Assembly: GCF_033708015.1 (NCBI RefSeq)
Contig: NZ_CP137920.1
Location: forward strand, 1,860,001-1,924,000
Reading direction: 5' to 3'
Length of the DNA: 64,000 nucleotides
DNA from: Proteus vulgaris
Lineage (GTDB): Bacteria; Pseudomonadota; Gammaproteobacteria; Enterobacterales; Enterobacteriaceae
Below are positions 1 to 64,000 of the stretch, in pieces (within the stretch, counting starts at the first letter, position 1; each line of letters opens with the position of its first letter). The position numbers were made by a program, and so were the translations under genes. The notes under the pieces were generated by a model, which saw nothing but the letters and a program-made list of their open reading frames with translations, was not told the origin of the DNA and searched no databases.

Positions 1-509
1 GTGAATTCCGCTTAAAAGGTTATGAAGGTCCAGTTATTGAGTGCGATAAATGTGGCTCTGAAATGCACCTGAAAATGGGACGTTTTGGTAAATACATGGG
101 ATGTACTAATGATGACTGTAAAAATACCCGTAAAATCTTAAAAAGCGGTGAAATTGCACCACCGAAGGAAGATCCCGTTCCACTTCCTGAATTGCTATGC
201 GAAAAATCAGATGCTTACTTTGTCTTACGAGACGGTGCGGCGGGTGTATTCTTAGCTGCAAATACGTTCCCTAAATCAAGAGAAACGCGAGCACCAAAAG
301 TGGAAGAACTGGTTCGCTTTAAAGATCGTTTAGCAGAGAAAATGCGCTATTTAGCAGAAGCGCCGGTGGCTGATCCTGAAGGAAACCCAACGATTGTGCG
401 TTTTAGTCGTAAAACAAAACAGCAATATGTTTCTTCAGAGAAAGAGGGTAAAGCAACAGGTTGGTCTGCATTCTATGTTGATGGTAAATGGGTTGAAAAA
501 ACCAAATAA
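1..509 (+). CDS. topA: DNA topoisomerase I, C-terminal part (5' end outside window)
   Basis: Only the last ~169 codons are present; the open frame runs in from the left edge (frame of position 3). The visible part starts in a topoisomerase zinc ribbon (CDKCGSEM then CTNDDCKN, four cysteines) and continues into the zinc-ribbon-like C-terminal domains, ending [12 protein letters not shown], very like the end of E. coli TopA. TopA relaxes negative supercoils; the C-terminal domains bind single-stranded DNA and RNA polymerase. A strong terminator follows 21 bp after the stop. In E. coli topA is also followed by cysB; here sodC lies between. Confidence 0.97.
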
Positions 510-530
510 CATGAGCATTACGTGATAAAT

Positions 531-564
531 AAAAAAGCGACTAATGAGAGTTAGTCGCTTTTTT
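531..564 (+). terminator. Rho-independent terminator of topA
   Basis: Perfect 14-bp inverted repeat (AAAAAAGCGACTAA, 531-544, against 551-564) with a 6-nt loop, the 3' arm ending in six T. It lies directly after the topA stop. Confidence 0.9.
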
Positions 565-661
565 GTATTAAGAAGGTATGCTAATTAAATATACTGAAAC
601 AGTATTAATGGTTGATTTCTATTTGTCTAATATCTTACTTTGCTAATAAGACGGAGATACT

Positions 662-1186
662 ATGAAACCGATGTCTTTATTACTATCTGGCTTACTTTTT
701 ACTTCTGTGGCAAGCGCTGCAACGTTAGATGTCACGTTAAAAGAAGCTTTACCGACGGGAGCAGGCAACGATATTGGTGTTGTCACTATCACTGAAACTG
801 ATTATGGGTTGTTATTTACCCCAAAACTCACTGGATTAACACCAGGTATTCATGGTTTTCATATTCATGCAAATGGTTCTTGTGAGCCTGATATGAAAGA
901 TGGCAAACCTGTACCGGCTTTAAAAGCAGGGGGGCATTTAGATCCTGAGAAAGTTGGTGCTCATTTAGGACCTTATAATAAAGATGGGCATCTAGGTGAT
1001 TTACCTGGATTAGTTGTGAATGACAAAGGTGTTGCTAATTACGCAGTATTAGCGCCAAAACTCACTAAGCTTGAGCAAGTCAAAGATAAAGCAATCATGG
1101 TTCATGTGGGGGGAGACAACTACTCTGATGATCCCGAGGCTCTTGGCGGTGGTGGAGCAAGAATGGCATGTGGTGTGATTAAATAA
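662..1186 (+). CDS. sodC: Periplasmic Cu/Zn superoxide dismutase
   Basis: 174 aa. Residues 1-19 form a signal peptide with a likely cut at SVASA/A, so the enzyme is periplasmic. It dismutates superoxide to hydrogen peroxide and oxygen. Ligands are visible: copper H67 and H69 (GFHIHA), H92 and H148; zinc H92, H101, H110 and D113; C74 and C170 can form the conserved disulfide. Length is normal for bacterial SodC. GGAG lies 5 bp before the ATG. It is a single-gene unit between terminators and is inserted between topA and cysB relative to E. coli. Confidence 0.96.
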   Translation: MKPMSLLLSGLLFTSVASAATLDVTLKEALPTGAGNDIGVVTITETDYGLLFTPKLTGLTPGIHGFHIHANGSCEPDMKDGKPVPALKAGGHLDPEKVGAHLGPYNKDGHLGDLPGLVVNDKGVANYAVLAPKLTKLEQVKDKAIMVHVGGDNYSDDPEALGGGGARMACGVIK

Positions 1187-1211
1187 TTGAGTCCCACGAT
1201 GACGATGAAAT

Positions 1212-1240
1212 AAAAGCTGGCAGATAAGGTCAGCTTTTTT
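1212..1240 (+). terminator. Terminator of sodC
   Basis: AAAAGCTG (1212-1219) pairs with CAGCTTTT (1231-1238) around an 11-nt loop, followed by further T residues, 25 bp after the sodC stop. Confidence 0.75.
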
Positions 1241-1411
1241 TATGCTTATTTATAGCTTATAACTATTTGATATAACAAAAGCTAAATAACCCTATTAATT
1301 ACGTTAGACCGAAATGAAATAAGTGATATAGTGGTTATATATTACATCTTTATTATTCTTTTTAGTTATATGAATATAAATAGAATAACGGAATAATAAG
1401 TCTTTTGTTGA

Positions 1412-2401
<990 letters not shown>

Positions 2402-2407
2402 TACTGA

Positions 2408-2428
2408 AAGGCGGGTGATCCCCGCCTT
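2408..2428. terminator. Convergent hairpin between cysB and the next gene
   Basis: AAGGCGGG (2408-2415), loop TGATC, CCCGCCTT (2421-2428). The stem is GC-rich but neither strand has a clear T-run after it, so its efficiency is uncertain. It lies between two convergent genes and may serve both. Confidence 0.5.
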
Positions 2429-2462
2429 CAAGCGTGTTCATAAACCTAATTTCTACGATTAT

Positions 2463-3293
2463 TCACTTCAAATAAAAGTCTCCACTAAAAAAAGCGTCTG
2501 ATTTTGCAATACTTAACTGACGATACTTATTTAAAAAGTCATAAAACTGTTGATTAATCAGTGGATCATCAAGTGCATTAGCATCAAAAATAGAGGTAAT
2601 GGTGGTGTACTCTAAAGAGAGGGTAAATTTACGACCTATACAACTGGCGAGAAGCATTTTTGCTGATTGATAAGAAAAACGCAGGCTCAAAATTTTCAAC
2701 TTTGGAACAAAAATAAGATGATTATTATGATTGAGGATCTCGGTGATCCCCGCAATAGTTATCGTTTGATAACTGTCTAATGATTTTCGTAAGCCGACTT
2801 CTATTTTTTGTCCTTGAGTACGTAAAAAATCAATAAATTCTCCAAGTGCAGGAGAGGTCGCATTGATTGCCGCGCCGAGTAATAATTGAATAAACGCTTG
2901 AGCAACAGAAAAATCAAAGGTTTGTTTATGAAGTTTCTTTGTTTCGATTTTATTGTGTCCTAGTAGTGGTAAATGGTTGAGAGTATCTAACCAATGTTCA
3001 GGACGATAATAGGCTTCATTATCCTCTTTTTTTAATGCAGCAAGATGGTTAGCCATAATAGAAATGAGTCCAATTTGAATATTTTTAAGTTGTGACATTT
3101 TTTCTATTTCAGAAGTTTCAAATGGTTTTGGCGACGCAATGATAAATTGTACTAAACCTTCTGAATCTTTTATATTTTGAGAATGTAATGTATTCATCGA
3201 TAAAGTTTGCGGAAAAGGGGGGGTAATAGGCTCAGCAAAATAGTGATCGGCATTCATAATATTTTTTAGTAAATCAGATTGCTTGTTATTCAT
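2463..3293 (-). CDS. Protein of unknown function (possibly Evf-like)
   Basis: 276 aa from the ATG at 3293. An earlier in-frame ATG at 3302 is less likely because AAGGA would abut it, while for 3293 the spacing is normal. No signal peptide. The middle is helical and hydrophobic (SVAQAFIQLLLGAAINA). It has a single cysteine (residue 218, in LLASCIGRKF). Length and lone C-terminal-third cysteine recall the Erwinia virulence factor Evf, a palmitoylated lipid-binding protein, but this is recall only and may be wrong. It occupies the cysB-acnA gap that holds unrelated small genes in E. coli. Confidence 0.7.
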   Translation of the reverse strand: MNNKQSDLLKNIMNADHYFAEPITPPFPQTLSMNTLHSQNIKDSEGLVQFIIASPKPFETSEIEKMSQLKNIQIGLISIMANHLAALKKEDNEAYYRPEHWLDTLNHLPLLGHNKIETKKLHKQTFDFSVAQAFIQLLLGAAINATSPALGEFIDFLRTQGQKIEVGLRKSLDSYQTITIAGITEILNHNNHLIFVPKLKILSLRFSYQSAKMLLASCIGRKFTLSLEYTTITSIFDANALDDPLINQQFYDFLNKYRQLSIAKSDAFFSGDFYLK

Positions 3294-3512
3294 AAATAGC
3301 ATCCTTACACAGTTATACCTTCCTCATTAAAGCCGAATTAAGTGAAAATCTAGAGACTATAATTTATTAACACTATGACAGTTATAACATCGTGTTAACA
3401 AATTGTGTGGTCTTTAAGCGAAATTCAGCGTTATATGATATGTTTAATAAATACCCTTACCTATTTTGATAGTTTAAACATGCTGTCAGTATAAAAATAA
3501 TAAGGAGAAGCT

Positions 3513-6185
3513 ATGTCGTTACGTTTGAAAAAAGAGAGCCATTCCACGCTCTTAGTCGGATCTCAAGAGTACGAGTATTACCGCCTTTCAGAAGTTGCCC
3601 GCCAATTAGGCGACATTACTCGTCTTCCTAAATCGTTGAAAGTATTATTAGAGAACTTAGTGCGTTATCTCGACAATGATACGGTTGTTGAAGAGGATAT
3701 TAAGGCATTAGTTGAGTGGCAAAAAAACGCTCATGCATCACGTGAAATTGCGTATCGGCCTGCAAGGGTGCTAATGCAAGATTTTACAGGCGTTCCTGCG
3801 GTTGTTGATTTAGCGGCTATGCGTGAAGCAGTGAAATCATTGGGTGGGCAAGTGGATAAAGTTAATCCATTATCGCCTGTTGATTTAGTTATTGACCACT
3901 CTGTTATGGTTGATGAATATGCCAGTAAAAATGCGTTTGCTGAGAACGTGGAAATTGAAATGGCGCGTAACCATGAGCGCTACCTTTTCTTACGTTGGGG
4001 ACAACAATCCTTTGAACGCTTTCGTGTTGTGCCACCAGGTACAGGAATTTGCCATCAGGTCAATCTTGAGTACTTAGGCAAAGCTATTTGGTCTGAAGTC
4101 CAGAATGGGCATCATGTGGCTTATCCTGATACTTTAGTTGGCACGGATTCTCATACCACAATGATCAATGGCCTTGGCGTTTTAGGTTGGGGTGTAGGTG
4201 GGATTGAAGCAGAAGCCGCAATGTTAGGTCAACCTATCTCAATGTTAATTCCCGATGTTGTTGGTTTTAAACTGACCGGAAAATTACGTGAAGGGATCAC
4301 GGCTACTGATTTGGTATTAACCGTCACACAGATGTTACGCGCTCATGGTGTTGTAGGTAAATTTGTGGAGTTCTATGGCGATGGTTTGGCGTCATTACCT
4401 TTAGCCGATCGTGCAACAATAGCGAATATGTCGCCAGAGTATGGCGCAACCTGTGGATTTTTCCCAATAGATGATATCACCCTTGATTATTTACGTTTAA
4501 CTGGACGTGAAGAACAAGACATTGCACTTGTTGAAGCTTATAGCAAAGAGCAAGGTCTATGGAGACATACAGGCGATGAACCTATCTTTACGTCAAAATT
4601 ATCGTTAGATATGGGCACCGTTGAAGCAAGCCTTGCGGGGCCTAAACGTCCTCAAGATAGAGTTAATCTACCGAGTGTACCTAAGGCATTTAAAGCGGCA
4701 GTCGATCTTGAAGCGAATAAGAAACCGCTGACGGCATTTCCTCAAGTAAAAATTGATAATTATCCAGCCTTTGAATTGACCGATGGTGCTGTTGTTATTG
4801 CAGCGATCACATCATGTACCAACACCTCAAACCCTAATGTCTTAATGGCTGCTGGATTGCTGGCTAAAAATGCGGTAGAAAAAGGCTTGCAGCGTAAACC
4901 TTGGGTTAAGTCTTCTTTGGCTCCGGGCTCTAAAGTGGTCACAGATTATCTTAATCTAGCAGGATTAACGCCTTATCTTGATGAGTTAGGGTTTAATCTT
5001 GTGGGATATGGTTGTACAACCTGTATTGGTAACTCAGGACCTTTATTAGCACCGATTGAAAGTGCGATTAAAGATAATGATCTAACGATTGCTGCTGTCT
5101 TATCGGGCAATCGTAATTTTGAAGGTCGAATTCATCCCCTAGTGAAAACCAACTGGTTAGCATCACCACCTTTAGTGGTTGCTTATGCTTTATCAGGAAA
5201 TATGAATATCGATCTTACTAAAGAGCCACTAGGCAAAGATAAACAAGGGGCTCCTGTTTATTTAAAAGATATTTGGCCTGACAGTAAAGCTATTGCTGAT
5301 GCTGTTGAGAAAGTTAAAACAGAGATGTTCCATAAAGAGTACTCCGCGGTGTTTGAAGGTGATGAAACGTGGAAATCACTGCAAACACAAGACACGCCAG
5401 TCTATGGTTGGCAACCAGACTCTACCTATATTCGCCATCCCCCTTTCTTTGAAGGAATGTCAAAGATACCCGCTCCGATTAAAGATATTCATCAAGCCCG
5501 TATTTTGGCTATTTTAGGTGATTCAGTGACCACGGATCATATTTCACCAGCTGGTAATATTAAGGCAGATAGTCCTGCTGGACGTTATTTGCGTGAACAT
5601 GGTGTTGAACCGAAAGATTTTAACTCTTATGGTTCAAGGCGTGGCAATCATGAAGTCATGATGCGAGGCACATTTGCTAATATTCGTATCCGTAACGAAA
5701 TGGTGCCAGGAATAGAAGGTGGTTTTACCAAGCATATTCCAACGGGTGAAACACTGGCTATTTATGATGCGTCAATGCGTTATCAGCAAGAAGATACGCC
5801 GTTAGTGATTATTGCAGGTAATGAATATGGTTCTGGTTCTAGCCGAGATTGGGCAGCGAAAGGAACGCGTTTATTAGGTGTGAGGGCTGTTATCGCAGGC
5901 TCTTTTGAGCGTATTCACCGTTCCAACTTAATCGGTATGGGCGTTTTACCGCTAGAATTCCCAGCAGGCGTTACACGTCAAACATTAGGTTTAAAAGGTG
6001 ATGAGAAAATTGAGATCACAGGACTTAATGCATTAACACCGAGCCAAAATGTCGCAGTGAATATTACTTTTGCTGATAATCGTACCGAAACAATTATGGC
6101 GCGTTGTCGTATTGATACTCAAACGGAATTAGCCTATTTCCAACACGGCGGCATATTACATTATGTTATTCGTAATATGCTATAA
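3513..6185 (+). CDS. acnA: Aconitate hydratase A
   Basis: 890 aa, the length of E. coli AcnA. It interconverts citrate and isocitrate in the TCA cycle using a 4Fe-4S cluster; AcnA is the more stable, stress-associated isoenzyme. Cluster ligands are C435 (ITSCTNTSNP) and C501/C504 (GCTTCIGN), the same numbering as E. coli. The C-terminal swivel domain has NEYGSGSSRDWAAKG. AAGGAG lies 8 bp before the ATG. It is monocistronic, ending in a strong terminator, and sits downstream of cysB as in E. coli. Confidence 0.97.
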   Translation: MSLRLKKESHSTLLVGSQEYEYYRLSEVARQLGDITRLPKSLKVLLENLVRYLDNDTVVEEDIKALVEWQKNAHASREIAYRPARVLMQDFTGVPAVVDLAAMREAVKSLGGQVDKVNPLSPVDLVIDHSVMVDEYASKNAFAENVEIEMARNHERYLFLRWGQQSFERFRVVPPGTGICHQVNLEYLGKAIWSEVQNGHHVAYPDTLVGTDSHTTMINGLGVLGWGVGGIEAEAAMLGQPISMLIPDVVGFKLTGKLREGITATDLVLTVTQMLRAHGVVGKFVEFYGDGLASLPLADRATIANMSPEYGATCGFFPIDDITLDYLRLTGREEQDIALVEAYSKEQGLWRHTGDEPIFTSKLSLDMGTVEASLAGPKRPQDRVNLPSVPKAFKAAVDLEANKKPLTAFPQVKIDNYPAFELTDGAVVIAAITSCTNTSNPNVLMAAGLLAKNAVEKGLQRKPWVKSSLAPGSKVVTDYLNLAGLTPYLDELGFNLVGYGCTTCIGNSGPLLAPIESAIKDNDLTIAAVLSGNRNFEGRIHPLVKTNWLASPPLVVAYALSGNMNIDLTKEPLGKDKQGAPVYLKDIWPDSKAIADAVEKVKTEMFHKEYSAVFEGDETWKSLQTQDTPVYGWQPDSTYIRHPPFFEGMSKIPAPIKDIHQARILAILGDSVTTDHISPAGNIKADSPAGRYLREHGVEPKDFNSYGSRRGNHEVMMRGTFANIRIRNEMVPGIEGGFTKHIPTGETLAIYDASMRYQQEDTPLVIIAGNEYGSGSSRDWAAKGTRLLGVRAVIAGSFERIHRSNLIGMGVLPLEFPAGVTRQTLGLKGDEKIEITGLNALTPSQNVAVNITFADNRTETIMARCRIDTQTELAYFQHGGILHYVIRNML

Positions 6186-6208
6186 AATAATTTAGTAGAT
6201 ATAAATTA

Positions 6209-6249
6209 GAAGGCGAAGAATGATGAATTAATTCTTCGCCTTCTTTTTT
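6209..6249 (+). terminator. Terminator of acnA
   Basis: 13-bp perfect stem GAAGGCGAAGAAT (6209-6221) against 6231-6243, 9-nt loop, then TTTTTT. Confidence 0.92.
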
Positions 6250-6389
6250 AATAGAATATTTTTATATTTAATAATATCGACAAATGACTTCATTTAATAC
6301 TATAAACCAACCATTAAATGCTAAACATATTTTTAATGAGTGTTAAGTTAATATAAGAATATTAACAGGATTTTATTATCGAGGTATTT

Positions 6390-7799
6390 ATGAAGAAATA
6401 TAAAATAACGAGTGAAAAAAAAGAATATAATGGTGTTACTTTATATAGAATTAAAAGAGTGTATACGGATAGTCCAGGCGGATGGATAGAAAATGAAAGT
6501 AATTTAAGCAGAGATGATAACTGTTTTATTTTTGATAATGTTATGGTATTTGGTAATGCTAAAGTCACAGGTAATGCAATTATCAGGAATAATGTGAAGA
6601 TCCACGGTAATGCAATAATTAAGGGAAATAGTAAAGTAAATGACAATGCAGAGATTTATGGTAATGCGTTAGTGGAAGATAATGTGACAATATCTGATTA
6701 CGCTGTGATATATGATAATGCTGTTATTAAAGATAATGCTAAAGTATCAGGAGCGGCTATTGTTCGTGGTGATGCAATAGTTGAAAAAAACGGTTGGGTG
6801 ACGGGTTATGCGACTATTGAGGGTAGTACGATTGTATCGGAAGATGGGTTTGTTAATAGCCAATCTGGCTCTTGGGATGATATTGATAGACTAAGAGCAT
6901 TTTATATTTATATTAATAAATTTAATGAAACAGCGACTGCATATGTTAATGGTAGACATCAGGTGCCTATTACTATTTATATAGAAGCCTTAGATAAAAA
7001 TGGTCGTTTCATAAAAATATCCAAAGAAGATATTTATAGAAATGTACATATAGTAAATGAAAAAAACCTTCCTATTATTAACAATAATAATATTTCTTTG
7101 TCTGATAAAGATAATGGGTTTGTATTTCCAAGCAGTCAAGAAGCAACACTGAACTCCACATATGCATCCACTTGTGTTATTTATCTTTCTGTTAATAAAG
7201 TGATAGACACCTTTAATGTATGCGCACAAACTCACATTAAAGGAAAAGAGTATACTACAGCCTTTAAAAATAATTACAGTGAATATTTAAACTATATCAC
7301 TCTGGATGTCGCACCAAAAAAAATATTTACAGAGGCAGATGTAGATATAAATCCACTGGTAAATCCTAAAATAGAAAAAAATGTAGAAACATCAGGTGAT
7401 GTCTTAACGAAATATTATCTAAGGTTTAACGGCAATAATAAAACGGTAACTAAGAGTGTAGAATGTGAAGAAAATAAATCTTTTCATTTTTATCAAAAAG
7501 GTCATTACCAGATAATTAGCACTTCGACTGATAATCATATTAAACAAATTCCATTAACGCCTTATTATTACACTAAGAAATTTCATTTTAAACCTGATAC
7601 TTTAATTCCAGTCACATCAGAAAATAATGAGGATGGGTTATGTTTCTGGAGCTATAGTATAGAATATGGGAAAGCATTTACATCCAGCAGGGAAGATAAA
7701 GAAATGAATTGTATTATATATGATCAATATGGTAATGATCTTAAAGTATCAATTAAAGCAGATGAAAACAATAAATTAAAGTTTTATTTTGGGTCATAA
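6390..7799 (+). CDS. YdcK-like beta-helix protein with an extra C-terminal region
   Basis: 469 aa, start supported by GAGG 5 bp upstream. Residues about 25-150 form a run of hexapeptide-like repeats (GNAKVTGNAII, GNALVEDNVTI, DNAVIKDNAKV) typical of a left-handed parallel beta-helix; the entry SPGGWIENESNLS resembles E. coli YdcK. Residues about 170-469 are unlike YdcK: polar, rich in N, K, I and T, and probably beta-sandwich modules. No signal peptide or membrane segment. The gene is markedly AT-rich compared with acnA, suggesting transfer or relaxed composition. Function unknown; YdcK itself is only a putative acyltransferase. Confidence 0.85.
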   Translation: MKKYKITSEKKEYNGVTLYRIKRVYTDSPGGWIENESNLSRDDNCFIFDNVMVFGNAKVTGNAIIRNNVKIHGNAIIKGNSKVNDNAEIYGNALVEDNVTISDYAVIYDNAVIKDNAKVSGAAIVRGDAIVEKNGWVTGYATIEGSTIVSEDGFVNSQSGSWDDIDRLRAFYIYINKFNETATAYVNGRHQVPITIYIEALDKNGRFIKISKEDIYRNVHIVNEKNLPIINNNNISLSDKDNGFVFPSSQEATLNSTYASTCVIYLSVNKVIDTFNVCAQTHIKGKEYTTAFKNNYSEYLNYITLDVAPKKIFTEADVDINPLVNPKIEKNVETSGDVLTKYYLRFNGNNKTVTKSVECEENKSFHFYQKGHYQIISTSTDNHIKQIPLTPYYYTKKFHFKPDTLIPVTSENNEDGLCFWSYSIEYGKAFTSSREDKEMNCIIYDQYGNDLKVSIKADENNKLKFYFGS

Positions 7800-7812
7800 C
7801 TATTAAATAAAG

Positions 7813-7835
7813 AGGTCACTGATTATAAGTGACCT
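7813..7835. terminator. Convergent hairpin between beta-helix gene and nlpA
   Basis: AGGTCACT (7813-7820), 7-nt loop, AGTGACCT (7828-7835). T-richness after the stem is moderate and better on the minus strand (CTTTATTT). Confidence 0.55.
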
Positions 7836-7854
7836 GATAAATTATAAGTCGCGT

Positions 7855-8670
7855 TTACCACCCCTGAATAGCACCACCTTTAAAAATAGTTTCAGCGGCT
7901 GTTGCCACTTCGGGGGATTGATAGGCTTTAATAAAATCTCGCACATTATCAGCGTCTTTGTTTTCTTCTCTTGTCACAATAATATTGGTGTAAGGTGAAT
8001 TTTTATCCTCAATAAAAATACTGTCTTTGGTTGGCGATAAATTAATTTGTTGGATATAAGTTGTACTGATAATAGCGACAGTGACTTTGGGATCGTTTAA
8101 AACTCGTGGCAATTGCGCGCCTTCTAGCTCCATAATTTTAAGCTTAAGTGGATTATCAATAATGTCGATAGCTGTAGGTAATAAACCACTGTTTGGTTTG
8201 AGTGTAATCAGGTTTTCTTTATCTAATAATAGTAAGGCTCGACCTAAATTGGTGGGATCGTTAGGAACTGCAATGGTATCGCCTAATTTTAACTCAGAAG
8301 GATGTTTAATCTTAGTTGAATAGCCCGCCATAGGAAAAACAAACGTATTGCCCACTGCCACTAAATTGTAACCGCGAGATTGATTATCTTGAGCAAGAAA
8401 AGGGCGATGTTGAAAAACATTGGCATCAAGTTCTTTGTTTGCCGTGGGATCATTAGGTAATAATGAACCACTGAAACTCACCAATTCAACTTCTAAGCCA
8501 TATTTTTCTTTTGCGACTTTTTTGGCGACTTCAGCCACATCTTGCTCAGCACCATTAATCACACCTACTTTGATTGAATAGCTGTTTTTATCGCTATTAT
8601 CACAGCCTGTTAATAATGTTCCTGCTAATAATAGCGCGCTGAAAATCCTACCAGAAAAATGTAGTGGCAT
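7855..8670 (-). CDS. nlpA: NlpA/MetQ-family inner-membrane lipoprotein
   Basis: 271 aa. A lipoprotein signal with lipobox LTGC (lipidated C23) is followed by D, the +2 residue that retains lipoproteins in the inner membrane. The rest is a periplasmic solute-binding fold of the NLPA family (VGVINGAEQDVAEVA, ELDANVFQHRPFL), very close to E. coli NlpA (lipoprotein-28) and more distant from MetQ. NlpA is thought to assist methionine uptake. No ABC transporter genes are adjacent, as for E. coli nlpA. Confidence 0.93.
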   Translation of the reverse strand: MPLHFSGRIFSALLLAGTLLTGCDNSDKNSYSIKVGVINGAEQDVAEVAKKVAKEKYGLEVELVSFSGSLLPNDPTANKELDANVFQHRPFLAQDNQSRGYNLVAVGNTFVFPMAGYSTKIKHPSELKLGDTIAVPNDPTNLGRALLLLDKENLITLKPNSGLLPTAIDIIDNPLKLKIMELEGAQLPRVLNDPKVTVAIISTTYIQQINLSPTKDSIFIEDKNSPYTNIIVTREENKDADNVRDFIKAYQSPEVATAAETIFKGGAIQGW

Positions 8671-8846
8671 AATGCATTCCTATCAAAATTTATTTATTAA
8701 TAAATAACTTAGAATCAGATGAATAGTCAATGAAATCGCATATGACAAATATTCACATGATATAATTTAATGATAAAAACAATATGAAAATGAGGTGTAG
8801 AGTAGAAAAGTAGATAAAGAAGGAATGGCAAGGTAATAGAATAAAA

Positions 8847-8883
8847 GGAATAAATAAAAATCCGAGCACTCAGGCTCGGATTT
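8847..8883 (-). terminator. Terminator of ribA
   Basis: On the minus strand AAATCCGAGC (8883-8874), 6-nt loop, GCTCGGATTT (8867-8858) then TTATTTATT. It lies about 40 bp after the ribA stop. Confidence 0.88.
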
Positions 8884-8920
8884 GAAGATAATAAATGCGG
8901 TATTATTATTTATTACTTTA

Positions 8921-9520
8921 TTATTGCGCTTTCTTAAATAAAAGATGGCCCATTTTATCGGCTTTAGTATCAAGATAATGTGCATTACTTGGATTACGTC
9001 CGACGATCAAAGGAACGCGTTCGATAACATTAATGCCTGCAGCTTTCATGATTTCAATTTTCTTCGGATTATTGGTTAATAATCGCACTTCATGAACACC
9101 TAATAGATTATACATATCAGCACAAAGGGTAAAATCGCGTTCATCAGCTTTAAAACCTAACTCGAGGTTCGCTTCAACGGTATCTAATCCTTTATCTTGT
9201 AATGCATAAGCTCGTATTTTATTTAGCAACCCAATATTTCGGCCTTCTTGGCGATGATAAAGTAATACGCCACGACCTGTTTTGCTTATTTGTGAAAGTG
9301 CAGCTTCAAGTTGAAAACCACAATCACAACGTAGACTAAATAAAGCATCACCCGTTAAGCATTCTGAATGAATACGAGATAATACGGGCTCTGAGCCTGA
9401 AATATCGCCATAAACAAGGGCGACATGATCTTTTCCTGTTGCGATTTCTTCAAAACCCACCATTAAAAACTCACCAAAAGGAGTAGGTAGTTTTGCTTCT
9501 GCGATACGTCTTAATTTCAT
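8921..9520 (-). CDS. ribA: GTP cyclohydrolase II
   Basis: 199 aa, standard length for the monofunctional enzyme. It opens GTP to the 2,5-diamino-6-ribosylamino-pyrimidinone phosphate, releasing formate and pyrophosphate, the first step of riboflavin synthesis. Zinc ligands C54, C65 and C67 are in [18 protein letters not shown]; the GTP-binding region is [12 protein letters not shown]. It is a single gene, divergent from pgpB with a 242-bp gap, in the E. coli order acnA-ribA-pgpB. Confidence 0.97.
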
Positions 9521-9786
9521 TATTTTTGACTCATAATTTCAGGTGAAACTCTCGTTCAAGATTATACACTTTATAACGAGAACAAAGAGAAATAAAACAC
9601 TGAAATGCTTCCATGTCTAATAGGCAAGGAAATGGGATTACACACACTTATAAATTCACACCACTACAAATTATCAGATTTTATGCCTTCTTGCATAATG
9701 ATTTATTGCTAAACTTGCATCGTTTATACTGATCATCTTTGGCTGTGATCGGAAGATAACATGTGTATTTACAAAGGGGCGATATA

Positions 9787-10506
9787 TTGGATAAGCAAAT
9801 AACAAAGTTGATTCTGTTAGGTAGTGTGTTGCTCTTAGTCATACCAAGTGTTGTATTGCTATTGGGTTGGAAATGGCAACCGACTGATCATCCTTTAGGC
9901 GGTATAAGCACATTATGGATAGCAGATAGTGCAGCAAAACCTTGGGGCGCTGTGACGATGATTGTTTTTTTCGTGTTGCTCTTTAGGATCTTAAAATTAA
10001 AAAGTAGCCACTTTATTCAATTAGCTGTGATAATTATTGCTACATTATCTATTGGACAACTCATTAAAGTTGCGGTTAAAAATACAGTAAAAGAGCCTCG
10101 CCCTTATGTTGTTTGGGTTAGTGAAAGTTTGCACATGAATTCTGAGGCATTTTATCAAGTACCAAGATCTGAGCGAGAGCAATTACTTCAAAATGGCTTA
10201 GCTAATTCACCAGTGATCCCTGAATGGCAACTGAAACATTGGAAAGCTGAAACAGGTTATGCTTTTCCATCTGGTCATAGTTTATTTTCGGCAACACTCG
10301 CATTATTTGTTTTTGTCCTTTTTATGTTGCGTCGTCATTATGTTTTAGCGTCACTCGGGTTATTATGGGGAATTGATGTCACAGTAGGGCGTATTGTATT
10401 AGGAATGCACTGGGCATCTGATGTGATTGTCGGTATTCTTATCAGCACAGTGCTGGTTTGGTGTGCATTTAAGGTGATTGAGCGACGTTTATTGCTCAAA
10501 TCCTGA
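9787..10506 (+). CDS. pgpB: Phosphatidylglycerophosphatase B / undecaprenyl-PP phosphatase
   Basis: PAP2-type membrane phosphatase with about six membrane segments. The three catalytic motifs are visible: KNTVKEPRP, PSGH, and GRIVLGMHWASD. It dephosphorylates phosphatidylglycerophosphate, undecaprenyl diphosphate and related lipids. Start choice: no ATG fits. A GTG at 9763 (GGAAG 7 bp upstream) adds eight residues; a TTG at 9787 has AAAGGGG 7 bp upstream and gives MDKQITKLILLG, which aligns best with E. coli PgpB. I give the TTG start (239 aa) but GTG 9763 is possible. Confidence 0.9.
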   Translation: MDKQITKLILLGSVLLLVIPSVVLLLGWKWQPTDHPLGGISTLWIADSAAKPWGAVTMIVFFVLLFRILKLKSSHFIQLAVIIIATLSIGQLIKVAVKNTVKEPRPYVVWVSESLHMNSEAFYQVPRSEREQLLQNGLANSPVIPEWQLKHWKAETGYAFPSGHSLFSATLALFVFVLFMLRRHYVLASLGLLWGIDVTVGRIVLGMHWASDVIVGILISTVLVWCAFKVIERRLLLKS

Positions 10507-10665
10507 CGATAACCCTTATTTTTGAGATACAGAATGTCTTTTTCGATATTTATGTGAAAAAATATACGAAAATCAGATGATTCTAAGAAATGACTTTCTT
10601 TGTGCGCAGTGAAAATGCTACCTTTATCTGTCTACTAAAGAAAAGAGAATAAAAAAGGAAATAAC

Positions 10666-10983
10666 GTGAAAAAAGTCCTACTTTTTATTTTGGTTATTCT
10701 TGTTCTTGCCATCGTGGTGATTGCCATGACTTTAGGCACAAATAACGATCAGGTAGTCACATTTAATTACCTTATTGCTCAAGGTGAATATCGGATTTCT
10801 ACCTTGTTAGCGACCTTGTTTGGTGGAGGTTTTATACTTGGCTGGATTGTCAGTGGTGTTTTTTATCTACGTGTACGTTTATCACTAGGTAGAGCGAAAC
10901 GTAAAATAAAACGCCTTGAAAGCGCCCAAGCAAAACAAGAAAACCAAGAAAGTCGCCCAACGGTTGCTTCTGCTACGAAATAA
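10666..10983 (+). CDS. lapA: Lipopolysaccharide assembly protein A (LapA/YciS)
   Basis: 105 aa from a GTG start with AAAGGAA 5 bp upstream. Two membrane segments (about residues 4-24 and 44-68) precede a charged coiled-coil tail, as in E. coli LapA. It is an inner-membrane partner of LapB, which controls LPS synthesis through FtsH-mediated LpxC turnover. lapB begins 12 bp after its stop, so the two are co-transcribed. Confidence 0.95.
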   Translation: MKKVLLFILVILVLAIVVIAMTLGTNNDQVVTFNYLIAQGEYRISTLLATLFGGGFILGWIVSGVFYLRVRLSLGRAKRKIKRLESAQAKQENQESRPTVASATK

Positions 10984-10995
10984 GGACGATAGCTG

Positions 10996-12165
10996 ATGCT
11001 AGAATTGCTGTTTCTGTTATTACCTGTCGCTGCGGCTTACGGCTGGTATATGGGGCGTCGTGGCGCTCAACAGGATAAACAGCAGAACGCCGATCGCCTG
11101 TCACGTGAATATGTGGCGGGTGTAAACTTTTTACTTTCTGATCAGCAAGATAAAGCGGTTGATCTTTTCCTCGAAATGCTTAAAGAAGATAGTTCTGCTT
11201 TTGAAGCCCATCTTACTTTAGGTAATCTTTTTCGCTCTCGTGGCGAAGTCGAGCGTGCTATTCGTATCCACCAATCATTAATGGAAAGTGCCGCACTTTC
11301 CTTTGATCAACGTCTACTCGCTGTTCAACAGTTAGGTCGTGACTATGTAGCGGCTGGTGTTTACGATCGTGCTGAGAATATGTTTCAGCAACTTATTGAT
11401 GAACAAGAATTTCGTCAAAGCGCACTGCAGTCTTTACTCGCGATTTACCAGTTAACTAGCGATTGGGGAAAAGCCATAGAGACGGCTGAAAAATTGGTTA
11501 AATTAGGTCAGCATGAATTAAAAGAACAAATTTCACATTTTTATTGTGAATTGGCACTTCAAGAAATGAGCAGTGATAATCTTGATAGCGCGCTTAGTTT
11601 GTTGCAAAAAGCAGGGCAAATGGATCCCCTCTGCGCTCGTGTTTCAATTATGTATGGTCGTATCTATATTGCTCGTGATGATAAACAAAAAGCTATCGAT
11701 GTTTTAATGAAAGTGATTGAGCAAGATAAAGAGATGGTCAGTGAAACCTTGCCTATGCTTTTTGAATGTTTCCAGGCTCAAAACGATACTTCTCGTTGGG
11801 AAACCTATTTACGTCAATGTGTGGATAGTAATTGTGGTGCGATCGCAGAGCTTTACCTTGCGGATATTATTGAAGCTAAAGAAGGTATTGAAGCGGCTCA
11901 GTTATATATTAATCGTCAATTAGAGCGTCATCCCACAATGCGTCTGTTCTATCGTTTAATGCGTTACCATTTAGCTGAAGCAGAAGAAGGACGTGCCAAA
12001 GAGAGTCTTATCTTATTGCGCTATATGGTAGGTGAACAAATTCGCACGAAACCCGATTATCGTTGCCATAAATGTGGTTTTACTTCTCATGCATTATATT
12101 GGCATTGTCCATCCTGTCGTTCATGGGATACCGTTAAACCTATTCGCGGTTTAGATGGTCAGTGA
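10996..12165 (+). CDS. lapB: Lipopolysaccharide assembly protein B (LapB/YciM)
   Basis: 389 aa. An N-terminal membrane anchor (MLELLFLLLPVAAAYGWYMG) holds a cytoplasmic domain of tetratricopeptide repeats (about residues 35-330) ending in a rubredoxin-like zinc ribbon with C357, C360, C371 and C374 (CHKCGFTS, HCPSC), the same positions as E. coli. LapB couples LPS synthesis to FtsH proteolysis of LpxC. It is the second gene of lapAB. The TGA stop lies inside the 5' arm of a terminator hairpin. Confidence 0.97.
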   Translation: MLELLFLLLPVAAAYGWYMGRRGAQQDKQQNADRLSREYVAGVNFLLSDQQDKAVDLFLEMLKEDSSAFEAHLTLGNLFRSRGEVERAIRIHQSLMESAALSFDQRLLAVQQLGRDYVAAGVYDRAENMFQQLIDEQEFRQSALQSLLAIYQLTSDWGKAIETAEKLVKLGQHELKEQISHFYCELALQEMSSDNLDSALSLLQKAGQMDPLCARVSIMYGRIYIARDDKQKAIDVLMKVIEQDKEMVSETLPMLFECFQAQNDTSRWETYLRQCVDSNCGAIAELYLADIIEAKEGIEAAQLYINRQLERHPTMRLFYRLMRYHLAEAEEGRAKESLILLRYMVGEQIRTKPDYRCHKCGFTSHALYWHCPSCRSWDTVKPIRGLDGQ

Positions 12166-12182
12166 CGATGTCACTTTTTTAA
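12161..12182 (+). terminator. Terminator hairpin containing the lapB stop codon
   Basis: AGTGAC (12161-12166), loop GAT, GTCACT (12170-12175) then a T-run. The lapB stop codon TGA is at 12163-12165, within the stem, so a ribosome terminating there would cover the hairpin. pyrF starts 29 bp downstream of the T-run. Confidence 0.65.
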
Positions 12183-12210
12183 TAGTCTCTCTATAAATAA
12201 AGGCCCTAAA

Positions 12211-12945
12211 ATGTCATTTCATTGTGATAAAAAATCGCCCGAGCTTACCTGCGCGCCCGTTATTGTGGCACTAGACTATGAAGACCAAAAAAGTGCATTA
12301 GATTTTGCACAGCGTATCGATCCCTCATCTTGTCGTTTAAAAATTGGTAAAGAAATGTTTACCCGTTTTGGACCTCAATTTGTGACTCAATTACAAAAAG
12401 AAGGGTTTGATATTTTCTTAGATTTAAAATTTCATGATATTCCCAATACCGTTGCAAGAGCTGTCGCCGCGGCTGCTGATTTAGGTGTATGGATGGTTAA
12501 TGTCCATGCGAGTGGTGGAAGTCGTATGATGCGAGCAGCTAAAGAGAGTCTTGCTGTATTTGGTAAAGATGCACCACTTTTAACGGCGGTGACGGTACTG
12601 ACCAGCATGGATCAATCTGATTTAATTGAATTGGGAATAACATTGACACCTGCAGAACAGGCAGAACGTTTAGCGTTACTGACAAAATCTTGTGGTCTTG
12701 ATGGTGTCGTCTGCTCTGCACATGAAGCAACGCGTTTTAAACAGGTTTGTGGTGACGATTTCTTATTAGTCACGCCGGGGATCCGTCCAGCAGGAAGTGA
12801 TGTTGGCGATCAGCGTCGCGTAATGACACCAGAGCAAGCTATTGCAGCCGGTGTTGATTATATGGTGATTGGACGTCCAATTACACGTAGTGATGATCCA
12901 CTAGAAACGTTGCAACAAATTAATCGTTCTATACAAGGTATGTAA
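12211..12945 (+). CDS. pyrF: Orotidine 5'-phosphate decarboxylase
   Basis: 244 aa. Final step of UMP synthesis, decarboxylation of OMP. The catalytic cluster [11 protein letters not shown] contains D71, K73 and D76; the phosphate-binding end has TPGIRP and VIGRPIT. The TIM-barrel length is normal. It lies 6 bp upstream of yciH and is co-transcribed with it, as in E. coli. Whether it has its own promoter in the short gap after lapB or depends on read-through of the lapB hairpin cannot be told from sequence. Confidence 0.97.
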
Positions 12946-12950
12946 TTAAC

Positions 12951-13274
12951 ATGGATAATAACTCTCGTTTGGTTTATTCCACAGATACGGGGCGCATAAA
13001 AGAAGAAGAACAAAAGCCAACTCGTCCTGCTGGTGATGGTATTGTACGTATTCAGCGCCAAACTAGTGGCCGTAAAGGCAAAGGCGTTTGCGTTGTTTCA
13101 GGTATTGATCTTGATGATGCAGAGTTAACTAAACTCGCAGCTGAGCTGAAGAAAAAATGCGGCTGTGGCGGTAGTGTTAAAGACGGTTTAATTGAAATTC
13201 AAGGTGATAAACGTGATTTAATTAAATCACTATTAGAAGCCAAAGGAATGAAAGTTAAGCTTGCTGGTGGTTGA
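12951..13274 (+). CDS. yciH: SUI1/eIF1-family translation-associated protein YciH
   Basis: 107 aa. The SUI1 fold covers about residues 30-105 (VRIQRQTSGRKGKGVCVVSG, KKKCGCGGSVKDG, IEIQGDKRD). It is the bacterial homologue of eIF1; the E. coli protein can affect initiation fidelity in vitro. It follows pyrF by 5 bp and ends the unit with a terminator. In E. coli osmB comes next; here osmB is at 41.7 kb. Confidence 0.95.
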   Translation: MDNNSRLVYSTDTGRIKEEEQKPTRPAGDGIVRIQRQTSGRKGKGVCVVSGIDLDDAELTKLAAELKKKCGCGGSVKDGLIEIQGDKRDLIKSLLEAKGMKVKLAGG

Positions 13275-13305
13275 TTTCACGAGCTAGCAATGAAATGAAT
13301 AATGG

Positions 13306-13341
13306 TGCGCTGATTTTTTATTGAGATCAGCGCATTTTTTA
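13306..13341 (+). terminator. Terminator of pyrF-yciH
   Basis: TGCGCTGAT (13306-13314) pairs with ATCAGCGCA (13326-13334), 11-nt loop, then TTTTTT. Confidence 0.9.
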
Positions 13342-13375
13342 TTGTTATGAATAGATGTGTTTTTAAAGGTATTTT

Positions 13376-13786
13376 ATGAAAGCGTATTTAATGGCAGTTG
13401 TACTGTTATATTCTTCTGTGCTTTTTGCAGAAAACAAGATTGAGAACGTGGTTGTTCATGATAAATATTGCTCTTCACCAGAACAAACTATGGATGAAGT
13501 CTTTGAGAATGGGGCACTAACATATTGTGCTTATGCCGGGCTTTCAATTGTAGATGCATATAAAAAATATGTTAATGAGCATGATGAAGATTATCTCGTA
13601 AAAACCATTAAGGTGAATAACAACATCCAAAAAGAGTATTTAAAAGACAGTGTTTCTGTTGATTATAAATGGGAAAATTCGAAGAAATTAATGATAGAAC
13701 AGCAGTTTGCAGGTGGTTTTACGGAACTTGTATTAGAAGAAGATACGACAGGCACTAAAATTACCATTACAGGCCATCCTGATTAA
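13376..13786 (+). CDS. Small secreted protein of unknown function
   Basis: 136 aa with a signal peptide (about residues 1-18, cut near LFA/EN). The mature part is acidic and has two cysteines (DKYCSSPEQ and LTYCAYAG) that could form one disulfide in the periplasm. No family recognised. AAAGGT lies 6 bp before the ATG. It stands alone between two terminators, so it is probably its own unit. Confidence 0.75.
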   Translation: MKAYLMAVVLLYSSVLFAENKIENVVVHDKYCSSPEQTMDEVFENGALTYCAYAGLSIVDAYKKYVNEHDEDYLVKTIKVNNNIQKEYLKDSVSVDYKWENSKKLMIEQQFAGGFTELVLEEDTTGTKITITGHPD

Positions 13787-13822
13787 TTTTGACTAAAATA
13801 GCGAGTTTATAAGTAAAATTAT

Positions 13823-13844
13823 AGGTGACACTGTCACCTTTTTT
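13823..13844 (+). terminator. Terminator of the small secreted protein gene
   Basis: AGGTGAC (13823-13829), loop ACT, GTCACCT (13833-13839), followed by TTTTT. The T-run favours the plus strand; kptA converges from the right. Confidence 0.85.
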
Positions 13845-13854
13845 ATGTTTGATT

Positions 13855-14403
13855 CTATTCTTTTTCATCGATTCTTAGATATTTTACTGGCACTGAACGT
13901 GTTAGCCAAACACCGTTATCTGCTTGATAAAATTCAAAACCTTCACTAAACATTTTTCCACTATCTACGCTTAAAACAATGGATTTTCCATGACGATTGC
14001 CGACATTCACTGCTGTTTTATAATCTTGTGAAAGATGAACATATTGACGACCATTAGGTATTAAACCTTGTTTAAAAATACTATCGATAAAGCGAGTTGC
14101 TGTACCGTGAAAAAGTATTTTAGGGGGAGTAATCGCTGGGTAGTCAATAGTGGTTTTAAGGGAGTGGCCTTGAACGGCGCGGATAAAAAGGCCATCTTCT
14201 GAAATAGCAAAACGTTTTTTATCATTGGTTTTTACAACGTCTTTAATTAATTTAAGAGTGAGCGGTGTTCCATTTTTCTGTGCTAATAGGATTAATTTTG
14301 ATATTTCACCCCATCCTTGCTCATCCAATGTTAAACCGATACTTTCAGGGGCATGACGTAAGATATAGCTTAAAAAACGACTAATTTGTACTTTGTCTTT
14401 CAT
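13855..14403 (-). CDS. kptA: RNA 2'-phosphotransferase (Tpt1/KptA family)
   Basis: 182 aa. The N-terminal winged-helix part has SRFLSYILRHAPESIGL and RAVQGHS; the ADP-ribosyltransferase-like C-terminal part has LFHGT and GRQYVHLS. These carry the family R-H-R-R type catalytic residues. The enzyme moves an internal RNA 2'-phosphate to NAD. Its bacterial role is unclear because bacteria lack the yeast-type tRNA splicing that creates the substrate. Monocistronic. Confidence 0.92.
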   Translation of the reverse strand: MKDKVQISRFLSYILRHAPESIGLTLDEQGWGEISKLILLAQKNGTPLTLKLIKDVVKTNDKKRFAISEDGLFIRAVQGHSLKTTIDYPAITPPKILFHGTATRFIDSIFKQGLIPNGRQYVHLSQDYKTAVNVGNRHGKSIVLSVDSGKMFSEGFEFYQADNGVWLTRSVPVKYLRIDEKE

Positions 14404-14524
14404 TGAGTTAATCCATTTATTCGTTATTAAATTTATGATGCGAAAAAAATCACCTATGCATCATAAAAACATTTCCTTTTTTAAGGTTTTCTTTTATCGC
14501 TAGGTTTGACTAGACATTAAAGAT

Positions 14525-14560
14525 ATAAAAAAGCTGATAATTCTAAGTGAACTATCAGCT
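14525..14560 (-). terminator. Terminator of rnb
   Basis: On the minus strand AGCTGATA (14560-14553), 13-nt loop, TATCAGCT (14539-14532), then TTTTTATATC. Confidence 0.85.
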
Positions 14561-14585
14561 CTATTGTACACCGATTTAAGTCTTA

Positions 14586-16532
14586 TTAGATAGGACGAGC
14601 AACGATATTACGTGTTTCTAGTTTTACATCTTCAATGCGAACAGGAATGATATCATTAAGTTTATAAGCTGTTTCGCCTTTCACAATGACGGTGCCTGTT
14701 TCTTGGCTACATTGGATTTCATCACGTACGGCATGTAAGAATGGCGCAGGAATAAAGGCAACCGCACCATTTTCAACGAGACGAACACGAACACCACCAC
14801 GAGTAATATCGATAATTTCTGCATTAAATGGTGTTTCAGTGCCTGCAAAAGGTTTTAAGAAACGTGCATATAACCAATCACCCACATCACGCTCCGCCAT
14901 ACGGTTAGCTCGACGACGCTCCGCAATACGAATACCATCTTCTTCTTGTGGTTTCTCAGCGCTTTCTTTGCTGATAATCGCTTTGAGCAAACGGTGATTT
15001 AAAATATCACTGTACTTACGGATTGGTGAAGTCCATGTCGCATAAGCGTCTAACCCTAAACCAAAGTGAGGTCCAGGCTCTGCTTTGATTTCAGCAAAGT
15101 TTTGGAAGCGACGAATACGACTATCAAGGAATTGATTTGGCTGATTATCGAGTTCACGACGCAATTGGCAGAAACCTTCGAGTGTTAATAAACGTTCAGA
15201 CGTCGTTTCAATCCCGTTATCTTTTAAGGTTTGTACAACTTGATCGATATAAAGTGGATCAAAACCGGTATGAACGTTGTAAACGCCAAAACCTAAGTTT
15301 TTCGCCAATACTTTTGCGGCACAGATATTGGCAGTGATCATTGCTTCTTCAACAATGCGGTTTGCGATACGGCGTTTTTCAGCAACGATATCTAAAACAT
15401 TGCCACTATCATCAAGAATAAAACGGTAATCAGGACGTTCTTTAAAGACCAGAGCATGTTTTTCACGCCATTCATGACGTTTTTCACACATCTCTTTTAA
15501 TAGCATGACTTGCTTATGAACCATCTCATTTTCAGGTTGCCATTGTGAATTTTCATCTTCTAACCAATCTGAAATGTTGTCATAAACCAGCTTAGCTTTT
15601 GATTCTACCCAGGCAGAGTAGAAGTGAATATCTTCAAGTAAACTACCATCTTCAGTGATATTGACTTGGCAAACTAATGCAGGGCGTTTTTCATTAGGGC
15701 GTAATGAGCAGAGATTATCTGACAGTTCGCGAGGTAACATCGGGATATTAAATCCCGGTAGATAATTAGTGAGCGCGCGTTGTGCAGCAATTTTATCTAA
15801 TTCACTGTTTGGCAGAATATAAGCCGTTGGATCGGCGATGGCGATAAATAACGTTAATTGACCGTTCTCTTCTTTACGAATAAAGAGCGCGTCATCCATA
15901 TCTTCTGTTGATGCACTGTCGATAGTGACAAAGGAGAGAGAAGTCAGATCTTCGCGAGGTAAAACGTCATGTAATGTTAGCGCTTCGTTCCCCATTTCAG
16001 GCGCATCACGTTCAAGTTGATGACGCATTAAGGTCACCCACCACGGCGCGAAGTGATCATCTTTATCCGTGATATAGTCGGTTATTTCTGCCTGAAATCC
16101 TTTATCACCTTTATTAAGTGGGTGTCGACGCATTACGGCAACAGCCCAATCTTGATCAACAAAGCTATGTGTTAAGCCTTGAGCTGGACGGCAAGGAATA
16201 GCATCTTTTAAAAGAGGGTGATCTGGGATTATCCACAGACGATTATCACCTTCTTTTTTCTGAATACGACCGACAAAACGCGTTAAGAAAGGTTCGACTA
16301 ATTCTTCAGGCTCAACCGATTCTTTATCGCCATTGGTATGAACGGCAGCAATAACTCGGTCGCCATGCATGACTTTTTTCATTTGCGGAGGGGGAATAAA
16401 ATAGCTTTTCTGACCATCAACTTCAAGGAAGCCAAAGCCTTTATCTGTTCCCTTTACAAGGCCTTCCACGCGCGGTGTCTGGGCATGGAGTTGCTGTTTT
16501 AGCTGTGCAAGCAGCGGATTGTCTTGAAACAT
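14586..16532 (-). CDS. rnb: Exoribonuclease II
   Basis: 648 aa from the ATG at 16532, preceded by GGAA at good spacing and giving [16 protein letters not shown] exactly like E. coli RNase II. The open frame extends 34 codons further upstream but those residues have no family match. Domains: cold-shock-like RNA-binding (about 20-170), RNB catalytic domain with metal-binding acids in [14 protein letters not shown], and a C-terminal S1 domain (about 560-645). It degrades single-stranded RNA 3' to 5' processively. Confidence 0.96.
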
Positions 16533-16646
16533 ATTTTTCCGGAAAGTCGGCAGTTTTAATAATAAAAAGTGGGCAATAGTTTTATTCGATTGTGTGTAGT
16601 GACGCAAGTAATATTGCATCAGAAAAACAGACAAATCGGTAAAAAA

Positions 16647-17285
16647 TTATTCAGGATCTGTTTTTTCTTTAAATTCACAAAGATCTTCAATAATACAAGA
16701 GCCACACCGTGGTTTTCGTGCAATACAGGTATAACGACCATGAAGAATAAGCCAATGGTGACAATCAACTTTAAATTCTGCCGGAACAACCTTTAAGAGT
16801 TTTTGTTCGACTTCATTGACATTCTTACCAGGGGCGAACCCTGTGCGATTACTCACTCTAAAGATATGTGTATCGACAGCGATGGTTGGCCAGCCAAATG
16901 CGGTGTTTAAAACAACATTGGCAGTTTTACGACCGACGCCAGGTAAGGCTTCGAGTGCTTCTCTGTTTTCAGGAACTTCACTGTTATGCTTATCGACTAA
17001 AATTTGACATGTTTTAATGACATTTTCAGCTTTAGTATTATATAGACCAATGGTTTTAATGTATTTCTTAAGACCATCGACGCCTAAAGTCAACATTGCT
17101 TGTGGTGTGTTGGCAACAGGGTAGAGTTTAGCTGTTGCCTTATTAACACTCACATCGGTGGCTTGTGCAGAGAGTAATACGGAGATCAATAGTTCAAACG
17201 GAGAGTCAAATTTTAGCTCTGTCGTTGGTTGCGGATTGTTATCACGCAACCGAGTTAGAATTTCAATACGTTTTGCTTGATTCAT
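16647..17285 (-). CDS. nth: Endonuclease III (DNA glycosylase/AP lyase)
   Basis: 212 aa from the ATG at 17285 (a GTG nine bases upstream is less likely because E. coli Nth starts MNKAKRLEIL). Helix-hairpin-helix LPGVGRKTANVV carries catalytic K120; D138 follows in VDTHIFRV. The 4Fe-4S ligands are C187, C194, C197 and C203. It excises oxidised pyrimidines in base-excision repair. It is the last gene of the rsx operon, starting 12 bp after the rsxE stop. Confidence 0.96.
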   Translation of the reverse strand: MNQAKRIEILTRLRDNNPQPTTELKFDSPFELLISVLLSAQATDVSVNKATAKLYPVANTPQAMLTLGVDGLKKYIKTIGLYNTKAENVIKTCQILVDKHNSEVPENREALEALPGVGRKTANVVLNTAFGWPTIAVDTHIFRVSNRTGFAPGKNVNEVEQKLLKVVPAEFKVDCHHWLILHGRYTCIARKPRCGSCIIEDLCEFKEKTDPE

Positions 17286-17297
17286 TATGCTCACAAA

Positions 17298-18002
17298 TTA
17301 GTTTTTAACAATATGACTACCACAGCCTTGTGCTTTTTCGTAAGTTTTCGTTGTCGAAGCGCTGCGTTTTTTCTGTCTTTCATCAATGAGGTATTTTGCT
17401 GCTAGCATAAAGCCTAAACCGATAAAAGCACCCGGTGGTAAAATGGCAAGCAAGAAAGGAGAGTCTAAATGTACTATCTCAATTCTTAATACTCGTGCCC
17501 ATTCACCTAATAGCAAATCAGCCCCGTCAAATAATGTCCCGTTACCTAACACTTCACGTATAGCACCTAAAACAAAGAGTGCGGCAGTTGCACCTAATCC
17601 CATTGCTAGACCATCAATAGCAGAAGGAAAAACTTCATTTTTAGCGGCAAAAGCTTCAGCACGACCAATAACAATACAGTTAGTGACGATCAAGGGAATG
17701 AAGATCCCTAAAGATTGATATAAGCCATAGGCGTATGCGTTGATCAGTAATTGCACAGCACTGACGACTGACGCAATTATCATAACATAAATTGGGATAC
17801 GAATTTCAGAGGGAACCCAACGACGTAAGCTAGAAACGGCGACATTGGTGCAAAATAGGACTAATGTTGTCGCAATACCTAAGCCTAAGGCGTTTGTTGC
17901 TGTTGAGGAAACAGCAAGTAAAGGGCACAACCCAAGTAATTGCACTAAAGCCGAGTTATTTTTCCATAATCCTTGAGAAAAGAGCTCTTTAATTGAGTTC
18001 AT
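17298..18002 (-). CDS. rsxE: Electron transport complex subunit RsxE (RnfE)
   Basis: 234 aa from ATG 18002, which directly follows the rsxG stop and aligns with E. coli RsxE; the frame extends five codons upstream. Multi-pass inner-membrane protein (about six helices) paired with RsxA, with conserved [10 protein letters not shown] and PLIVTNCIV cysteines that bind an intramembrane iron centre in Rnf complexes. The Rsx/Rnf complex moves electrons from NADH to reduce SoxR and other acceptors, coupled to ion flow. Confidence 0.95.
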
Positions 18003-18003
18003 A

Positions 18004-18630
18004 TTAATTTGCCTCACAGACAGAGAGTGTATCGAGTTTCTCTGGTAAAGATTGTATTAACCATGCAGTACGCTTTGATGAGTTGACAACAGCGCGAGGG
18101 GTGATCGTCGCACCCGTAAATTGATCAAAATCTCCGCCATCTTTTTTTACTGCCCAGTGCGGATCGTTTTCACTGGAAATGAATTTATTACTCAGTGTTG
18201 TGATCCAATCCGAAATACGTGTTTCAATTTTATCTCCCAACCCTGGCGTCTCATTATGAGCCGTTACACGTACCCCAAGGACATTGCCTTTAAAGTCGGC
18301 GCCCACAAGAAGTTCAATGGCACCTGAATAGCCATCAGGTGCAGTAGATTCTAACGCAGCAGCAACAGGTTTACCGTCTAAACGGGCAACATACAGTTTA
18401 TGGGGCTTGGTATTACCTAATTCAGGCGCCGTAAGAAGATAGCAATCTTTGGAAAGTGAATTGTTATACATTGCTTGGGGGATCACTTGATCTAATAGTT
18501 TTTGTTTCTCTAAAGCCACTTGTTCTGCGATGGTATTTTCTGTGAGGTGATAGACCACAGCAGTTAAACCCGTCGTACAAGCTGCAAAGATAGCTAATGT
18601 GAGTCCATGGCGTTTTAAGATTTCGATCAT
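18004..18630 (-). CDS. rsxG: Electron transport complex subunit RsxG (RnfG)
   Basis: 208 aa from ATG 18630 (GGAG 7 bp upstream; an adjacent ATG at 18633 is also possible). The frame continues 40 codons upstream into rsxD sequence, which is not coding in this frame. One N-terminal membrane helix holds a periplasmic FMN-binding domain; FMN is attached to the threonine of [11 protein letters not shown]. The overlap-free order D-G-E is the standard rsx order. Confidence 0.95.
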
Positions 18631-18646
18631 CATTTTCTCCTTGGTA

Positions 18647-19723
18647 TTAATGCCCGTAAACACGAGGGCGTGTATAGCTATCAATAAGAGGTACAGCGAT
18701 ATTGGCAAGTAATACAGAGAAAGCGACGGCATCGGGATATCCGCCATAAACACGAATAATCCAAACTAATAAACCAATCATTCCCGCATAAATTAAACGG
18801 CCTTTAGGCGTTGTTGAGGCACTAACCGGATCAGTAGCAATAAAAAATGCGCCTAACATGGTGGCTCCAGAGAAAATCTGTAATAGCGGTTGTGAGTAAC
18901 GTGTGGGATCAATACCCCAGCTAATAACCGAACAGAGCGCTAATACAGAAATCATCGCAACAGGGATATGCCAGCTAATAATGCGTTTATAGAGCAGGAT
19001 TAATCCACCAAATAAATAAGCTACATTCACCCATTGCCAACCAATACCGGCAAATTCACCTTGTAAAATAGGAGTCGCTAAGACTTCATCAATAGGATGA
19101 GTGAGTAAGCCAGTTTTAAAGCTATCAAGCGGTGTTGCTTGTGTAATGCCATCAACAGAGCGTCTTAAATCTTCAAGTGTTACGCCAGATGATGTTTGCC
19201 CTGTAAAGAAGATACTTAAACTATCCATGACATTATAAGAGACAGCTTGTAGTTCAACAGGGGGCATCCAAGATGTCATTTGTACGGGGAAAGAGATCAG
19301 TAAAACCACATACCCCACCATAGCAGGGTTAAATGGATTTTGTCCTAAGCCACCATAAATATGTTTTGCGATAACAATGGCGACGAAAGTACCTAAAACA
19401 ATGATCCACCACGGGGCTAAAGGCGGAATACTAATGGCAAGCAATACACCCGTTAACAGCGCTGAATTGTCTTTTAGGTAAAGTAAGGGATCTTCTTTTT
19501 TGAGCTTTACGCAGAGTGTTTCAGTGACAAGAGCCACGATAATCGCTAACACAATTTGGTAAATAGTGCCTAAACCAAAGAAATAGATTTGGCTTAAGAT
19601 CCCCGGTAGTGCGGCTAATGTTACCCATAGCATCACTTGGCTGGTGGATTGTTGGTTATGCGTAAAAGGTGAACTCGCAATTTTTAATTTACTATTGTTA
19701 TTTTGTATTGGTCTGAATTTCAT
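18647..19723 (-). CDS. rsxD: Electron transport complex subunit RsxD (RnfD)
   Basis: 358 aa, multi-pass membrane subunit of the NQR2/RnfD/RsxD family. The segment [10 protein letters not shown] contains the threonine that carries covalent FMN in the family; [15 protein letters not shown] and [12 protein letters not shown] are conserved. Six bp separate it from the rsxC stop. Length is close to E. coli RsxD. Confidence 0.96.
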
Positions 19724-19729
19724 CTGTGA

Positions 19730-21892
19730 TTAATCCAAGGTAACTTCTTCTTTAGCTCGACGTTGTTCGGCTTCTTTTTTTGCTTTTACTCTGGCAATGG
19801 CGGCAGCGACAGCAGCTTTACGTGGATCGATATCTTCCGCTTCAACATCTTGAGCTGGCGCTTCTGCGGTTGGTGCTTGAGAAGCTTGCTGAGCTTCTTT
19901 TTTTGCTTTTACTCTGGCAATGGCGGCAGCAACAGCAGCTTTACGTGGGTCGACTTCTTCCGTTTTAGCATCTTGAGCTGGTGCTTCTGCGGTTGGTGCT
20001 TGAAAAGCCTGTTGAGCTTCTTTTTTCGCTTTTACTCTGGCAATGGCGGCAGCAACAGCAGCTTTACGTGGATCGACATCTTCCGCTTCAACATCTTGAG
20101 CTGGTGCTTCTGCGGTTGGTGCTTGAGAAGCTTGCTGAGCTTCTTTTTTCGCTTTTACTCTGGCAATGGCGGCAGCAACAGCAGCTTTACGTGGATCCGC
20201 ATCTTCGCGCTCACTCGCTATATTTTCACTTGATGTTTCTTGTGCTTTTTGCTGTGCTAATTTAGCGGCTTGTTTTGCTCTGACTTCTTCTTTACGTTTT
20301 TTACGTGCGGCAATAGCGGCTGCGTTATCAGGCTCTTCGCCCGCTTTAACAGAAATAATTTTGCCGATACTTTGTTTCGCTTTTACACGAGAAAGTGCAG
20401 ATTGAACTTCACCGTGATCTTCATCATTAAGTTTTACAGCAGCACGTTGATGTCTTGCTTCGCGTTCAAGTTTTTCACGCTCCATACGTATTTTCTTAGC
20501 TTCAAAACGTGCTTTTGCTTCAGTTGCGCGTTTTGCTTCCGCATCAATTTCACGGATTTCTGCTTTTTCTTGGCGATAGTATTGAACTAGCGGAATATTA
20601 CTAGGGCAAACAAATGCACAAGCACCGCATTCAATACAATCAAATAAATTATGTTGTTGTGCTTTTTCATGCTCTTTACCTTTACTAAACCAGTAAAGTT
20701 GTTGAGGTAATAAACCACTAGGGCAAGCATCTACACAATGACCACAACGGATACAGGCTTCTTCAAGGTTATCTGTATCCATCTCTTCAATTGAAGGGAT
20801 AAGTAGGCAGTTGGTTATCTTAACAACAGGGGCATTTAAGTCTGGTAAGGTAAAGCCCATTAATGGCCCCCCCATAATCACCATTTGTTCAGAGCCTGCT
20901 ACAAAACCCGCTTGTTTTAGCAATGAGTAAATAGGTGTCCCTAAACGAGTCCAAAAATTACCCGGTGTTTTCGCACCGTTTCCAGTGACAGTGACAACAC
21001 GTTCAATTAATGGCTCATCATCAATAATGGCACGTTTGATGGCGACAACCGTCCCCACATTTTGCATTAACACGCCGATATCAGATGAACGCCCCCCTGA
21101 TGGTACTTCTTTACCCGTTAAGATTTTAGTGAGTTGTTTAGCGCCCCCTGATGGGTATTTTGTTGGGATCACACGAATGAAAATACGTTTCTCATCAGGT
21201 ACTGCACTTAAAGCGTGTTTTAATGACTCAATAGCTTCAGGTTTATTATCTTCAATACCAATTAGCACCTCATCCGGAGAGATAAGGTGAATTAAGACCT
21301 GACACCCAGCAATCACTTCATCAGCATGCTCTTGCATTAATCGATCGTCTGCTGTGATATAAGGTTCACATTCAGCCGCATTGATGATGAGTGTTTTTAC
21401 AAGGTCGCCACCCCCTTTTAATTTTGATGCAGTTGGGAACCCTGCACCGCCTAATCCCGCAATACCGGCTTCATGAATACGGTTAAGTAACGTATCTCTG
21501 CTTTCCAATTGGTAATTAATGATAGGGGATTTTTTTCGCCATTCATCTTTGCCATCAGATTGAATTCTTACTGCAATTTCAGGTAATCCAGAAGGGTGAG
21601 CACTTGGAAAAGGTTCTATTGCCGTTACCATACCAGAGATAGAGGCATGTACAGGTAATGTTCTACCAATCCCTTTTGTTAAGGGCTGGCCTTTTAATAC
21701 ATGGTCACCTACGTTGACACAAAGTTGACCTGGTACACCTAAGTGTTGATGAATAGGGATAATTACTTTTTCTGGTAATTGCGCTATACGCATCGGTGTA
21801 CGGCTTGACTGTAATTTCATTTCAGGAGGATGAATACCGCCTTTAAAATCCCAGATTTTATCTTTTTTAAATAACGAAAAGAGATTAAACAT
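19730..21892 (-). CDS. rsxC: Electron transport complex subunit RsxC (RnfC) with repeat tail
   Basis: 720 aa from ATG 21892 (GGAGG 9 bp upstream; an ATG at 21898 is too close to it). Peripheral subunit binding NADH and FMN ([16 protein letters not shown]), with two 4Fe-4S motifs, [12 protein letters not shown] and [12 protein letters not shown] (about residues 375-430). After about residue 440 a charged, helical tail ends in three full and one partial copy of a 41-residue repeat beginning [18 protein letters not shown]. Such repeats also occur in E. coli RsxC and vary in copy number. The start overlaps the rsxB end. Confidence 0.96.
19769..20197 (-). repeat. 123-bp tandem repeats in the rsxC tail
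   Basis: The DPRK codons recur at exact 123-bp steps (plus-strand TTTACG at 19817, 19940, 20063 and 20186). Three full units (20197-20075, 20074-19952, 19951-19829) and a 60-bp partial unit (19828-19769). Units differ at few positions (QQAS/QQAF, DVEAED/DAKTEE), indicating recent duplication or conversion and in-frame copy-number variability. Confidence 0.95.
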
Positions 21893-22511
21893 GAGCATTA
21901 TCCTCCGTCTTTAAGGACGGTTCATCTTCAGGTGTTTCTTCTGGTTCTGCCGGAATGTTTTTTACAGGGATTGTATTTAAATCCCATTTCCAGTTTGAGG
22001 TGGTCACTTTGACAGGAACTAACGTTATACAATCAGTAGGGCAAGGAGGAACACATAAGTCACATCCCGTACATAAGTCTTCAATAACGGTGTGCATAGC
22101 GCGTGTTGCGCCCACAATGGCATCAACTGGGCACGCTTGAATACACTTGGTGCATCCTATGCAATTATCTTCATCAATTACGGCGACTTTTCTAATTGGG
22201 TTCAATGCTTCTTCGTCACCCTCTAGTGGCTGAGGGTCAACACCCATCAATTCCGCTATTTTTAACATCACTTGTTCGCCACCTGGCGCACAACGGTTAA
22301 TCATCTCACCATTGTTTGCAACAGCATCGGCATAAGGACGACACCCAGGATGGCCACATTGTCCGCATTGGCTTTGCGGTAATATTGCGTCAATTTTTTC
22401 GACAATAGGATCTTCTTCCACTTTAAAACGACGTGAGGAATATCCCAAAATTAGCCCGAAGATAAGACCTAGTGCACCCAGTACACCAATTGCTATCCAT
22501 AAAGAATTCAT
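21885..22511 (-). CDS. rsxB: Electron transport complex subunit RsxB (RnfB)
   Basis: 208 aa. An N-terminal membrane helix (about 5-25) is followed by a cysteine-rich domain ([14 protein letters not shown]) and two ferredoxin motifs, [12 protein letters not shown] and [12 protein letters not shown]. It passes electrons within the Rsx complex on the cytoplasmic face. Its ATG overlaps the rsxA stop by one base and its end overlaps the rsxC start, indicating translational coupling. Confidence 0.96.
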
Positions 22512-23092
22512 TACAGTTTCACCAAACCACTAAAACCCATAAAGGCGAGAGACATTAAACCAGCAGTAATTAAACCAATTGAAGCACCTTTAAAGGGTGC
22601 CGGTACGTTGGCAACGGCTAAGCGTTCTCGAATAGCGGCAAATAATACCATGACAAGAGAAAAACCAACGGCTGCACCAAAGCCATAAACGGCAGATTGC
22701 ATAAACGTGTGGGCTTGATTGATATTTAATAATGCCACACCTAATACGGCACAGTTTGTGGTAATTAAAGGTAAGAAGATCCCTAATAAACGATAGAGTG
22801 TTGGGCTTGTTTTTCTTACGACCATTTCAGTGAATTGTACAACTACTGCAATAACTAAAATAAAGCTGAGTGTGCGTAAATAAAGTAAGTCCAAAGGGAC
22901 TAAAATAAAACTATCCATCAGCCAAGAACTAATCGAGGCAATGGTCATAACAAAGGTTGTCGCAAATCCCATACCAATCGCAGTTTCTAATTTTTTTGAT
23001 ACACCCATAAATGGGCATAATCCAAGGAATTTGACGAGTACAAAGTTATTCACCAATACGGTGCCGACGAATAGAAGTAAGTAATCAGTCAT
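22511..23092 (-). CDS. rsxA: Electron transport complex subunit RsxA (RnfA)
   Basis: 193 aa, six-helix membrane protein homologous to RsxE with opposite topology; [11 protein letters not shown] and [13 protein letters not shown] hold the conserved cysteines. First gene of rsxABCDGE-nth. A terminator hairpin lies between it and ydgK upstream, so the operon promoter is probably in 23093-23186. Confidence 0.96.
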
Positions 23093-23119
23093 TGTTATGC
23101 CAAAATTGTTAAACAGAGA

Positions 23120-23148
23120 AACAAAAAGCCTCCTGAAATAAAGAGGCT
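23120..23148 (-). terminator. Terminator of ydgK, upstream of rsxA
   Basis: On the minus strand AGCCTC (23148-23143), 10-nt loop, GAGGCT (23132-23127) then TTTTGTTTC. Confidence 0.7.
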
Positions 23149-23186
23149 AAACAAGCGTATATAATATCAAGGGTAAAGGTGTGAAG

Positions 23187-23654
23187 TTATCGAACTTGTG
23201 TGAAAGTTTCACGAACACGTTTAGAGTACTTGATATAAGGCACAAAGCAGGCAGTCGAGAAAACAGACCATAGAAGAGATTGTAATGCGGTTTGGTCGTC
23301 AACAGGCGCAAAGCCAAAGCTCTTAATGGCTAAGAGTAAGTTGATAAGCAACCAAAAAACAAATAGGCGTGGAAAGTTTTTAGCACGATAAAAAAATTGT
23401 CGGAGTAGATAAAGCGTAAAGCTAAACATTACCCACGTTGTTAACGCAGAAAGATACCAACTTGATATCAAATGAAAAGGAAGCTGGTGGAGGATCGAAA
23501 AGTCTGAAAAATATTTAATAACATAGAGAACAGACATCAACCCAGAACCAATAACTGACAAGATCATATAAGCCAATGGCGCAAGCAACCACCCTGTAAT
23601 AGGCGCTTTTCCTGAAAGGTTATTCTGTGTGTTTGCGTTGAGATCACATTTCAT
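23187..23654 (-). CDS. ydgK: DUF2569 membrane protein YdgK
   Basis: 155 aa with four predicted membrane segments (about 20-45, 62-85, 98-115, 122-140). GWLLAPLAY and FGFAPVDD match E. coli YdgK, which also precedes rsxA. Function unknown. The spacing of the SD-like AGGAA to the ATG is long (about 11 bp). Divergent from ydgJ. Confidence 0.9.
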   Translation of the reverse strand: MKCDLNANTQNNLSGKAPITGWLLAPLAYMILSVIGSGLMSVLYVIKYFSDFSILHQLPFHLISSWYLSALTTWVMFSFTLYLLRQFFYRAKNFPRLFVFWLLINLLLAIKSFGFAPVDDQTALQSLLWSVFSTACFVPYIKYSKRVRETFTQVR

Positions 23655-23785
23655 TAATTAATTATTCCTACTCGTATGTATAGAACTAAACGGGATATTA
23701 TCACAAACTTTGTTATTATTTATTTAGCTACAAAAGTGAAAGTGATTTTTGTTAATAAAAAAACAGATAAAAATAGGATAGGGTT

Positions 23786-24829
23786 ATGGCAATTAAACTC
23801 AATGTTGGAATTATCGGGTATGGGTATGCAAGTAAAACCTTTCATGCTCCGCTAATAACAACAACCGAAGGCTTAAATCTTAGTGCAATTTCAAGCTCAG
23901 ATGAAAATAAAGTTAAACAAGATTTTCCGCACATAACGATTTATGCAGACCCTCAAGATCTTATTAATGATCCCTCAATAGACTTAATCATTATTCCAAC
24001 ACCGAATAATACTCACTATTCACTGGCTTCACAGGCTTTGGGAAAAGGTAAACATGTTATTGTTGATAAACCATTTACCCTGACACTGGAAGAAGCTGAA
24101 AAATTGACTCAGCAAGCAACAGATGCTGGTAAGCTTCTTTCCGTCTTTCATAATCGCCGTTGGGATTCTGGTTTCTTAACCGTTAAAAAGCTTTTAGCAG
24201 ATAAAACCTTGGGAGAGATCAGCGCATATGAAGCGCATTTTGACCGTTTTCGTCCGACTGTACGTCAACGTTGGCGAGAAGATGCAGGGATTGGAGGGGG
24301 GCTCTGGTATGATCTCGCGCCTCATGTTCTTGACCAAGCGATTTGCCTATTTGGGGAACCCAAAGCGATTACTGCTGATATTGCTCAATTACGCCCTAAT
24401 GCAAAAAATGCCGATTACTTTCATGCATTACTAGAATATGACAATCTCAGAGTTGTTCTTCATGCTTCTATGTTAGTCGCGTCTCCAACACCTATTTTTG
24501 CTATTCATGGGACAAAAGGAAGTTATGTTAAGTATGGTTTAGATACGCAAGAAGATGCCTTAAAAGCCGGTTATCGCCCTAATCAAACTTATAATTGGGG
24601 AATGGATAATAGTGATGGTGAATTAACAATACTATCAGAGTCTGGGGAGTTAGAAACAACCACACTCGCGACACTTTCGGGTAATTATCCTGCTTACTAT
24701 CAACAAATTTATCGCGCAATTACATTGGGTGAAGAAAATCCCGTTACACCAATACAAGCAACAGCCATTATGCGTTTGATTGAAGCTGGCGAAATATCTA
24801 ATCGTTTAAAGCAAACTATTACGTTATAG
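23786..24829 (+). CDS. ydgJ: Gfo/Idh/MocA-family oxidoreductase YdgJ
   Basis: 347 aa. N-terminal Rossmann fold with GIIGYGYASKTFHAP for NAD(P), the family EKP-type motif as VDKPF (lysine of the catalytic region), and a C-terminal alpha/beta substrate domain (HNRRWDSGF, WYDLAPHVLDQA). Very close to E. coli YdgJ along its length; the substrate is not established. It is followed 22 bp later by yfeH, probably in one unit. Confidence 0.94.
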   Translation: MAIKLNVGIIGYGYASKTFHAPLITTTEGLNLSAISSSDENKVKQDFPHITIYADPQDLINDPSIDLIIIPTPNNTHYSLASQALGKGKHVIVDKPFTLTLEEAEKLTQQATDAGKLLSVFHNRRWDSGFLTVKKLLADKTLGEISAYEAHFDRFRPTVRQRWREDAGIGGGLWYDLAPHVLDQAICLFGEPKAITADIAQLRPNAKNADYFHALLEYDNLRVVLHASMLVASPTPIFAIHGTKGSYVKYGLDTQEDALKAGYRPNQTYNWGMDNSDGELTILSESGELETTTLATLSGNYPAYYQQIYRAITLGEENPVTPIQATAIMRLIEAGEISNRLKQTITL

Positions 24830-24851
24830 GCAGAAGGGAGCGCTAAATCTA

Positions 24852-25841
24852 ATGTCTTGGTGGCAAAAACTAAAACTTGACCCTTTTCTCATGATTATGA
24901 TTTGTGTGGTGACGCTAGCAACATTACTGCCCGCACAAGGTGATATCAAAGTTCTATTCCAATATCTTACGACGGCTGCAATAGCATTGCTGTTCTTCTT
25001 GCATGGTGCAAAGCTGTCTAGAGAGGCAATACTGGCAGGGCTTGGGCATTGGCGTTTACATCTTACTGTATTTGCCAGTACTTTTATTCTTTTCCCTATT
25101 TTGGGACTCGGATTACAAGTTATTGTGCCTGAATGGATGTCTCCAACGGTTTATATGGGGTTCTTATATCTTTGTGCGCTACCCGCAACCGTTCAATCAG
25201 CTATTGCTTTTACTTCTGTTGCTGGCGGAAATGTCGCTGCTGCTATTTGTAGTGCATCTGCATCCAGTATTCTTGGTGTTTTTCTTTCACCGGTATTAGT
25301 CGGTTTTTTAATGCAAACGCAAGGTTCAGCCAATGATTTTGATACAGCAGGGGCGATCCAATCAATTTTATTGCAACTCATGGTACCTTTTATTATTGGT
25401 CACTTATCACGCCCTTTAATTGGTCGCTGGGTCGATAAGCATAAAAAATTAGTTAATAGAACAGATCGTTCTTCTATTTTGCTGGTGGTTTATGTGGCAT
25501 TTAGTGAGGCGGTTGTGGAAGGGATTTGGCATAAAATTGACGGTTGGTCGCTATTAATGATTGCCGTAGTGAGTTGTATTCTATTAGCAATTGTTATTTT
25601 TGTGAACGTGTACAGTGCAAGATTGCTTGGTTTTAATAAAGAAGATGAAATCACGATTGTTTTTTGTGGTTCTAAAAAGAGCTTAGCAAATGGTGTACCT
25701 ATGGCGAATGTGTTATTTCCTGCTGCCACTGTTGGGATAATGTTATTACCATTAATGATCTTCCATCAGATCCAGTTAATGGTTTGTGCTGTGTTAGCAC
25801 AACGCTACGCTAATCAGGCTAAAGAAGCGGGTAAGAAATAA
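24852..25841 (+). CDS. yfeH: Bile acid:sodium symporter family transporter YfeH
   Basis: 329 aa with about ten membrane segments. Conserved TVQSAIAFTSVAGGNVAAA and FCGSKKSLANGVPMANVL match E. coli YfeH (SBF-like, PF13593 type). It presumably exports or imports an organic anion; substrate unknown. AAGGGAG lies about 12 bp before the ATG. Pairing with ydgJ differs from E. coli, where yfeH is elsewhere. Confidence 0.92.
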   Translation: MSWWQKLKLDPFLMIMICVVTLATLLPAQGDIKVLFQYLTTAAIALLFFLHGAKLSREAILAGLGHWRLHLTVFASTFILFPILGLGLQVIVPEWMSPTVYMGFLYLCALPATVQSAIAFTSVAGGNVAAAICSASASSILGVFLSPVLVGFLMQTQGSANDFDTAGAIQSILLQLMVPFIIGHLSRPLIGRWVDKHKKLVNRTDRSSILLVVYVAFSEAVVEGIWHKIDGWSLLMIAVVSCILLAIVIFVNVYSARLLGFNKEDEITIVFCGSKKSLANGVPMANVLFPAATVGIMLLPLMIFHQIQLMVCAVLAQRYANQAKEAGKK

Positions 25842-25902
25842 CGTATTTAAGCTGGTGGATAATCAATAATATTAATCAAATATTGATAATAAAATAAATA
25901 AG

Positions 25903-25938
25903 AAAAGCATCGATTTAATTTTTATCGGTGCTTTTTTA
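25903..25938 (+). terminator. Terminator after yfeH
   Basis: AAAAGCATCGAT (25903-25914) pairs with ATCGGTGCTTTT (25924-25935) with one T-G wobble, then a T-rich stretch. It abuts the end of the convergent DUF2007 gene and probably serves both. Confidence 0.85.
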
Positions 25939-26379
25939 TTTGCTATGATAATCATGACTTTTATTATTTTCTTTTTCGTCTGTCAATAAAGAAGATTGAG
26001 ATTTAAATGGAAGCGGTAGGCCGAATAAAAAATAAATTAAGAAAACAAATCCCATATTTAAATAGTCGGATTTATTATTTTTCACATCAATCTTTAATTC
26101 ACAGTCGATGGGTTCTAGCTGATCGTTAATGGTATATTTACCTTGGTAAAGTTCATTGAGTATTGCCTGTGCTTGCGTAAATTCTTTATAGTTAACGAGT
26201 AATTTTACCCCTCCAGTCGCTTGAGCATACACTTGGTTATTCCAAACAATATTTTCATCTAAAAGGAGCACATCAATACCTTCTGATTGAAGAAGACCCG
26301 CTTCAATAGAGGCATCAAGTGGCGATAGATATTGTGCTAATAATATATATTGACCTCTTGTCGGATGGATATTCCACAT
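25936..26379 (-). CDS. DUF2007-domain protein with a membrane segment
   Basis: 147 aa. Residues about 12-80 fit the DUF2007 (putative signal-transducing) fold: LAQYLSPLDASIEAGLLQSEGIDVLLLDE and GGVKLLVNYKEFTQAQAIL. A single membrane segment follows (YLNMGFVFLIYFLFGLPLP, about 105-123). Function unknown. Stand-alone gene between yfeH and add. Confidence 0.85.
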   Translation of the reverse strand: MWNIHPTRGQYILLAQYLSPLDASIEAGLLQSEGIDVLLLDENIVWNNQVYAQATGGVKLLVNYKEFTQAQAILNELYQGKYTINDQLEPIDCELKIDVKNNKSDYLNMGFVFLIYFLFGLPLPFKSQSSLLTDEKENNKSHDYHSK

Positions 26380-26459
26380 AGCTTTTCCTTAATGTTCAAA
26401 TAACGCTTTGAAATTAATTTTAGTCTAAAAGTTATTAATAATTCCATCCATTTTCAATA

Positions 26460-26491
26460 AATAAAAAAACCACCTGATAAACAGATGGTTT
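26460..26491 (-). terminator. Terminator of add
   Basis: On the minus strand AAACCATCTG (26491-26482), loop TTTAT, CAGGTGGTTT (26476-26467) with one wobble pair, followed by TTTTAT. Confidence 0.85.
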
Positions 26492-26512
26492 TAATCCAAA
26501 AACGATGAAAAT

Positions 26513-27514
26513 TTAACGTGAGCTTACTTTCTTTATTAATGCATCACGTTCTGTTTGGCTAATAAATGCCATTCTTAAACCGTTAATTTGCGTTTGGCGG
26601 ATTTGCTCCTGTGTTAATCCAGCAGCAGGTGCTGCAACGGTATATTCGTGTTTTAGCTCAATACCTTCAACCGCAGGATCATCGGTGTTAAGAGAGGCAA
26701 TAATGCCATGCTCTAAAAATGTTTTTAAAGGGTGCTCTGCTAACGTATTGATAGTACTGGTTTGAATATTCGACGTTAAGCAAGACTCAATCCCAATTTG
26801 ATGCTCGGCAAGGTAGTCCATTAAACGAGGATCTTCAATGGCTTTAACACCATGACCAATGCGACTAGCACCTAATTCTTTAATTGCATGCCAAATACTT
26901 TCTGCACCCGCTGCTTCACCAGCATGAACCGTAATATTCCAGCCAGTATCACGAGCACGATTAAAATGAGGTTGGAATAAATGACCTGGGAAACCCAATT
27001 CATCACCAGCTAAATCAAGTGCTGTAATTTTATCTTGATGTTTTAGTAAGCCATTTAATTCTTGTTGGCAGGCGTCTTCACCAAAGGTACGGCTTAGAAT
27101 GCCGATTAAACGAATGTCTACATCGTGTGATTGCAGTGCGCTTTGTACACCATCAACAATCGCTTCCACGACACCTTCAACCGGTAATTGATGTTTCATT
27201 GCCATATAATAAGGCGAGAATCGCAGTTCAGCGTAATCGATACCTGCATTAACGACATCCACCACGTTTTCATAAGCAACACGATGGCATGCGTCTAAAT
27301 CTGCTAAAACCGCTACACCCCAATCTAATTTTTGTAAAAAGCTAACAAGACTTGGCTCATTTTTTGTAATTTGTACATGAGGGCGCAATGCTTCTAATTC
27401 ATAAGCGGGAAGCGCAATATTATGTTGCTTTGCTAGCTCTAAAATAGTTTGAGGGCGAATATTACCATCTAAATGGCGATGTAAGTCGGTTAAAGGCAAC
27501 TGTGTGTCAATCAC
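26513..27514 (-). CDS. add: Adenosine deaminase
   Basis: 333 aa. Converts adenosine or deoxyadenosine to inosine or deoxyinosine in purine salvage. Zinc and catalytic motifs are present: TDLHRHLDG (H12, H14), VHAGEAAG (His and Glu), SRIGHG and LNTDDP (two Asp). Length matches E. coli Add. Monocistronic with its own terminator. Confidence 0.97.
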
Positions 27515-28177
27515 GTGTTATTTTCCTTTTTAATAGAAATAATGAAAATCTATCGTTTATAGTGATTTTCTTATAATCGGGTAAATATAAATGAGTTGCA
27601 GATTATTATGACTGATTTTTATTTTGTTCACTAATAAATAAACTTAAATTGGTTATTTTTAAAACTAAAAATACAGTTTTTTCTTGTTTTTAAGTTAAAA
27701 AACAAAAAATAGAAAAAAGAACTGTTTATTTATTAACTACAATATTCAATGTAATTGAAGTGTATTATCAAGCAAATTGATACATTAAATATTACGTTTA
27801 AAAAAGCTTTATCATCATAATTGAAATATTCTATCAATTATTTTGATAGGTTTGCGGAGGAAGGGGGGGTGAAAAAGATCTGAAATATCATTTTGTTATA
27901 ATTTTATTTAACAGTTGGCTTATTTATCCAAGATGAAAATGCGTAGATAAAAATGAAAAAACTATTTTTATAAAACTAACAAAGTTTGTTTGTACTTAAA
28001 TTTATTTATAAAAATAAAACTAAAAAATAGAATATCTCTTTTATTAAATGAGGAATAAAGAATAGGGAATTAACGTCATAATAGGTTGCTGTCCAATAGA
28101 TATATTCAACTGAATGCCATTATTTGCATAATGATTTTTAATAAATATCTAATTATTTAAAATTAAGGAATATAAAC
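27515..28177. other. 663-bp AT-rich intergenic region
   Basis: No convincing gene. It is very AT-rich apart from one G-rich spot: a 7-bp hairpin CTATCAA/TTGATAG (27831-27849) followed by GCGGAGGAA and a run of seven G (27863-27869). GGAGG there would place a ribosome at a GTG (27869) opening a four-codon frame, so a short leader or non-coding RNA is conceivable. The region may hold the promoter of the vWA gene and foreign DNA. Confidence 0.5.
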
Positions 28178-29146
28178 ATGAATGAGAATTCTGATTTTGG
28201 TTTTGAAAAAACAAATAATAAAGTACAGCACTCATTAATATCCCAAATACTTCCACCTTCATCTGCAAACAATCTTACTTATGGATCACAAGTGGTTACT
28301 GGTGATGGTGTAATTGCGTTGGATTTAGTTGTCGTGATTGATACCAGTGGTTCAATGGCTGATGAATCGTCAGACTTAAGTAAAGAAGTGGATGACGCAA
28401 TACAAGCTGCACTTGAAAAATGCCCATCAAAACTGAGAGTCACCTTTTTAGGTATAGAAGGGACATGGGAAGAGACTAAATTTGATCAATCAGTCAGTGA
28501 CTATTTAAAAGCACTAGGAGTTCCTGAAAGTCGCTTACAGGCAAGAAAACCCTTTAAAGAGGCTGATGGACGTGATCATGCAGGTAATAGAGAGGATTTA
28601 TGTCGTGCAGTGATTGACTTAAGTCAGTATTTTGATTGGCGTGATGGTGCTCGTCGCGCTATTTTTGTGCTGGGTGATGAAGGGATGGAAGGAGGCGGTG
28701 GTGTTCTTACAAATGAGGCGGTTAGAAAAAATGATGAAGCGATCGCTGTGGCTCAAAATGAAAAAGTTAAAGTGTACACTTATCAAGGAACGCCTGACGA
28801 TAAGATAACGAATTTAGATCGTTTTCCAAGTATTGCTGATAGAGATAGTATTACAAAAGAATATGAGCGCTTAGCGAAACAGACAGGCGGGCGTTCATAT
28901 ATATATACGACCGGGATTGCACAGTTCTCATTAGTATTACAAGAAATACTCTGTGATAGCTTGACGTTACCGAACATTCCTAAGCCGAATAAAAAAGCAC
29001 CTGACTGTAATCAGGTGTGTGCACAGCTCAGTTCTATTATTTCAACAGTAAATACGCTTGCCGAAATAATTAATAAAGTCATTGATTCTTGTTGTAAAGA
29101 AGAGGGAAACAATCATCATATTCCAACTAAAGACTGCGATTGTTAA
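28178..29146 (+). CDS. Orphan von Willebrand factor A domain protein
   Basis: 322 aa, start with TAAGGA 8 bp upstream. The vWA domain covers about residues 45-260 with an intact MIDAS (DTSGSM from D55) and a later VLGDEG strand-loop. No signal peptide or membrane segment, so it is probably cytoplasmic unless exported by another route. The last 50 residues are cysteine-rich (DCNQVCAQLSS, DSCCKEEG, KDCDC) after a short coiled-coil-like stretch. No MoxR or other partner is adjacent. Function unknown; the AT-rich surroundings suggest acquisition. Confidence 0.85.
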   Translation: MNENSDFGFEKTNNKVQHSLISQILPPSSANNLTYGSQVVTGDGVIALDLVVVIDTSGSMADESSDLSKEVDDAIQAALEKCPSKLRVTFLGIEGTWEETKFDQSVSDYLKALGVPESRLQARKPFKEADGRDHAGNREDLCRAVIDLSQYFDWRDGARRAIFVLGDEGMEGGGGVLTNEAVRKNDEAIAVAQNEKVKVYTYQGTPDDKITNLDRFPSIADRDSITKEYERLAKQTGGRSYIYTTGIAQFSLVLQEILCDSLTLPNIPKPNKKAPDCNQVCAQLSSIISTVNTLAEIINKVIDSCCKEEGNNHHIPTKDCDC

Positions 29147-29164
29147 TTAAAAACAATGCTAAAA

Positions 29165-29201
29165 AAATACCCCATTGTGTTATTCACAGATGGGGTATTT
29201 A
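29165..29201. terminator. Bidirectional terminator between vWA gene and ydgA
   Basis: AAATACCCCAT (29165-29175) pairs with ATGGGGTATTT (29190-29200), extended inside by TGTG/CACA. T-runs occur on both strands. Confidence 0.9.
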
Positions 29202-29245
29202 TTTATTGCTTTAACGAACAACTTATCGTTCTAACAAAAGATTAA

Positions 29246-30931
29246 TTATTGAGCTTGTGCGGGTTGCTCAGGAATTAAAATGTCTTGCTCTTCGATAATT
29301 GCTGGATCTTCAGTCATCTCTTCTTGATAACCTTCTTCTGAATAGTCAGAATCATCGTAATCGTAAGATGATGCACCCATACCAAATAACATCGCTGCTA
29401 AACCTAACATTTGAGGCGCTTGGGTCACTTCCATAAACTCATCAAAAGTATAAGTTTTACCATTCATAGTAAACTTATCAGCGGCATAGTTCAGTTTCAT
29501 ACTTAATGCTTTACTATCTTGTGCAAGTAACATCAGAGGTAATGCATCTTTCTCGTCTTGAGAAATTTGATTAATATTTTGCTGTAACTCTGTTTTTAAC
29601 TGTTCAATATCCGCAGCAGTTGCTGCTTCAATTTCTTTTTTCTCTTCATCTGTTAATGCGGTTTCTTGGTAACGAGCCGCATCAAGATATTGAGTGGTGT
29701 TGCGGAATTCAGCTAACATTGGAAGAGATAAATCAATATTGAAATCGATGTTTTTAAACAGAGAGTTAAATAACTCGGCAGGTGATTTCTCTTCATTTTC
29801 TAATACTTTAACGTTAAACGCATTTAAGTCTAAGTTAAAGGTTAGCTTGCTTGCACCGCTTTTATTTGTTAAAGAAGCTTCATCAATACGGAAAACTAAG
29901 CCTTTTTCCAGAACATCACGAACGGCTTGTTCAACGATTTCTGAATTGTCAAAATGTTTTTTATTCCATGGTAATAATGAGTTGTTATAAACTTTGGTTA
30001 ATAACAACATGGCATCAGGATCTGCTTTATCAATTGAATAGCCAAATTTACCTGCACCAAATTCGAGTCCTCCAACATTCAGTGACTTAAAGTAATAAAC
30101 TTGAGAAATGTTAAAGAGTTTATCTTTGATATCACTTTTTGTTGTCAGAGATAAATCTTTTAGTGAGAAATCAGATGCTTTGTCTTTGCTGGTATGTGCA
30201 ATTTCAGCAAAATTTAACAATTGTTCATTAAATAGGTACTGATCGTTATTAACTTTCGTTCCAACAATAGAGCCAGAGATATTTTTAATTGTGAAGGTTT
30301 CATCATTATCTTTAGTCACAACAACTTGATCACCGTTAATTTTGGTTGCAAAGTTTGTTGCATCTTTGTCTGATGAGAACTCAACAGTGATAGGTGTCGT
30401 TTTAACCGTACCACCGTTTTCAGCAAAATCGATAGAGTTTAGTGTTGCGGTACCGGATACTGAACCATCGAACGCTAAAGAGGCGTGATTATTAAAAATA
30501 GATTTTTCTTTAGTCAGTTTGAATAACTCTTTTGTTGAGTTGTTCTCAACCAATGTATTATTCATCGCTGCTAATTTTGGTGCCAGATTAAATTTAGCCA
30601 GATCAGAAAGAGGGAATGGACCATGGTCAATATCTGTAGAGAAGACAATTTCTTCTACTTTTTTGTCTTGGTCTGCATCACTAGCTTCTGGCGAAATCAC
30701 GACAGCAAAGTCTGCATTAGAGGTGAAAACCCCTTTCTTATAGTCACGAATTTCAAGTTTAACATCAGCATCAAACTGTGCATTTTTAGCAAGTTGCGCC
30801 AATTGTTCATTCGCTAATTTCGTTTCTTCCTGTAAGCGACTTTCAATTTTGCTGCCCATGTACCACGACGCACCCGTCCAAACAACACCAAGTGCGACGA
30901 TAACACCAACAGCGACAAGCGATTTCTTCAT
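29246..30931 (-). CDS. ydgA: DUF945 family protein YdgA
   Basis: 561 aa. An N-terminal signal anchor (MKKSLVAVGVIVALGVVWTG, nearly identical to E. coli YdgA) leads to a large, probably periplasmic domain. Conserved DHGPFPLSDLAK matches the family. It is longer than E. coli YdgA (about 500 aa), with an acidic Y/D/E-rich tail after about residue 515 (YDYDDSDYSEEGYQEE). Function not established. It keeps the ydgA-fumC-tus neighbourhood. Confidence 0.92.
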   Translation of the reverse strand: MKKSLVAVGVIVALGVVWTGASWYMGSKIESRLQEETKLANEQLAQLAKNAQFDADVKLEIRDYKKGVFTSNADFAVVISPEASDADQDKKVEEIVFSTDIDHGPFPLSDLAKFNLAPKLAAMNNTLVENNSTKELFKLTKEKSIFNNHASLAFDGSVSGTATLNSIDFAENGGTVKTTPITVEFSSDKDATNFATKINGDQVVVTKDNDETFTIKNISGSIVGTKVNNDQYLFNEQLLNFAEIAHTSKDKASDFSLKDLSLTTKSDIKDKLFNISQVYYFKSLNVGGLEFGAGKFGYSIDKADPDAMLLLTKVYNNSLLPWNKKHFDNSEIVEQAVRDVLEKGLVFRIDEASLTNKSGASKLTFNLDLNAFNVKVLENEEKSPAELFNSLFKNIDFNIDLSLPMLAEFRNTTQYLDAARYQETALTDEEKKEIEAATAADIEQLKTELQQNINQISQDEKDALPLMLLAQDSKALSMKLNYAADKFTMNGKTYTFDEFMEVTQAPQMLGLAAMLFGMGASSYDYDDSDYSEEGYQEEMTEDPAIIEEQDILIPEQPAQAQ

Positions 30932-31501
30932 AATTCTAGTCCATCCTCTGTGTACATCTGGCGATGTACGTTATAAAGGCTGTTTTTGTAACCCTTAAAC
31001 AACCCGTTAAATTAGTGATAAATTTAAATATAGACAATCCACATATATACATCGCCATCTATATTAACCGTAAATATAGATTTAGTGGAATAAAATCGCA
31101 ATCAGAACTTACTTATTTAATCGCTAACATAATGAGTTTAAAGCAAAATGAATATGATTTATAAGATAATTTAACGCAAGATTAAAATTCTTTTTTCTTA
31201 CTCATTTTTAGATTTAGACAATATTTAATTGTGATGTAATTCTATTTATGATGAATAATAAAGGCTCATAATAAGTATGGGTATAAATATGAAAGCTTAA
31301 ATAATAGCATTGGCAATAAAATAGGGTTGCTAACTGTATTTTTCAAAAAAATCAACAGATTTCATTCTGTTATAAATTCCATAAGCTCGCTTTAGCTCTC
31401 ATATTTATTATTCTGTTTATGGCATGATATTGGCATCCGAGTTATTTACTAGAAAATGATCCGGAATTAATCAATTATTCTGTGTACTTAAGGAGATTGA
31501 A
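30932..31501. other. 570-bp intergenic region between ydgA and fumC
   Basis: Divergent promoters of ydgA and fumC presumably lie here. A perfect hairpin (30952-30969) occurs in the ydgA leader. A 66-codon frame at 30964-31164 has no ribosome site and looks random. In E. coli manA and fumA occupy this interval; neither is here. Otherwise AT-rich without recognised features. Confidence 0.5.
30952..30969 (-). promoter_or_regulatory. Perfect short hairpin in the ydgA 5' leader
   Basis: GTACATC (30952-30958), loop TGGC, GATGTAC (30963-30969), 20 bp before the ydgA start. It could be an operator or an RNA hairpin; no regulator assigned. Confidence 0.3.
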
Positions 31502-32899
31502 ATGGCAGCCACTCGCATTGAAAAAGACTCAATGGGGCAAATCGAAGTACCCGCTGACCAGTTATGGGGAGCTCAAACGCAGCGTTCTCTTGAACACTTC
31601 CGTATTTCAGTTGAAAAAATGCCTGTTGCACTTATCCACGCGCTTGCTATCACGAAGAAAGCCGCCGCGGGTGTTAACATGGATTTAGGTTTATTACCCA
31701 AAGAACGCGCTGATGCAATTATCGCCGCTGCAGATGAAGTGCTGGCAGGTAAACATCCAACTGAATTCCCATTAGCAATCTGGCAGACCGGTTCTGGCAC
31801 TCAATCAAATATGAATATGAATGAAGTGTTAGCGAACCGTGGTAGTGAGATACTCGGTGGTATTCGTGGCATGGAACGCAAAATCCATCCGAACGACGAT
31901 GTTAACAAAAGTCAGAGTTCAAATGATGTGTTCCCAACGGCCATGCATGTTGCTGCTGTTATTGCATTACGTCAGGATTTACTGCCAGAATTAAAATCAT
32001 TATTGAAAGTATTCAAAGAGAAAGCAGAAGCTTTCCATGACATCGTTAAAATTGGTCGTACTCACCTGCAAGATGCGACACCGCTGACGTTAGGCCAAGA
32101 GATCTCTGGTTGGGCGGCTATGCTTGAGCACAACATCAAACATATCGATGATTCAATTCCTCATGTTTGTGAATTAGCGCTAGGGGGGACAGCTGTTGGG
32201 ACAGGGCTAAATACCCATCCAGAGTATGCTGTTCGTGTTGCTAAACGTATCGCTGAATTATCAGGTCAGCCTTTTGTAACGGCGCCTAATAAATTTGAAG
32301 CATTAGCAACTTGTGATGCATTAGTCCATTCACATGGTGCCTTAAAAGGGTTGGCCGCATCATTAATGAAGATCGCTAACGACGTGCGTTGGTTAGCATC
32401 TGGTCCTCGTTGTGGTATTGGCGAAATCGCTATCCCAGAAAACGAACCAGGTAGTTCCATCATGCCAGGTAAAGTTAACCCAACACAATGTGAAGCATTA
32501 ACAATGTTATGTGCTCAAGTTATGGGTAATGACGTTGCTATTAATATTGGTGGTGCATCAGGTAACTTTGAACTGAACGTTTATCGTCCAATGATCATTG
32601 ATAACTTCTTACAATCAGTCCGCTTACTGGCTGATGGTATGCGTAGTTTCAATGAGCACTGTGCAATTGGTATTGAGCCAAATCGTGAACGTATCAATAA
32701 ACTACTGCATGAATCATTAATGCTAGTGACGGCGCTAAATACTCATATCGGTTACGATAAAGCAGCTGAAATTGCGAAGAAAGCGCATAAAGAAGGCTTA
32801 ACACTGAAAGAATCTGCACTGAAACTGAACTACCTGACATCGGAAGAATTCGATAGCTGGGTACGTCCAGAAGATATGGTTGGTAGCATGAAAAAATAA
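31502..32899 (+). CDS. fumC: Fumarate hydratase class II
   Basis: 465 aa. Oxygen-stable, iron-free fumarase interconverting fumarate and malate. The superfamily signature [11 protein letters not shown] is intact, along with [11 protein letters not shown] and [16 protein letters not shown] carrying the catalytic histidine. AAGGAG lies 8 bp before the ATG. Neighbour of tus as in E. coli. A hairpin (32895-32917) overlaps the stop codon and a terminator follows. Confidence 0.97.
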
Positions 32900-32928
32900 G
32901 TGTTAAATACACTTATTTCGCCAATATT

Positions 32929-32955
32929 AAATCCCGCTTAATGGCGGGATTTTTA
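32929..32955 (+). terminator. Terminator of fumC
   Basis: AAATCCCGC (32929-32937) pairs with GCGGGATTT (32944-32952), 6-nt loop, then TT. The stem shows that an ATG at 32941 lies inside it and is not the start of the next gene. Confidence 0.85.
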
Positions 32956-32973
32956 GATCTTATAGGAAAAATA

Positions 32974-33333
32974 ATGACTGAAGAAATTACGTTTACTGCG
33001 ACAGAAGTCAATTGCTATGTTGAAGATGATGTCACCATTATCGGAATAGGGGATGATGCTGTTTCTCCTGAGCATTTCATTATTCTTTCAAGATTTGATG
33101 AAGAAGATGAAGATATTGATAATTCAATTGGTTTAATGACTTATTTATCTGATATTGAAGCCATTAATATGCTCGAAAAAATCACCCTAGATCGAAAAAA
33201 TATTACCTTTGTATTAAAAAACGCGTTGGTGATAACAATCCATTTAGATATTGAAGACAACCACTTTGCTCAGCTTAATGATTATCTTCAGCAAATTCTT
33301 CTAGGAAGCTCAATTAAACTGATTGAAAAATAA
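32974..33333 (+). CDS. Imm10-like immunity family protein (probable)
   Basis: 119 aa from ATG 32974, chosen because AGGAAA precedes it and the upstream frame runs through the fumC terminator. Acidic, no signal peptide. The pattern of alternating strands with PEHFIILSRFDEEDEDIDN and a final helix NDYLQQILLG resembles immunity protein 10 family members, which neutralise contact-delivered toxins. No toxin gene is nearby, so it may be an orphan immunity gene. The family call is by recall and tentative. Confidence 0.65.
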   Translation: MTEEITFTATEVNCYVEDDVTIIGIGDDAVSPEHFIILSRFDEEDEDIDNSIGLMTYLSDIEAINMLEKITLDRKNITFVLKNALVITIHLDIEDNHFAQLNDYLQQILLGSSIKLIEK

Positions 33334-33341
33334 CAAGTTCT

Positions 33342-34271
33342 CTATTTTTCAAGATACAAATGCATTCTTGGAATAATTAATTGTAGCTTTTTAGCTTTAG
33401 GGCGATGGCGAATTTGAATGTTGTCGGCATCATAATCAGGAAGTTCGCCTATAACTGGTTTAAAGTCGCTTTCTTTATCAATATAGAAAGCGAATAAAGG
33501 CAAGGGGCACGCATATTGCACTTGCTTTTGTTGTTCTGAATACCAAACACGTGCAATAGGTTGTACTTTGACAGGGCGCTTTATTTTTAATTTTGCATTT
33601 TCAGGTAACTGAGAAAGCGTGATGATCTCTTTATCGAGACGTTCAGCCCATTGTTCACGGGTATAGGGAGGGACAGCACGATTGGCTTCACGACTTTTTT
33701 CTAATTGAGACAGAACATCGTTACGCGTTAGATTTTTAATAATATTCTTATTAGCCCAACCAAAACGTACTGTATCTGGATCAGACAGTAGGGTGAGGGT
33801 ACGATAAGCATTGAGTGTAATTAAGCCTTTTAATTGGTTGTGGACGAAATCAAACCGTTCTTCCTTTGATATACCTGACTCTTTAGTGACAATATTGGAA
33901 AGCTGTTTTTTCAATAAATTTATTTGCTCAATTTGTTTTTTTACAGACTTAAATGTGTGGTTATCCGTACTAAAGCAGAGTACACCGGGTAAACGAATAG
34001 CACGTTTACTACTGATGTGTGGGGCATTGTCATAAATAAACAAGTTGGCTATAAGTTTTAAGGAAAGATCCAGCGCATCTTCGTTGTAACTTGGTGACAC
34101 TGTAACGTAAGTTACTTCATCGTGTTCTTCTTCTTTACTTACATCAGGTAATTCAAATACAACAGATGGCAGTAAAGTTAACGTTCTAAGCGAAGTCGAT
34201 AACGTTTCAATTTCTGCTTCTAACAGTTTAAAGCAACGGTTAAATTGCTCGATTAAATTATACTTGTTCAC
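33342..34271 (-). CDS. tus: DNA replication terminus site-binding protein Tus
   Basis: 309 aa from a GTG start (34271). It binds Ter sites as a monomer and blocks DnaB helicase from one side. Blocks identical or near-identical to E. coli Tus include LITLNAYRTLTLL, RFGWANKNIIKNL and NAKLKIKRPVKVQPIARVWY. A Ter site lies 14-36 bp upstream, matching the autoregulatory TerB-tus arrangement in E. coli. It converges with the Imm10-like gene with an 8-bp gap and no clear terminator. Confidence 0.97.
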   Translation of the reverse strand: MNKYNLIEQFNRCFKLLEAEIETLSTSLRTLTLLPSVVFELPDVSKEEEHDEVTYVTVSPSYNEDALDLSLKLIANLFIYDNAPHISSKRAIRLPGVLCFSTDNHTFKSVKKQIEQINLLKKQLSNIVTKESGISKEERFDFVHNQLKGLITLNAYRTLTLLSDPDTVRFGWANKNIIKNLTRNDVLSQLEKSREANRAVPPYTREQWAERLDKEIITLSQLPENAKLKIKRPVKVQPIARVWYSEQQKQVQYACPLPLFAFYIDKESDFKPVIGELPDYDADNIQIRHRPKAKKLQLIIPRMHLYLEK

Positions 34272-34284
34272 TCTGATATCCTTA

Positions 34285-34307
34285 TTTAGTTACAACATAC
34301 AATTAGC
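34285..34307 (-). other. Ter replication fork arrest site at tus
   Basis: Read on the minus strand: GTATGTTGTAACTAAA, with core GTTGTAAC at 34296-34289 and the G that pairs with the locking cytosine conserved. This is nearly the same as E. coli TerB and lies in the tus leader. By analogy its non-permissive face points right, so it stops forks travelling toward lower coordinates, i.e. forks that have passed dif. Tus binding here should also repress tus. Confidence 0.93.
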
Positions 34308-34381
34308 TTTTACTTAAAACACTACATTAACTTCAGTGAAAAGTACATTGCTCGATAGGGGAAAATGCGAAAAACACGGTA

Positions 34382-34401
34382 TACTGTTTTTATATACAGT
34401 A
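34382..34401. promoter_or_regulatory. Near-consensus LexA (SOS) box upstream of tus
   Basis: TACTGTTTTTATATACAGTA: both CTGT/ACAG halves with the 8-bp spacer, and the flanking TA/TA, as in the E. coli SOS box. It lies about 110 bp upstream of the tus start and about 75 bp beyond the Ter site, inside a gap with no recognised SOS gene. A 27-codon frame opening with ATG 34406 follows but lacks a ribosome site. Confidence 0.75.
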
Positions 34402-34407
34402 TACCAT

Positions 34408-34562
34408 GAAAATAGACTCTTATTACGGTTTTGTGGAACAATCTCTAATAATAACGATGTTCAAAAGCAGAAATATAATAAGGTTCTAACAAATCAACAT
34501 AATAGCCACTTGACTAGTTTTAGTTAATAAACTCCAAGTCAACAATATCAAAAATACCGTGT
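34408..34562. other. Non-coding stretch beyond the LexA box
   Basis: AT-rich, no frame with a ribosome site. It ends at the 3' end of the small secreted-peptide gene. With the Ter and LexA sites it makes up the 290-bp gap upstream of tus. Confidence 0.4.
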
Positions 34563-34697
34563 TTATTGATTTTGTACCCATACATCATCGCCACAATTAG
34601 GATGTGTCGGTGGACATTCTGAAGAAGCGATAGCTGTTGTTGAGAGTAAAACAAGAGAAATAGAAAGTGTCATAAGTAGCTTTTTAAAATAATTCAT
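34563..34697 (-). CDS. Small secreted peptide gene (44 codons)
   Basis: 44 aa, MNYFKKLLMTLSISLVLLST and on, with an excellent ribosome site AAAGGAG 7 bp before the ATG. Residues 1-24 make a classic signal peptide (two lysines, hydrophobic core, cut at AIA/SS). The mature product would be about 20 residues, SSECPPTHPNCGDDVWVQNQ, with two cysteines. It sits next to ynfM where E. coli has the small stress genes asr and ydgU, but is unlike Asr. Function unknown. The ribosome site plus signal peptide make it probably real. Confidence 0.7.
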   Translation of the reverse strand: MNYFKKLLMTLSISLVLLSTTAIASSECPPTHPNCGDDVWVQNQ

Positions 34698-34806
34698 TAT
34701 CTTTCTCCTTTATAGTTGGTTTGTCATTGCCATCTTAAAAAAGGAGAAAAATGCAATCAATATTATTAATTATCAACTGGCTATCAATTTTTATTGATGT
34801 CGGTAA

Positions 34807-36093
34807 TTAATTTATAAGCGTACTGTTTAAGCGCAATGCAATTAAAAGCGCAAAAGTCATTAATAAGGCAATAAATAGTCCGACACCAAGCCAACCGAAA
34901 CTCACCCAAAATAATCCACCCACGGTGCCTGCAAGGCTAGATCCCGCATAGTAAGTAAAAAGATAAAGTGAAGAGGCTTGGGCTTTTCCTCGTTTAGCTC
35001 GACGGCCTACCCAACTGCTTGCGACTGCATGTGCAGCAAAGAACCCCGTCGTTAAAATAAGCATCCCAATAAAAATAAAAGGTAGTGATTCAATCAAAGT
35101 AATCAATATGCCAATTAACATCATTGAGATCCCAGCAATGAAGACTTTACCTAACCCGTATTTAGTGGTTAATAAACCTGCTTTAGATGCACTATAAGTA
35201 CCACTTAAATAGACGATAGAAATCAGACCCACAGTCGTTTGACTTAATGAATAGGGAGCATCTAATAAACGGTAGCCTATATAGTTAAATAAAGTGACAA
35301 AACCGCCCATTAATAAACCACCTTCAATAAATAACAAAGGCAACCCCTTATCTCTAAAATGCAATTTAGTGGTAATCAGAAGATTACGAGGTTTTAATGC
35401 GGTCGGTCTAAAGTGCTGTGAAGCAGGTAATATTTTCCAGAAAGTAATCGCAGCAAAAAGGGCAAAAATACCCAGAATAACAACAGATAAACGCCAAGAG
35501 TAATAATCACTTAATACCCCTGTAATAACACGTCCGCTCATTCCTCCAATCGAGTTCCCACTAATATATAAACCCATTGATAATGCGAGATAAGCAGGGT
35601 GAATTTCTTCACTTAAATAGGTCATTGCCACTGCTGCAACGCCACTTAGTGAAAGTCCAACTAAAGCTCGTGTAATTAAAATACCTGTCCAACTATTCAT
35701 GGTCGCACTTAATAATGTAAAAAATGCAGCGCAAAATAGTGCGATAACCATGACATTTTTACGACCAAAGGCATCTGAAAGTGGACCTGTAATTAATAAT
35801 CCACATGCCATTAAAGCGGTTGAAAGTGAAAGCGCTAAACTACTGGTTGCAGGGCTGACAGAAAATTCGTTAGATAATACTGGCAATATGGGTTGCACAA
35901 AATAGAGTAAGGCAAATGTCGCTAAACCAACCATAAAAAATGACACTGTCACTTTTATATACAGTGCATCATCACGTTGAATATAGTGTTTAGGGTTAGA
36001 TTGGTGTTGAGCAGGCTTTTCTATACTAGATGTATTGTCTGAAATATCAGTGCCTAAGCTCATATTTTTACTGTCTATTTCATGAGTATCCAT
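34807..36093 (-). CDS. ynfM: MFS transporter YnfM
   Basis: 428 aa with twelve membrane segments after a polar N-terminal tail of about 45 residues. MFS motif GPLSDAFGRKNVMV and conserved YLSEEIHPAYLALSMGLYISGNSIGGMSGR match E. coli YnfM throughout. It is a putative drug or sugar efflux carrier. Divergent from ynfL, a LysR gene that probably regulates it; the 124-bp gap holds both promoters. Confidence 0.93.
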   Translation of the reverse strand: MDTHEIDSKNMSLGTDISDNTSSIEKPAQHQSNPKHYIQRDDALYIKVTVSFFMVGLATFALLYFVQPILPVLSNEFSVSPATSSLALSLSTALMACGLLITGPLSDAFGRKNVMVIALFCAAFFTLLSATMNSWTGILITRALVGLSLSGVAAVAMTYLSEEIHPAYLALSMGLYISGNSIGGMSGRVITGVLSDYYSWRLSVVILGIFALFAAITFWKILPASQHFRPTALKPRNLLITTKLHFRDKGLPLLFIEGGLLMGGFVTLFNYIGYRLLDAPYSLSQTTVGLISIVYLSGTYSASKAGLLTTKYGLGKVFIAGISMMLIGILITLIESLPFIFIGMLILTTGFFAAHAVASSWVGRRAKRGKAQASSLYLFTYYAGSSLAGTVGGLFWVSFGWLGVGLFIALLMTFALLIALRLNSTLIN

Positions 36094-36217
36094 TTTGATT
36101 AACTTCCATTACTTAAATTTGATTTATGTCAATGTTAGAAATATTTGATTTTTTTGTCTAATATATTAATCATTAGAAATAAGACTTTTAAAATATCAAT
36201 AATAATATGAGAGAAAT

Positions 36218-37132
36218 ATGAATATTGAACTTAGGCATTTACGCTACTTTATTGCCGTTGCAGAGGAGCTTCACTTTGGTAAAGCGGCTGAAAGATTAAA
36301 TATTTCTCAGCCACCTTTAAGTCAACAAATACAATCACTTGAAAGAGAAATAGGCGCTCGGCTTTTAGAGCGAACTAACCGAACTGTTTCATTAACACCC
36401 GCAGGACAAATGTTTTTAAAAGAGTCGTATCAAATTATGGCGCAGGTCAACGCAGCCGCAACGCGTGCAGCTAGAATGGAAAAAGGCGAGTTAGGTGAAA
36501 TTTCAATTGGTTTTACTTCAACAACACCTTTTATGCATTTAGTGACTTTAAGTTTGCGACAGTTTAGAGAAAATTACCCAGAAGTGGGTATTCATATGCA
36601 TCAAATGAATACAAAACAACAGATATCGCCGTTACTGACGGGGAGAATTGATCTGGGGATCATGCGAAACACGACATTACCGGAAAATTTGCACCACCAG
36701 CTGTTGTTTCGAGAGCCTTTTATTTTGGCGGTTTATGAGGGACACCCTCTGCTTGCTTACAAAGAAACAGGCGTTAATATTCAAGATATTGGGCAATATC
36801 CTTTTGTTTTTTTTGAAAGAGATGTTGGTACCGCACTTTATGATGAAATTATTCAACTGCTTAGTTTGTCTGGAATTACGCCAACAATCGCGCAAGAAGC
36901 GGGTGAGGCAATGACAATCTTAGGGTTAGTTGCAGCTGGGCTTGGAATTTCTATTGTGACAAAATCATTTACGCGAATGAAAGTTGATGGGGTGCATTAT
37001 CTGCACTTTGCAAATTCTCAGGCGTTCTCTGAAGTATGGTTAGTTTCACATAATAAACGGGCTATTCCAGCCGCGGCGAATCGATTAACGCAATTGCTGC
37101 TAAAAAATATCTTAGATCACCAAAAATCTTGA
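36218..37132 (+). CDS. ynfL: LysR-type regulator YnfL
   Basis: 304 aa. LysR helix-turn-helix at residues about 1-60 (MNIELRHLRYFIAVAEELHFG, SQPPLSQQIQSLE) and an effector-binding domain of the BenM/CbbR type after it. Divergent position next to ynfM is conserved in E. coli and suggests control of that transporter. No ligand known. Confidence 0.92.
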   Translation: MNIELRHLRYFIAVAEELHFGKAAERLNISQPPLSQQIQSLEREIGARLLERTNRTVSLTPAGQMFLKESYQIMAQVNAAATRAARMEKGELGEISIGFTSTTPFMHLVTLSLRQFRENYPEVGIHMHQMNTKQQISPLLTGRIDLGIMRNTTLPENLHHQLLFREPFILAVYEGHPLLAYKETGVNIQDIGQYPFVFFERDVGTALYDEIIQLLSLSGITPTIAQEAGEAMTILGLVAAGLGISIVTKSFTRMKVDGVHYLHFANSQAFSEVWLVSHNKRAIPAAANRLTQLLLKNILDHQKS

Positions 37133-37260
37133 TTTATCTGTGTTTTTGATCACGCTTTTTATGTAAGTATTGTACAATTATCACAATTTGACGACATAAT
37201 CGGTAATGAATTATTTGGAGCCTCGAATTAATTATGGCTCTTTAATTAAGGATACACTCA

Positions 37261-38472
37261 ATGGGGAACCAACCTAGCCACATCGATCACGTAAAACAAT
37301 TTAATCTTGGTACAGTCTTTCGATTGATTGATGAACATGGCCCCATTTCTCGTATTTCATTATCAAAAAAGGCAGAGCTTGCGCCGGCAAGTATTACTAA
37401 GATCACGCGAGAATTAGTTGAAGCGCACCTTATCCATGAAACAGAGTTCCCAGATGTAGGATTTCGTGGCAGACCTGCTGTTGGATTAAAATTAGAAAGC
37501 CAAGGCTGGCAATTTCTCTGTATTCGGGTCAATAAAGGTAGTTTGCTTTTTAGTTTAAGAGAATTAGACAGCAAACTGGTTACTGAAGATACGTTCGATT
37601 TTCCCAAAGAATACAGTGATGAGTTTCTTAATCACTTTTTAGCTGCAATTGATAAATTCTTCGAGCGTTATCAATCTCATGTTGAAAGATTGACGGCAAT
37701 TAGTATTACAATAAATGCTATTGTTGATCCCATTAGTGGCGTTATTTATAGCTCACCTTATTATGATATTAAAGATATTCCACTTGCCGATAAACTCCAT
37801 GAAAAAACAGGGGTTTCTGTATTTTTACAACATAGTGTAACCGCATGGACAATGGCCGAGTCTTTATATGGTGCGGCAAAAAATACGTCAGATGTTCTGC
37901 AAATTGTTATTGATGATATTGTGGGTGCTGGCGTGATAAATAACGGAAAAACGTTACATTCTAACAGTCATAGCGCCATTGAAATCGGACACACAAAAGT
38001 TATCGATTCTCAAAATAACTGTTATTGCGGGGCAAAAGGGTGTTTAGAAACAGAAATTGCGATTCCTCAATTAATTAAGAAAGCTCAATTATTAGCTAAA
38101 GAAGATCCCACTTCGTTGCTAAACAAATATCCAATTACCGTTGAAACATTGTGTGATGCGATATTGGTTGGCGATAAGCCAGCGCTTGAAATTGTTAATT
38201 TAGTCGCTCAGCGATTAGGTTTTATTTTGGCAGTCATGATTAATATCTTTAATCCGCAAAAAATATTAATTGGTTCACCGCTTTGTCGGGCAAAATCCAT
38301 TTTTTTCCCTTTGCTTTTGAAACAAGTTCAACACCATGTCATGCCACGTTATGCTCAGTCTTTAATTATTGAAGAAACTGAATTAAGAAACAAAGGAACA
38401 CTGCCTGCGGCTTCGCTCGTAAAAGAAGCCCTCTACAATGGCTCTTTATTAATTGAGTTGATGCAAGGCTAG
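37261..38472 (+). CDS. mlc: ROK-family repressor Mlc
   Basis: 403 aa. N-terminal winged helix (about 20-75, GPISRISLSKKAELAPASITKITREL) binds DNA; the ROK domain follows with the zinc motif CYCGAKGCLETE. Mlc represses ptsG, manXYZ, malT and related sugar uptake genes and is sequestered by unphosphorylated EIICB-Glc. Order ynfL-mlc-bioD2 is as in E. coli. Confidence 0.95.
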   Translation: MGNQPSHIDHVKQFNLGTVFRLIDEHGPISRISLSKKAELAPASITKITRELVEAHLIHETEFPDVGFRGRPAVGLKLESQGWQFLCIRVNKGSLLFSLRELDSKLVTEDTFDFPKEYSDEFLNHFLAAIDKFFERYQSHVERLTAISITINAIVDPISGVIYSSPYYDIKDIPLADKLHEKTGVSVFLQHSVTAWTMAESLYGAAKNTSDVLQIVIDDIVGAGVINNGKTLHSNSHSAIEIGHTKVIDSQNNCYCGAKGCLETEIAIPQLIKKAQLLAKEDPTSLLNKYPITVETLCDAILVGDKPALEIVNLVAQRLGFILAVMINIFNPQKILIGSPLCRAKSIFFPLLLKQVQHHVMPRYAQSLIIEETELRNKGTLPAASLVKEALYNGSLLIELMQG

Positions 38473-38739
38473 AGAAAGACTTAGTCTTATCTAAAATATT
38501 TTTAATTTGAATATGCATGATCATCAAAGATTGATACGCACTAAATTAAGTAAAAAAACCGTAACAAAAGTGTTTTTCAAGCGTAAATGCGTCAATTGAT
38601 CATTAACGAATTCTCTATTTTTGACCAATTAACTAAAAAATTGAGCTATCTCAAGCCACCAGAAACAGTGTTACCCTAAACTCTAATCTCTGTCATTTTT
38701 TATGAACCTGATTTATCTGTCATAACGGAAGTAAATTAT

Positions 38740-39411
38740 ATGTTAACACGCTTTTTTGTTACGGGGACAGATACCAACGTGGGTAAAACTGTTGTAACCC
38801 GAGCACTTCTTCAGTCATTAAATCGTGGCGGGTCAACGGCAGTGGGTTATAAGCCTATTGCAACAGAATTGCATGAAACGGTTGATGGTGAACGTAATCG
38901 TGATGCTATGATTATTCATAATTCATCGCCTGTTGAAGTTCGCTACGACGAAATTAATCCTATTTTGCTTGATAATTGTTATGTTAGCGAAAATGAAATT
39001 GATTTTAATAAAATTTCAAATGAGCTCAATAATTTAAGTAAAAAAGCAGAGTGTGTTGTTATCGAGGGGAATGGTGGTTGGCGTTATCTGCTCGATGATA
39101 ATACCTTTTATTCTGATTGGGTGGTAAAAGAACAAATCCCAGTTGTTTTGGTTGTTGGTATTCAACCAGGCTGTGTTAATCACTCAATATTAACGGCGCA
39201 ATCTATTATTAACGATGGTGTAAAATTAGTAGGTTGGGTTGCGAACAGAATAAACCCAGGATTACCTTATTACGCGAAAATTGTGGAAAGGCTGTCTCAG
39301 CATATTCCTGCACCGCTGATTGGCGAAATCCCGTATTTATTACGTCCTGAAGAACGTGATCTCTCTTGTTACCTCGATTTAAGTCAGTTAGAAATCCCTG
39401 TACCTGCTTAA
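38740..39411 (+). CDS. bioD2: Dethiobiotin synthetase paralogue BioD2 (YnfK)
   Basis: 223 aa. P-loop TGTDTNVGKT binds ATP; VIEGNGGWRYLL is the second conserved block (GAGG type in BioD). It closes the ureido ring of dethiobiotin from DAPA, CO2 and ATP, or a related ATP-dependent carboxylation. Position after mlc identifies the ynfK orthologue rather than the bio operon copy; no other biotin gene is nearby. No clear promoter seen in the 267-bp gap upstream. Confidence 0.92.
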   Translation: MLTRFFVTGTDTNVGKTVVTRALLQSLNRGGSTAVGYKPIATELHETVDGERNRDAMIIHNSSPVEVRYDEINPILLDNCYVSENEIDFNKISNELNNLSKKAECVVIEGNGGWRYLLDDNTFYSDWVVKEQIPVVLVVGIQPGCVNHSILTAQSIINDGVKLVGWVANRINPGLPYYAKIVERLSQHIPAPLIGEIPYLLRPEERDLSCYLDLSQLEIPVPA

Positions 39412-39655
39412 GAGAGAATATAAAGAAGTTAAGTAACGAAGTGGATTGCTATCTGTTTTTAAACGATACCAAACTTGTTACTTTTAAACGCCTGATGAGT
39501 AAATTCATTGGGTGTTTTTATTTTTTCAGTTTTAGCCTCAAGTATAACTAATGATAAAAATAGCACAAAAAATTAGGGCTAAATAAGATAGATAGAATGC
39601 AATAAATAACATATTTTTAAACTAGAAGAGCCGTGATTGATAAATAATGGAAAAG
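39412..39655. other. Gap between bioD2 and ynfD
   Basis: Nothing recognised apart from the shared terminator at its right end (39656-39684). AT-rich. Confidence 0.4.
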
Positions 39656-39684
39656 AAAAGGGCGCTAATATTGCGCCCTTTTTT
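39656..39684. terminator. Bidirectional terminator between bioD2 and ynfD
   Basis: AAAAGGGCGC (39656-39665), 7-nt loop, GCGCCCTTTT (39673-39682) plus TT. T-rich on both strands. Confidence 0.92.
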
Positions 39685-39710
39685 GATGACATGATTTTAT
39701 CAACTATATA

Positions 39711-39947
39711 TTAATGACGAGTATAGATGATTTTCTTGCTATCATTTTCACAAGTTCCGACAACTTTGCCTTCTGTTTGTGCAACTTGGTCATTTTCAAC
39801 AACAGTTAAAGTAAAATTAGCGGCTGGCACACCATTATTAACAATTTTTTGTTGAATAGATTCAACGACTTCATCACAACCCGCGTTTGCGGCTAAAGGT
39901 GCAAACGCAACTAGTGTGGCCATTATTGCAAATACATATTTTTTCAT
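39711..39947 (-). CDS. ynfD: DUF1161 periplasmic protein YnfD
   Basis: 78 aa with a signal peptide (residues 1-22, cut at ANA/GC). The DUF1161 domain has CDEVVESIQQKIVNNGVPA and VGTCENDSKKIIY, with two cysteines likely disulfide-bonded. It is shorter than E. coli YnfD (about 101 aa), lacking its polar tail. Function unknown. AAGGAGAG lies close upstream. Confidence 0.9.
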   Translation of the reverse strand: MKKYVFAIMATLVAFAPLAANAGCDEVVESIQQKIVNNGVPAANFTLTVVENDQVAQTEGKVVGTCENDSKKIIYTRH

Positions 39948-40001
39948 ATCATTCTCTCCTTGCTTTTATGGAGTAAAACATCACTGTTTTACACTATTTT
40001 C

Positions 40002-40358
40002 TTACGGGTTAATAGGGCGACCTGTATTACTGTCTAAACAACGACGAGTTTCTGGCTCCCAATATGCATAGATATTTGTGCTTTTTAGGCAAGCATCTCG
40101 CTCATCGATGGCTTTATCTATTTTATTAAATTCAATTTTTTCCCGCTGATTGATTTGGGTACGAAGTTCGCGTTTTTGATCCCAGTCTTCTTTCATTTGT
40201 CGAGCTTGTTCTTTATCTAAGACATTGTCATAGCCATTGCCATTAATGGTTACATTCGTTGAAGTGGCAACAGAAGAAAAAGAAGACACGGATAAACCAA
40301 GAAATAAGGAGAATACCATGGTTCTCATGACTTGTTTCTTAGTGAGCGTATTTATCAT
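40002..40358 (-). CDS. ynfB: DUF1283 periplasmic protein YnfB
   Basis: 118 aa with a signal peptide (about residues 1-31). The C-terminal part [21 protein letters not shown] closely resembles E. coli YnfB; two cysteines (DACLKS and RRCLDS) may pair. AAAGGA lies 8 bp before the ATG at 40358. Function unknown. It stands 54 bp upstream of ynfD on the same strand. Confidence 0.9.
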
Positions 40359-40458
40359 GGTTGCTATCCTTTAAAGTTATGTCGCTATTGCTATCAATGG
40401 CTATTATATCTTAACAATTATAGCTGATACCTTAATAAAAAATGTGTTTTCAGTGCGT

Positions 40459-41208
40459 TTAGTTTTGACGATGAACACTTAACCCTGCAAATGACTGACT
40501 TACAGGCATCATTTCTAAGGTGTTGATATTGACATGAGCAGGTAATGTTGCTGTCCAATATACCGCCTCTGCCACATCTTCAGGTGTTAACGCATTTGCA
40601 TTAGCATAAGTTTGCTCAACTTTATCACTATCACCTTTAAAACGAACCAATGAAAATTCTGTACCACCAACAAGACCCGGTTCAATGTCGGTCACGCGGA
40701 CTTTTTTACCTTGGAGATCGGCCCGTAACCCTAAACTAAATTGCTTAACAAACGCTTTAGTTGCACCATAAACGTTACCGCCCATATAAGGCCAAGAAGC
40801 TGCTGTTGAGCTGATATTAATAATATGGCCTTTATTTCGTTCAACCATAAAAGGAAGGATAGCGCGGGTGATATGAACCAGACCTTTATTATTTGTCTCG
40901 ATCATCGTATCCCAGTCATCAAGGTCGGCTTTATCGGCGGTGTTTAAACCTAGCGCTAAGCCTGCATTATTGACTAATACATCAATTTCACGCCATTTCT
41001 CAGGTAATTGTGTGTAAATTTCACTGACTGCTTTTTTATCTGTCACATCTAACTGAAGTGGATAAAATTGCTCACCTAGCTCTTTATGTAAATTATTAAG
41101 TTTATCTAAACGACGAGCAGTGCCAATAACTTTGTGTCCATGACTGATAAAATGACGAGCGATGGCTTCACCAAAGCCAGCGGAAGCACCCGTGATAAAA
41201 ATAATCAT
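40459..41208 (-). CDS. ydfG: NADP-dependent 3-hydroxy acid dehydrogenase YdfG
   Basis: 249 aa short-chain dehydrogenase. Cofactor motif TGASAGFGEA, NNAG, catalytic S (ISSTAAS) and YGATK (Y and K). The end INTLEMMPVSQSFAGLSVHRQ matches E. coli YdfG, which oxidises serine, allo-threonine and 3-hydroxy acids and reduces malonic semialdehyde. Single gene. Confidence 0.95.
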   Translation of the reverse strand: MIIFITGASAGFGEAIARHFISHGHKVIGTARRLDKLNNLHKELGEQFYPLQLDVTDKKAVSEIYTQLPEKWREIDVLVNNAGLALGLNTADKADLDDWDTMIETNNKGLVHITRAILPFMVERNKGHIINISSTAASWPYMGGNVYGATKAFVKQFSLGLRADLQGKKVRVTDIEPGLVGGTEFSLVRFKGDSDKVEQTYANANALTPEDVAEAVYWTATLPAHVNINTLEMMPVSQSFAGLSVHRQN

Positions 41209-41432
41209 TTAATTCCCCTCGATAGTTATAATAATTAAAAGTAAAAGGCCATCACTAGAAAGAGTCAAGTTTAAAACTCGGCTTTGTGATAAATCAGGCT
41301 AAAAATAAGCTTCTTTGCTTATATGAAAGATTTTTATCTTTAATCGTAACCTGTATTTTGGTTTTTTAACTGAGCGAAAAAGAGGTGGCTATTACATTGG
41401 TTGCTTATTAAAAATAAGAGGTAAACTTGGCA

Positions 41433-41630
41433 TCACGGTAAAATGAATAAACTAAGTAAGAACATGATGATAATAATGATGATGCTACCAATGACAGCAG
41501 TAACCAGTGTAGGTGATAAAAGAAAGCAGAAGAAACACAAAATAAAAGTCACCACGATATGAATTAAATCGCTAAACGACTTATATAAAGCCAAGATGAT
41601 TTTTTTTAGAAAGATAAACGGGTTGTCCAT
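41433..41630 (-). CDS. Possible small membrane protein
   Basis: 65 aa from ATG 41630 (a TTG at 41639 would add three residues). Two hydrophobic segments, about 20-40 and 43-64, with a run of isoleucines. The ribosome site is weak (GTGTGG). No family recognised; it could be a chance frame in AT-rich DNA. Confidence 0.35.
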   Translation of the reverse strand: MDNPFIFLKKIILALYKSFSDLIHIVVTFILCFFCFLLSPTLVTAVIGSIIIIIIMFLLSLFILP

Positions 41631-41672
41631 GCCACACAAAAATAAATGCAGATTATCTTAATGCAACATGTT

Positions 41673-41707
41673 ACTAGACTGAGCAAAAAATATAAACTCA
41701 GTCTAGT
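41673..41707 (-). terminator. Hairpin after osmB
   Basis: ACTAGACTGAG (41673-41683) and CTCAGTCTAGT (41697-41707) form a perfect 11-bp stem with a 13-nt loop, 19 bp after the osmB stop. The T-run is poor, so terminator function is likely but not certain. Confidence 0.6.
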
Positions 41708-41725
41708 AGAATAGAAAAAGGACGG

Positions 41726-41947
41726 TTATTTTTTACCGACTTGATGGCCAATAACGCCACCTAAGACACCACCACCAATAGTGCCCAATGCACTACCATC
41801 TGTTAAAATAGCACCACCGATAGCACCTGCACCGGCACCAATTGCTGTATTACGATCGCGTTTTGTCATGCTAGAACAACCCGCAAGTGAAAAAAGCAGA
41901 ACAGAAGCGACGCACAGTGTTCCAATCTTTTTTAACGTGATATTCAT
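41726..41947 (-). CDS. osmB: Osmotically inducible lipoprotein OsmB
   Basis: 73 aa from ATG 41947 (nine codons upstream in frame are unlikely). Lipobox LAGC at about 20-23 followed by SS, an outer-membrane sorting signal. The glycine-zipper region TAIGAGAGAIGGAILTDGS and end GGVIGHQVGK match E. coli OsmB closely. In E. coli it follows yciH; here it has moved about 28 kb. Confidence 0.93.
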   Translation of the reverse strand: MNITLKKIGTLCVASVLLFSLAGCSSMTKRDRNTAIGAGAGAIGGAILTDGSALGTIGGGVLGGVIGHQVGKK

Positions 41948-42170
41948 TTTTATAAACTCCGATATAAAGGACAATATAAAAATAAACCTCTCGTATTTAT
42001 ACTGGGATCGGAATATTCGGGAACAACAGAGAGAAAACTCTTAAAATAGGTGAACTCCCATAAAATACATTTTAAATGCACTATGGGAACATGACTAAAT
42101 AGATAAAGAGTGCGAAATGCATTAAGGGTTTGTGCTTTTAATGGTGTCTCATTATCAAAGAATAATTAGG

Positions 42171-42198
42171 CATTAACCCACGACGATGTGGGTTAATG
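42171..42198. terminator. Hairpin after dhaT
   Basis: CATTAACCCAC (42171-42181) and GTGGGTTAATG (42188-42198), 6-nt loop. The minus-strand T-run is weak; ATTTTT follows on the plus strand. Confidence 0.6.
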
Positions 42199-42222
42199 AT
42201 TTTTAGTGCTTTGTTTGAAAAA

Positions 42223-43386
42223 TTAGAAGGCTTGACGGAAAACTTCGATGATCTCTTTTTCATTACCTTTTCGAGGGTTAGAGAAGGCATTACCGTCTTT
42301 AAGTGCCATTTCTGCCATATATGGGAAATCAGATTCTTTCACACCTAATTCGCATAAATGTTGAGGAATACCAATATCCGCAGAGAGGCGAGCGATAGCG
42401 GTAATAGCACGTTCCGCTGCATCCATCACGGATAATCCTGTAATATTTTCACCCATAAATTCAGCAATATCTGCAAATTTTTCTGGGTTAGCAATCAGGT
42501 TATAACGCAGTACATGTGGTAATAGCACCGCATTAGCGACACCATGAGGCATATCATATAAACCACCTAGTTGGTGAGCCATCGCATGTACGTAACCAAG
42601 ATTAGCGTTATTAAATGCCATTCCAGCTAAAAGTGAAGCATAAGCCATATTTTCACGCGCTTTCAGGTTTGTTCCCAAAGCTACGGCTTGACGCAAGTTA
42701 CGAGAAATTAAACGAATTGCTTGAATAGCTGAGGCATCAGTGACAGGGTTAGCATCTTTAGAAATATAAGCTTCAACAGCGTGAGTTAACGCATCCATGC
42801 CCGTTGCGGCGGTGAGTCCAGCGGGTTTGCCAATCATTAACAGAGGATCGTTAATAGAAACAGAAGGGAGGTTACGCCAGCTTACAATAACAAATTTAAC
42901 TTTAGTTTTTGTATTGGTCAGCACGCAGTGGCGAGTAACTTCACTTGCTGTACCCGCGGTGGTATTCACAGCAATAATGGGTGGGAGTGGATTTGTTAGA
43001 GTTTCAATACCTGCATAATTGTAAAGATCACCTTCATGGGTGGCAGCAATACCGATACCTTTACCACAGTCGTGAGGACTACCACCTCCTACGGTAATTA
43101 TCATGTCACATTGTTCTTTACGGAACATTGCAAGACCTTCAAGAACATTAGTATCTTTTGGATTAGGTTCAGTACCATCAAATACAGCAACATCGATACC
43201 CGCTTCCTTTAGATAATGGATAGTTTGATCTACGGCACCATCTTTTATTGCTCGTAGACCTTTATCCGTTACTAGCAGGGCTTTTTTACCGCCTAATAAT
43301 TTGCAACGTTCACCGACAACGGAAATAGCACCTGGACCAAAAAAGTTAACATTCGGTACCAAGTAATCAAACATACGATAGCTCAT
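42223..43386 (-). CDS. dhaT: 1,3-propanediol dehydrogenase (iron-containing ADH), orphan
   Basis: 387 aa, the exact length of Klebsiella DhaT and, from memory, very similar across its whole length (MSYRMFDYLVPNVNFFGPGA to FRQAF). Iron ligands lie in GMDALTHAVEAY (Asp, His), VHAMAHQLGG and DMPHGVANA (His). GGGSPHD and TTAGTASEVT bind NADH. It reduces 3-hydroxypropionaldehyde to 1,3-propanediol in glycerol fermentation. None of the other dha genes is in the window. RBS AAGG lies close upstream. Single gene. Confidence 0.92.
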   Translation of the reverse strand: MSYRMFDYLVPNVNFFGPGAISVVGERCKLLGGKKALLVTDKGLRAIKDGAVDQTIHYLKEAGIDVAVFDGTEPNPKDTNVLEGLAMFRKEQCDMIITVGGGSPHDCGKGIGIAATHEGDLYNYAGIETLTNPLPPIIAVNTTAGTASEVTRHCVLTNTKTKVKFVIVSWRNLPSVSINDPLLMIGKPAGLTAATGMDALTHAVEAYISKDANPVTDASAIQAIRLISRNLRQAVALGTNLKARENMAYASLLAGMAFNNANLGYVHAMAHQLGGLYDMPHGVANAVLLPHVLRYNLIANPEKFADIAEFMGENITGLSVMDAAERAITAIARLSADIGIPQHLCELGVKESDFPYMAEMALKDGNAFSNPRKGNEKEIIEVFRQAF

Positions 43387-43577
43387 GATAAACCTTCCAA
43401 TATCAGATTATTATTCAGATAAATTAAAGTATTAGTGCATTCTCACCCCATTGGTTATTAAGTCAAGAGCGATGACTCATCAGTGTGATGAATCGATTCA
43501 TTTAACTTTGGTTCATTTGATATAAGTCAACAGGATATGCATATTTAAAGGCGGATTAACTCAAAACAACGATTTAA

Positions 43578-43617
43578 ACATATTCGATTTGACAGATATG
43601 TATTCCAAGTGTACGTT
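43578..43617 (+). promoter_or_regulatory. arsR promoter with overlapping palindrome
   Basis: TTGACA (43589-43594), 17-bp spacer, TACGTT (43612-43617). The interrupted palindrome ACATAT/ATATGT (43578-43601) covers the -35 box, a plausible ArsR operator. ACAGATATG inside it recurs at 44008-44016 before arsB. Confidence 0.55.
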
Positions 43618-43643
43618 AGAATTTCTTAAAGAAAGGAACAAAT

Positions 43644-43970
43644 ATGAAACCGTTGCAATTATTTAAGGTATTAAGTGATCAAACAAGGCTAGATATTGTG
43701 TTGCTACTTAAAGCATCGGGTGAATTATGTGTTTGTGATATCTATACAACTCTCAATTTATCTCAACCGAAAACGTCTCGCCACCTAGCTATGTTGAAGG
43801 AAAGCGGACTATTACTTGATTCTAAACATGGGAAATGGGTTCATTATCGTTTGTCTCCTACATTATTACCGTGGGTGAAAAATATTATTGAAGTCACCTA
43901 TGAGGCCGAGAAAAGTAAAATCGCAGAATTACTTCAATTTATTGAAAAAAAAGGATCGGTTAGTTGCTGA
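43644..43970 (+). CDS. arsR: ArsR-family arsenite-responsive repressor
   Basis: 108 aa. Winged helix with the metalloid-binding motif ELCVCDIY in the alpha-3 region (two cysteines) and QPKTSRHLAMLKESGLL as the recognition helix. It represses its operon until As(III) or Sb(III) binds. AAAGGA lies before the ATG. arsB follows after 83 bp. Confidence 0.95.
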   Translation: MKPLQLFKVLSDQTRLDIVLLLKASGELCVCDIYTTLNLSQPKTSRHLAMLKESGLLLDSKHGKWVHYRLSPTLLPWVKNIIEVTYEAEKSKIAELLQFIEKKGSVSC

Positions 43971-44007
43971 TCTGAATAAAAATTTTTATTGAAATATATA
44001 TGAAATA

Positions 44008-44034
44008 ACAGATATGACCTATCTGTATGATAGG
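44008..44034 (+). promoter_or_regulatory. Mutually exclusive hairpins before arsB
   Basis: ACAGATA/TATCTGT (44008-44026) and CCTATC/GATAGG (44018-44034) overlap, so only one can form. They lie 20-46 bp before the arsB ATG and could tune arsB translation or act as a second ArsR operator. Confidence 0.4.
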
Positions 44035-44053
44035 CCTTCTGTGAGAGGTTTTT

Positions 44054-45343
44054 ATGCTTATTGCTGTATTAATATTTGTTCTGACAATTACTTTTGTTAT
44101 TTGGCAACCTAAAGGTTTGGGGATCGGCTGGAGTGCAACAATTGGTGCATTAGCCGCACTATTACTAGGCGTTATTAGTCTTCAAGATATTCCAGTGGTT
44201 TGGAATATTGTATGGAATGCAACTGCTACCTTTGTGGCTGTCATTATCATTAGCTTGATCCTTGATGAAAGTGGTTTCTTCGAATGGGCTGCACTTCATG
44301 TCGCCAAATGGGGCGGTGGTAAAGGTCGCCTTTTATTTAGCTATATTATTCTGTTAGGTGCATCCGTTGCAGCTCTTTTTGCCAATGATGGCGCAGCGCT
44401 TATCTTAACTCCCATAGTGATTGCAATGTTGTTAGCTCTCGGGTTTAGCAAAGGTACAACATTAGCTTTTGTGATGGCGGCAGGATTTATTGCAGATACA
44501 GCAAGTTTGCCTTTAATTGTTTCAAATCTAGTTAATATCGTCTCTGCTGATTTCTTTAATATCGGATTTACGGAATATGCTTCAGTAATGATCCCTGTTG
44601 ATATCGCCGCTATTATCGCGACATTGATCATGTTACATTGGTTTTTCCGCAAAGATATTCCTCAACAATATGATATATCTAAATTAGCGATGCCTGCGAC
44701 AGTGATTAAAGATGTGAGAACATTTAAAGCAGGTTGGCTAGTATTGTTTCTTTTATTACTGGGTTTTTTCATACTAGAACCTTTGGGTATTCCAATTAGT
44801 GCCATTGCCGCTGTTGGTGCGGTAATTTTGTGGTTTATCGCGGCACAGGGAAAGACAATTAATACTCGGAAAGTTTTACGAGGTGCACCTTGGCAAATTG
44901 TGATTTTCTCCCTTGGTATGTATCTTGTTGTTTATGGATTACGTAACGCAGGCTTGACTCAATACTTATCGGAAGTTCTTGATTTTCTATCAAATAAAGG
45001 TGTATGGGTTGCAACACTAGGAACGGGATATATCACTGCATTCTTATCATCAATTATGAATAATATGCCCACTGTTCTTGTTGGAGCTTTATCTATTGAA
45101 GGTAGTAATGCCACTGGTTTAATTCAAGAAGCAATGATTTATGCCAATATCATTGGTGCAGATTTAGGACCCAAAATTACGCCAATAGGAAGTTTAGCAA
45201 CATTATTATGGTTGCATGTTTTGTCGCAAAAAAATATGACCATTACATGGGGCTATTACTTTAAAACGGGCATTATTATGACGATCCCTGTGCTAACAGT
45301 CACATTGGTTGCATTAGTGTTTAGGCTTACATTAATAAATTAG
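44054..45343 (+). CDS. arsB: Arsenite efflux membrane protein ArsB
   Basis: 429 aa, about twelve membrane segments. Conserved [36 protein letters not shown] and [19 protein letters not shown] match ArsB. It exports arsenite and antimonite using the proton gradient. No arsC or arsA follows; arsenate reduction would have to be encoded elsewhere. Ends before a strong shared terminator. Confidence 0.96.
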
Positions 45344-45434
45344 TGATGATGATATGAGCAAAATTACACTTTATTTTATTGTAATTAAGCCAGTACTATT
45401 TGATTTAGAAAAAAGAAGGGCGGAAACGATAAAA

Positions 45435-45460
45435 TAAAACACCTGCAAGCAGGTGTTTTA
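45435..45460. terminator. Bidirectional terminator between arsB and roxA
   Basis: TAAAACACCTGC and GCAGGTGTTTTA with a 2-nt centre, giving a tight hairpin; T-rich on both strands, strongest for roxA. Confidence 0.9.
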
Positions 45461-45480
45461 TCAGATCCAGCAGATATCGC

Positions 45481-46602
45481 TTATTCTTCGAAGTACCAAT
45501 ATCCTTGATTGATAAATTCGGTTAATTCCGCAACAAAGGCTGGGTTCTTCAATGCTTCACCGAGTTCCTCTGCGCCAACCTCCGTAAACCGGCACAATGC
45601 ATCTGCTCCTTGTGTTTCTTTGGTCGCCCAACCCTCTGTATTTACAAAGAAATGGTCTCCGATGCGTAGGACGCGTAGTCCGCTTAGGCGGATCAATTTT
45701 TCACCGTCATTCAGCGCATTCAATATTTCTTCTGGTTGATAAGGCGGTTCTGAAGGTGCAATATCTAGCTCATGGCGCGGCGTCGTTGCAAAACGGCCTA
45801 ACCACTGTTCAAAATCATCAGGTTTATTGATCATTTCAATCATCATGGCACGTAGGCGTTCAACTTCATAAGTCTCCATTTTTCCTGCATTATCACGCAC
45901 TGTCAGGTTAGGATCGCCATAATTTATGCCCCCCAGATCTTGTTCCAGTGCATAGTCTGCAAAGCTACTCAGTAAATCACGGCCATTGGGTCCACGAAAA
46001 CCAACTGAATAGTTCATGGTATCTTCAAAGGTGAAACCATCGTGAGGAAACCCAGGTGGAATATACAAAATATCTCCTGGTGACATTTCCACATCAATAA
46101 TTGGCTCAAAGGGATCAACATGGAGTAAGGCGGGGTGCGGGCAGAACTGGCGCATAGGTAGGGCATCGCCCACGCGCCAGCGACGACGTCCCATACCTTG
46201 AATGATAAAAACATCATAGTTGTCAATATGTGGTCCGACACCACCACCAGGCACGGAATAGGAGATCATCAAGTCATCAAGACGCCATTCTGGTAACACT
46301 CGAAACGGTTTCACGAGTTCAGCCGCTGGCATATGCCAATGATTGACAGCCTGCACCAGCAGTGACCATCCTTCTTCGCCTAATTCGCTGAAGTCTTCAA
46401 ACGGGCCGTGACTTGCCTGCCATTTGTTGCCAGTCAGGCTGACAAGGCGGCTGTCAATTTCTGGTTCCATTGCCAAACCAGCCAGTTCATCTGGTGTGAT
46501 TGGGTCAACAAAATTAGGAAATGCATTTTTCAGTACAACAGGTTTTTTTTGCCAGTATTTTTCTAAAAATTCAGGCCAGTTAAGATTCAGTTTATTAACC
46601 AT
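45481..46602 (-). CDS. roxA: Ribosomal protein L16 arginine hydroxylase (RoxA/YcfD)
   Basis: 373 aa, same length as E. coli YcfD. JmjC-type Fe(II)/2-oxoglutarate oxygenase with iron ligands H125 and D127 (GPHIDNYD) and H187 (GFPHDG), followed by a dimerisation and winged-helix C-terminal part. It hydroxylates an arginine of ribosomal protein L16. E. coli carries it far from the terminus; here it is the last gene before dif. Confidence 0.95.
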   Translation of the reverse strand: MVNKLNLNWPEFLEKYWQKKPVVLKNAFPNFVDPITPDELAGLAMEPEIDSRLVSLTGNKWQASHGPFEDFSELGEEGWSLLVQAVNHWHMPAAELVKPFRVLPEWRLDDLMISYSVPGGGVGPHIDNYDVFIIQGMGRRRWRVGDALPMRQFCPHPALLHVDPFEPIIDVEMSPGDILYIPPGFPHDGFTFEDTMNYSVGFRGPNGRDLLSSFADYALEQDLGGINYGDPNLTVRDNAGKMETYEVERLRAMMIEMINKPDDFEQWLGRFATTPRHELDIAPSEPPYQPEEILNALNDGEKLIRLSGLRVLRIGDHFFVNTEGWATKETQGADALCRFTEVGAEELGEALKNPAFVAELTEFINQGYWYFEE

Positions 46603-46914
46603 GTGACCACATCTGTATCAATGAATAAGTGGGTAATTATAGAAGTAATATACGGTGATATTTTTGTTTGGCGTCAAAGGTGAGTCAATAACTCTTGAAC
46701 ATAAAGAGTCAGTAAAAAGACTCAATTAACATAATCAACCAGCCCAAAATAGAGATTTCAATGCCTATCCGTATTTAGATATCAAGGTTCGCATAATGTA
46801 TATTATGTTAAATGGAGGTTGGAGATTAAAACAGCCAGTTCACCCACACCCATATTCCTCAAACCGAGATTATTAAGCATTTAATAACATCACTTCTAAC
46901 TCAATTGATTAACC
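46603..46914. other. Intergenic region carrying dif
   Basis: 312 bp between roxA and the DUF4186 gene, both minus strand. The dif site is the only feature recognised. Confidence 0.6.
46786..46813 (+). other. dif chromosome dimer resolution site
   Basis: XerC arm GGTTCGCATAA, central TGTATA, XerD arm TTATGTTAAAT. It differs from E. coli dif only at the fourth base (T for G). XerC/XerD act here, driven by FtsK, to resolve chromosome dimers. It marks the convergence point of the two replichores. Confidence 0.96.
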
Positions 46915-47271
46915 TTAAGCGTTCATTTGATTAACTAGCCAACGATGAATGACTTGAACAATATATGCCTGCTCTTCTTCCGTTAATTGACGATGTTTTT
47001 CTATACCATGCCAGGTTTTTAAACATCCACGACAACACGTCGCTGTTGCATGCTGAGCAATAAATACAGGATGTCCTCGCATTGGAGTTTGCTTACCATC
47101 ATTTTTAGGTTCTTCAGTGGCCAAGCGCTTTTGAATAAAATCTAAAGCATGTTGATCGATAGTATCGGGACCTTTATCGATACAGTATTGTCGCTCTTTG
47201 GGTCCTAATTTAAATTTTTGCCGAAAAGTTGATTTGGATAACTTGTTAAATAAAAGATCTATATTATTCAT
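46915..47271 (-). CDS. DUF4186 family protein
   Basis: 118 aa, no signal peptide. A conserved-looking core HATATCCRGCLKTWHGI with C-C-x-x-C suggests a metal-binding or redox site; basic N-terminal half. Family function unknown. First gene right of dif, downstream of the ArsR-like regulator and possibly co-transcribed with it (gap about 40 bp). Confidence 0.85.
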   Translation of the reverse strand: MNNIDLLFNKLSKSTFRQKFKLGPKERQYCIDKGPDTIDQHALDFIQKRLATEEPKNDGKQTPMRGHPVFIAQHATATCCRGCLKTWHGIEKHRQLTEEEQAYIVQVIHRWLVNQMNA

Positions 47272-47310
47272 TAATTTTGCTACCGACTAGTTTCATTATT
47301 CAAATACACA

Positions 47311-48012
47311 TTATTTCTTTTTTATATCAAAGTGTTGAGCCAATACTTTATACCCCTTCTCACTGATAGTCACTTCCCTATATCCTTGATGGCGAGTTAA
47401 CCATGCTTGCGTCTCTGCGTAATTAAGAAAAACAGCCCCAATTTGTCCGCCTAAATGAAAACGACGTTCACTCCAATCTAAACATGGACAGCAAATATTA
47501 CGAGAATGCGTTGCTTGAAATTCAATACCCATATTTTTAAATTGCTCAAGACCTAATGTCGTAATAGCACAACCATCTTCGGTTATCCATTTTTGCTGAC
47601 AAAGTGAATGGTAAATATCAACGGCAACCTCACCGGCTAAATGATTATAACAAGTGCGTGCTCTCCTTAAGTGTTTGGGGGTTGTGATTTTAGCTTGTGA
47701 AACATGATCTGTTGAAAAGCACATTAAATTTTCAATAACATTGGCAATTTCATCGTTAGCCAATCGGAAATAACGATATTTACCTTGAGATATTACAGAG
47801 ATAAGACCGCTAGTGAGTAATTTGGATAAATGGCTACTTGCCGTAGAGGCAGCGATATCAGCCGCAATACCTAACTCAGTCGCTGTCCACGCCCTTCCAT
47901 CCATCAATGCACAGAGTATTTTGACTCTGGAAATATCAGATATTGCGGCACCAACAGCTGCTATTGCTGACTCTACGGTGTGTTGATATTCCGATTTTAT
48001 CACTTTGGTCAT
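47311..48012 (-). CDS. ArsR-like regulator with cysteine-rich C-terminal half
   Basis: 233 aa from ATG 48012 (AAAGGA about 11 bp upstream; ATGs at 48039 and 48048 are alternatives). N-terminal winged helix (ISDISRVKILCALMDGRAWTATELG, SSHLSKLLTSGLI) of ArsR type. The second half is a long extension with NICCPCLDWSERRFHLGG, a possible metal or redox sensor. It lies 84 bp downstream of a monooxygenase-like gene that it may control. Confidence 0.85.
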   Translation of the reverse strand: MTKVIKSEYQHTVESAIAAVGAAISDISRVKILCALMDGRAWTATELGIAADIAASTASSHLSKLLTSGLISVISQGKYRYFRLANDEIANVIENLMCFSTDHVSQAKITTPKHLRRARTCYNHLAGEVAVDIYHSLCQQKWITEDGCAITTLGLEQFKNMGIEFQATHSRNICCPCLDWSERRFHLGGQIGAVFLNYAETQAWLTRHQGYREVTISEKGYKVLAQHFDIKKK

Positions 48013-48095
48013 TTGAAATTGACGTCCTTTTGATAGCATGCCAGTCATTAATAGTGGAATAACGTTAATTGTGGCAAGGTCACGAGCCTATTTAA

Positions 48096-48410
48096 TTACA
48101 GATTTTCTGCATCAAATGAATATTCACGAGCCAAAGAAGTAATGCTAATTTTGTAAAAATCGAAAATAGATTTTCGACCTTCTTGTTGCGCATTTTTATG
48201 TAAGATATTTTTCTTCCACTGTAAAACAGCGTCTTCATTTTCCCACCAAGACAGTGATAATAATTTGCCTTCGGTTGATAAACTTTGAAACCGCTCTATT
48301 GAAATAAATCCTTCAATACCTGTTAGTAACGGTTTTAAGTCAGCAGCTAAAGCTAAATAACGATCTTGTTTTCCGGGTTTGATTTTTACTTCAAATATTA
48401 CGGCAATCAC
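48096..48410 (-). CDS. Antibiotic biosynthesis monooxygenase (ABM) domain protein
   Basis: 104 aa dimeric ferredoxin-like fold: VIFEVKIKPGKQDRYLALA, GFISIERFQS, LLSLSWWENEDAVLQWKKN. ABM proteins are small cofactor-free oxygenases or haem-related enzymes; substrate here unknown. It lies between the bpX genes and the ArsR-like regulator on the same strand. Confidence 0.88.
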   Translation of the reverse strand: MIAVIFEVKIKPGKQDRYLALAADLKPLLTGIEGFISIERFQSLSTEGKLLSLSWWENEDAVLQWKKNILHKNAQQEGRKSIFDFYKISITSLAREYSFDAENL

Positions 48411-48490
48411 GGGTGTTCTCCTTTATTTGTAACGACGAGTGTATTTATAAAAAAGGCAAAACACTTCGATAATCACTGAAATGTTGGTTT

Positions 48491-51142
48491 TTATTTTAAA
48501 AGCAAACTCAATGTATTTACTCGCCCATTATCCCAGTTAAAATGCACCAAACGCCCTGTTTTGTCGAAAAAATACCATTGACTAAATTCATTTCGATATT
48601 GTGGTGCGAAAATTGTGGGCCATTTAAGTTCAAAGGTGCAGTGATTTTGATTGTTATATAAACGAAATATCGTTAATTCATCTTTTTGCCAATAAATTAA
48701 TTTTGCTGATCTTGAAATTAAATGCAAAGAATGTTGTTCTTCAATCGATTGAGTATTAGGCAACTGTAAACGTTGGGTATAGTGTGAGTTTATTGATGTG
48801 AGCACGCATTTATCATGTTTTACAGTATAATATGAGTGAGACATCAGGTCATATTTGCATCCCTCACTAAAAGTATGAGATAAGCTTTCTCGCTGAGTTA
48901 ACCAACGATTGGGTAATGTATACGACCAGCGTTCGTTGGGTTCACTATTAATTAGCCAATATTCGGCGCCATTGTGACGAAGAAGCTCGATAATATCACC
49001 ATTCAACGAATCCACATTCCAAACTATTTTAAAGTCATTTTTAGTATCAACAACGTGAACGGCATTGTGAATGGCAATAGTCCAAAAAACACCATCAAAA
49101 TTACGGGTGAAAACAGTACATTTTAGCGTACCAAGTTCTTGGATAAACTGTGTTGTGATTGCTAATGAACTAATCTGGAAATAATCACCCCTTGGTGCCA
49201 ACAATAAAGCGCTTTGGTTATTTTCTGCGATAACAATATGATAAGTTGGAGTTAATTGATGCCAAAGTTGCTTTCCTGCTTTATCTGTTAACAACACTCC
49301 AGATTCGCCTAATGCGATAAGATATTGGTGATCATTTAAGGCAACGACATCGTAAATAGCATAAAGCCCTTGTTCTGGAATAGTGGCAGAAATAAAGTGA
49401 TTTTGCGCATCTAGTGAATAGCATTTAGGTTCTGGAATATCACTCTGAGGGATATCGACTTTAAATAATTTATTCGTACTTTTATGAATAAATTGGCTAA
49501 TTTCTTTTCTCTCTAATACAGAATGAGCACCATATTGATCAACTATAATAGGTCGAATTAATTGATTAATCAGTTGTTCAGTTAATTTGGTTTGCTTAGG
49601 TAATGCTAATAGCTCTCTGACTAAAATGGCGCGTTGAATAGTGGCAAGTGGATCGTTACATACCTTTTTAATATCATCTTGATATAAATGAACAGTGTCA
49701 GGTAATAAAAATATTGATTTTACAATACTACGTAGGCTTAATTCTCCACCAGCTTGATAAGCAATTTCTAACCAATGTTTGGCTTTATTACGACTTATTT
49801 CATTGTTTAATTGCCAGATAATATCGATAGCTTGTAAATAATCTTCACAGTCAACCAGATATTCAGCCCACTCTTCACGCATCTTATCTGCAATATCAGG
49901 ATGTTTTTCTTGTAACTGTAATACGACGTAGGAAAAAGCATTATGTAGGCGAGCATAAATAACAGCAGAATCAATATCGCCCGCTAAGCAATATAAGCGA
50001 ATAATATAAGCCGGTGGCATTGCCCATAATCGAGCTAGTTCAGCGGCTTGTTGATAGCGTTGAAAGCTTTCTAAATAATCTAGAGCTTCTTCTTTTTCTT
50101 GCAATAATTCAGCCAGAACAAATAACGCTTCTTCATTACGCCCTGCTTTATCTAGCTTTATAAACTGTTGACGATAAAGTTGTTTTAAATAATTTTGCAG
50201 TTCATCTCCAAAATAAAGACTTTTACGTCCTTGTTGATTGTCTGATATTTCTAGTTTATTTCGCCCTTTTAATCGCCCTAAATAAGGTGAAGGCGTAGTT
50301 TCTTGGTTTTCTTGATGCTTACTCAGTGGAATACCATGACGCAATGCTTGATCGACATTACCATCTTCAAACATTTTCATCATTTTATTAATATAATTCG
50401 CTTGTTGCTTACTCATCATAGAGGCTAATCCGCTTTTAATTGAAAGCTTATTTAGCCAATGTTGCCACCGTGATAATTGAGATGTCGTTTTAGATGAAGA
50501 GTACATCGCTTCACGATTTTGGGGCGTCAGAAAGTTATTAATGATTTTCTGAGTTAGTGATAACGACGCTTTTGCATGAGGTTCTTGTGTTTGAGATGAC
50601 GACGAAGCGTTTTCAAATACTGTTTTTATAAATTGCTTTTGTTTATCATCTGCCGGTGGAATATTGTCACCAATAATCGTTCTAATATTTTTCTCTTCTG
50701 ACAATGCTTGAGGTTTTATCTCATATAGACTGGCGTAGTTATCAGTTTCTTCAAAATGAATCTCTTTAATATCAAGATAATCAGCAAGTGATAGAGGTTC
50801 AGCTTGTGAAAATAGAAGTGTTGTTACAACACCACTACGAACTAAAGCAAGATCTGCATAAGGAAGCTTTTTGAGCTCATCATCATCTAAAGGTGCTGTG
50901 CTATAAAGGCGACCGTAACGAATTAAAGGCCATCCCTCAATGGATGAGCAATCCAGCGTTTTATTTTCAGCAAAACAGAGAACGTCCCCTTGTTCGAATC
51001 GATAAATACGACAATTAGTTTGCCAATGTTTTATTAAATAAGTCAGCCGTTGAGTCTCGTTAAACCAGTCATTTGGTAGCCATAAACCTTCGATCTGACG
51101 ATATCCCAATAACATGGGGTGACGAATATAATCATCACGCAT
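48491..51142 (-). CDS. Large beta-propeller protein of a MoxR-vWA ternary system
   Basis: 883 aa from ATG 51142, which overlaps the preceding stop by 8 bp and has AAGGTG 9 bp upstream (a TTG at 51166 is an alternative). N-terminal part about 1-170 is a compact domain (RYGRLYSTAPLDDDELKKLP); 250-560 is helical, repeat-like (EEALFVLAELLQEKEEALDYLESFQRY); 570-883 shows repeated four-strand blades with terminal W (LTDKAGKQLW, FFDKTGRLVHFNWDNG), a beta-propeller. Assigned to the bpX families by context and architecture. Cytoplasmic. Confidence 0.8.
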   Translation of the reverse strand: MRDDYIRHPMLLGYRQIEGLWLPNDWFNETQRLTYLIKHWQTNCRIYRFEQGDVLCFAENKTLDCSSIEGWPLIRYGRLYSTAPLDDDELKKLPYADLALVRSGVVTTLLFSQAEPLSLADYLDIKEIHFEETDNYASLYEIKPQALSEEKNIRTIIGDNIPPADDKQKQFIKTVFENASSSSQTQEPHAKASLSLTQKIINNFLTPQNREAMYSSSKTTSQLSRWQHWLNKLSIKSGLASMMSKQQANYINKMMKMFEDGNVDQALRHGIPLSKHQENQETTPSPYLGRLKGRNKLEISDNQQGRKSLYFGDELQNYLKQLYRQQFIKLDKAGRNEEALFVLAELLQEKEEALDYLESFQRYQQAAELARLWAMPPAYIIRLYCLAGDIDSAVIYARLHNAFSYVVLQLQEKHPDIADKMREEWAEYLVDCEDYLQAIDIIWQLNNEISRNKAKHWLEIAYQAGGELSLRSIVKSIFLLPDTVHLYQDDIKKVCNDPLATIQRAILVRELLALPKQTKLTEQLINQLIRPIIVDQYGAHSVLERKEISQFIHKSTNKLFKVDIPQSDIPEPKCYSLDAQNHFISATIPEQGLYAIYDVVALNDHQYLIALGESGVLLTDKAGKQLWHQLTPTYHIVIAENNQSALLLAPRGDYFQISSLAITTQFIQELGTLKCTVFTRNFDGVFWTIAIHNAVHVVDTKNDFKIVWNVDSLNGDIIELLRHNGAEYWLINSEPNERWSYTLPNRWLTQRESLSHTFSEGCKYDLMSHSYYTVKHDKCVLTSINSHYTQRLQLPNTQSIEEQHSLHLISRSAKLIYWQKDELTIFRLYNNQNHCTFELKWPTIFAPQYRNEFSQWYFFDKTGRLVHFNWDNGRVNTLSLLLK

Positions 51143-53039
51143 TTGGGGTGTCACCTTCTTGTTCAATGGTATACAGATTTAGGCGTAATTGTTTTTGGTA
51201 TACATCATAAACAACGACTTGAGCATGCTCTGTTAATGCAGCAAAAAGACCTTTAGATGGGCTAAATGAGTAACGTGTAAACGGATTATCTGCACGATAT
51301 AAAATTTCTATATCACCGTTTGAATAACTGGCAATATTTCGTTTGTTTGGGCTGATCATCAAAATATTCAAGGTGGTTAAATCGACTTCTGAAGAGCCAT
51401 CGAGTATAGGATGAAAAAGCCCTATTCCTTGCCACCCTTGAGGTAAGTCTATTGGATAACCATAAACCTCATCAACTTCCATATTATAGACATGCCAACT
51501 TTGTCGATTAGTATCTAATGAAATAGCACAAGAGATTGATTTAGAACCATCAGTATATTTATGGTAATAGGCAAATAAGGCACTTCTTTGATAGGAAATA
51601 AATTGAGGGAAATAGAGTTGATGTTGATAACGCTTTTGAGAAAAGTCAGCACCCGTGACCATTTGAACTAATTGACTACTCTCATTGAGATAAATATATA
51701 CCAGCAGATTATCTGCTATTTTCTCTATGCCAAGGACTTTCTCTTCAACGATTTTAAAGCTATTTTTTTCTTCAGCATAAATATTGTGTGAAAAGGCGAC
51801 CAACTGTTTCGCCCTATCATGAACAAATAAACTGAAATATTCCTTATTATTATTAGCTAAATAAGCACTAGCCAGTGTATTACCTCGCCCAATACCCGCT
51901 GAAAACGCTTTATCAGAAGGTCGAGGCATATAAGAGAGTTTGGGTAATTGCCAAAAATAGAGTCCGTTGTTATTGGAAAGCAATGCGCCTACCTTTCTCC
52001 CGTGACACTGTAACGCCAAAACAGTGTAACCATCAGGATATACTTGGTATACAAACGGTTTTTTAAGTTCACGGTTTTGATTTAATCTATTCAGTGGTGG
52101 AACTTTGATCACTAGAAGTCCAGGTTTGCCTAATAAAGTAACACCTACCGCGCTACCATGAAATGAGATAACAGGCGAAAACATCAGTGATATTTTGTGT
52201 TTGTGTTGATGCGTATTTTGCACTGAAGGAGGTCTTATTTGCCCTTTTAATATCTGTGAGCTTAATGCACTAGGCGGTGTTGATAATACAAGATGTCGTT
52301 GAAAATGAGGTGTGCGAATTTTGACATCAATCGTTTTATTGAAACAATCATCTGCCGTTAATTCAATATGATGACTTGATGCAATGGGTTTCAATATAGG
52401 TTGTTGATGAGCGCCCGTGACTAACCAAATCTCACCGTTTTGTGCATCAATATCTTCGCTAATAACGTTTTGCCAATGTGTAATATTTTCTTGTAAAACA
52501 GGAGAGTAAGTTCGACGTGTCAATAATTCATATAGATCATTTATGGTGTTTAAAGGCATTAATGGAATGATTGATTGGAGTGTTCCCCACATTAATGTAC
52601 ACCCCGCTTTTTCTGCTCGCTGAGCCAATAAAATAAGTAATGCAATGTGGACTAGACGACATTCACCCAGTTGCGAAATTCCCGTATCAAAAAGGACGGT
52701 GATTTGATTTAAAGATTGTTGAGATTTATAGTTTGGTGCTAAAAAGAGATGTTCTGCATTGATGGCTCGTCTCATAAATTCATCAGGCACTTCATCAGCC
52801 ATTAACCACTCGCTAAGTAGCAGATTTTGATAATTTCCTTTGCGCTGTATTTGACCAATACCATCTTGTTCAGGTACGCCACCAAGTTGTGCTCCTTGTA
52901 CAGGGCCCAATACACGATTCAGGCGTTGTAATACATCAGAAAATGCAGGAATTAGTTCGGGATCTAACCAGCTAAGCCAAGGTTGCCAAGGTTGTAGTGC
53001 TTCGGGTAACGAGATGGATTGTGTTGTGGATAATGGCAT
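51135..53039 (-). CDS. vWA plus beta-propeller protein of the ternary system
   Basis: 634 aa. Residues about 68-215 form a vWA domain with a degenerate MIDAS (DTGIS at 118-122; canonical DxSxS has lost its first serine). Residues about 240-634 are strand-rich blades (ALLSNNNGLYFWQLP, LFAALTEHAQVVVYDVYQKQ), a beta-propeller. No signal peptide. It links the MoxR ATPase to the larger propeller protein. Its end overlaps the next gene. Confidence 0.82.
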   Translation of the reverse strand: MPLSTTQSISLPEALQPWQPWLSWLDPELIPAFSDVLQRLNRVLGPVQGAQLGGVPEQDGIGQIQRKGNYQNLLLSEWLMADEVPDEFMRRAINAEHLFLAPNYKSQQSLNQITVLFDTGISQLGECRLVHIALLILLAQRAEKAGCTLMWGTLQSIIPLMPLNTINDLYELLTRRTYSPVLQENITHWQNVISEDIDAQNGEIWLVTGAHQQPILKPIASSHHIELTADDCFNKTIDVKIRTPHFQRHLVLSTPPSALSSQILKGQIRPPSVQNTHQHKHKISLMFSPVISFHGSAVGVTLLGKPGLLVIKVPPLNRLNQNRELKKPFVYQVYPDGYTVLALQCHGRKVGALLSNNNGLYFWQLPKLSYMPRPSDKAFSAGIGRGNTLASAYLANNNKEYFSLFVHDRAKQLVAFSHNIYAEEKNSFKIVEEKVLGIEKIADNLLVYIYLNESSQLVQMVTGADFSQKRYQHQLYFPQFISYQRSALFAYYHKYTDGSKSISCAISLDTNRQSWHVYNMEVDEVYGYPIDLPQGWQGIGLFHPILDGSSEVDLTTLNILMISPNKRNIASYSNGDIEILYRADNPFTRYSFSPSKGLFAALTEHAQVVVYDVYQKQLRLNLYTIEQEGDTPNA

Positions 53040-53080
53040 GATGATAATTCGATCCTTGTATCACATTATATTTCACTATT

Positions 53081-53509
53081 TCACTCGAAACACAACTGGG
53101 TGAGTGTTTCCTGTAGCTTTGGTGTTAATGTCCATTGATTATCTAAAGGGATCACCGTTGAAGGTGATGGTAAAAGTAATAATGGCTGGCGTTTAAAATG
53201 CTGCACTAAGGCTTGCTCCACCAGCCCATCAGGCAATAAAAGCTGTTGATGTATAGGGAGCCATAATTTTGCTGTTTGAGTAGAAGGTGCAATCAGCGTT
53301 ATGTTGTCAATCCAAGGTAAATCAGCCGGCTTCCCCAGTACAATCAGCCGATGCTGACTGGTGATCACTTTTAACCGTTTTTGCTGAGCATCAGGCAGAT
53401 GAATGATTCGCTCAATAAGCTGTTTAGCCGTTATACCTATTGCAACCCCTCCTTGTGGTTTAGGTGGCATTGCATTAGGTTGCCACGTCAGTGGAAATGT
53501 TAGGCTCAT
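53081..53509 (-). CDS. Small bpX-type ternary system protein
   Basis: 142 aa, strand-rich with AKLWLPIHQQLLLPDGLVEQAL and PLLLLPSPSTVIPLDNQW, the look of the small bpX domains encoded with MoxR-vWA-propeller genes. Its ATG overlaps the MoxR stop by 4 bp, so it is translationally coupled. The exact bpX subfamily number cannot be assigned by eye. Confidence 0.78.
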   Translation of the reverse strand: MSLTFPLTWQPNAMPPKPQGGVAIGITAKQLIERIIHLPDAQQKRLKVITSQHRLIVLGKPADLPWIDNITLIAPSTQTAKLWLPIHQQLLLPDGLVEQALVQHFKRQPLLLLPSPSTVIPLDNQWTLTPKLQETLTQLCFE

Positions 53510-54624
53510 AATAAGTGACTAAACTGTATTGCTAATTGTGTACGTAATACGGCAAGCTCTTCACTTAACATTTCTGTTGAGAAGTTGGCATCGATTTCTC
53601 TTAACGTCAGTTCAATGTCTGCTTTAGAGACAGGTTCTGCATTGAGAACATCTGTGGCTCTTTCAATTAGACGGTGCATACGAGACTGAGGTTGCAATGT
53701 CGCCTCTTCTACGGAACTAAATAATCGAGAATTCATTGAAAGTGAGAGTTCTTGTCGTAAGATTTCACGTCCTTGTTGTTGCGCATCTTCAGTAGGCAGT
53801 ACATACAGTAAAGGCCAGAGATCTTGTTCTGTCGCAATCTCTCGATTATTGAGTACGGTTGCGGCGGCAATAAGACGTTGAACACGAACAATGCGCCTAT
53901 CTGAAAGCGTGATCCCTGCGTTTCTTAATGAACGCACAGCATTAGCCAGCAACGGTCTGACTTGTGTTAAGTCGACATTTTTAACCGCAAGGTATAATTC
54001 ATCTAATTGAGCAATATCGAGTTGAGCTGAAAGATGAGTCAGGCTTGAAGCCCATCCACCTTCAAGCATAGCTTCTAATTGGTGATCGGGTATGGGATCA
54101 ATAAAAAGATGAATAAGAAAGCGATCTGAGAATGCGGCGAGGTTAGGATCATCAGGCAAATTATTAGCCGCACCAATACACACTTTTAATGGACTAATAA
54201 TATCGGTATGACCACGCTTAAATCGACGCTCATTTAAAATACCTAATAAGGTATTTAAAATTGCCGTTGAGCCCAGAAAAACCTCATCAAGAAAAACAAT
54301 ATCCGCTTCAGGTAGCATTCCTGTGGTATCAGTTTCAACTTTACCTTCTTTTAGTTTTTTGAGGTCAACGGCGCCAAATAACTCTGAAGGTTCAGTAAAA
54401 CGCCCTAAAAGGTATTCAAAATAACGTCCACCTAATGTTTGAGAAACTCTGCGGACAACCGCACTTTTCGCTGTACCTGGCGGGCCGATAACAAGCAAAT
54501 GTTCATGAGCAACGGCGGCTAAAACAACTAGCTCAGCAAGTTGCTCTCGTCCAATCATACCTTGCGTTGAATGTTGTATTGCTTTGCGAATATTATCGAT
54601 AATTCCATTTATATTTGATGTCAT
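53506..54624 (-). CDS. MoxR-family AAA+ ATPase
   Basis: 372 aa from ATG 54624 (GTG at 54636 possible; neither has a strong ribosome site). Walker A GPPGTAKS (47-54), Walker B IVFLDE (D113, E114), sensor 1 GAANNLP and the AAA lid at 290-372. MoxR ATPases act as chaperones that remodel vWA partners. First gene of the four-gene bpX block; 225 bp separate it from the upstream hydrolase gene. Confidence 0.93.
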   Translation of the reverse strand: MTSNINGIIDNIRKAIQHSTQGMIGREQLAELVVLAAVAHEHLLVIGPPGTAKSAVVRRVSQTLGGRYFEYLLGRFTEPSELFGAVDLKKLKEGKVETDTTGMLPEADIVFLDEVFLGSTAILNTLLGILNERRFKRGHTDIISPLKVCIGAANNLPDDPNLAAFSDRFLIHLFIDPIPDHQLEAMLEGGWASSLTHLSAQLDIAQLDELYLAVKNVDLTQVRPLLANAVRSLRNAGITLSDRRIVRVQRLIAAATVLNNREIATEQDLWPLLYVLPTEDAQQQGREILRQELSLSMNSRLFSSVEEATLQPQSRMHRLIERATDVLNAEPVSKADIELTLREIDANFSTEMLSEELAVLRTQLAIQFSHLL

Positions 54625-54849
54625 ATGTTTACGCACAAATTAAGAGTTTAGCAGCGAGATGCTTGCATTATGTGATTTTTTATTTTCTGGCTCAACTTTT
54701 TTAATTAAATAACATTTTTATATTTTTTATAAAACGTTTCATTACATATAACTTTAGTAATAATACTACCTATATTAGTGAAAGAAAAAGAAATGGGTTT
54801 ATCTTTATTTCTCAAATAATGAAAATATCATTAATCAATGAAGATTGAT

Positions 54850-56091
54850 TTATTTGTGTATTTTCCTTCTCTCTGTTGCAATATCAAACGCTAAACTTCG
54901 TAAATTAGGGGTATGGTTTATTAATGCACGATGCGTTGATGCTTGGCTAATAAAAGCAAAACTGTTTCCCCACGGATGTTGATAACGATCACGTACAATA
55001 GGCGCACTCCAATGTTGTAGTAATCCTTCTAAAGGAAGGTGATCGTCACCTACTGTTAATGTTTGAGCCACTAATTGTGGAAATTCACGTTTAATCTCTT
55101 TAGCTTGTAAATACCAGCGATCTCTACCATAAATGGCGGCTTTTAACGTGATATTGTTGTCACTCAAATACCATACTTGTGGCACGGCTTGTTCATCTGC
55201 ATTAATACCTGAAACCGCATCAGTAAAGCGTTTAGCACCTTGTAAATTTTTTGCCAATGCTTCTCTCACTCGTTGATTTTGAGCTGAACTGATTGATGTT
55301 TTATAAGGGCCTAAACGATAGTGCTCCCAACATGCCTCATCATAGATATCAAAATCATTTAATGCTCTGCCGTAGCTATCTATTACCACAGGATTTGGCG
55401 GCAATAGTTGATATACAAAAGGACAACCACAGACATCATCAGGAGAGAACCCATAAAGATAACGGCTTCCTGCGTAATAACCTGTCTCCATCATGGATAA
55501 TGCTTGAAATGTGCCGTGCCAAGGTGGACCAAAAGCGTACCACTTAGCGACTAATGCCCTATTTTCTGGTGTGGTATGCCGTAACCAATAACGAATTGCA
55601 AGATTAGACGCAGATTGAGCAATAAAAATAAAAGGCTGGTTTTCGCCAAAAATAGTTTTTAGTCGATCAACTTCTCTATCAATAGTATCCACCAGCACTC
55701 GATGATCAGCTCGCCAATCATGGGCAAGGAAAAACAGATCTTGCCCTTCGCGATAACCTAATGCTGTTTCAAGCACATCTTTAAGCTCTTGAGTGACAAG
55801 AGTGCTCACTAAATAAGGGACAATCGAAAATGCGTGCAATTGCTCGGTGGCTAATACGCGAGGCGAATGCTGAGTGCTGGGGTACTCATATTCATAATCA
55901 CTTTTTGTAAAGACACTACGATGATCACCCCAAATAAAGGCCTGCTTTTGTCTATCAAAAAGCTTAGTCCCTAGAATTCCGGGTAAATAAATAATAGGAA
56001 GATTCGGTATTTTATCATCAAGTTTCGCTTGACGGATTTGAGCCGCAATAAGTTGAGCACGTATTAATGACCATCCTCTATTGAGTGGCAT
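54850..56091 (-). CDS. LCAT-like alpha/beta hydrolase
   Basis: 413 aa, no signal peptide. Lecithin:cholesterol acyltransferase-like features: oxyanion region LPGILGTKLFD (36-46), HDWRAD (124-129), nucleophile elbow FIAQSASN with S160, a late acid in TVGDDHLPLEG and His in THRALINH. The elbow AQSAS lacks both glycines of GxSxG. It could act as a lipase, acyltransferase or thioesterase. Four bp after the radical SAM stop, so it ends the luxEC-like operon. Confidence 0.85.
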   Translation of the reverse strand: MPLNRGWSLIRAQLIAAQIRQAKLDDKIPNLPIIYLPGILGTKLFDRQKQAFIWGDHRSVFTKSDYEYEYPSTQHSPRVLATEQLHAFSIVPYLVSTLVTQELKDVLETALGYREGQDLFFLAHDWRADHRVLVDTIDREVDRLKTIFGENQPFIFIAQSASNLAIRYWLRHTTPENRALVAKWYAFGPPWHGTFQALSMMETGYYAGSRYLYGFSPDDVCGCPFVYQLLPPNPVVIDSYGRALNDFDIYDEACWEHYRLGPYKTSISSAQNQRVREALAKNLQGAKRFTDAVSGINADEQAVPQVWYLSDNNITLKAAIYGRDRWYLQAKEIKREFPQLVAQTLTVGDDHLPLEGLLQHWSAPIVRDRYQHPWGNSFAFISQASTHRALINHTPNLRSLAFDIATERRKIHK

Positions 56092-56095
56092 ATTT

Positions 56096-57514
56096 TTAGC
56101 GTCCTTTTAATGGAATAAGTGTGATCGGCACATTTTCGCTACCAAGATGCGTTTTTTCGGCTTCAGTAACAGGAAAGTGAGCACGATCGTAAACCTCAAA
56201 CAGTTGGCAAGGTTCATTTTGGTGATGATAAAGGCGGATCCCCTCTGCTTTAGGGCTACTTTTGGACAACATAAAGCGATGGCAACAATTGGTGCTGATT
56301 GGACCAACAGGCTCTCCCTGTCGCGTAATAAATTGATAATAAATCGGTGAGTCATTTTTTTGTTCAATATGGCAAGCCTGAACAGGACCACGGAAAAGAT
56401 GTGTAATACAAATAAAATTATCAGGAATACGCTCTGATAATTTGTCAGTGTTAGGATCAGCCCAAGGTAAAATAATGGAAGGTTGGAAATGACAATGAGG
56501 ACATTGCCCATTATCTAAGTGAGATTGTGCAATTAGCCCACTGCGTTTCACTAACAAGGTTTGGCATTCAGGGCAATAAGAGTTAGCGCTGTCTGTATCA
56601 AACACATTCCCCACATAAACATAGCGCATACCTTCATTTAAGGCTTGCTGACGAGCTTGTTCAAGAAAAGAGATCGATGTGCGTTCGACATGGCGATATT
56701 GGTAATCAGGATGGAAACGAACATAGTGTAATGGAATATCTGCATCAAGATACTTAAGCATCCAATCTGTGACTTTCTTCGCTTCTTCCAGTGAGTCATT
56801 ACGTCCCGTCACACATAAGTTAGAGACTTCAAGATGCGGACTATTTGTGGATTTACGCGCATCATAAACTTGTTTAATACCGTCAAGAACGGGCTGTAAT
56901 CGCCCTCCTGTATGTTTACGATAAAAGCTATCCTGCATTGATTTTAATGAAATACTAAAGATATCCATAACGCCTAGTAATTCATCAATGGCTTTTTCGC
57001 TGATATAAAATGCACTTTTATAGAGATTCTTTAAGCCATGTTCACGGGCAAGCTTCGCCGTATCCATAACAAATTCATGCCAAACGATTGGGTCGTTATA
57101 AGTCCACGATAGCACACGGATATTGTGTTTTAATGCATAATTGACCACATCTTCAGGGCTGTAATAAGCCACATGACTATCTTGCACATAACGGGCTTGG
57201 CTTGTACTCCAGTTTTGGCAAAAATCACAACGTAGCATACAACCGATATTACCTAACGATAAAATACGTTCACCAGGTGCATAATGGTAAACCGCTTCGG
57301 TTTCTATCGACTCTTGTGTCATTGGTACCGATTTGCCATAGTTTAGTGTGACTAAACGGCCATTTTCATTACGTCTTAACTTACAAGTCCCTGTACGGCC
57401 TAACTGAATTTTACATGCCCGAGGGCACAGCTCACATTGAATGCGATCGTTTGAAATTGGATGCCATAAGCGAGCAGGATGCCCTGTTTGTTGCCATTGT
57501 TTCATTCTTGCCAT
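56096..57514 (-). CDS. AmrS-type radical SAM enzyme with C-terminal extension
   Basis: 472 aa. N-terminal Cys cluster (CELCPRACKI with C27, C30, C34; C44), then the radical SAM motif CMLRCDFC (C92, C96, C99) and SWTYNDPIVWHEF, typical of the AmmeMemoRadiSam radical SAM family (pyruvate-formate-lyase activator-like). Typical members are nearer 330-350 aa; here a zinc-ribbon-like pair CPECQ/CPHCH and about 110 more residues follow. The usual AMMECR1 and Memo partners are absent from the window. Co-transcribed with the acylase gene (3-bp gap). Confidence 0.9.
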   Translation of the reverse strand: MARMKQWQQTGHPARLWHPISNDRIQCELCPRACKIQLGRTGTCKLRRNENGRLVTLNYGKSVPMTQESIETEAVYHYAPGERILSLGNIGCMLRCDFCQNWSTSQARYVQDSHVAYYSPEDVVNYALKHNIRVLSWTYNDPIVWHEFVMDTAKLAREHGLKNLYKSAFYISEKAIDELLGVMDIFSISLKSMQDSFYRKHTGGRLQPVLDGIKQVYDARKSTNSPHLEVSNLCVTGRNDSLEEAKKVTDWMLKYLDADIPLHYVRFHPDYQYRHVERTSISFLEQARQQALNEGMRYVYVGNVFDTDSANSYCPECQTLLVKRSGLIAQSHLDNGQCPHCHFQPSIILPWADPNTDKLSERIPDNFICITHLFRGPVQACHIEQKNDSPIYYQFITRQGEPVGPISTNCCHRFMLSKSSPKAEGIRLYHHQNEPCQLFEVYDRAHFPVTEAEKTHLGSENVPITLIPLKGR

Positions 57515-57517
57515 GAA

Positions 57518-59767
57518 TTATTCCTTTTTATCATTACCATAATGGTTATTTGTACAAAGAGGCAAAACGGTTTTTTGCCGGGTTCCTGCTTGCCAACATT
57601 CCAATACATGACGCAATGTCCAGTAAAAAGGATTTCCTTTTGCTGGAGTGTTGATTAAATAGTGGCATTCCCCTTGTGGGGTTAAATGGGCGATCAGTTT
57701 AAAACCAGGGCCAAAGGTATAAGGCTTAGTTTTAATGGTGTCGGTCTTGCCTATTTGAGATTGCGTCAAAAAATCAGCATTCTGCCTTGTTGCATGAATA
57801 GTTTCTCGATTACCGCCTTGATAAGGATAACGCCCCGTTAATAGGCGATTAAGCCACAATGGTTTTTTGATACTATGCTGAAATTCAACGTAAGGACGCT
57901 CCATTTTCTGGCTGGCAATTAATGCGCTCGCATAGGTTTCACGAATTATGGTAGAAAGTGCATCTTGCTCAAACTGCCAATCTTGAAGATGGTATTGCAG
58001 AATATTGAGTATACTCCAGCGACAACTTGGCCAGAAATCCGTATACAGTGCGCGTGATCCTCTCTTTAGTACCTTCCCTAAAACGCTATCGGTAAGATGC
58101 TGTATCCATACATCAAAAAAACGTGATGCATTGAGCTGTTGGGTATCACAATCCCATTGAGAAAGAATTTTATCTTCAGGTATATAAGGTAATAAAAAAG
58201 CGAGTGCTTTTTGAGCAAATAGATCGGTTTTGTCATCTTGCATCTGACGAAAAGTTTCAAACGTATGTTCTTGAGTTTGCTGGATCAAATGCTCTATACG
58301 TAGCGCTCTTGTTGGTGGATGCCAACGATTAGATAGCGCAGGCTTTCCATCAAAGAGTGAAGCACTGTATTGATTCGCATACAGAACATATCCTCGTTCA
58401 GGATTGTATTCGGCAGGCAAATCATCAAAAGGAACATAACCTTGCCACTGATGTAATGGCTCCGTTAAACTCAATACTAAACTGCCTAATTCACTGTGGC
58501 GTTTAGGAATATACCCCATACTCTGTAAGCCAATATCCCCATGGATATCTGCATATCCCACCATCATGGGGGAATTTTTCACATGCCTTAAGGCTTCTCT
58601 AAATGATGTCCAGTTATGGCATTTTGCGAGTTGATAAAAAGTAATATCGCCACTTGGATTATCTAATGCTGGCCAGCGTAAAAATAAACCGTAGCCCGCT
58701 TTTTCAGACATTAACCGACCTTGTGAATAATCATAAGTGACAAAAGTATGTTGACGCTTTGAGGTTAAACCTATGGTGTGAGTTCTTTTTATTAATGGCT
58801 CCCATCCATGTGTTGTTTCAACCTTTTCGTTTTCTAAATCAATACGTCCCCAATATAAATCTTGATTATCCGCCATAATGCCGACCATTCCCCAAGCCGC
58901 ATGAGGATTACGTCCCACAATAATGCCCGGAGAACCAGGAAAATGTGAACCCATCACACTTAAACCTTCTTTACTCTCTAAACGGCATAATAGATTAAAA
59001 CTTGGGTTAACGTGTCCCATATGGGGATCAGCAGCTAACATAGGTTTTCCTGATCGGGTGTGAGAACCATTCACCGCAATCACATTAGAGCCAGTATCTG
59101 GTGATGCTAAACCTAAATGCTGTAAGCCTTTTAATCCCTCTTTAAATGCAGCGATCACTTCAGGATAATATTCCCCCTGTTCATCTAAAGGTAATGGCGG
59201 GATTTGATCGCCTTCAAGGCTAAACGTTGATAAAAGTTGCTGATGTTGAGACGGCGTCAGTCGATTGGCTAGACGAGTGTGAAATAATTCATATTGCCAA
59301 GCTGAATTAATAAAATATTTCAGTTGTCCTAACAGATAACTATCTGTGGTGGTAAAAAATTCAGGTTTATAACGCAGTAATAAACACTCTATTGGACGGA
59401 TTTTTAACTCTTTTATGGCTTGGTTAATACCTGCGATATACGCAGTAATATGCTGAAATTGAATCGCTTGCCAGCTGTTAGGTTGTGCATTTTTATCCTC
59501 AAGCTCCGCGATTTTGGCTAGTTCAACCAATCCTAATCGGCGTTGGAAAATATCTGTTCTAAGCGCACCATTTCCCATCACTTCACTTAATCGACCGCTA
59601 GCGACTCGACGTGATAAGTCGAGTTGCCACAAACGTAAATAGGCAGCACCATAACCTTGCCCATAAAAAACCGCATTATCTGTATCACCTTTGATACTGA
59701 GAAGCTGGTCTGTTTCTAGTGACAACGTCACGTTTCCCCATTGCGAAGTAAGTGTCCTTGGCTTCAT
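57518..59767 (-). CDS. Penicillin acylase family Ntn hydrolase, cytoplasmic type
   Basis: 749 aa. Autocatalytic cleavage site G226/S227 (SPDTGSNVIAVNG), giving an N-terminal serine nucleophile; AADPHMGHVNPS and GSPGIIVGRNPHAAWGMVG are family blocks. Unlike periplasmic penicillin or AHL acylases it has no signal peptide, so it should act in the cytoplasm on an amide made or used there. Its ATG overlaps the SDR stop (ATGA), showing coupling. Confidence 0.92.
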   Translation of the reverse strand: MKPRTLTSQWGNVTLSLETDQLLSIKGDTDNAVFYGQGYGAAYLRLWQLDLSRRVASGRLSEVMGNGALRTDIFQRRLGLVELAKIAELEDKNAQPNSWQAIQFQHITAYIAGINQAIKELKIRPIECLLLRYKPEFFTTTDSYLLGQLKYFINSAWQYELFHTRLANRLTPSQHQQLLSTFSLEGDQIPPLPLDEQGEYYPEVIAAFKEGLKGLQHLGLASPDTGSNVIAVNGSHTRSGKPMLAADPHMGHVNPSFNLLCRLESKEGLSVMGSHFPGSPGIIVGRNPHAAWGMVGIMADNQDLYWGRIDLENEKVETTHGWEPLIKRTHTIGLTSKRQHTFVTYDYSQGRLMSEKAGYGLFLRWPALDNPSGDITFYQLAKCHNWTSFREALRHVKNSPMMVGYADIHGDIGLQSMGYIPKRHSELGSLVLSLTEPLHQWQGYVPFDDLPAEYNPERGYVLYANQYSASLFDGKPALSNRWHPPTRALRIEHLIQQTQEHTFETFRQMQDDKTDLFAQKALAFLLPYIPEDKILSQWDCDTQQLNASRFFDVWIQHLTDSVLGKVLKRGSRALYTDFWPSCRWSILNILQYHLQDWQFEQDALSTIIRETYASALIASQKMERPYVEFQHSIKKPLWLNRLLTGRYPYQGGNRETIHATRQNADFLTQSQIGKTDTIKTKPYTFGPGFKLIAHLTPQGECHYLINTPAKGNPFYWTLRHVLECWQAGTRQKTVLPLCTNNHYGNDKKE

Positions 59768-60786
59768 TTGGACTCCTTATTCAGCAATATAGCTTGTTCA
59801 GCAATGCTTCTGGCATAAGTCTTAAAGTCATTTAAAGGCTCACCCGCTGTCCACCCTAATAATTGTTCTGCTTTACAAGATGAATAGGTATAAGTGCTTC
59901 CATCCATAATACGCAGTGCCTCACAGGAAAGTGGCATGGAGAAACCAAGTAAGGCAAGTTTATCCATCATCCATGCTAAAGGTCGTAAACTACTGCGATT
60001 TTTGATAGGTAAGGGTGCCGTTTTTTGTATTTCACTGAGTAATGTGAAAATCTCTGGCATAGAAAAAACATCACCCGTAAAGAGAACCGTTTCTTGGGGT
60101 TTATCTAAGGCAAGTAATCGCAATAATCCATCACATAATTTTTCAACATGGCAAAGTTGAAAGGTGCTATTTGTACTGACTTGAAACGGAATTTTTTGAT
60201 TGAAAAAAGCAGATAATGTTTGTGCTAAAACGCTCTTATCACCTTGACCAAACACACCGCCACAAATCGCAATTTTAATTGGCATACCTTGTTGTTGCTG
60301 ATGTTCGACTAATACGTGAGCAATTTGCTTTGTTTCTTCATAATAACTACGAAAATAGCCATTATGACGATGCGTTTCATCAAGCAATAGACCTTGAGTT
60401 TCGCCCAGTGCGGCTGTGGTACTGGTATATAAAATCTGAGGGATTTGCGCTCTTTTCGCCTCATTAAGTAAATCCACTGTGCCAGTAACATTGGTTTGAT
60501 ACATTTTTTGATGTTCAAAACGACTAGGCGCAATACCGACTCGATAATCAGCGGCTAAATGAATCATAATATCCTGTCCAACAAGGGCTTCACGATAAGT
60601 ATCGGGTTGGCATAAATCCCCTTTTATGATTTTCACACCTGACGGCAATTCAGGACGATTAGGATGAATTTTATTGGGTTCTCGACACAATACTGTTAAT
60701 TCGTCACCAAGTTCTGCAAGCTTCGGTAATAAATAAGAGCCAATGAATCCAGTTGCACCAGTGATAAATATTTTCCGTTTATTCAA
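59764..60786 (-). CDS. Extended SDR (NAD-dependent epimerase/dehydratase-like)
   Basis: 340 aa. Rossmann motif TGATGFIGSYL (GxxGxxG), HLAADYRVG, and active site YYEETK (YxxxK) with upstream TSTTA. Resembles hopanoid-associated or dihydroflavonol-type sugar/alcohol reductases. In this operon it may reduce or oxidise the LuxC aldehyde product or a derivative. Overlaps the acylase start. Confidence 0.9.
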   Translation of the reverse strand: MNKRKIFITGATGFIGSYLLPKLAELGDELTVLCREPNKIHPNRPELPSGVKIIKGDLCQPDTYREALVGQDIMIHLAADYRVGIAPSRFEHQKMYQTNVTGTVDLLNEAKRAQIPQILYTSTTAALGETQGLLLDETHRHNGYFRSYYEETKQIAHVLVEHQQQQGMPIKIAICGGVFGQGDKSVLAQTLSAFFNQKIPFQVSTNSTFQLCHVEKLCDGLLRLLALDKPQETVLFTGDVFSMPEIFTLLSEIQKTAPLPIKNRSSLRPLAWMMDKLALLGFSMPLSCEALRIMDGSTYTYSSCKAEQLLGWTAGEPLNDFKTYARSIAEQAILLNKESK

Positions 60787-60791
60787 TGTGA

Positions 60792-61871
60792 CTATCCTTC
60801 CTGATTAATAAAAAACACCAGTGTGGCTAACATAAAAAAGCCATCATGCGTTGCTGTCATTGGACGAGAATGCATTGAGCCAATGGGACAATAGCGAGTG
60901 AAGCTATATTGTTGTGGTGAAATTGATGAAAGTGAGCCGTGATAACCTAATGTTTGTAAGCGCGCAAACCACTGTTTTTGAGCTAACTGCAAATGATGCT
61001 CAACGGAGCCCACAATTAATTGAAAGCCAAAATTAAGCCAATATTGAGGTAAGAATTGGGTTTGGTAAGTGATCGCCCAGCCCGAATTTGCGTCGTAGCG
61101 TGTCGGCTTTTCATTATTAAGCAAGTCACGAGATAATGCATATTCGTGTGCTTGTGCCATTTGTTGAAGCTTTACTGTTTCTGGCAATGGAGGTAATGAC
61201 GCTAATGCCATAGACAATTGCTGATAAAGCTGTTGAGCGCAATTTTCATTCTCTAATAGGATAAAACGTGGTGAGCTACAAACTTGCTGTCTGAATAAAC
61301 AAACATCTTTTAAAATAAGGGAAATATCAGGTAATGATCTCCCTAAAATAGCCATTGCACTTATTTTAGGCCCTAACTCAATTAATTTAATTGGTGCTGG
61401 CGTTACTTGGCGATAATGTTGGATCAGTGCATCACCACCCGCCAATAAAATCGCTTCAACACCGTTAAGAATTCGCTCATCATTTTGATTTTCACTCGAC
61501 CAATCAAGAATTTCACACTCATTTTCATTTAAACCTAAATAAGCACGTAAAAGATAAAGCCATTGAGTGGATAATCGCGCTTTTATTCGGATAGAGCTCC
61601 CAATTAAATAGCCAGCAAGTAGTGCCTCTAATGTACCTAGGGGATCTTTTTCTGATACCACAATGAGTAATTTATTCGGTGCTCGCCAGCATTTGCCCCC
61701 CAATTCATTAGCGACTTTTTGTGCTAATACGTCGCTATAAGCCCATTGTGTTAAACGGTTAAGGCAGAATGCTTGCGTCATGGGATCATCAGAGAATAAC
61801 CAATCCTCATTAAGGCAGTGTATTAAACACTGTTTAATGTTTGCTAAACGAACGTGTATTGCTTCTGTCAT
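60792..61871 (-). CDS. LuxC-like acyl-CoA reductase
   Basis: 359 aa from ATG 61871, which overlaps the preceding stop as ATGA (the frame runs six codons further upstream). The LuxC family (aldehyde-dehydrogenase-related) catalytic cysteine is C198 in RQQVCSSPRF; IELGPKISAMAI is the nearby conserved block. LuxC reduces acyl-enzyme or acyl-CoA to a fatty aldehyde with NADPH. It is shorter than luminous-bacteria LuxC (about 480 aa). Confidence 0.88.
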   Translation of the reverse strand: MTEAIHVRLANIKQCLIHCLNEDWLFSDDPMTQAFCLNRLTQWAYSDVLAQKVANELGGKCWRAPNKLLIVVSEKDPLGTLEALLAGYLIGSSIRIKARLSTQWLYLLRAYLGLNENECEILDWSSENQNDERILNGVEAILLAGGDALIQHYRQVTPAPIKLIELGPKISAMAILGRSLPDISLILKDVCLFRQQVCSSPRFILLENENCAQQLYQQLSMALASLPPLPETVKLQQMAQAHEYALSRDLLNNEKPTRYDANSGWAITYQTQFLPQYWLNFGFQLIVGSVEHHLQLAQKQWFARLQTLGYHGSLSSISPQQYSFTRYCPIGSMHSRPMTATHDGFFMLATLVFFINQEG

Positions 61872-62908
61872 TTTACCTGCGCCGCACAAGTGCCCTCGGG
61901 TGAAGTCGCTCTGCCGATATAGTGAATATAGGGTAATGGATGACTACAAGCGCATTGTGTGCCCCATAAACCTAAGTCTTGGGTTAATAGGCGCTGAGAA
62001 GCTAATGAATCAAAAAAAGGATTTTCAAGTTGGATAAGGCCTACTTTCCTTTCTGGCGCTCGATCACCTGTTTCATCAATAATGGCAAAACGAGAGTAAG
62101 CAGGAATGTGGAAATGACCTTCACTGCAACTAATGTAGTGTAAAGGATGCTCTGTCATGCCATAAATATCACGAATATCGACATTGGGAGCATGTAAAGT
62201 TTCTTTTAATCCTTGAATAATATCTGGGCGTTCAAGTTGTTTTGTCATCCCTTTCCATCCCCCACCGGTTAGCCCTTTAATCGGTGATAACAGAGTGAAT
62301 GCATCAGGGCGACTTAAGCATAAATGTTCAAAGAAAAGGGTTAGCCCAAGAATGTAGATAGGCGCAGGATCATTCGCCCAACGTTGCAATGTTGACCATG
62401 CTAATTTTGTATCAAACTGACCGTGTTCGGACACCGTAAAAACCAGCTCTTTAATGGGAGCACATTGGGTAAATTTTAAGAAAGCTGTCGCAAAACCAGC
62501 ATGATCGCCAGATTGAGGATCAGGAGACAACATTAGAAAACGAGCGGGAGTGGTTGATATTAAGCCATTGTGATAGAAAATCTGCGTCATTGCAGTTTCA
62601 ATGCGCTTTAGGCTGACATCATCAAAGAAAACTTGTGTCTTTCCTTGTTGCCCTGTTCCTGAACTGTTTAGCCAGATACCGTTACGATGTGTGGGTGTGG
62701 CTAAATCCATAGTTTTAAATAAATTAACTGGAATAACTGGTTGAGGCATTTTTTGCCATAATGATTGATAGTTAGCATTATTTTTGCGATGCCAGTTATC
62801 AGCTTCATTCATAGATGCAGTAAAAAGTGCATCATCAAAACTATCAACAGCATAAGGCTGAGCGAGATTAACTAAATTATCCATCTCATAACGCTGCTCT
62901 TCTAACAT
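61868..62908 (-). CDS. LuxE-like acyl-protein synthetase
   Basis: 346 aa, ATG with AAGGA 7 bp upstream. Adenylate-forming features: NSSGTGQQGKT (81-91, nucleotide loop), LTGGGWKGM and DIYGMTEHP. LuxE activates fatty acids as acyl-AMP, then as a thioester on a cysteine near its C-terminus; here C341 is six residues from the end and could play that role (inference). First gene of the operon; a 447-bp region separates it from a divergent amidohydrolase. Confidence 0.9.
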   Translation of the reverse strand: MLEEQRYEMDNLVNLAQPYAVDSFDDALFTASMNEADNWHRKNNANYQSLWQKMPQPVIPVNLFKTMDLATPTHRNGIWLNSSGTGQQGKTQVFFDDVSLKRIETAMTQIFYHNGLISTTPARFLMLSPDPQSGDHAGFATAFLKFTQCAPIKELVFTVSEHGQFDTKLAWSTLQRWANDPAPIYILGLTLFFEHLCLSRPDAFTLLSPIKGLTGGGWKGMTKQLERPDIIQGLKETLHAPNVDIRDIYGMTEHPLHYISCSEGHFHIPAYSRFAIIDETGDRAPERKVGLIQLENPFFDSLASQRLLTQDLGLWGTQCACSHPLPYIHYIGRATSPEGTCAAQVK

Positions 62909-63355
62909 GTTGTATCCTTACATTGATAAGGGTTATATCAACATAGTCAGCAATTATTTTTACTTATTGAATGTAATTATTCTGAAAACAGGCAAGATGT
63001 GATTAGATTTCTTCATTCTTATGTTTTATATCACATTGTTTTATCTAGATTGAATCATCATAATTTGATAAATACATGCTTCTACTTAAAAAACAAAAAG
63101 AGCACCTTAAAAATAAAGGTGTTCTTTTTCATGACTTTTTTGTTCATTTTTTTTGTTCCCTTAAAGCAAATGTTTTAAATAGTAATGAAACAAACTTAAG
63201 CTACAATTTAATAAATCTCCTGAAAAAAATTAATCTCATTATTTATTTATTTGTTTAAAAAAGAAATAGTTATCTATATTGCTAATAAAGCGCGGTACGC
63301 TCACGCCTGTTATTTAACAAAGGGTTAATTCCTTTTAAATAGGAAATCAAAAATC
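62909..63355. other. 447-bp divergent intergenic region
   Basis: Should hold promoters of the luxE-like operon and the amidohydrolase gene. It contains a strong bidirectional terminator hairpin (63095-63129). A 60-codon plus-strand frame at 63076-63258 runs through that hairpin and is not credible as a gene. Confidence 0.5.
63095..63129. terminator. Terminator-like hairpin between divergent genes
   Basis: AAAAAGAGCACCTT (63095-63108) pairs with AAGGTGTTCTTTTT (63116-63129) with one G-T pair and a 7-nt loop, T-rich on both strands. Its place between divergent genes implies an unseen short transcript or an insulating/attenuating role. Confidence 0.75.
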
Positions 63356-64000
63356 ATGAATAAAACTTTCGCGTCTGAAATATTTATCAATGGTGAGATC
63401 CATACTCTTGATAGAGAAAATCCTCTCGCTCAAGCGATAGCAGTTTATCAAGGTAAATTTCTTTTTATTGGCTCAAATGATGAAGCGATGCAGTTTCAAA
63501 ATGCAGAAACAAAAATCATTGATCTAAAAAACCACGTTATTATTCCTGGGCTTAATGACTCACATCTTCACCTGATCCGTGGTGGATTAAATTATAATCT
63601 TGAATTACGGTGGGAAGGCGTGCCCTCTCTTTCTATTGCACTTGATATGTTAAAGGCACAAGCTCAAGTGACACCCTCACCGCAATGGGTGCGTGTTGTT
63701 GGGGGCTGGAGTGAGTTTCAATTTGCTGAACGCCGTATGCCAACGCTAGATGAAATTAATGCGGTTTCTCCTGATACCCCCGTTTTTGTATTACACCTCT
63801 ATGACAGTGCATTGCTAAACAAAGCAGCACTGCGTGCAATTGGTTATACCAAAGAGACACCCAATCCACCAGGGGGGGAAATTCAGCGTGATGAGCATGG
63901 TGATCCTACTGGATTACTGATAGCAAAACCCAACGCGATGTTGCTCTATTCTGCCTTAGCAAAAGGCCCTAAATTACCTCTTGAGTATCAAGTTAATTCA
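63356..64000 (+). CDS. YtcJ-type metal-dependent amidohydrolase (3' end outside window)
   Basis: First 215 codons, running off the right edge. ATG 63356 has AGGAAA about 10 bp upstream. IFINGEIHTLDRENP and the metal motif NDSHLHL (HxH) mark the amidohydrolase_3 family; PQWVRVVGGWSEFQF and GGEIQRDEHGDPTGLL are typical of YtcJ-like members. Cytoplasmic, no signal peptide. Substrate unknown; divergence from the luxE operon may or may not be functional. Confidence 0.9.
   Translation, partial: MNKTFASEIFINGEIHTLDRENPLAQAIAVYQGKFLFIGSNDEAMQFQNAETKIIDLKNHVIIPGLNDSHLHLIRGGLNYNLELRWEGVPSLSIALDMLKAQAQVTPSPQWVRVVGGWSEFQFAERRMPTLDEINAVSPDTPVFVLHLYDSALLNKAALRAIGYTKETPNPPGGEIQRDEHGDPTGLLIAKPNAMLLYSALAKGPKLPLEYQVNS

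Follow-up and report, generated by a model that had tools for sequence, protein, structure and literature searches.

A conserved six-gene block in Proteus and its relatives joins a LuxE/LuxC pair to an AmmeMemoRadiSam-type enzyme

What might a LuxE/LuxC pair do in a gene cluster that encodes no luciferase? This question is raised by a window of 64,000 nucleotides from Proteus vulgaris (contig NZ_CP137920.1), in which six genes lie in tandem on the minus strand at positions 54850–62908, joined by ATGA overlaps or gaps of 3–5 bp. This arrangement had been described in a previous sequence-only reading of the same DNA, and its coordinates were confirmed, as were its family assignments with Pfam and NCBIfam. 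As to the absence of luxA and luxB claimed in that reading, neither collection matched any of the six proteins to a luciferase family.

The block begins with the gene for a LuxE-type acid-activating enzyme (61868–62908, 346 aa; Pfam PF04443, 64 bits) that carries an SSGTG loop, a YGMTE motif, and a conserved C-terminal cysteine, Cys341. It is followed by a short LuxC-type reductase (60792–61871; Pfam LuxC, 51 bits) with a catalytic-type Cys198 in a VCSSP motif; a TTG at 61889 would lengthen its frame, and the ATG at 61871, from which the protein is 359 aa long, overlaps the luxE stop codon as ATGA. After a gap of 5 bp comes an extended SDR (59764–60786, 340 aa, TTG start) with GxxGxxG and YxxxK motifs and Pfam matches to Epimerase (103 bits) and 3Beta_HSD (75 bits), whose gene shares an ATGA overlap with that of an Ntn hydrolase of the penicillin acylase family (57518–59767, 749 aa; PF01804, Penicil_amidase, 401 bits; predicted new N-terminus at Ser227). 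The remaining two genes encode a long AmmeMemoRadiSam-type radical SAM enzyme (56096–57514, 472 aa; Pfam Radical_SAM, 54 bits), 3 bp beyond the acylase gene, and after a further 4 bp an LCAT-like alpha/beta hydrolase (54850–56091, 413 aa). The six genes are probably co-transcribed. Within the block there is no exporter, carrier protein, or uptake transporter, and no PLP enzyme or N-acyltransferase.

Co-occurrence of the six families across genomes had been proposed as a check on the significance of the locus. This LuxE/LuxC type turned up in 16 genomes of five genera, that of the window included. Each of them has the full set of six, with order and strand unchanged, and the outcome named earlier as counting against the locus, a set not conserved together, did not arise. 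The proteins of the other 15 are 50–98% identical to those of the window. Across these genomes, 95 of the 96 block genes are free of internal stops, the exception being the radical SAM gene of genome G664, interrupted at codon 194 by an in-frame stop. A comparison of two Proteus species gave dN/dS values of 0.042–0.117 for the block genes, which are under strongly purifying selection. These values, together with the constant gene content, order, and strand in 16/16 genomes, indicate that the block is not a chance assembly. In Proteus it is either complete or lost: the site is empty in G012 and G014, and G009 retains a remnant. Its overall distribution is patchy, and no six-gene block beyond these 16 genomes was found in the class and order samples searched. 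Scanning of genome contigs with a single protein as query returned only two Proteus loci; an alignment would probably be a better query.

A LysR-homologous gene lies divergently ahead of luxE in 7/7 genomes of three genera (Pfam was run on one of them), and none lies beside the Proteus copy or the copy in G624. A divergent LysR regulator is usual for a metabolic operon. We also considered carriage on plasmids or in E. coli and set it aside, as plasmids yielded no LuxC match, listed LuxE matches of at most 30.5%, acylase matches all below 60%, and radical SAM matches covering at most 70% of the protein, while the SDR-acylase stretch matched nothing at the DNA level in E. coli genomes. A role as a defence system was discarded because PADLOC matched none of the six proteins. 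No paper describing this gene combination in its title or abstract was found in the open-licence literature.

The SSGTG loop of LuxE and the VCSSP motif of LuxC, both said earlier to be kept, are present and conserved across aligned homologues, and the former aligns with SSGTS of 7xc6_E in the solved LuxC-LuxE complex (7xc6). Cys341 of LuxE is invariant in 9/9 alignment rows and, judged by eye from the C-terminal ends, in 8/8 six-gene rows; we take its position to be that of the acyl-transfer cysteine. Cys198 of LuxC is kept in 15/15 rows. The structure closest to the predicted LuxC model is LuxC of 7xc6, followed by aldehyde dehydrogenases, and the least sure stretch of the model (pLDDT <50) is residues 191–200, which include Cys198. 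In a related LuxE/LuxC pair of another genus, both relay cysteines are missing in 3/3 genomes, and this joint loss suggests that the two residues work together. Placement of the cysteine-less pair as a sister to, or outside, the six-gene rows was rejected because a fork of the LuxE tree with 92/90 support nests it within that group, where its branch is long; we therefore term it related rather than sister. Because both thioester-relay cysteines are kept and the LuxC model is closest to the LuxC of a LuxC-LuxE complex, acid-to-aldehyde reduction by the pair is likely. The earlier interpretation thus stands in part, namely for a single conserved operon-like block and for its acid-activation and reduction core.

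The block resembles the Lux fatty acid reductase (LuxC-LuxE-LuxD) in its LuxE and LuxC families, SSGTG loop, LuxC cysteine region, and LuxC-like predicted fold, and in having a hydrolase gene within it. In contrast to that system, its LuxC lacks ~60 N-terminal residues (the first residue of the model aligns with residue 61 of 7xc6_A), its hydrolase matches LCAT only and not LuxD, and it adds an SDR, an acylase, and a radical SAM enzyme with no luciferase family. Furthermore, both proteins fall far below the NCBIfam equivalog cut-offs (23.1 vs 750 bits for LuxC and 31.5 vs 550 bits for LuxE), and hence fatty acid specificity is not transferable from Lux.

LuxE and LuxC genes also occur together in flagellin glycosylation islands of Enterobacteriaceae, the same bacterial family, as described in PMC4875605. 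We read the 28–31% LuxE relatives that accompany a long LuxC as being of this sort. Unlike the block, they form a separate branch in the LuxE tree, and the two loci scanned have GNAT and AMP-binding genes; tblastn found neither the acylase nor the radical SAM enzyme in the stretches around these relatives. As for glycosylation-island surroundings of the block, Pfam named no glycosyltransferase or flagellar genes among the neighbours scanned, which comprised some neighbours at some loci. Elsewhere, LuxE/LuxC pairs adjoin RiPP-type and exporter genes, with one pair adjoining YcaO and DUF692 genes, and a Memo-Ammecr1-related radical SAM enzyme is proposed in PMC7159879 to modify a peptide. By analogy, the substrate of the block could be a peptide.

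The radical SAM enzyme scores 315 bits against TIGR04337 (AmmeMemoRadiSam) over residues 15–344, above the curated cut-off of 220, and contains a CxxxCxxC motif at residues 92–99, two CxxC pairs at 314–341, and a C-terminal region with EVYDRAHFP. It differs from the AmmeMemoRadiSam system in its extra ~130 C-terminal residues and in the absence of both partners: AMMECR1 and Memo were each detected in 0/15 genomes, nine of which carry the six genes, as against 5/14 control genomes for either protein. An AmmeMemoRadiSam-type enzyme without AMMECR1 and Memo is a new observation here. The long form is rare, being present in 3/397 other genomes of a phylum sample. In all three of these distant genomes its gene overlaps, as ATGA, a gene for a Cys/Met-type PLP enzyme, and an adenylation-domain protein or aminotransferase also adjoins. 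Searches of 48 genomes from the class to which G866 belongs, and of a 194-genome sample of the order of G920, added no new long relatives, and the part of the open-licence literature surveyed yielded no reported reaction for AmmeMemoRadiSam-type enzymes.

The other three proteins also carry conserved residues. The SDR, whose closest PDB relative is 3wj7, has Y149 and K153 invariant in 6/6 rows. For the acylase, the closest PDB relative is D-succinylase (7eby), and S227, N465, and R487, presumably the catalytic Ser, Asn, and Arg positions, are invariant in 6/6 rows. It thus resembles penicillin G acylase, D-succinylase, and PvdQ in these residues and in a nearly full-length family match; it differs from them in that no hydrophobic signal is discernible by eye at its N-terminus and in scoring 28 bits with the PvdQ model, far below its cut-off of 950. 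Export to the periplasm is usual, not universal, in the penicillin acylase family. The LCAT-like protein is the weakest family call of the six (Pfam PF02450, 24.7 bits against a cut-off of 21). As a profile search of PDB sequences gave nothing at E 0.1, its assignment consists of one weak Pfam match plus a Ser/Asp/His set (S160, D349/D350, and H387) that is invariant in 16/16 rows. The earlier suggestion that it might stand in for LuxD is accordingly tentative.

We propose that the six genes probably constitute a single cytoplasmic operon that builds or remodels a small molecule or a lipid, and that in its key step a LuxE/LuxC thioester relay reduces a carboxylic acid. LuxE would activate the acid as acyl-AMP and then load the acyl group onto its own Cys341, from which it would move to Cys198 of LuxC for reduction with NAD(P)H to the aldehyde. 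The aldehyde may then be reduced or otherwise processed by the SDR, the Ntn acylase would cleave the amide of an N-acylated intermediate, and the LCAT-like hydrolase would either supply an ester-linked acyl group or remove one. One C-H-activating step, for which AMMECR1 and Memo would not be needed, may come from the radical SAM enzyme. Since LuxE/LuxC and LCAT are lipid-type families, a lipid-derived acid is our first guess for the substrate, with an N-acyl amino acid next.

Such a pathway would show what LuxE/LuxC reductases do in Proteus and related bacteria other than serve the production of light. We hold more tentatively, as a possibility that could well prove wrong, that the pathway is an undescribed one in which the AmmeMemoRadiSam-type enzyme, working without AMMECR1 or Memo, has a substrate domain of its own at the C-terminus and modifies the acid, or the aldehyde, that passes through the LuxE/LuxC relay, and the Ntn acylase finally unmasks a new kind of small molecule inside the cell. 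If true, this would provide a practical entry point to what the radical SAM family does chemically, since its member here sits in a compact conserved block beside enzymes of largely predictable chemistry.

The same genes might instead serve an amino alcohol or amino aldehyde pathway. It would start from an N-acylated amino acid, or an N-acylated short peptide, whose carboxyl group is first activated and reduced; the protecting acyl group would then be removed by the Ntn acylase. Among solved structures, the one closest to the acylase points this way, as D-succinylase cleaves N-succinyl amino acids, and so do the amino-acid settings of the long radical SAM gene in all three distant genomes, where it overlaps the PLP enzyme gene beside an adenylation-domain protein or aminotransferase, and the LuxE/LuxC pair that adjoins YcaO and DUF692 genes. 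However, the block itself has neither a PLP enzyme nor an N-acyltransferase, and the LCAT-like hydrolase would have no clear job; we consider this reading rather unlikely. Lower still we place a catabolic operon, in which a compound taken from outside, N-acylated or esterified, is broken down and LuxE/LuxC act on the freed acid. Catabolic roles are common among acylase and hydrolase families, and both the divergent LysR-type gene in three genera and the patchy distribution would suit such an operon; ATP-costly acid activation and reduction are nevertheless unusual in catabolism, and the missing uptake transporter and the lack of a visible export signal on the acylase also make this reading improbable.

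Beside the block, a MoxR-vWA-beta-propeller ternary (putative conflict) system occupies positions 48491–54636 on the same strand, 213 bp away, and the two adjoin in five other Proteus genomes as well. Neither this neighbour nor the partnerless AmmeMemoRadiSam type had featured in the sequence-only reading. Adjacency and shared strand initially seemed to speak strongly for a functional link in which the six genes would serve the ternary system as its effector or as an accessory part. Kaur et al. 2020 (PMC7159879) also describe such systems as having no conventional effectors, and report a related ternary system, with FtsH, that is accompanied by a Memo-Ammecr1-related radical SAM enzyme. We rejected the link because each block occurs alone: in Proteus, the linkage of bpMoxR, bpX5, and bpX6 to the six genes is inconstant, with the six genes intact without the beta-propeller system in G013 and G019 and the reverse in G005 and G009. 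Beta-propeller genes were found in 0/8 non-Proteus six-gene loci within the stretch examined. The separate losses largely refute the link, leaving an effector role very improbable, and the beta-propeller system is a separate block, lying anywhere from about 0.1 kb to 2 kb from the six genes.

Six genes occupy 54850-62908 on the minus strand, with ATGA overlaps at LuxE-LuxC and SDR-acylase and gaps of 5, 3 and 4 bp elsewhere; the sequence-only reading had described six minus-strand genes with ATGA overlaps or 3-5 bp gaps, and both coordinates and spacing are borne out. Their products match the Pfam families LuxE, LuxC, extended SDR, penicillin-acylase-type Ntn hydrolase, radical SAM and LCAT, the last marginally (24.7 bits vs a cut-off of 21). 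LuxC, which shares 89% identity with Proteus cibi LuxC, and LuxE miss the NCBIfam luminescence cut-offs by far. The acylase, whose closest solved relative is D-succinylase, keeps Ser227, Asn465 and Arg487 and has no visible signal sequence, and the SDR contains YxxxK and is closest to 3wj7, a putative oxidoreductase. Residues S160, D349/D350 and H387 of the LCAT-like protein, which by comparison with LCAT motifs we take to be its putative catalytic triad, are kept in 16 of 16 rows. The block is best read as a dedicated cytoplasmic pathway built around a LuxE/LuxC thioester-relay reductase.

Pooling the LuxC and LuxE searches gave 16 genomes in five genera with this LuxE/LuxC type. Among 99 relatives, the window's own genus has a close LuxC in 8 of 20 members (its own genome included) and another genus has one in a single genome, with a tenth, weak match in G031; the 36 LuxE matches among 392 genomes of the family comprise 10 at ≥550 bits and 26 at ≤205 bits. 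The co-occurrence check proposed earlier found all six genes, in the same order and strand, in all 16 genomes. Internal stops are absent from 95 of their 96 block genes, the sole exception being the G664 radical SAM gene (codon 194); the apparent stops in LuxC (G022, G664, G469) and in the G659 acylase are not within the open reading frames. Proteins from other genera are 50-85% identical to the window's, the radical SAM enzyme most so, and a comparison of two Proteus species gives dN/dS values of 0.042-0.117. Among 369 genomes sampled from the class, two further LuxE matches appeared, both weak and both without the six-gene block (one, in G315, lies near an SDR at 26% identity), and among 389 genomes sampled from the order the window's own LuxC alone reaches E 1e-20. 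The block is therefore rare and, as far as sampled, restricted to one family.

Directly downstream, at 48491-54636, lies a MoxR-vWA-beta-propeller ternary system consisting of bpX6 (891 aa), a 634-aa protein without a Pfam match, bpX5 and bpMoxR; PMC7159879 describes such systems as lacking conventional effectors. The system is patchy in Proteus, with bpMoxR at ≥280 bits in 8 of 20 genomes. Both blocks occur together in six genomes of the genus, the six genes alone in G013 and G019, and the ternary system alone in G005 and G009. G009 retains an LCAT gene remnant (residues 374-410) adjoining bpMoxR, and G011 a bpX6 remnant. We infer that an ancestor had both blocks side by side and that later losses were separate; hence the ternary system is not counted in the operon.

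The radical SAM enzyme scores 315 bits against the AmmeMemoRadiSam model (TIGR04337), whose cut-off is 220; this family takes its name from its partners AMMECR1 and Memo. Both partners are absent from all 15 genomes searched, nine of them block carriers; in identical control searches, each was positive in 5 of 14 genomes. In a phylum sample of 398 genomes, 101 have a radical SAM match at E 1e-30, and only G827, G866 and G920 (447-458 bits) match near full length besides the window's own copy; the remainder score ≤283 bits and extend to residue 375 at most. These three share a C-terminal EV(Y/F)DRAHFP motif, and in each the long gene is in ATGA overlap with a Cys/Met-type PLP enzyme gene (Pfam on the G920 protein, to which the others are 51% and 48% identical). 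An adenylation-domain protein gene precedes the pair in G866 (by Pfam) and G827 (56% identical, cut by the contig end), and an aminotransferase gene comes next in G920. The long form is thus repeatedly accompanied by acid-activating or amino-acid enzymes. We know of no description of these loci (L125, L126 and L127).

With respect to the incoming acid, we lean toward a lipid-derived substrate first and an N-acyl amino acid second. A peptide may also serve, since a Salmonella plasmid carries LuxE/LuxC genes close to an exporter and a Streptomyces plasmid has them next to YcaO and DUF692 genes. A literature search confined to open-licence papers found no published description of the six-family combination. 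The component families are already known; no account turned up of the six genes as a set, of the short LuxC type that retains its Cys, or of the long radical SAM form lacking its partners.

On the Salmonella enterica IncF plasmid (CP053580.1), LuxE, an AMP-binding protein that aligns with LuxC, and a phenylacetate-CoA-ligase-like gene are found close to HlyD and to an ABC exporter with a peptidase domain, together looking like a modified-peptide cluster. On the Streptomyces europaeiscabiei plasmid (NZ_CP109155.1), LuxE and LuxC-type genes adjoin YcaO, DUF692-type and MBL-fold genes, as in a RiPP-like cluster. Three further loci (L092, L093 and L094) hold a related LuxE-LuxC pair in which both relay cysteines, the predicted acyl-carrying LuxE C341 and LuxC C198, are missing; we read this pair as probably doing some non-thioester job. 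Its neighbours, named by Pfam in L093 alone, are a GNAT acetyltransferase, a transporter of the sodium:sulfate symporter family and an AraC/GyrI-like regulator.

In seven genomes from three genera, the block has a divergently oriented LysR-type gene on one side and, on the other, two genes taken to be glmU and glmS (Pfam on G577, the remaining genomes by similarity); in G624 it adjoins histidine-utilisation genes. Within the stretches retrieved, four of eight Proteus loci have an amidohydrolase gene next to the block at its LuxE end; in G012 and G014, Proteus genomes without the block, this gene is <0.9 kb from the JmjC gene, with no other query gene between. A ROXA-like JmjC protein is encoded at 45481-46602: all 12 Proteus genomes searched have a copy of about 60% identity, and seven additionally have a close one (91-96%), the match being partial in two of these.
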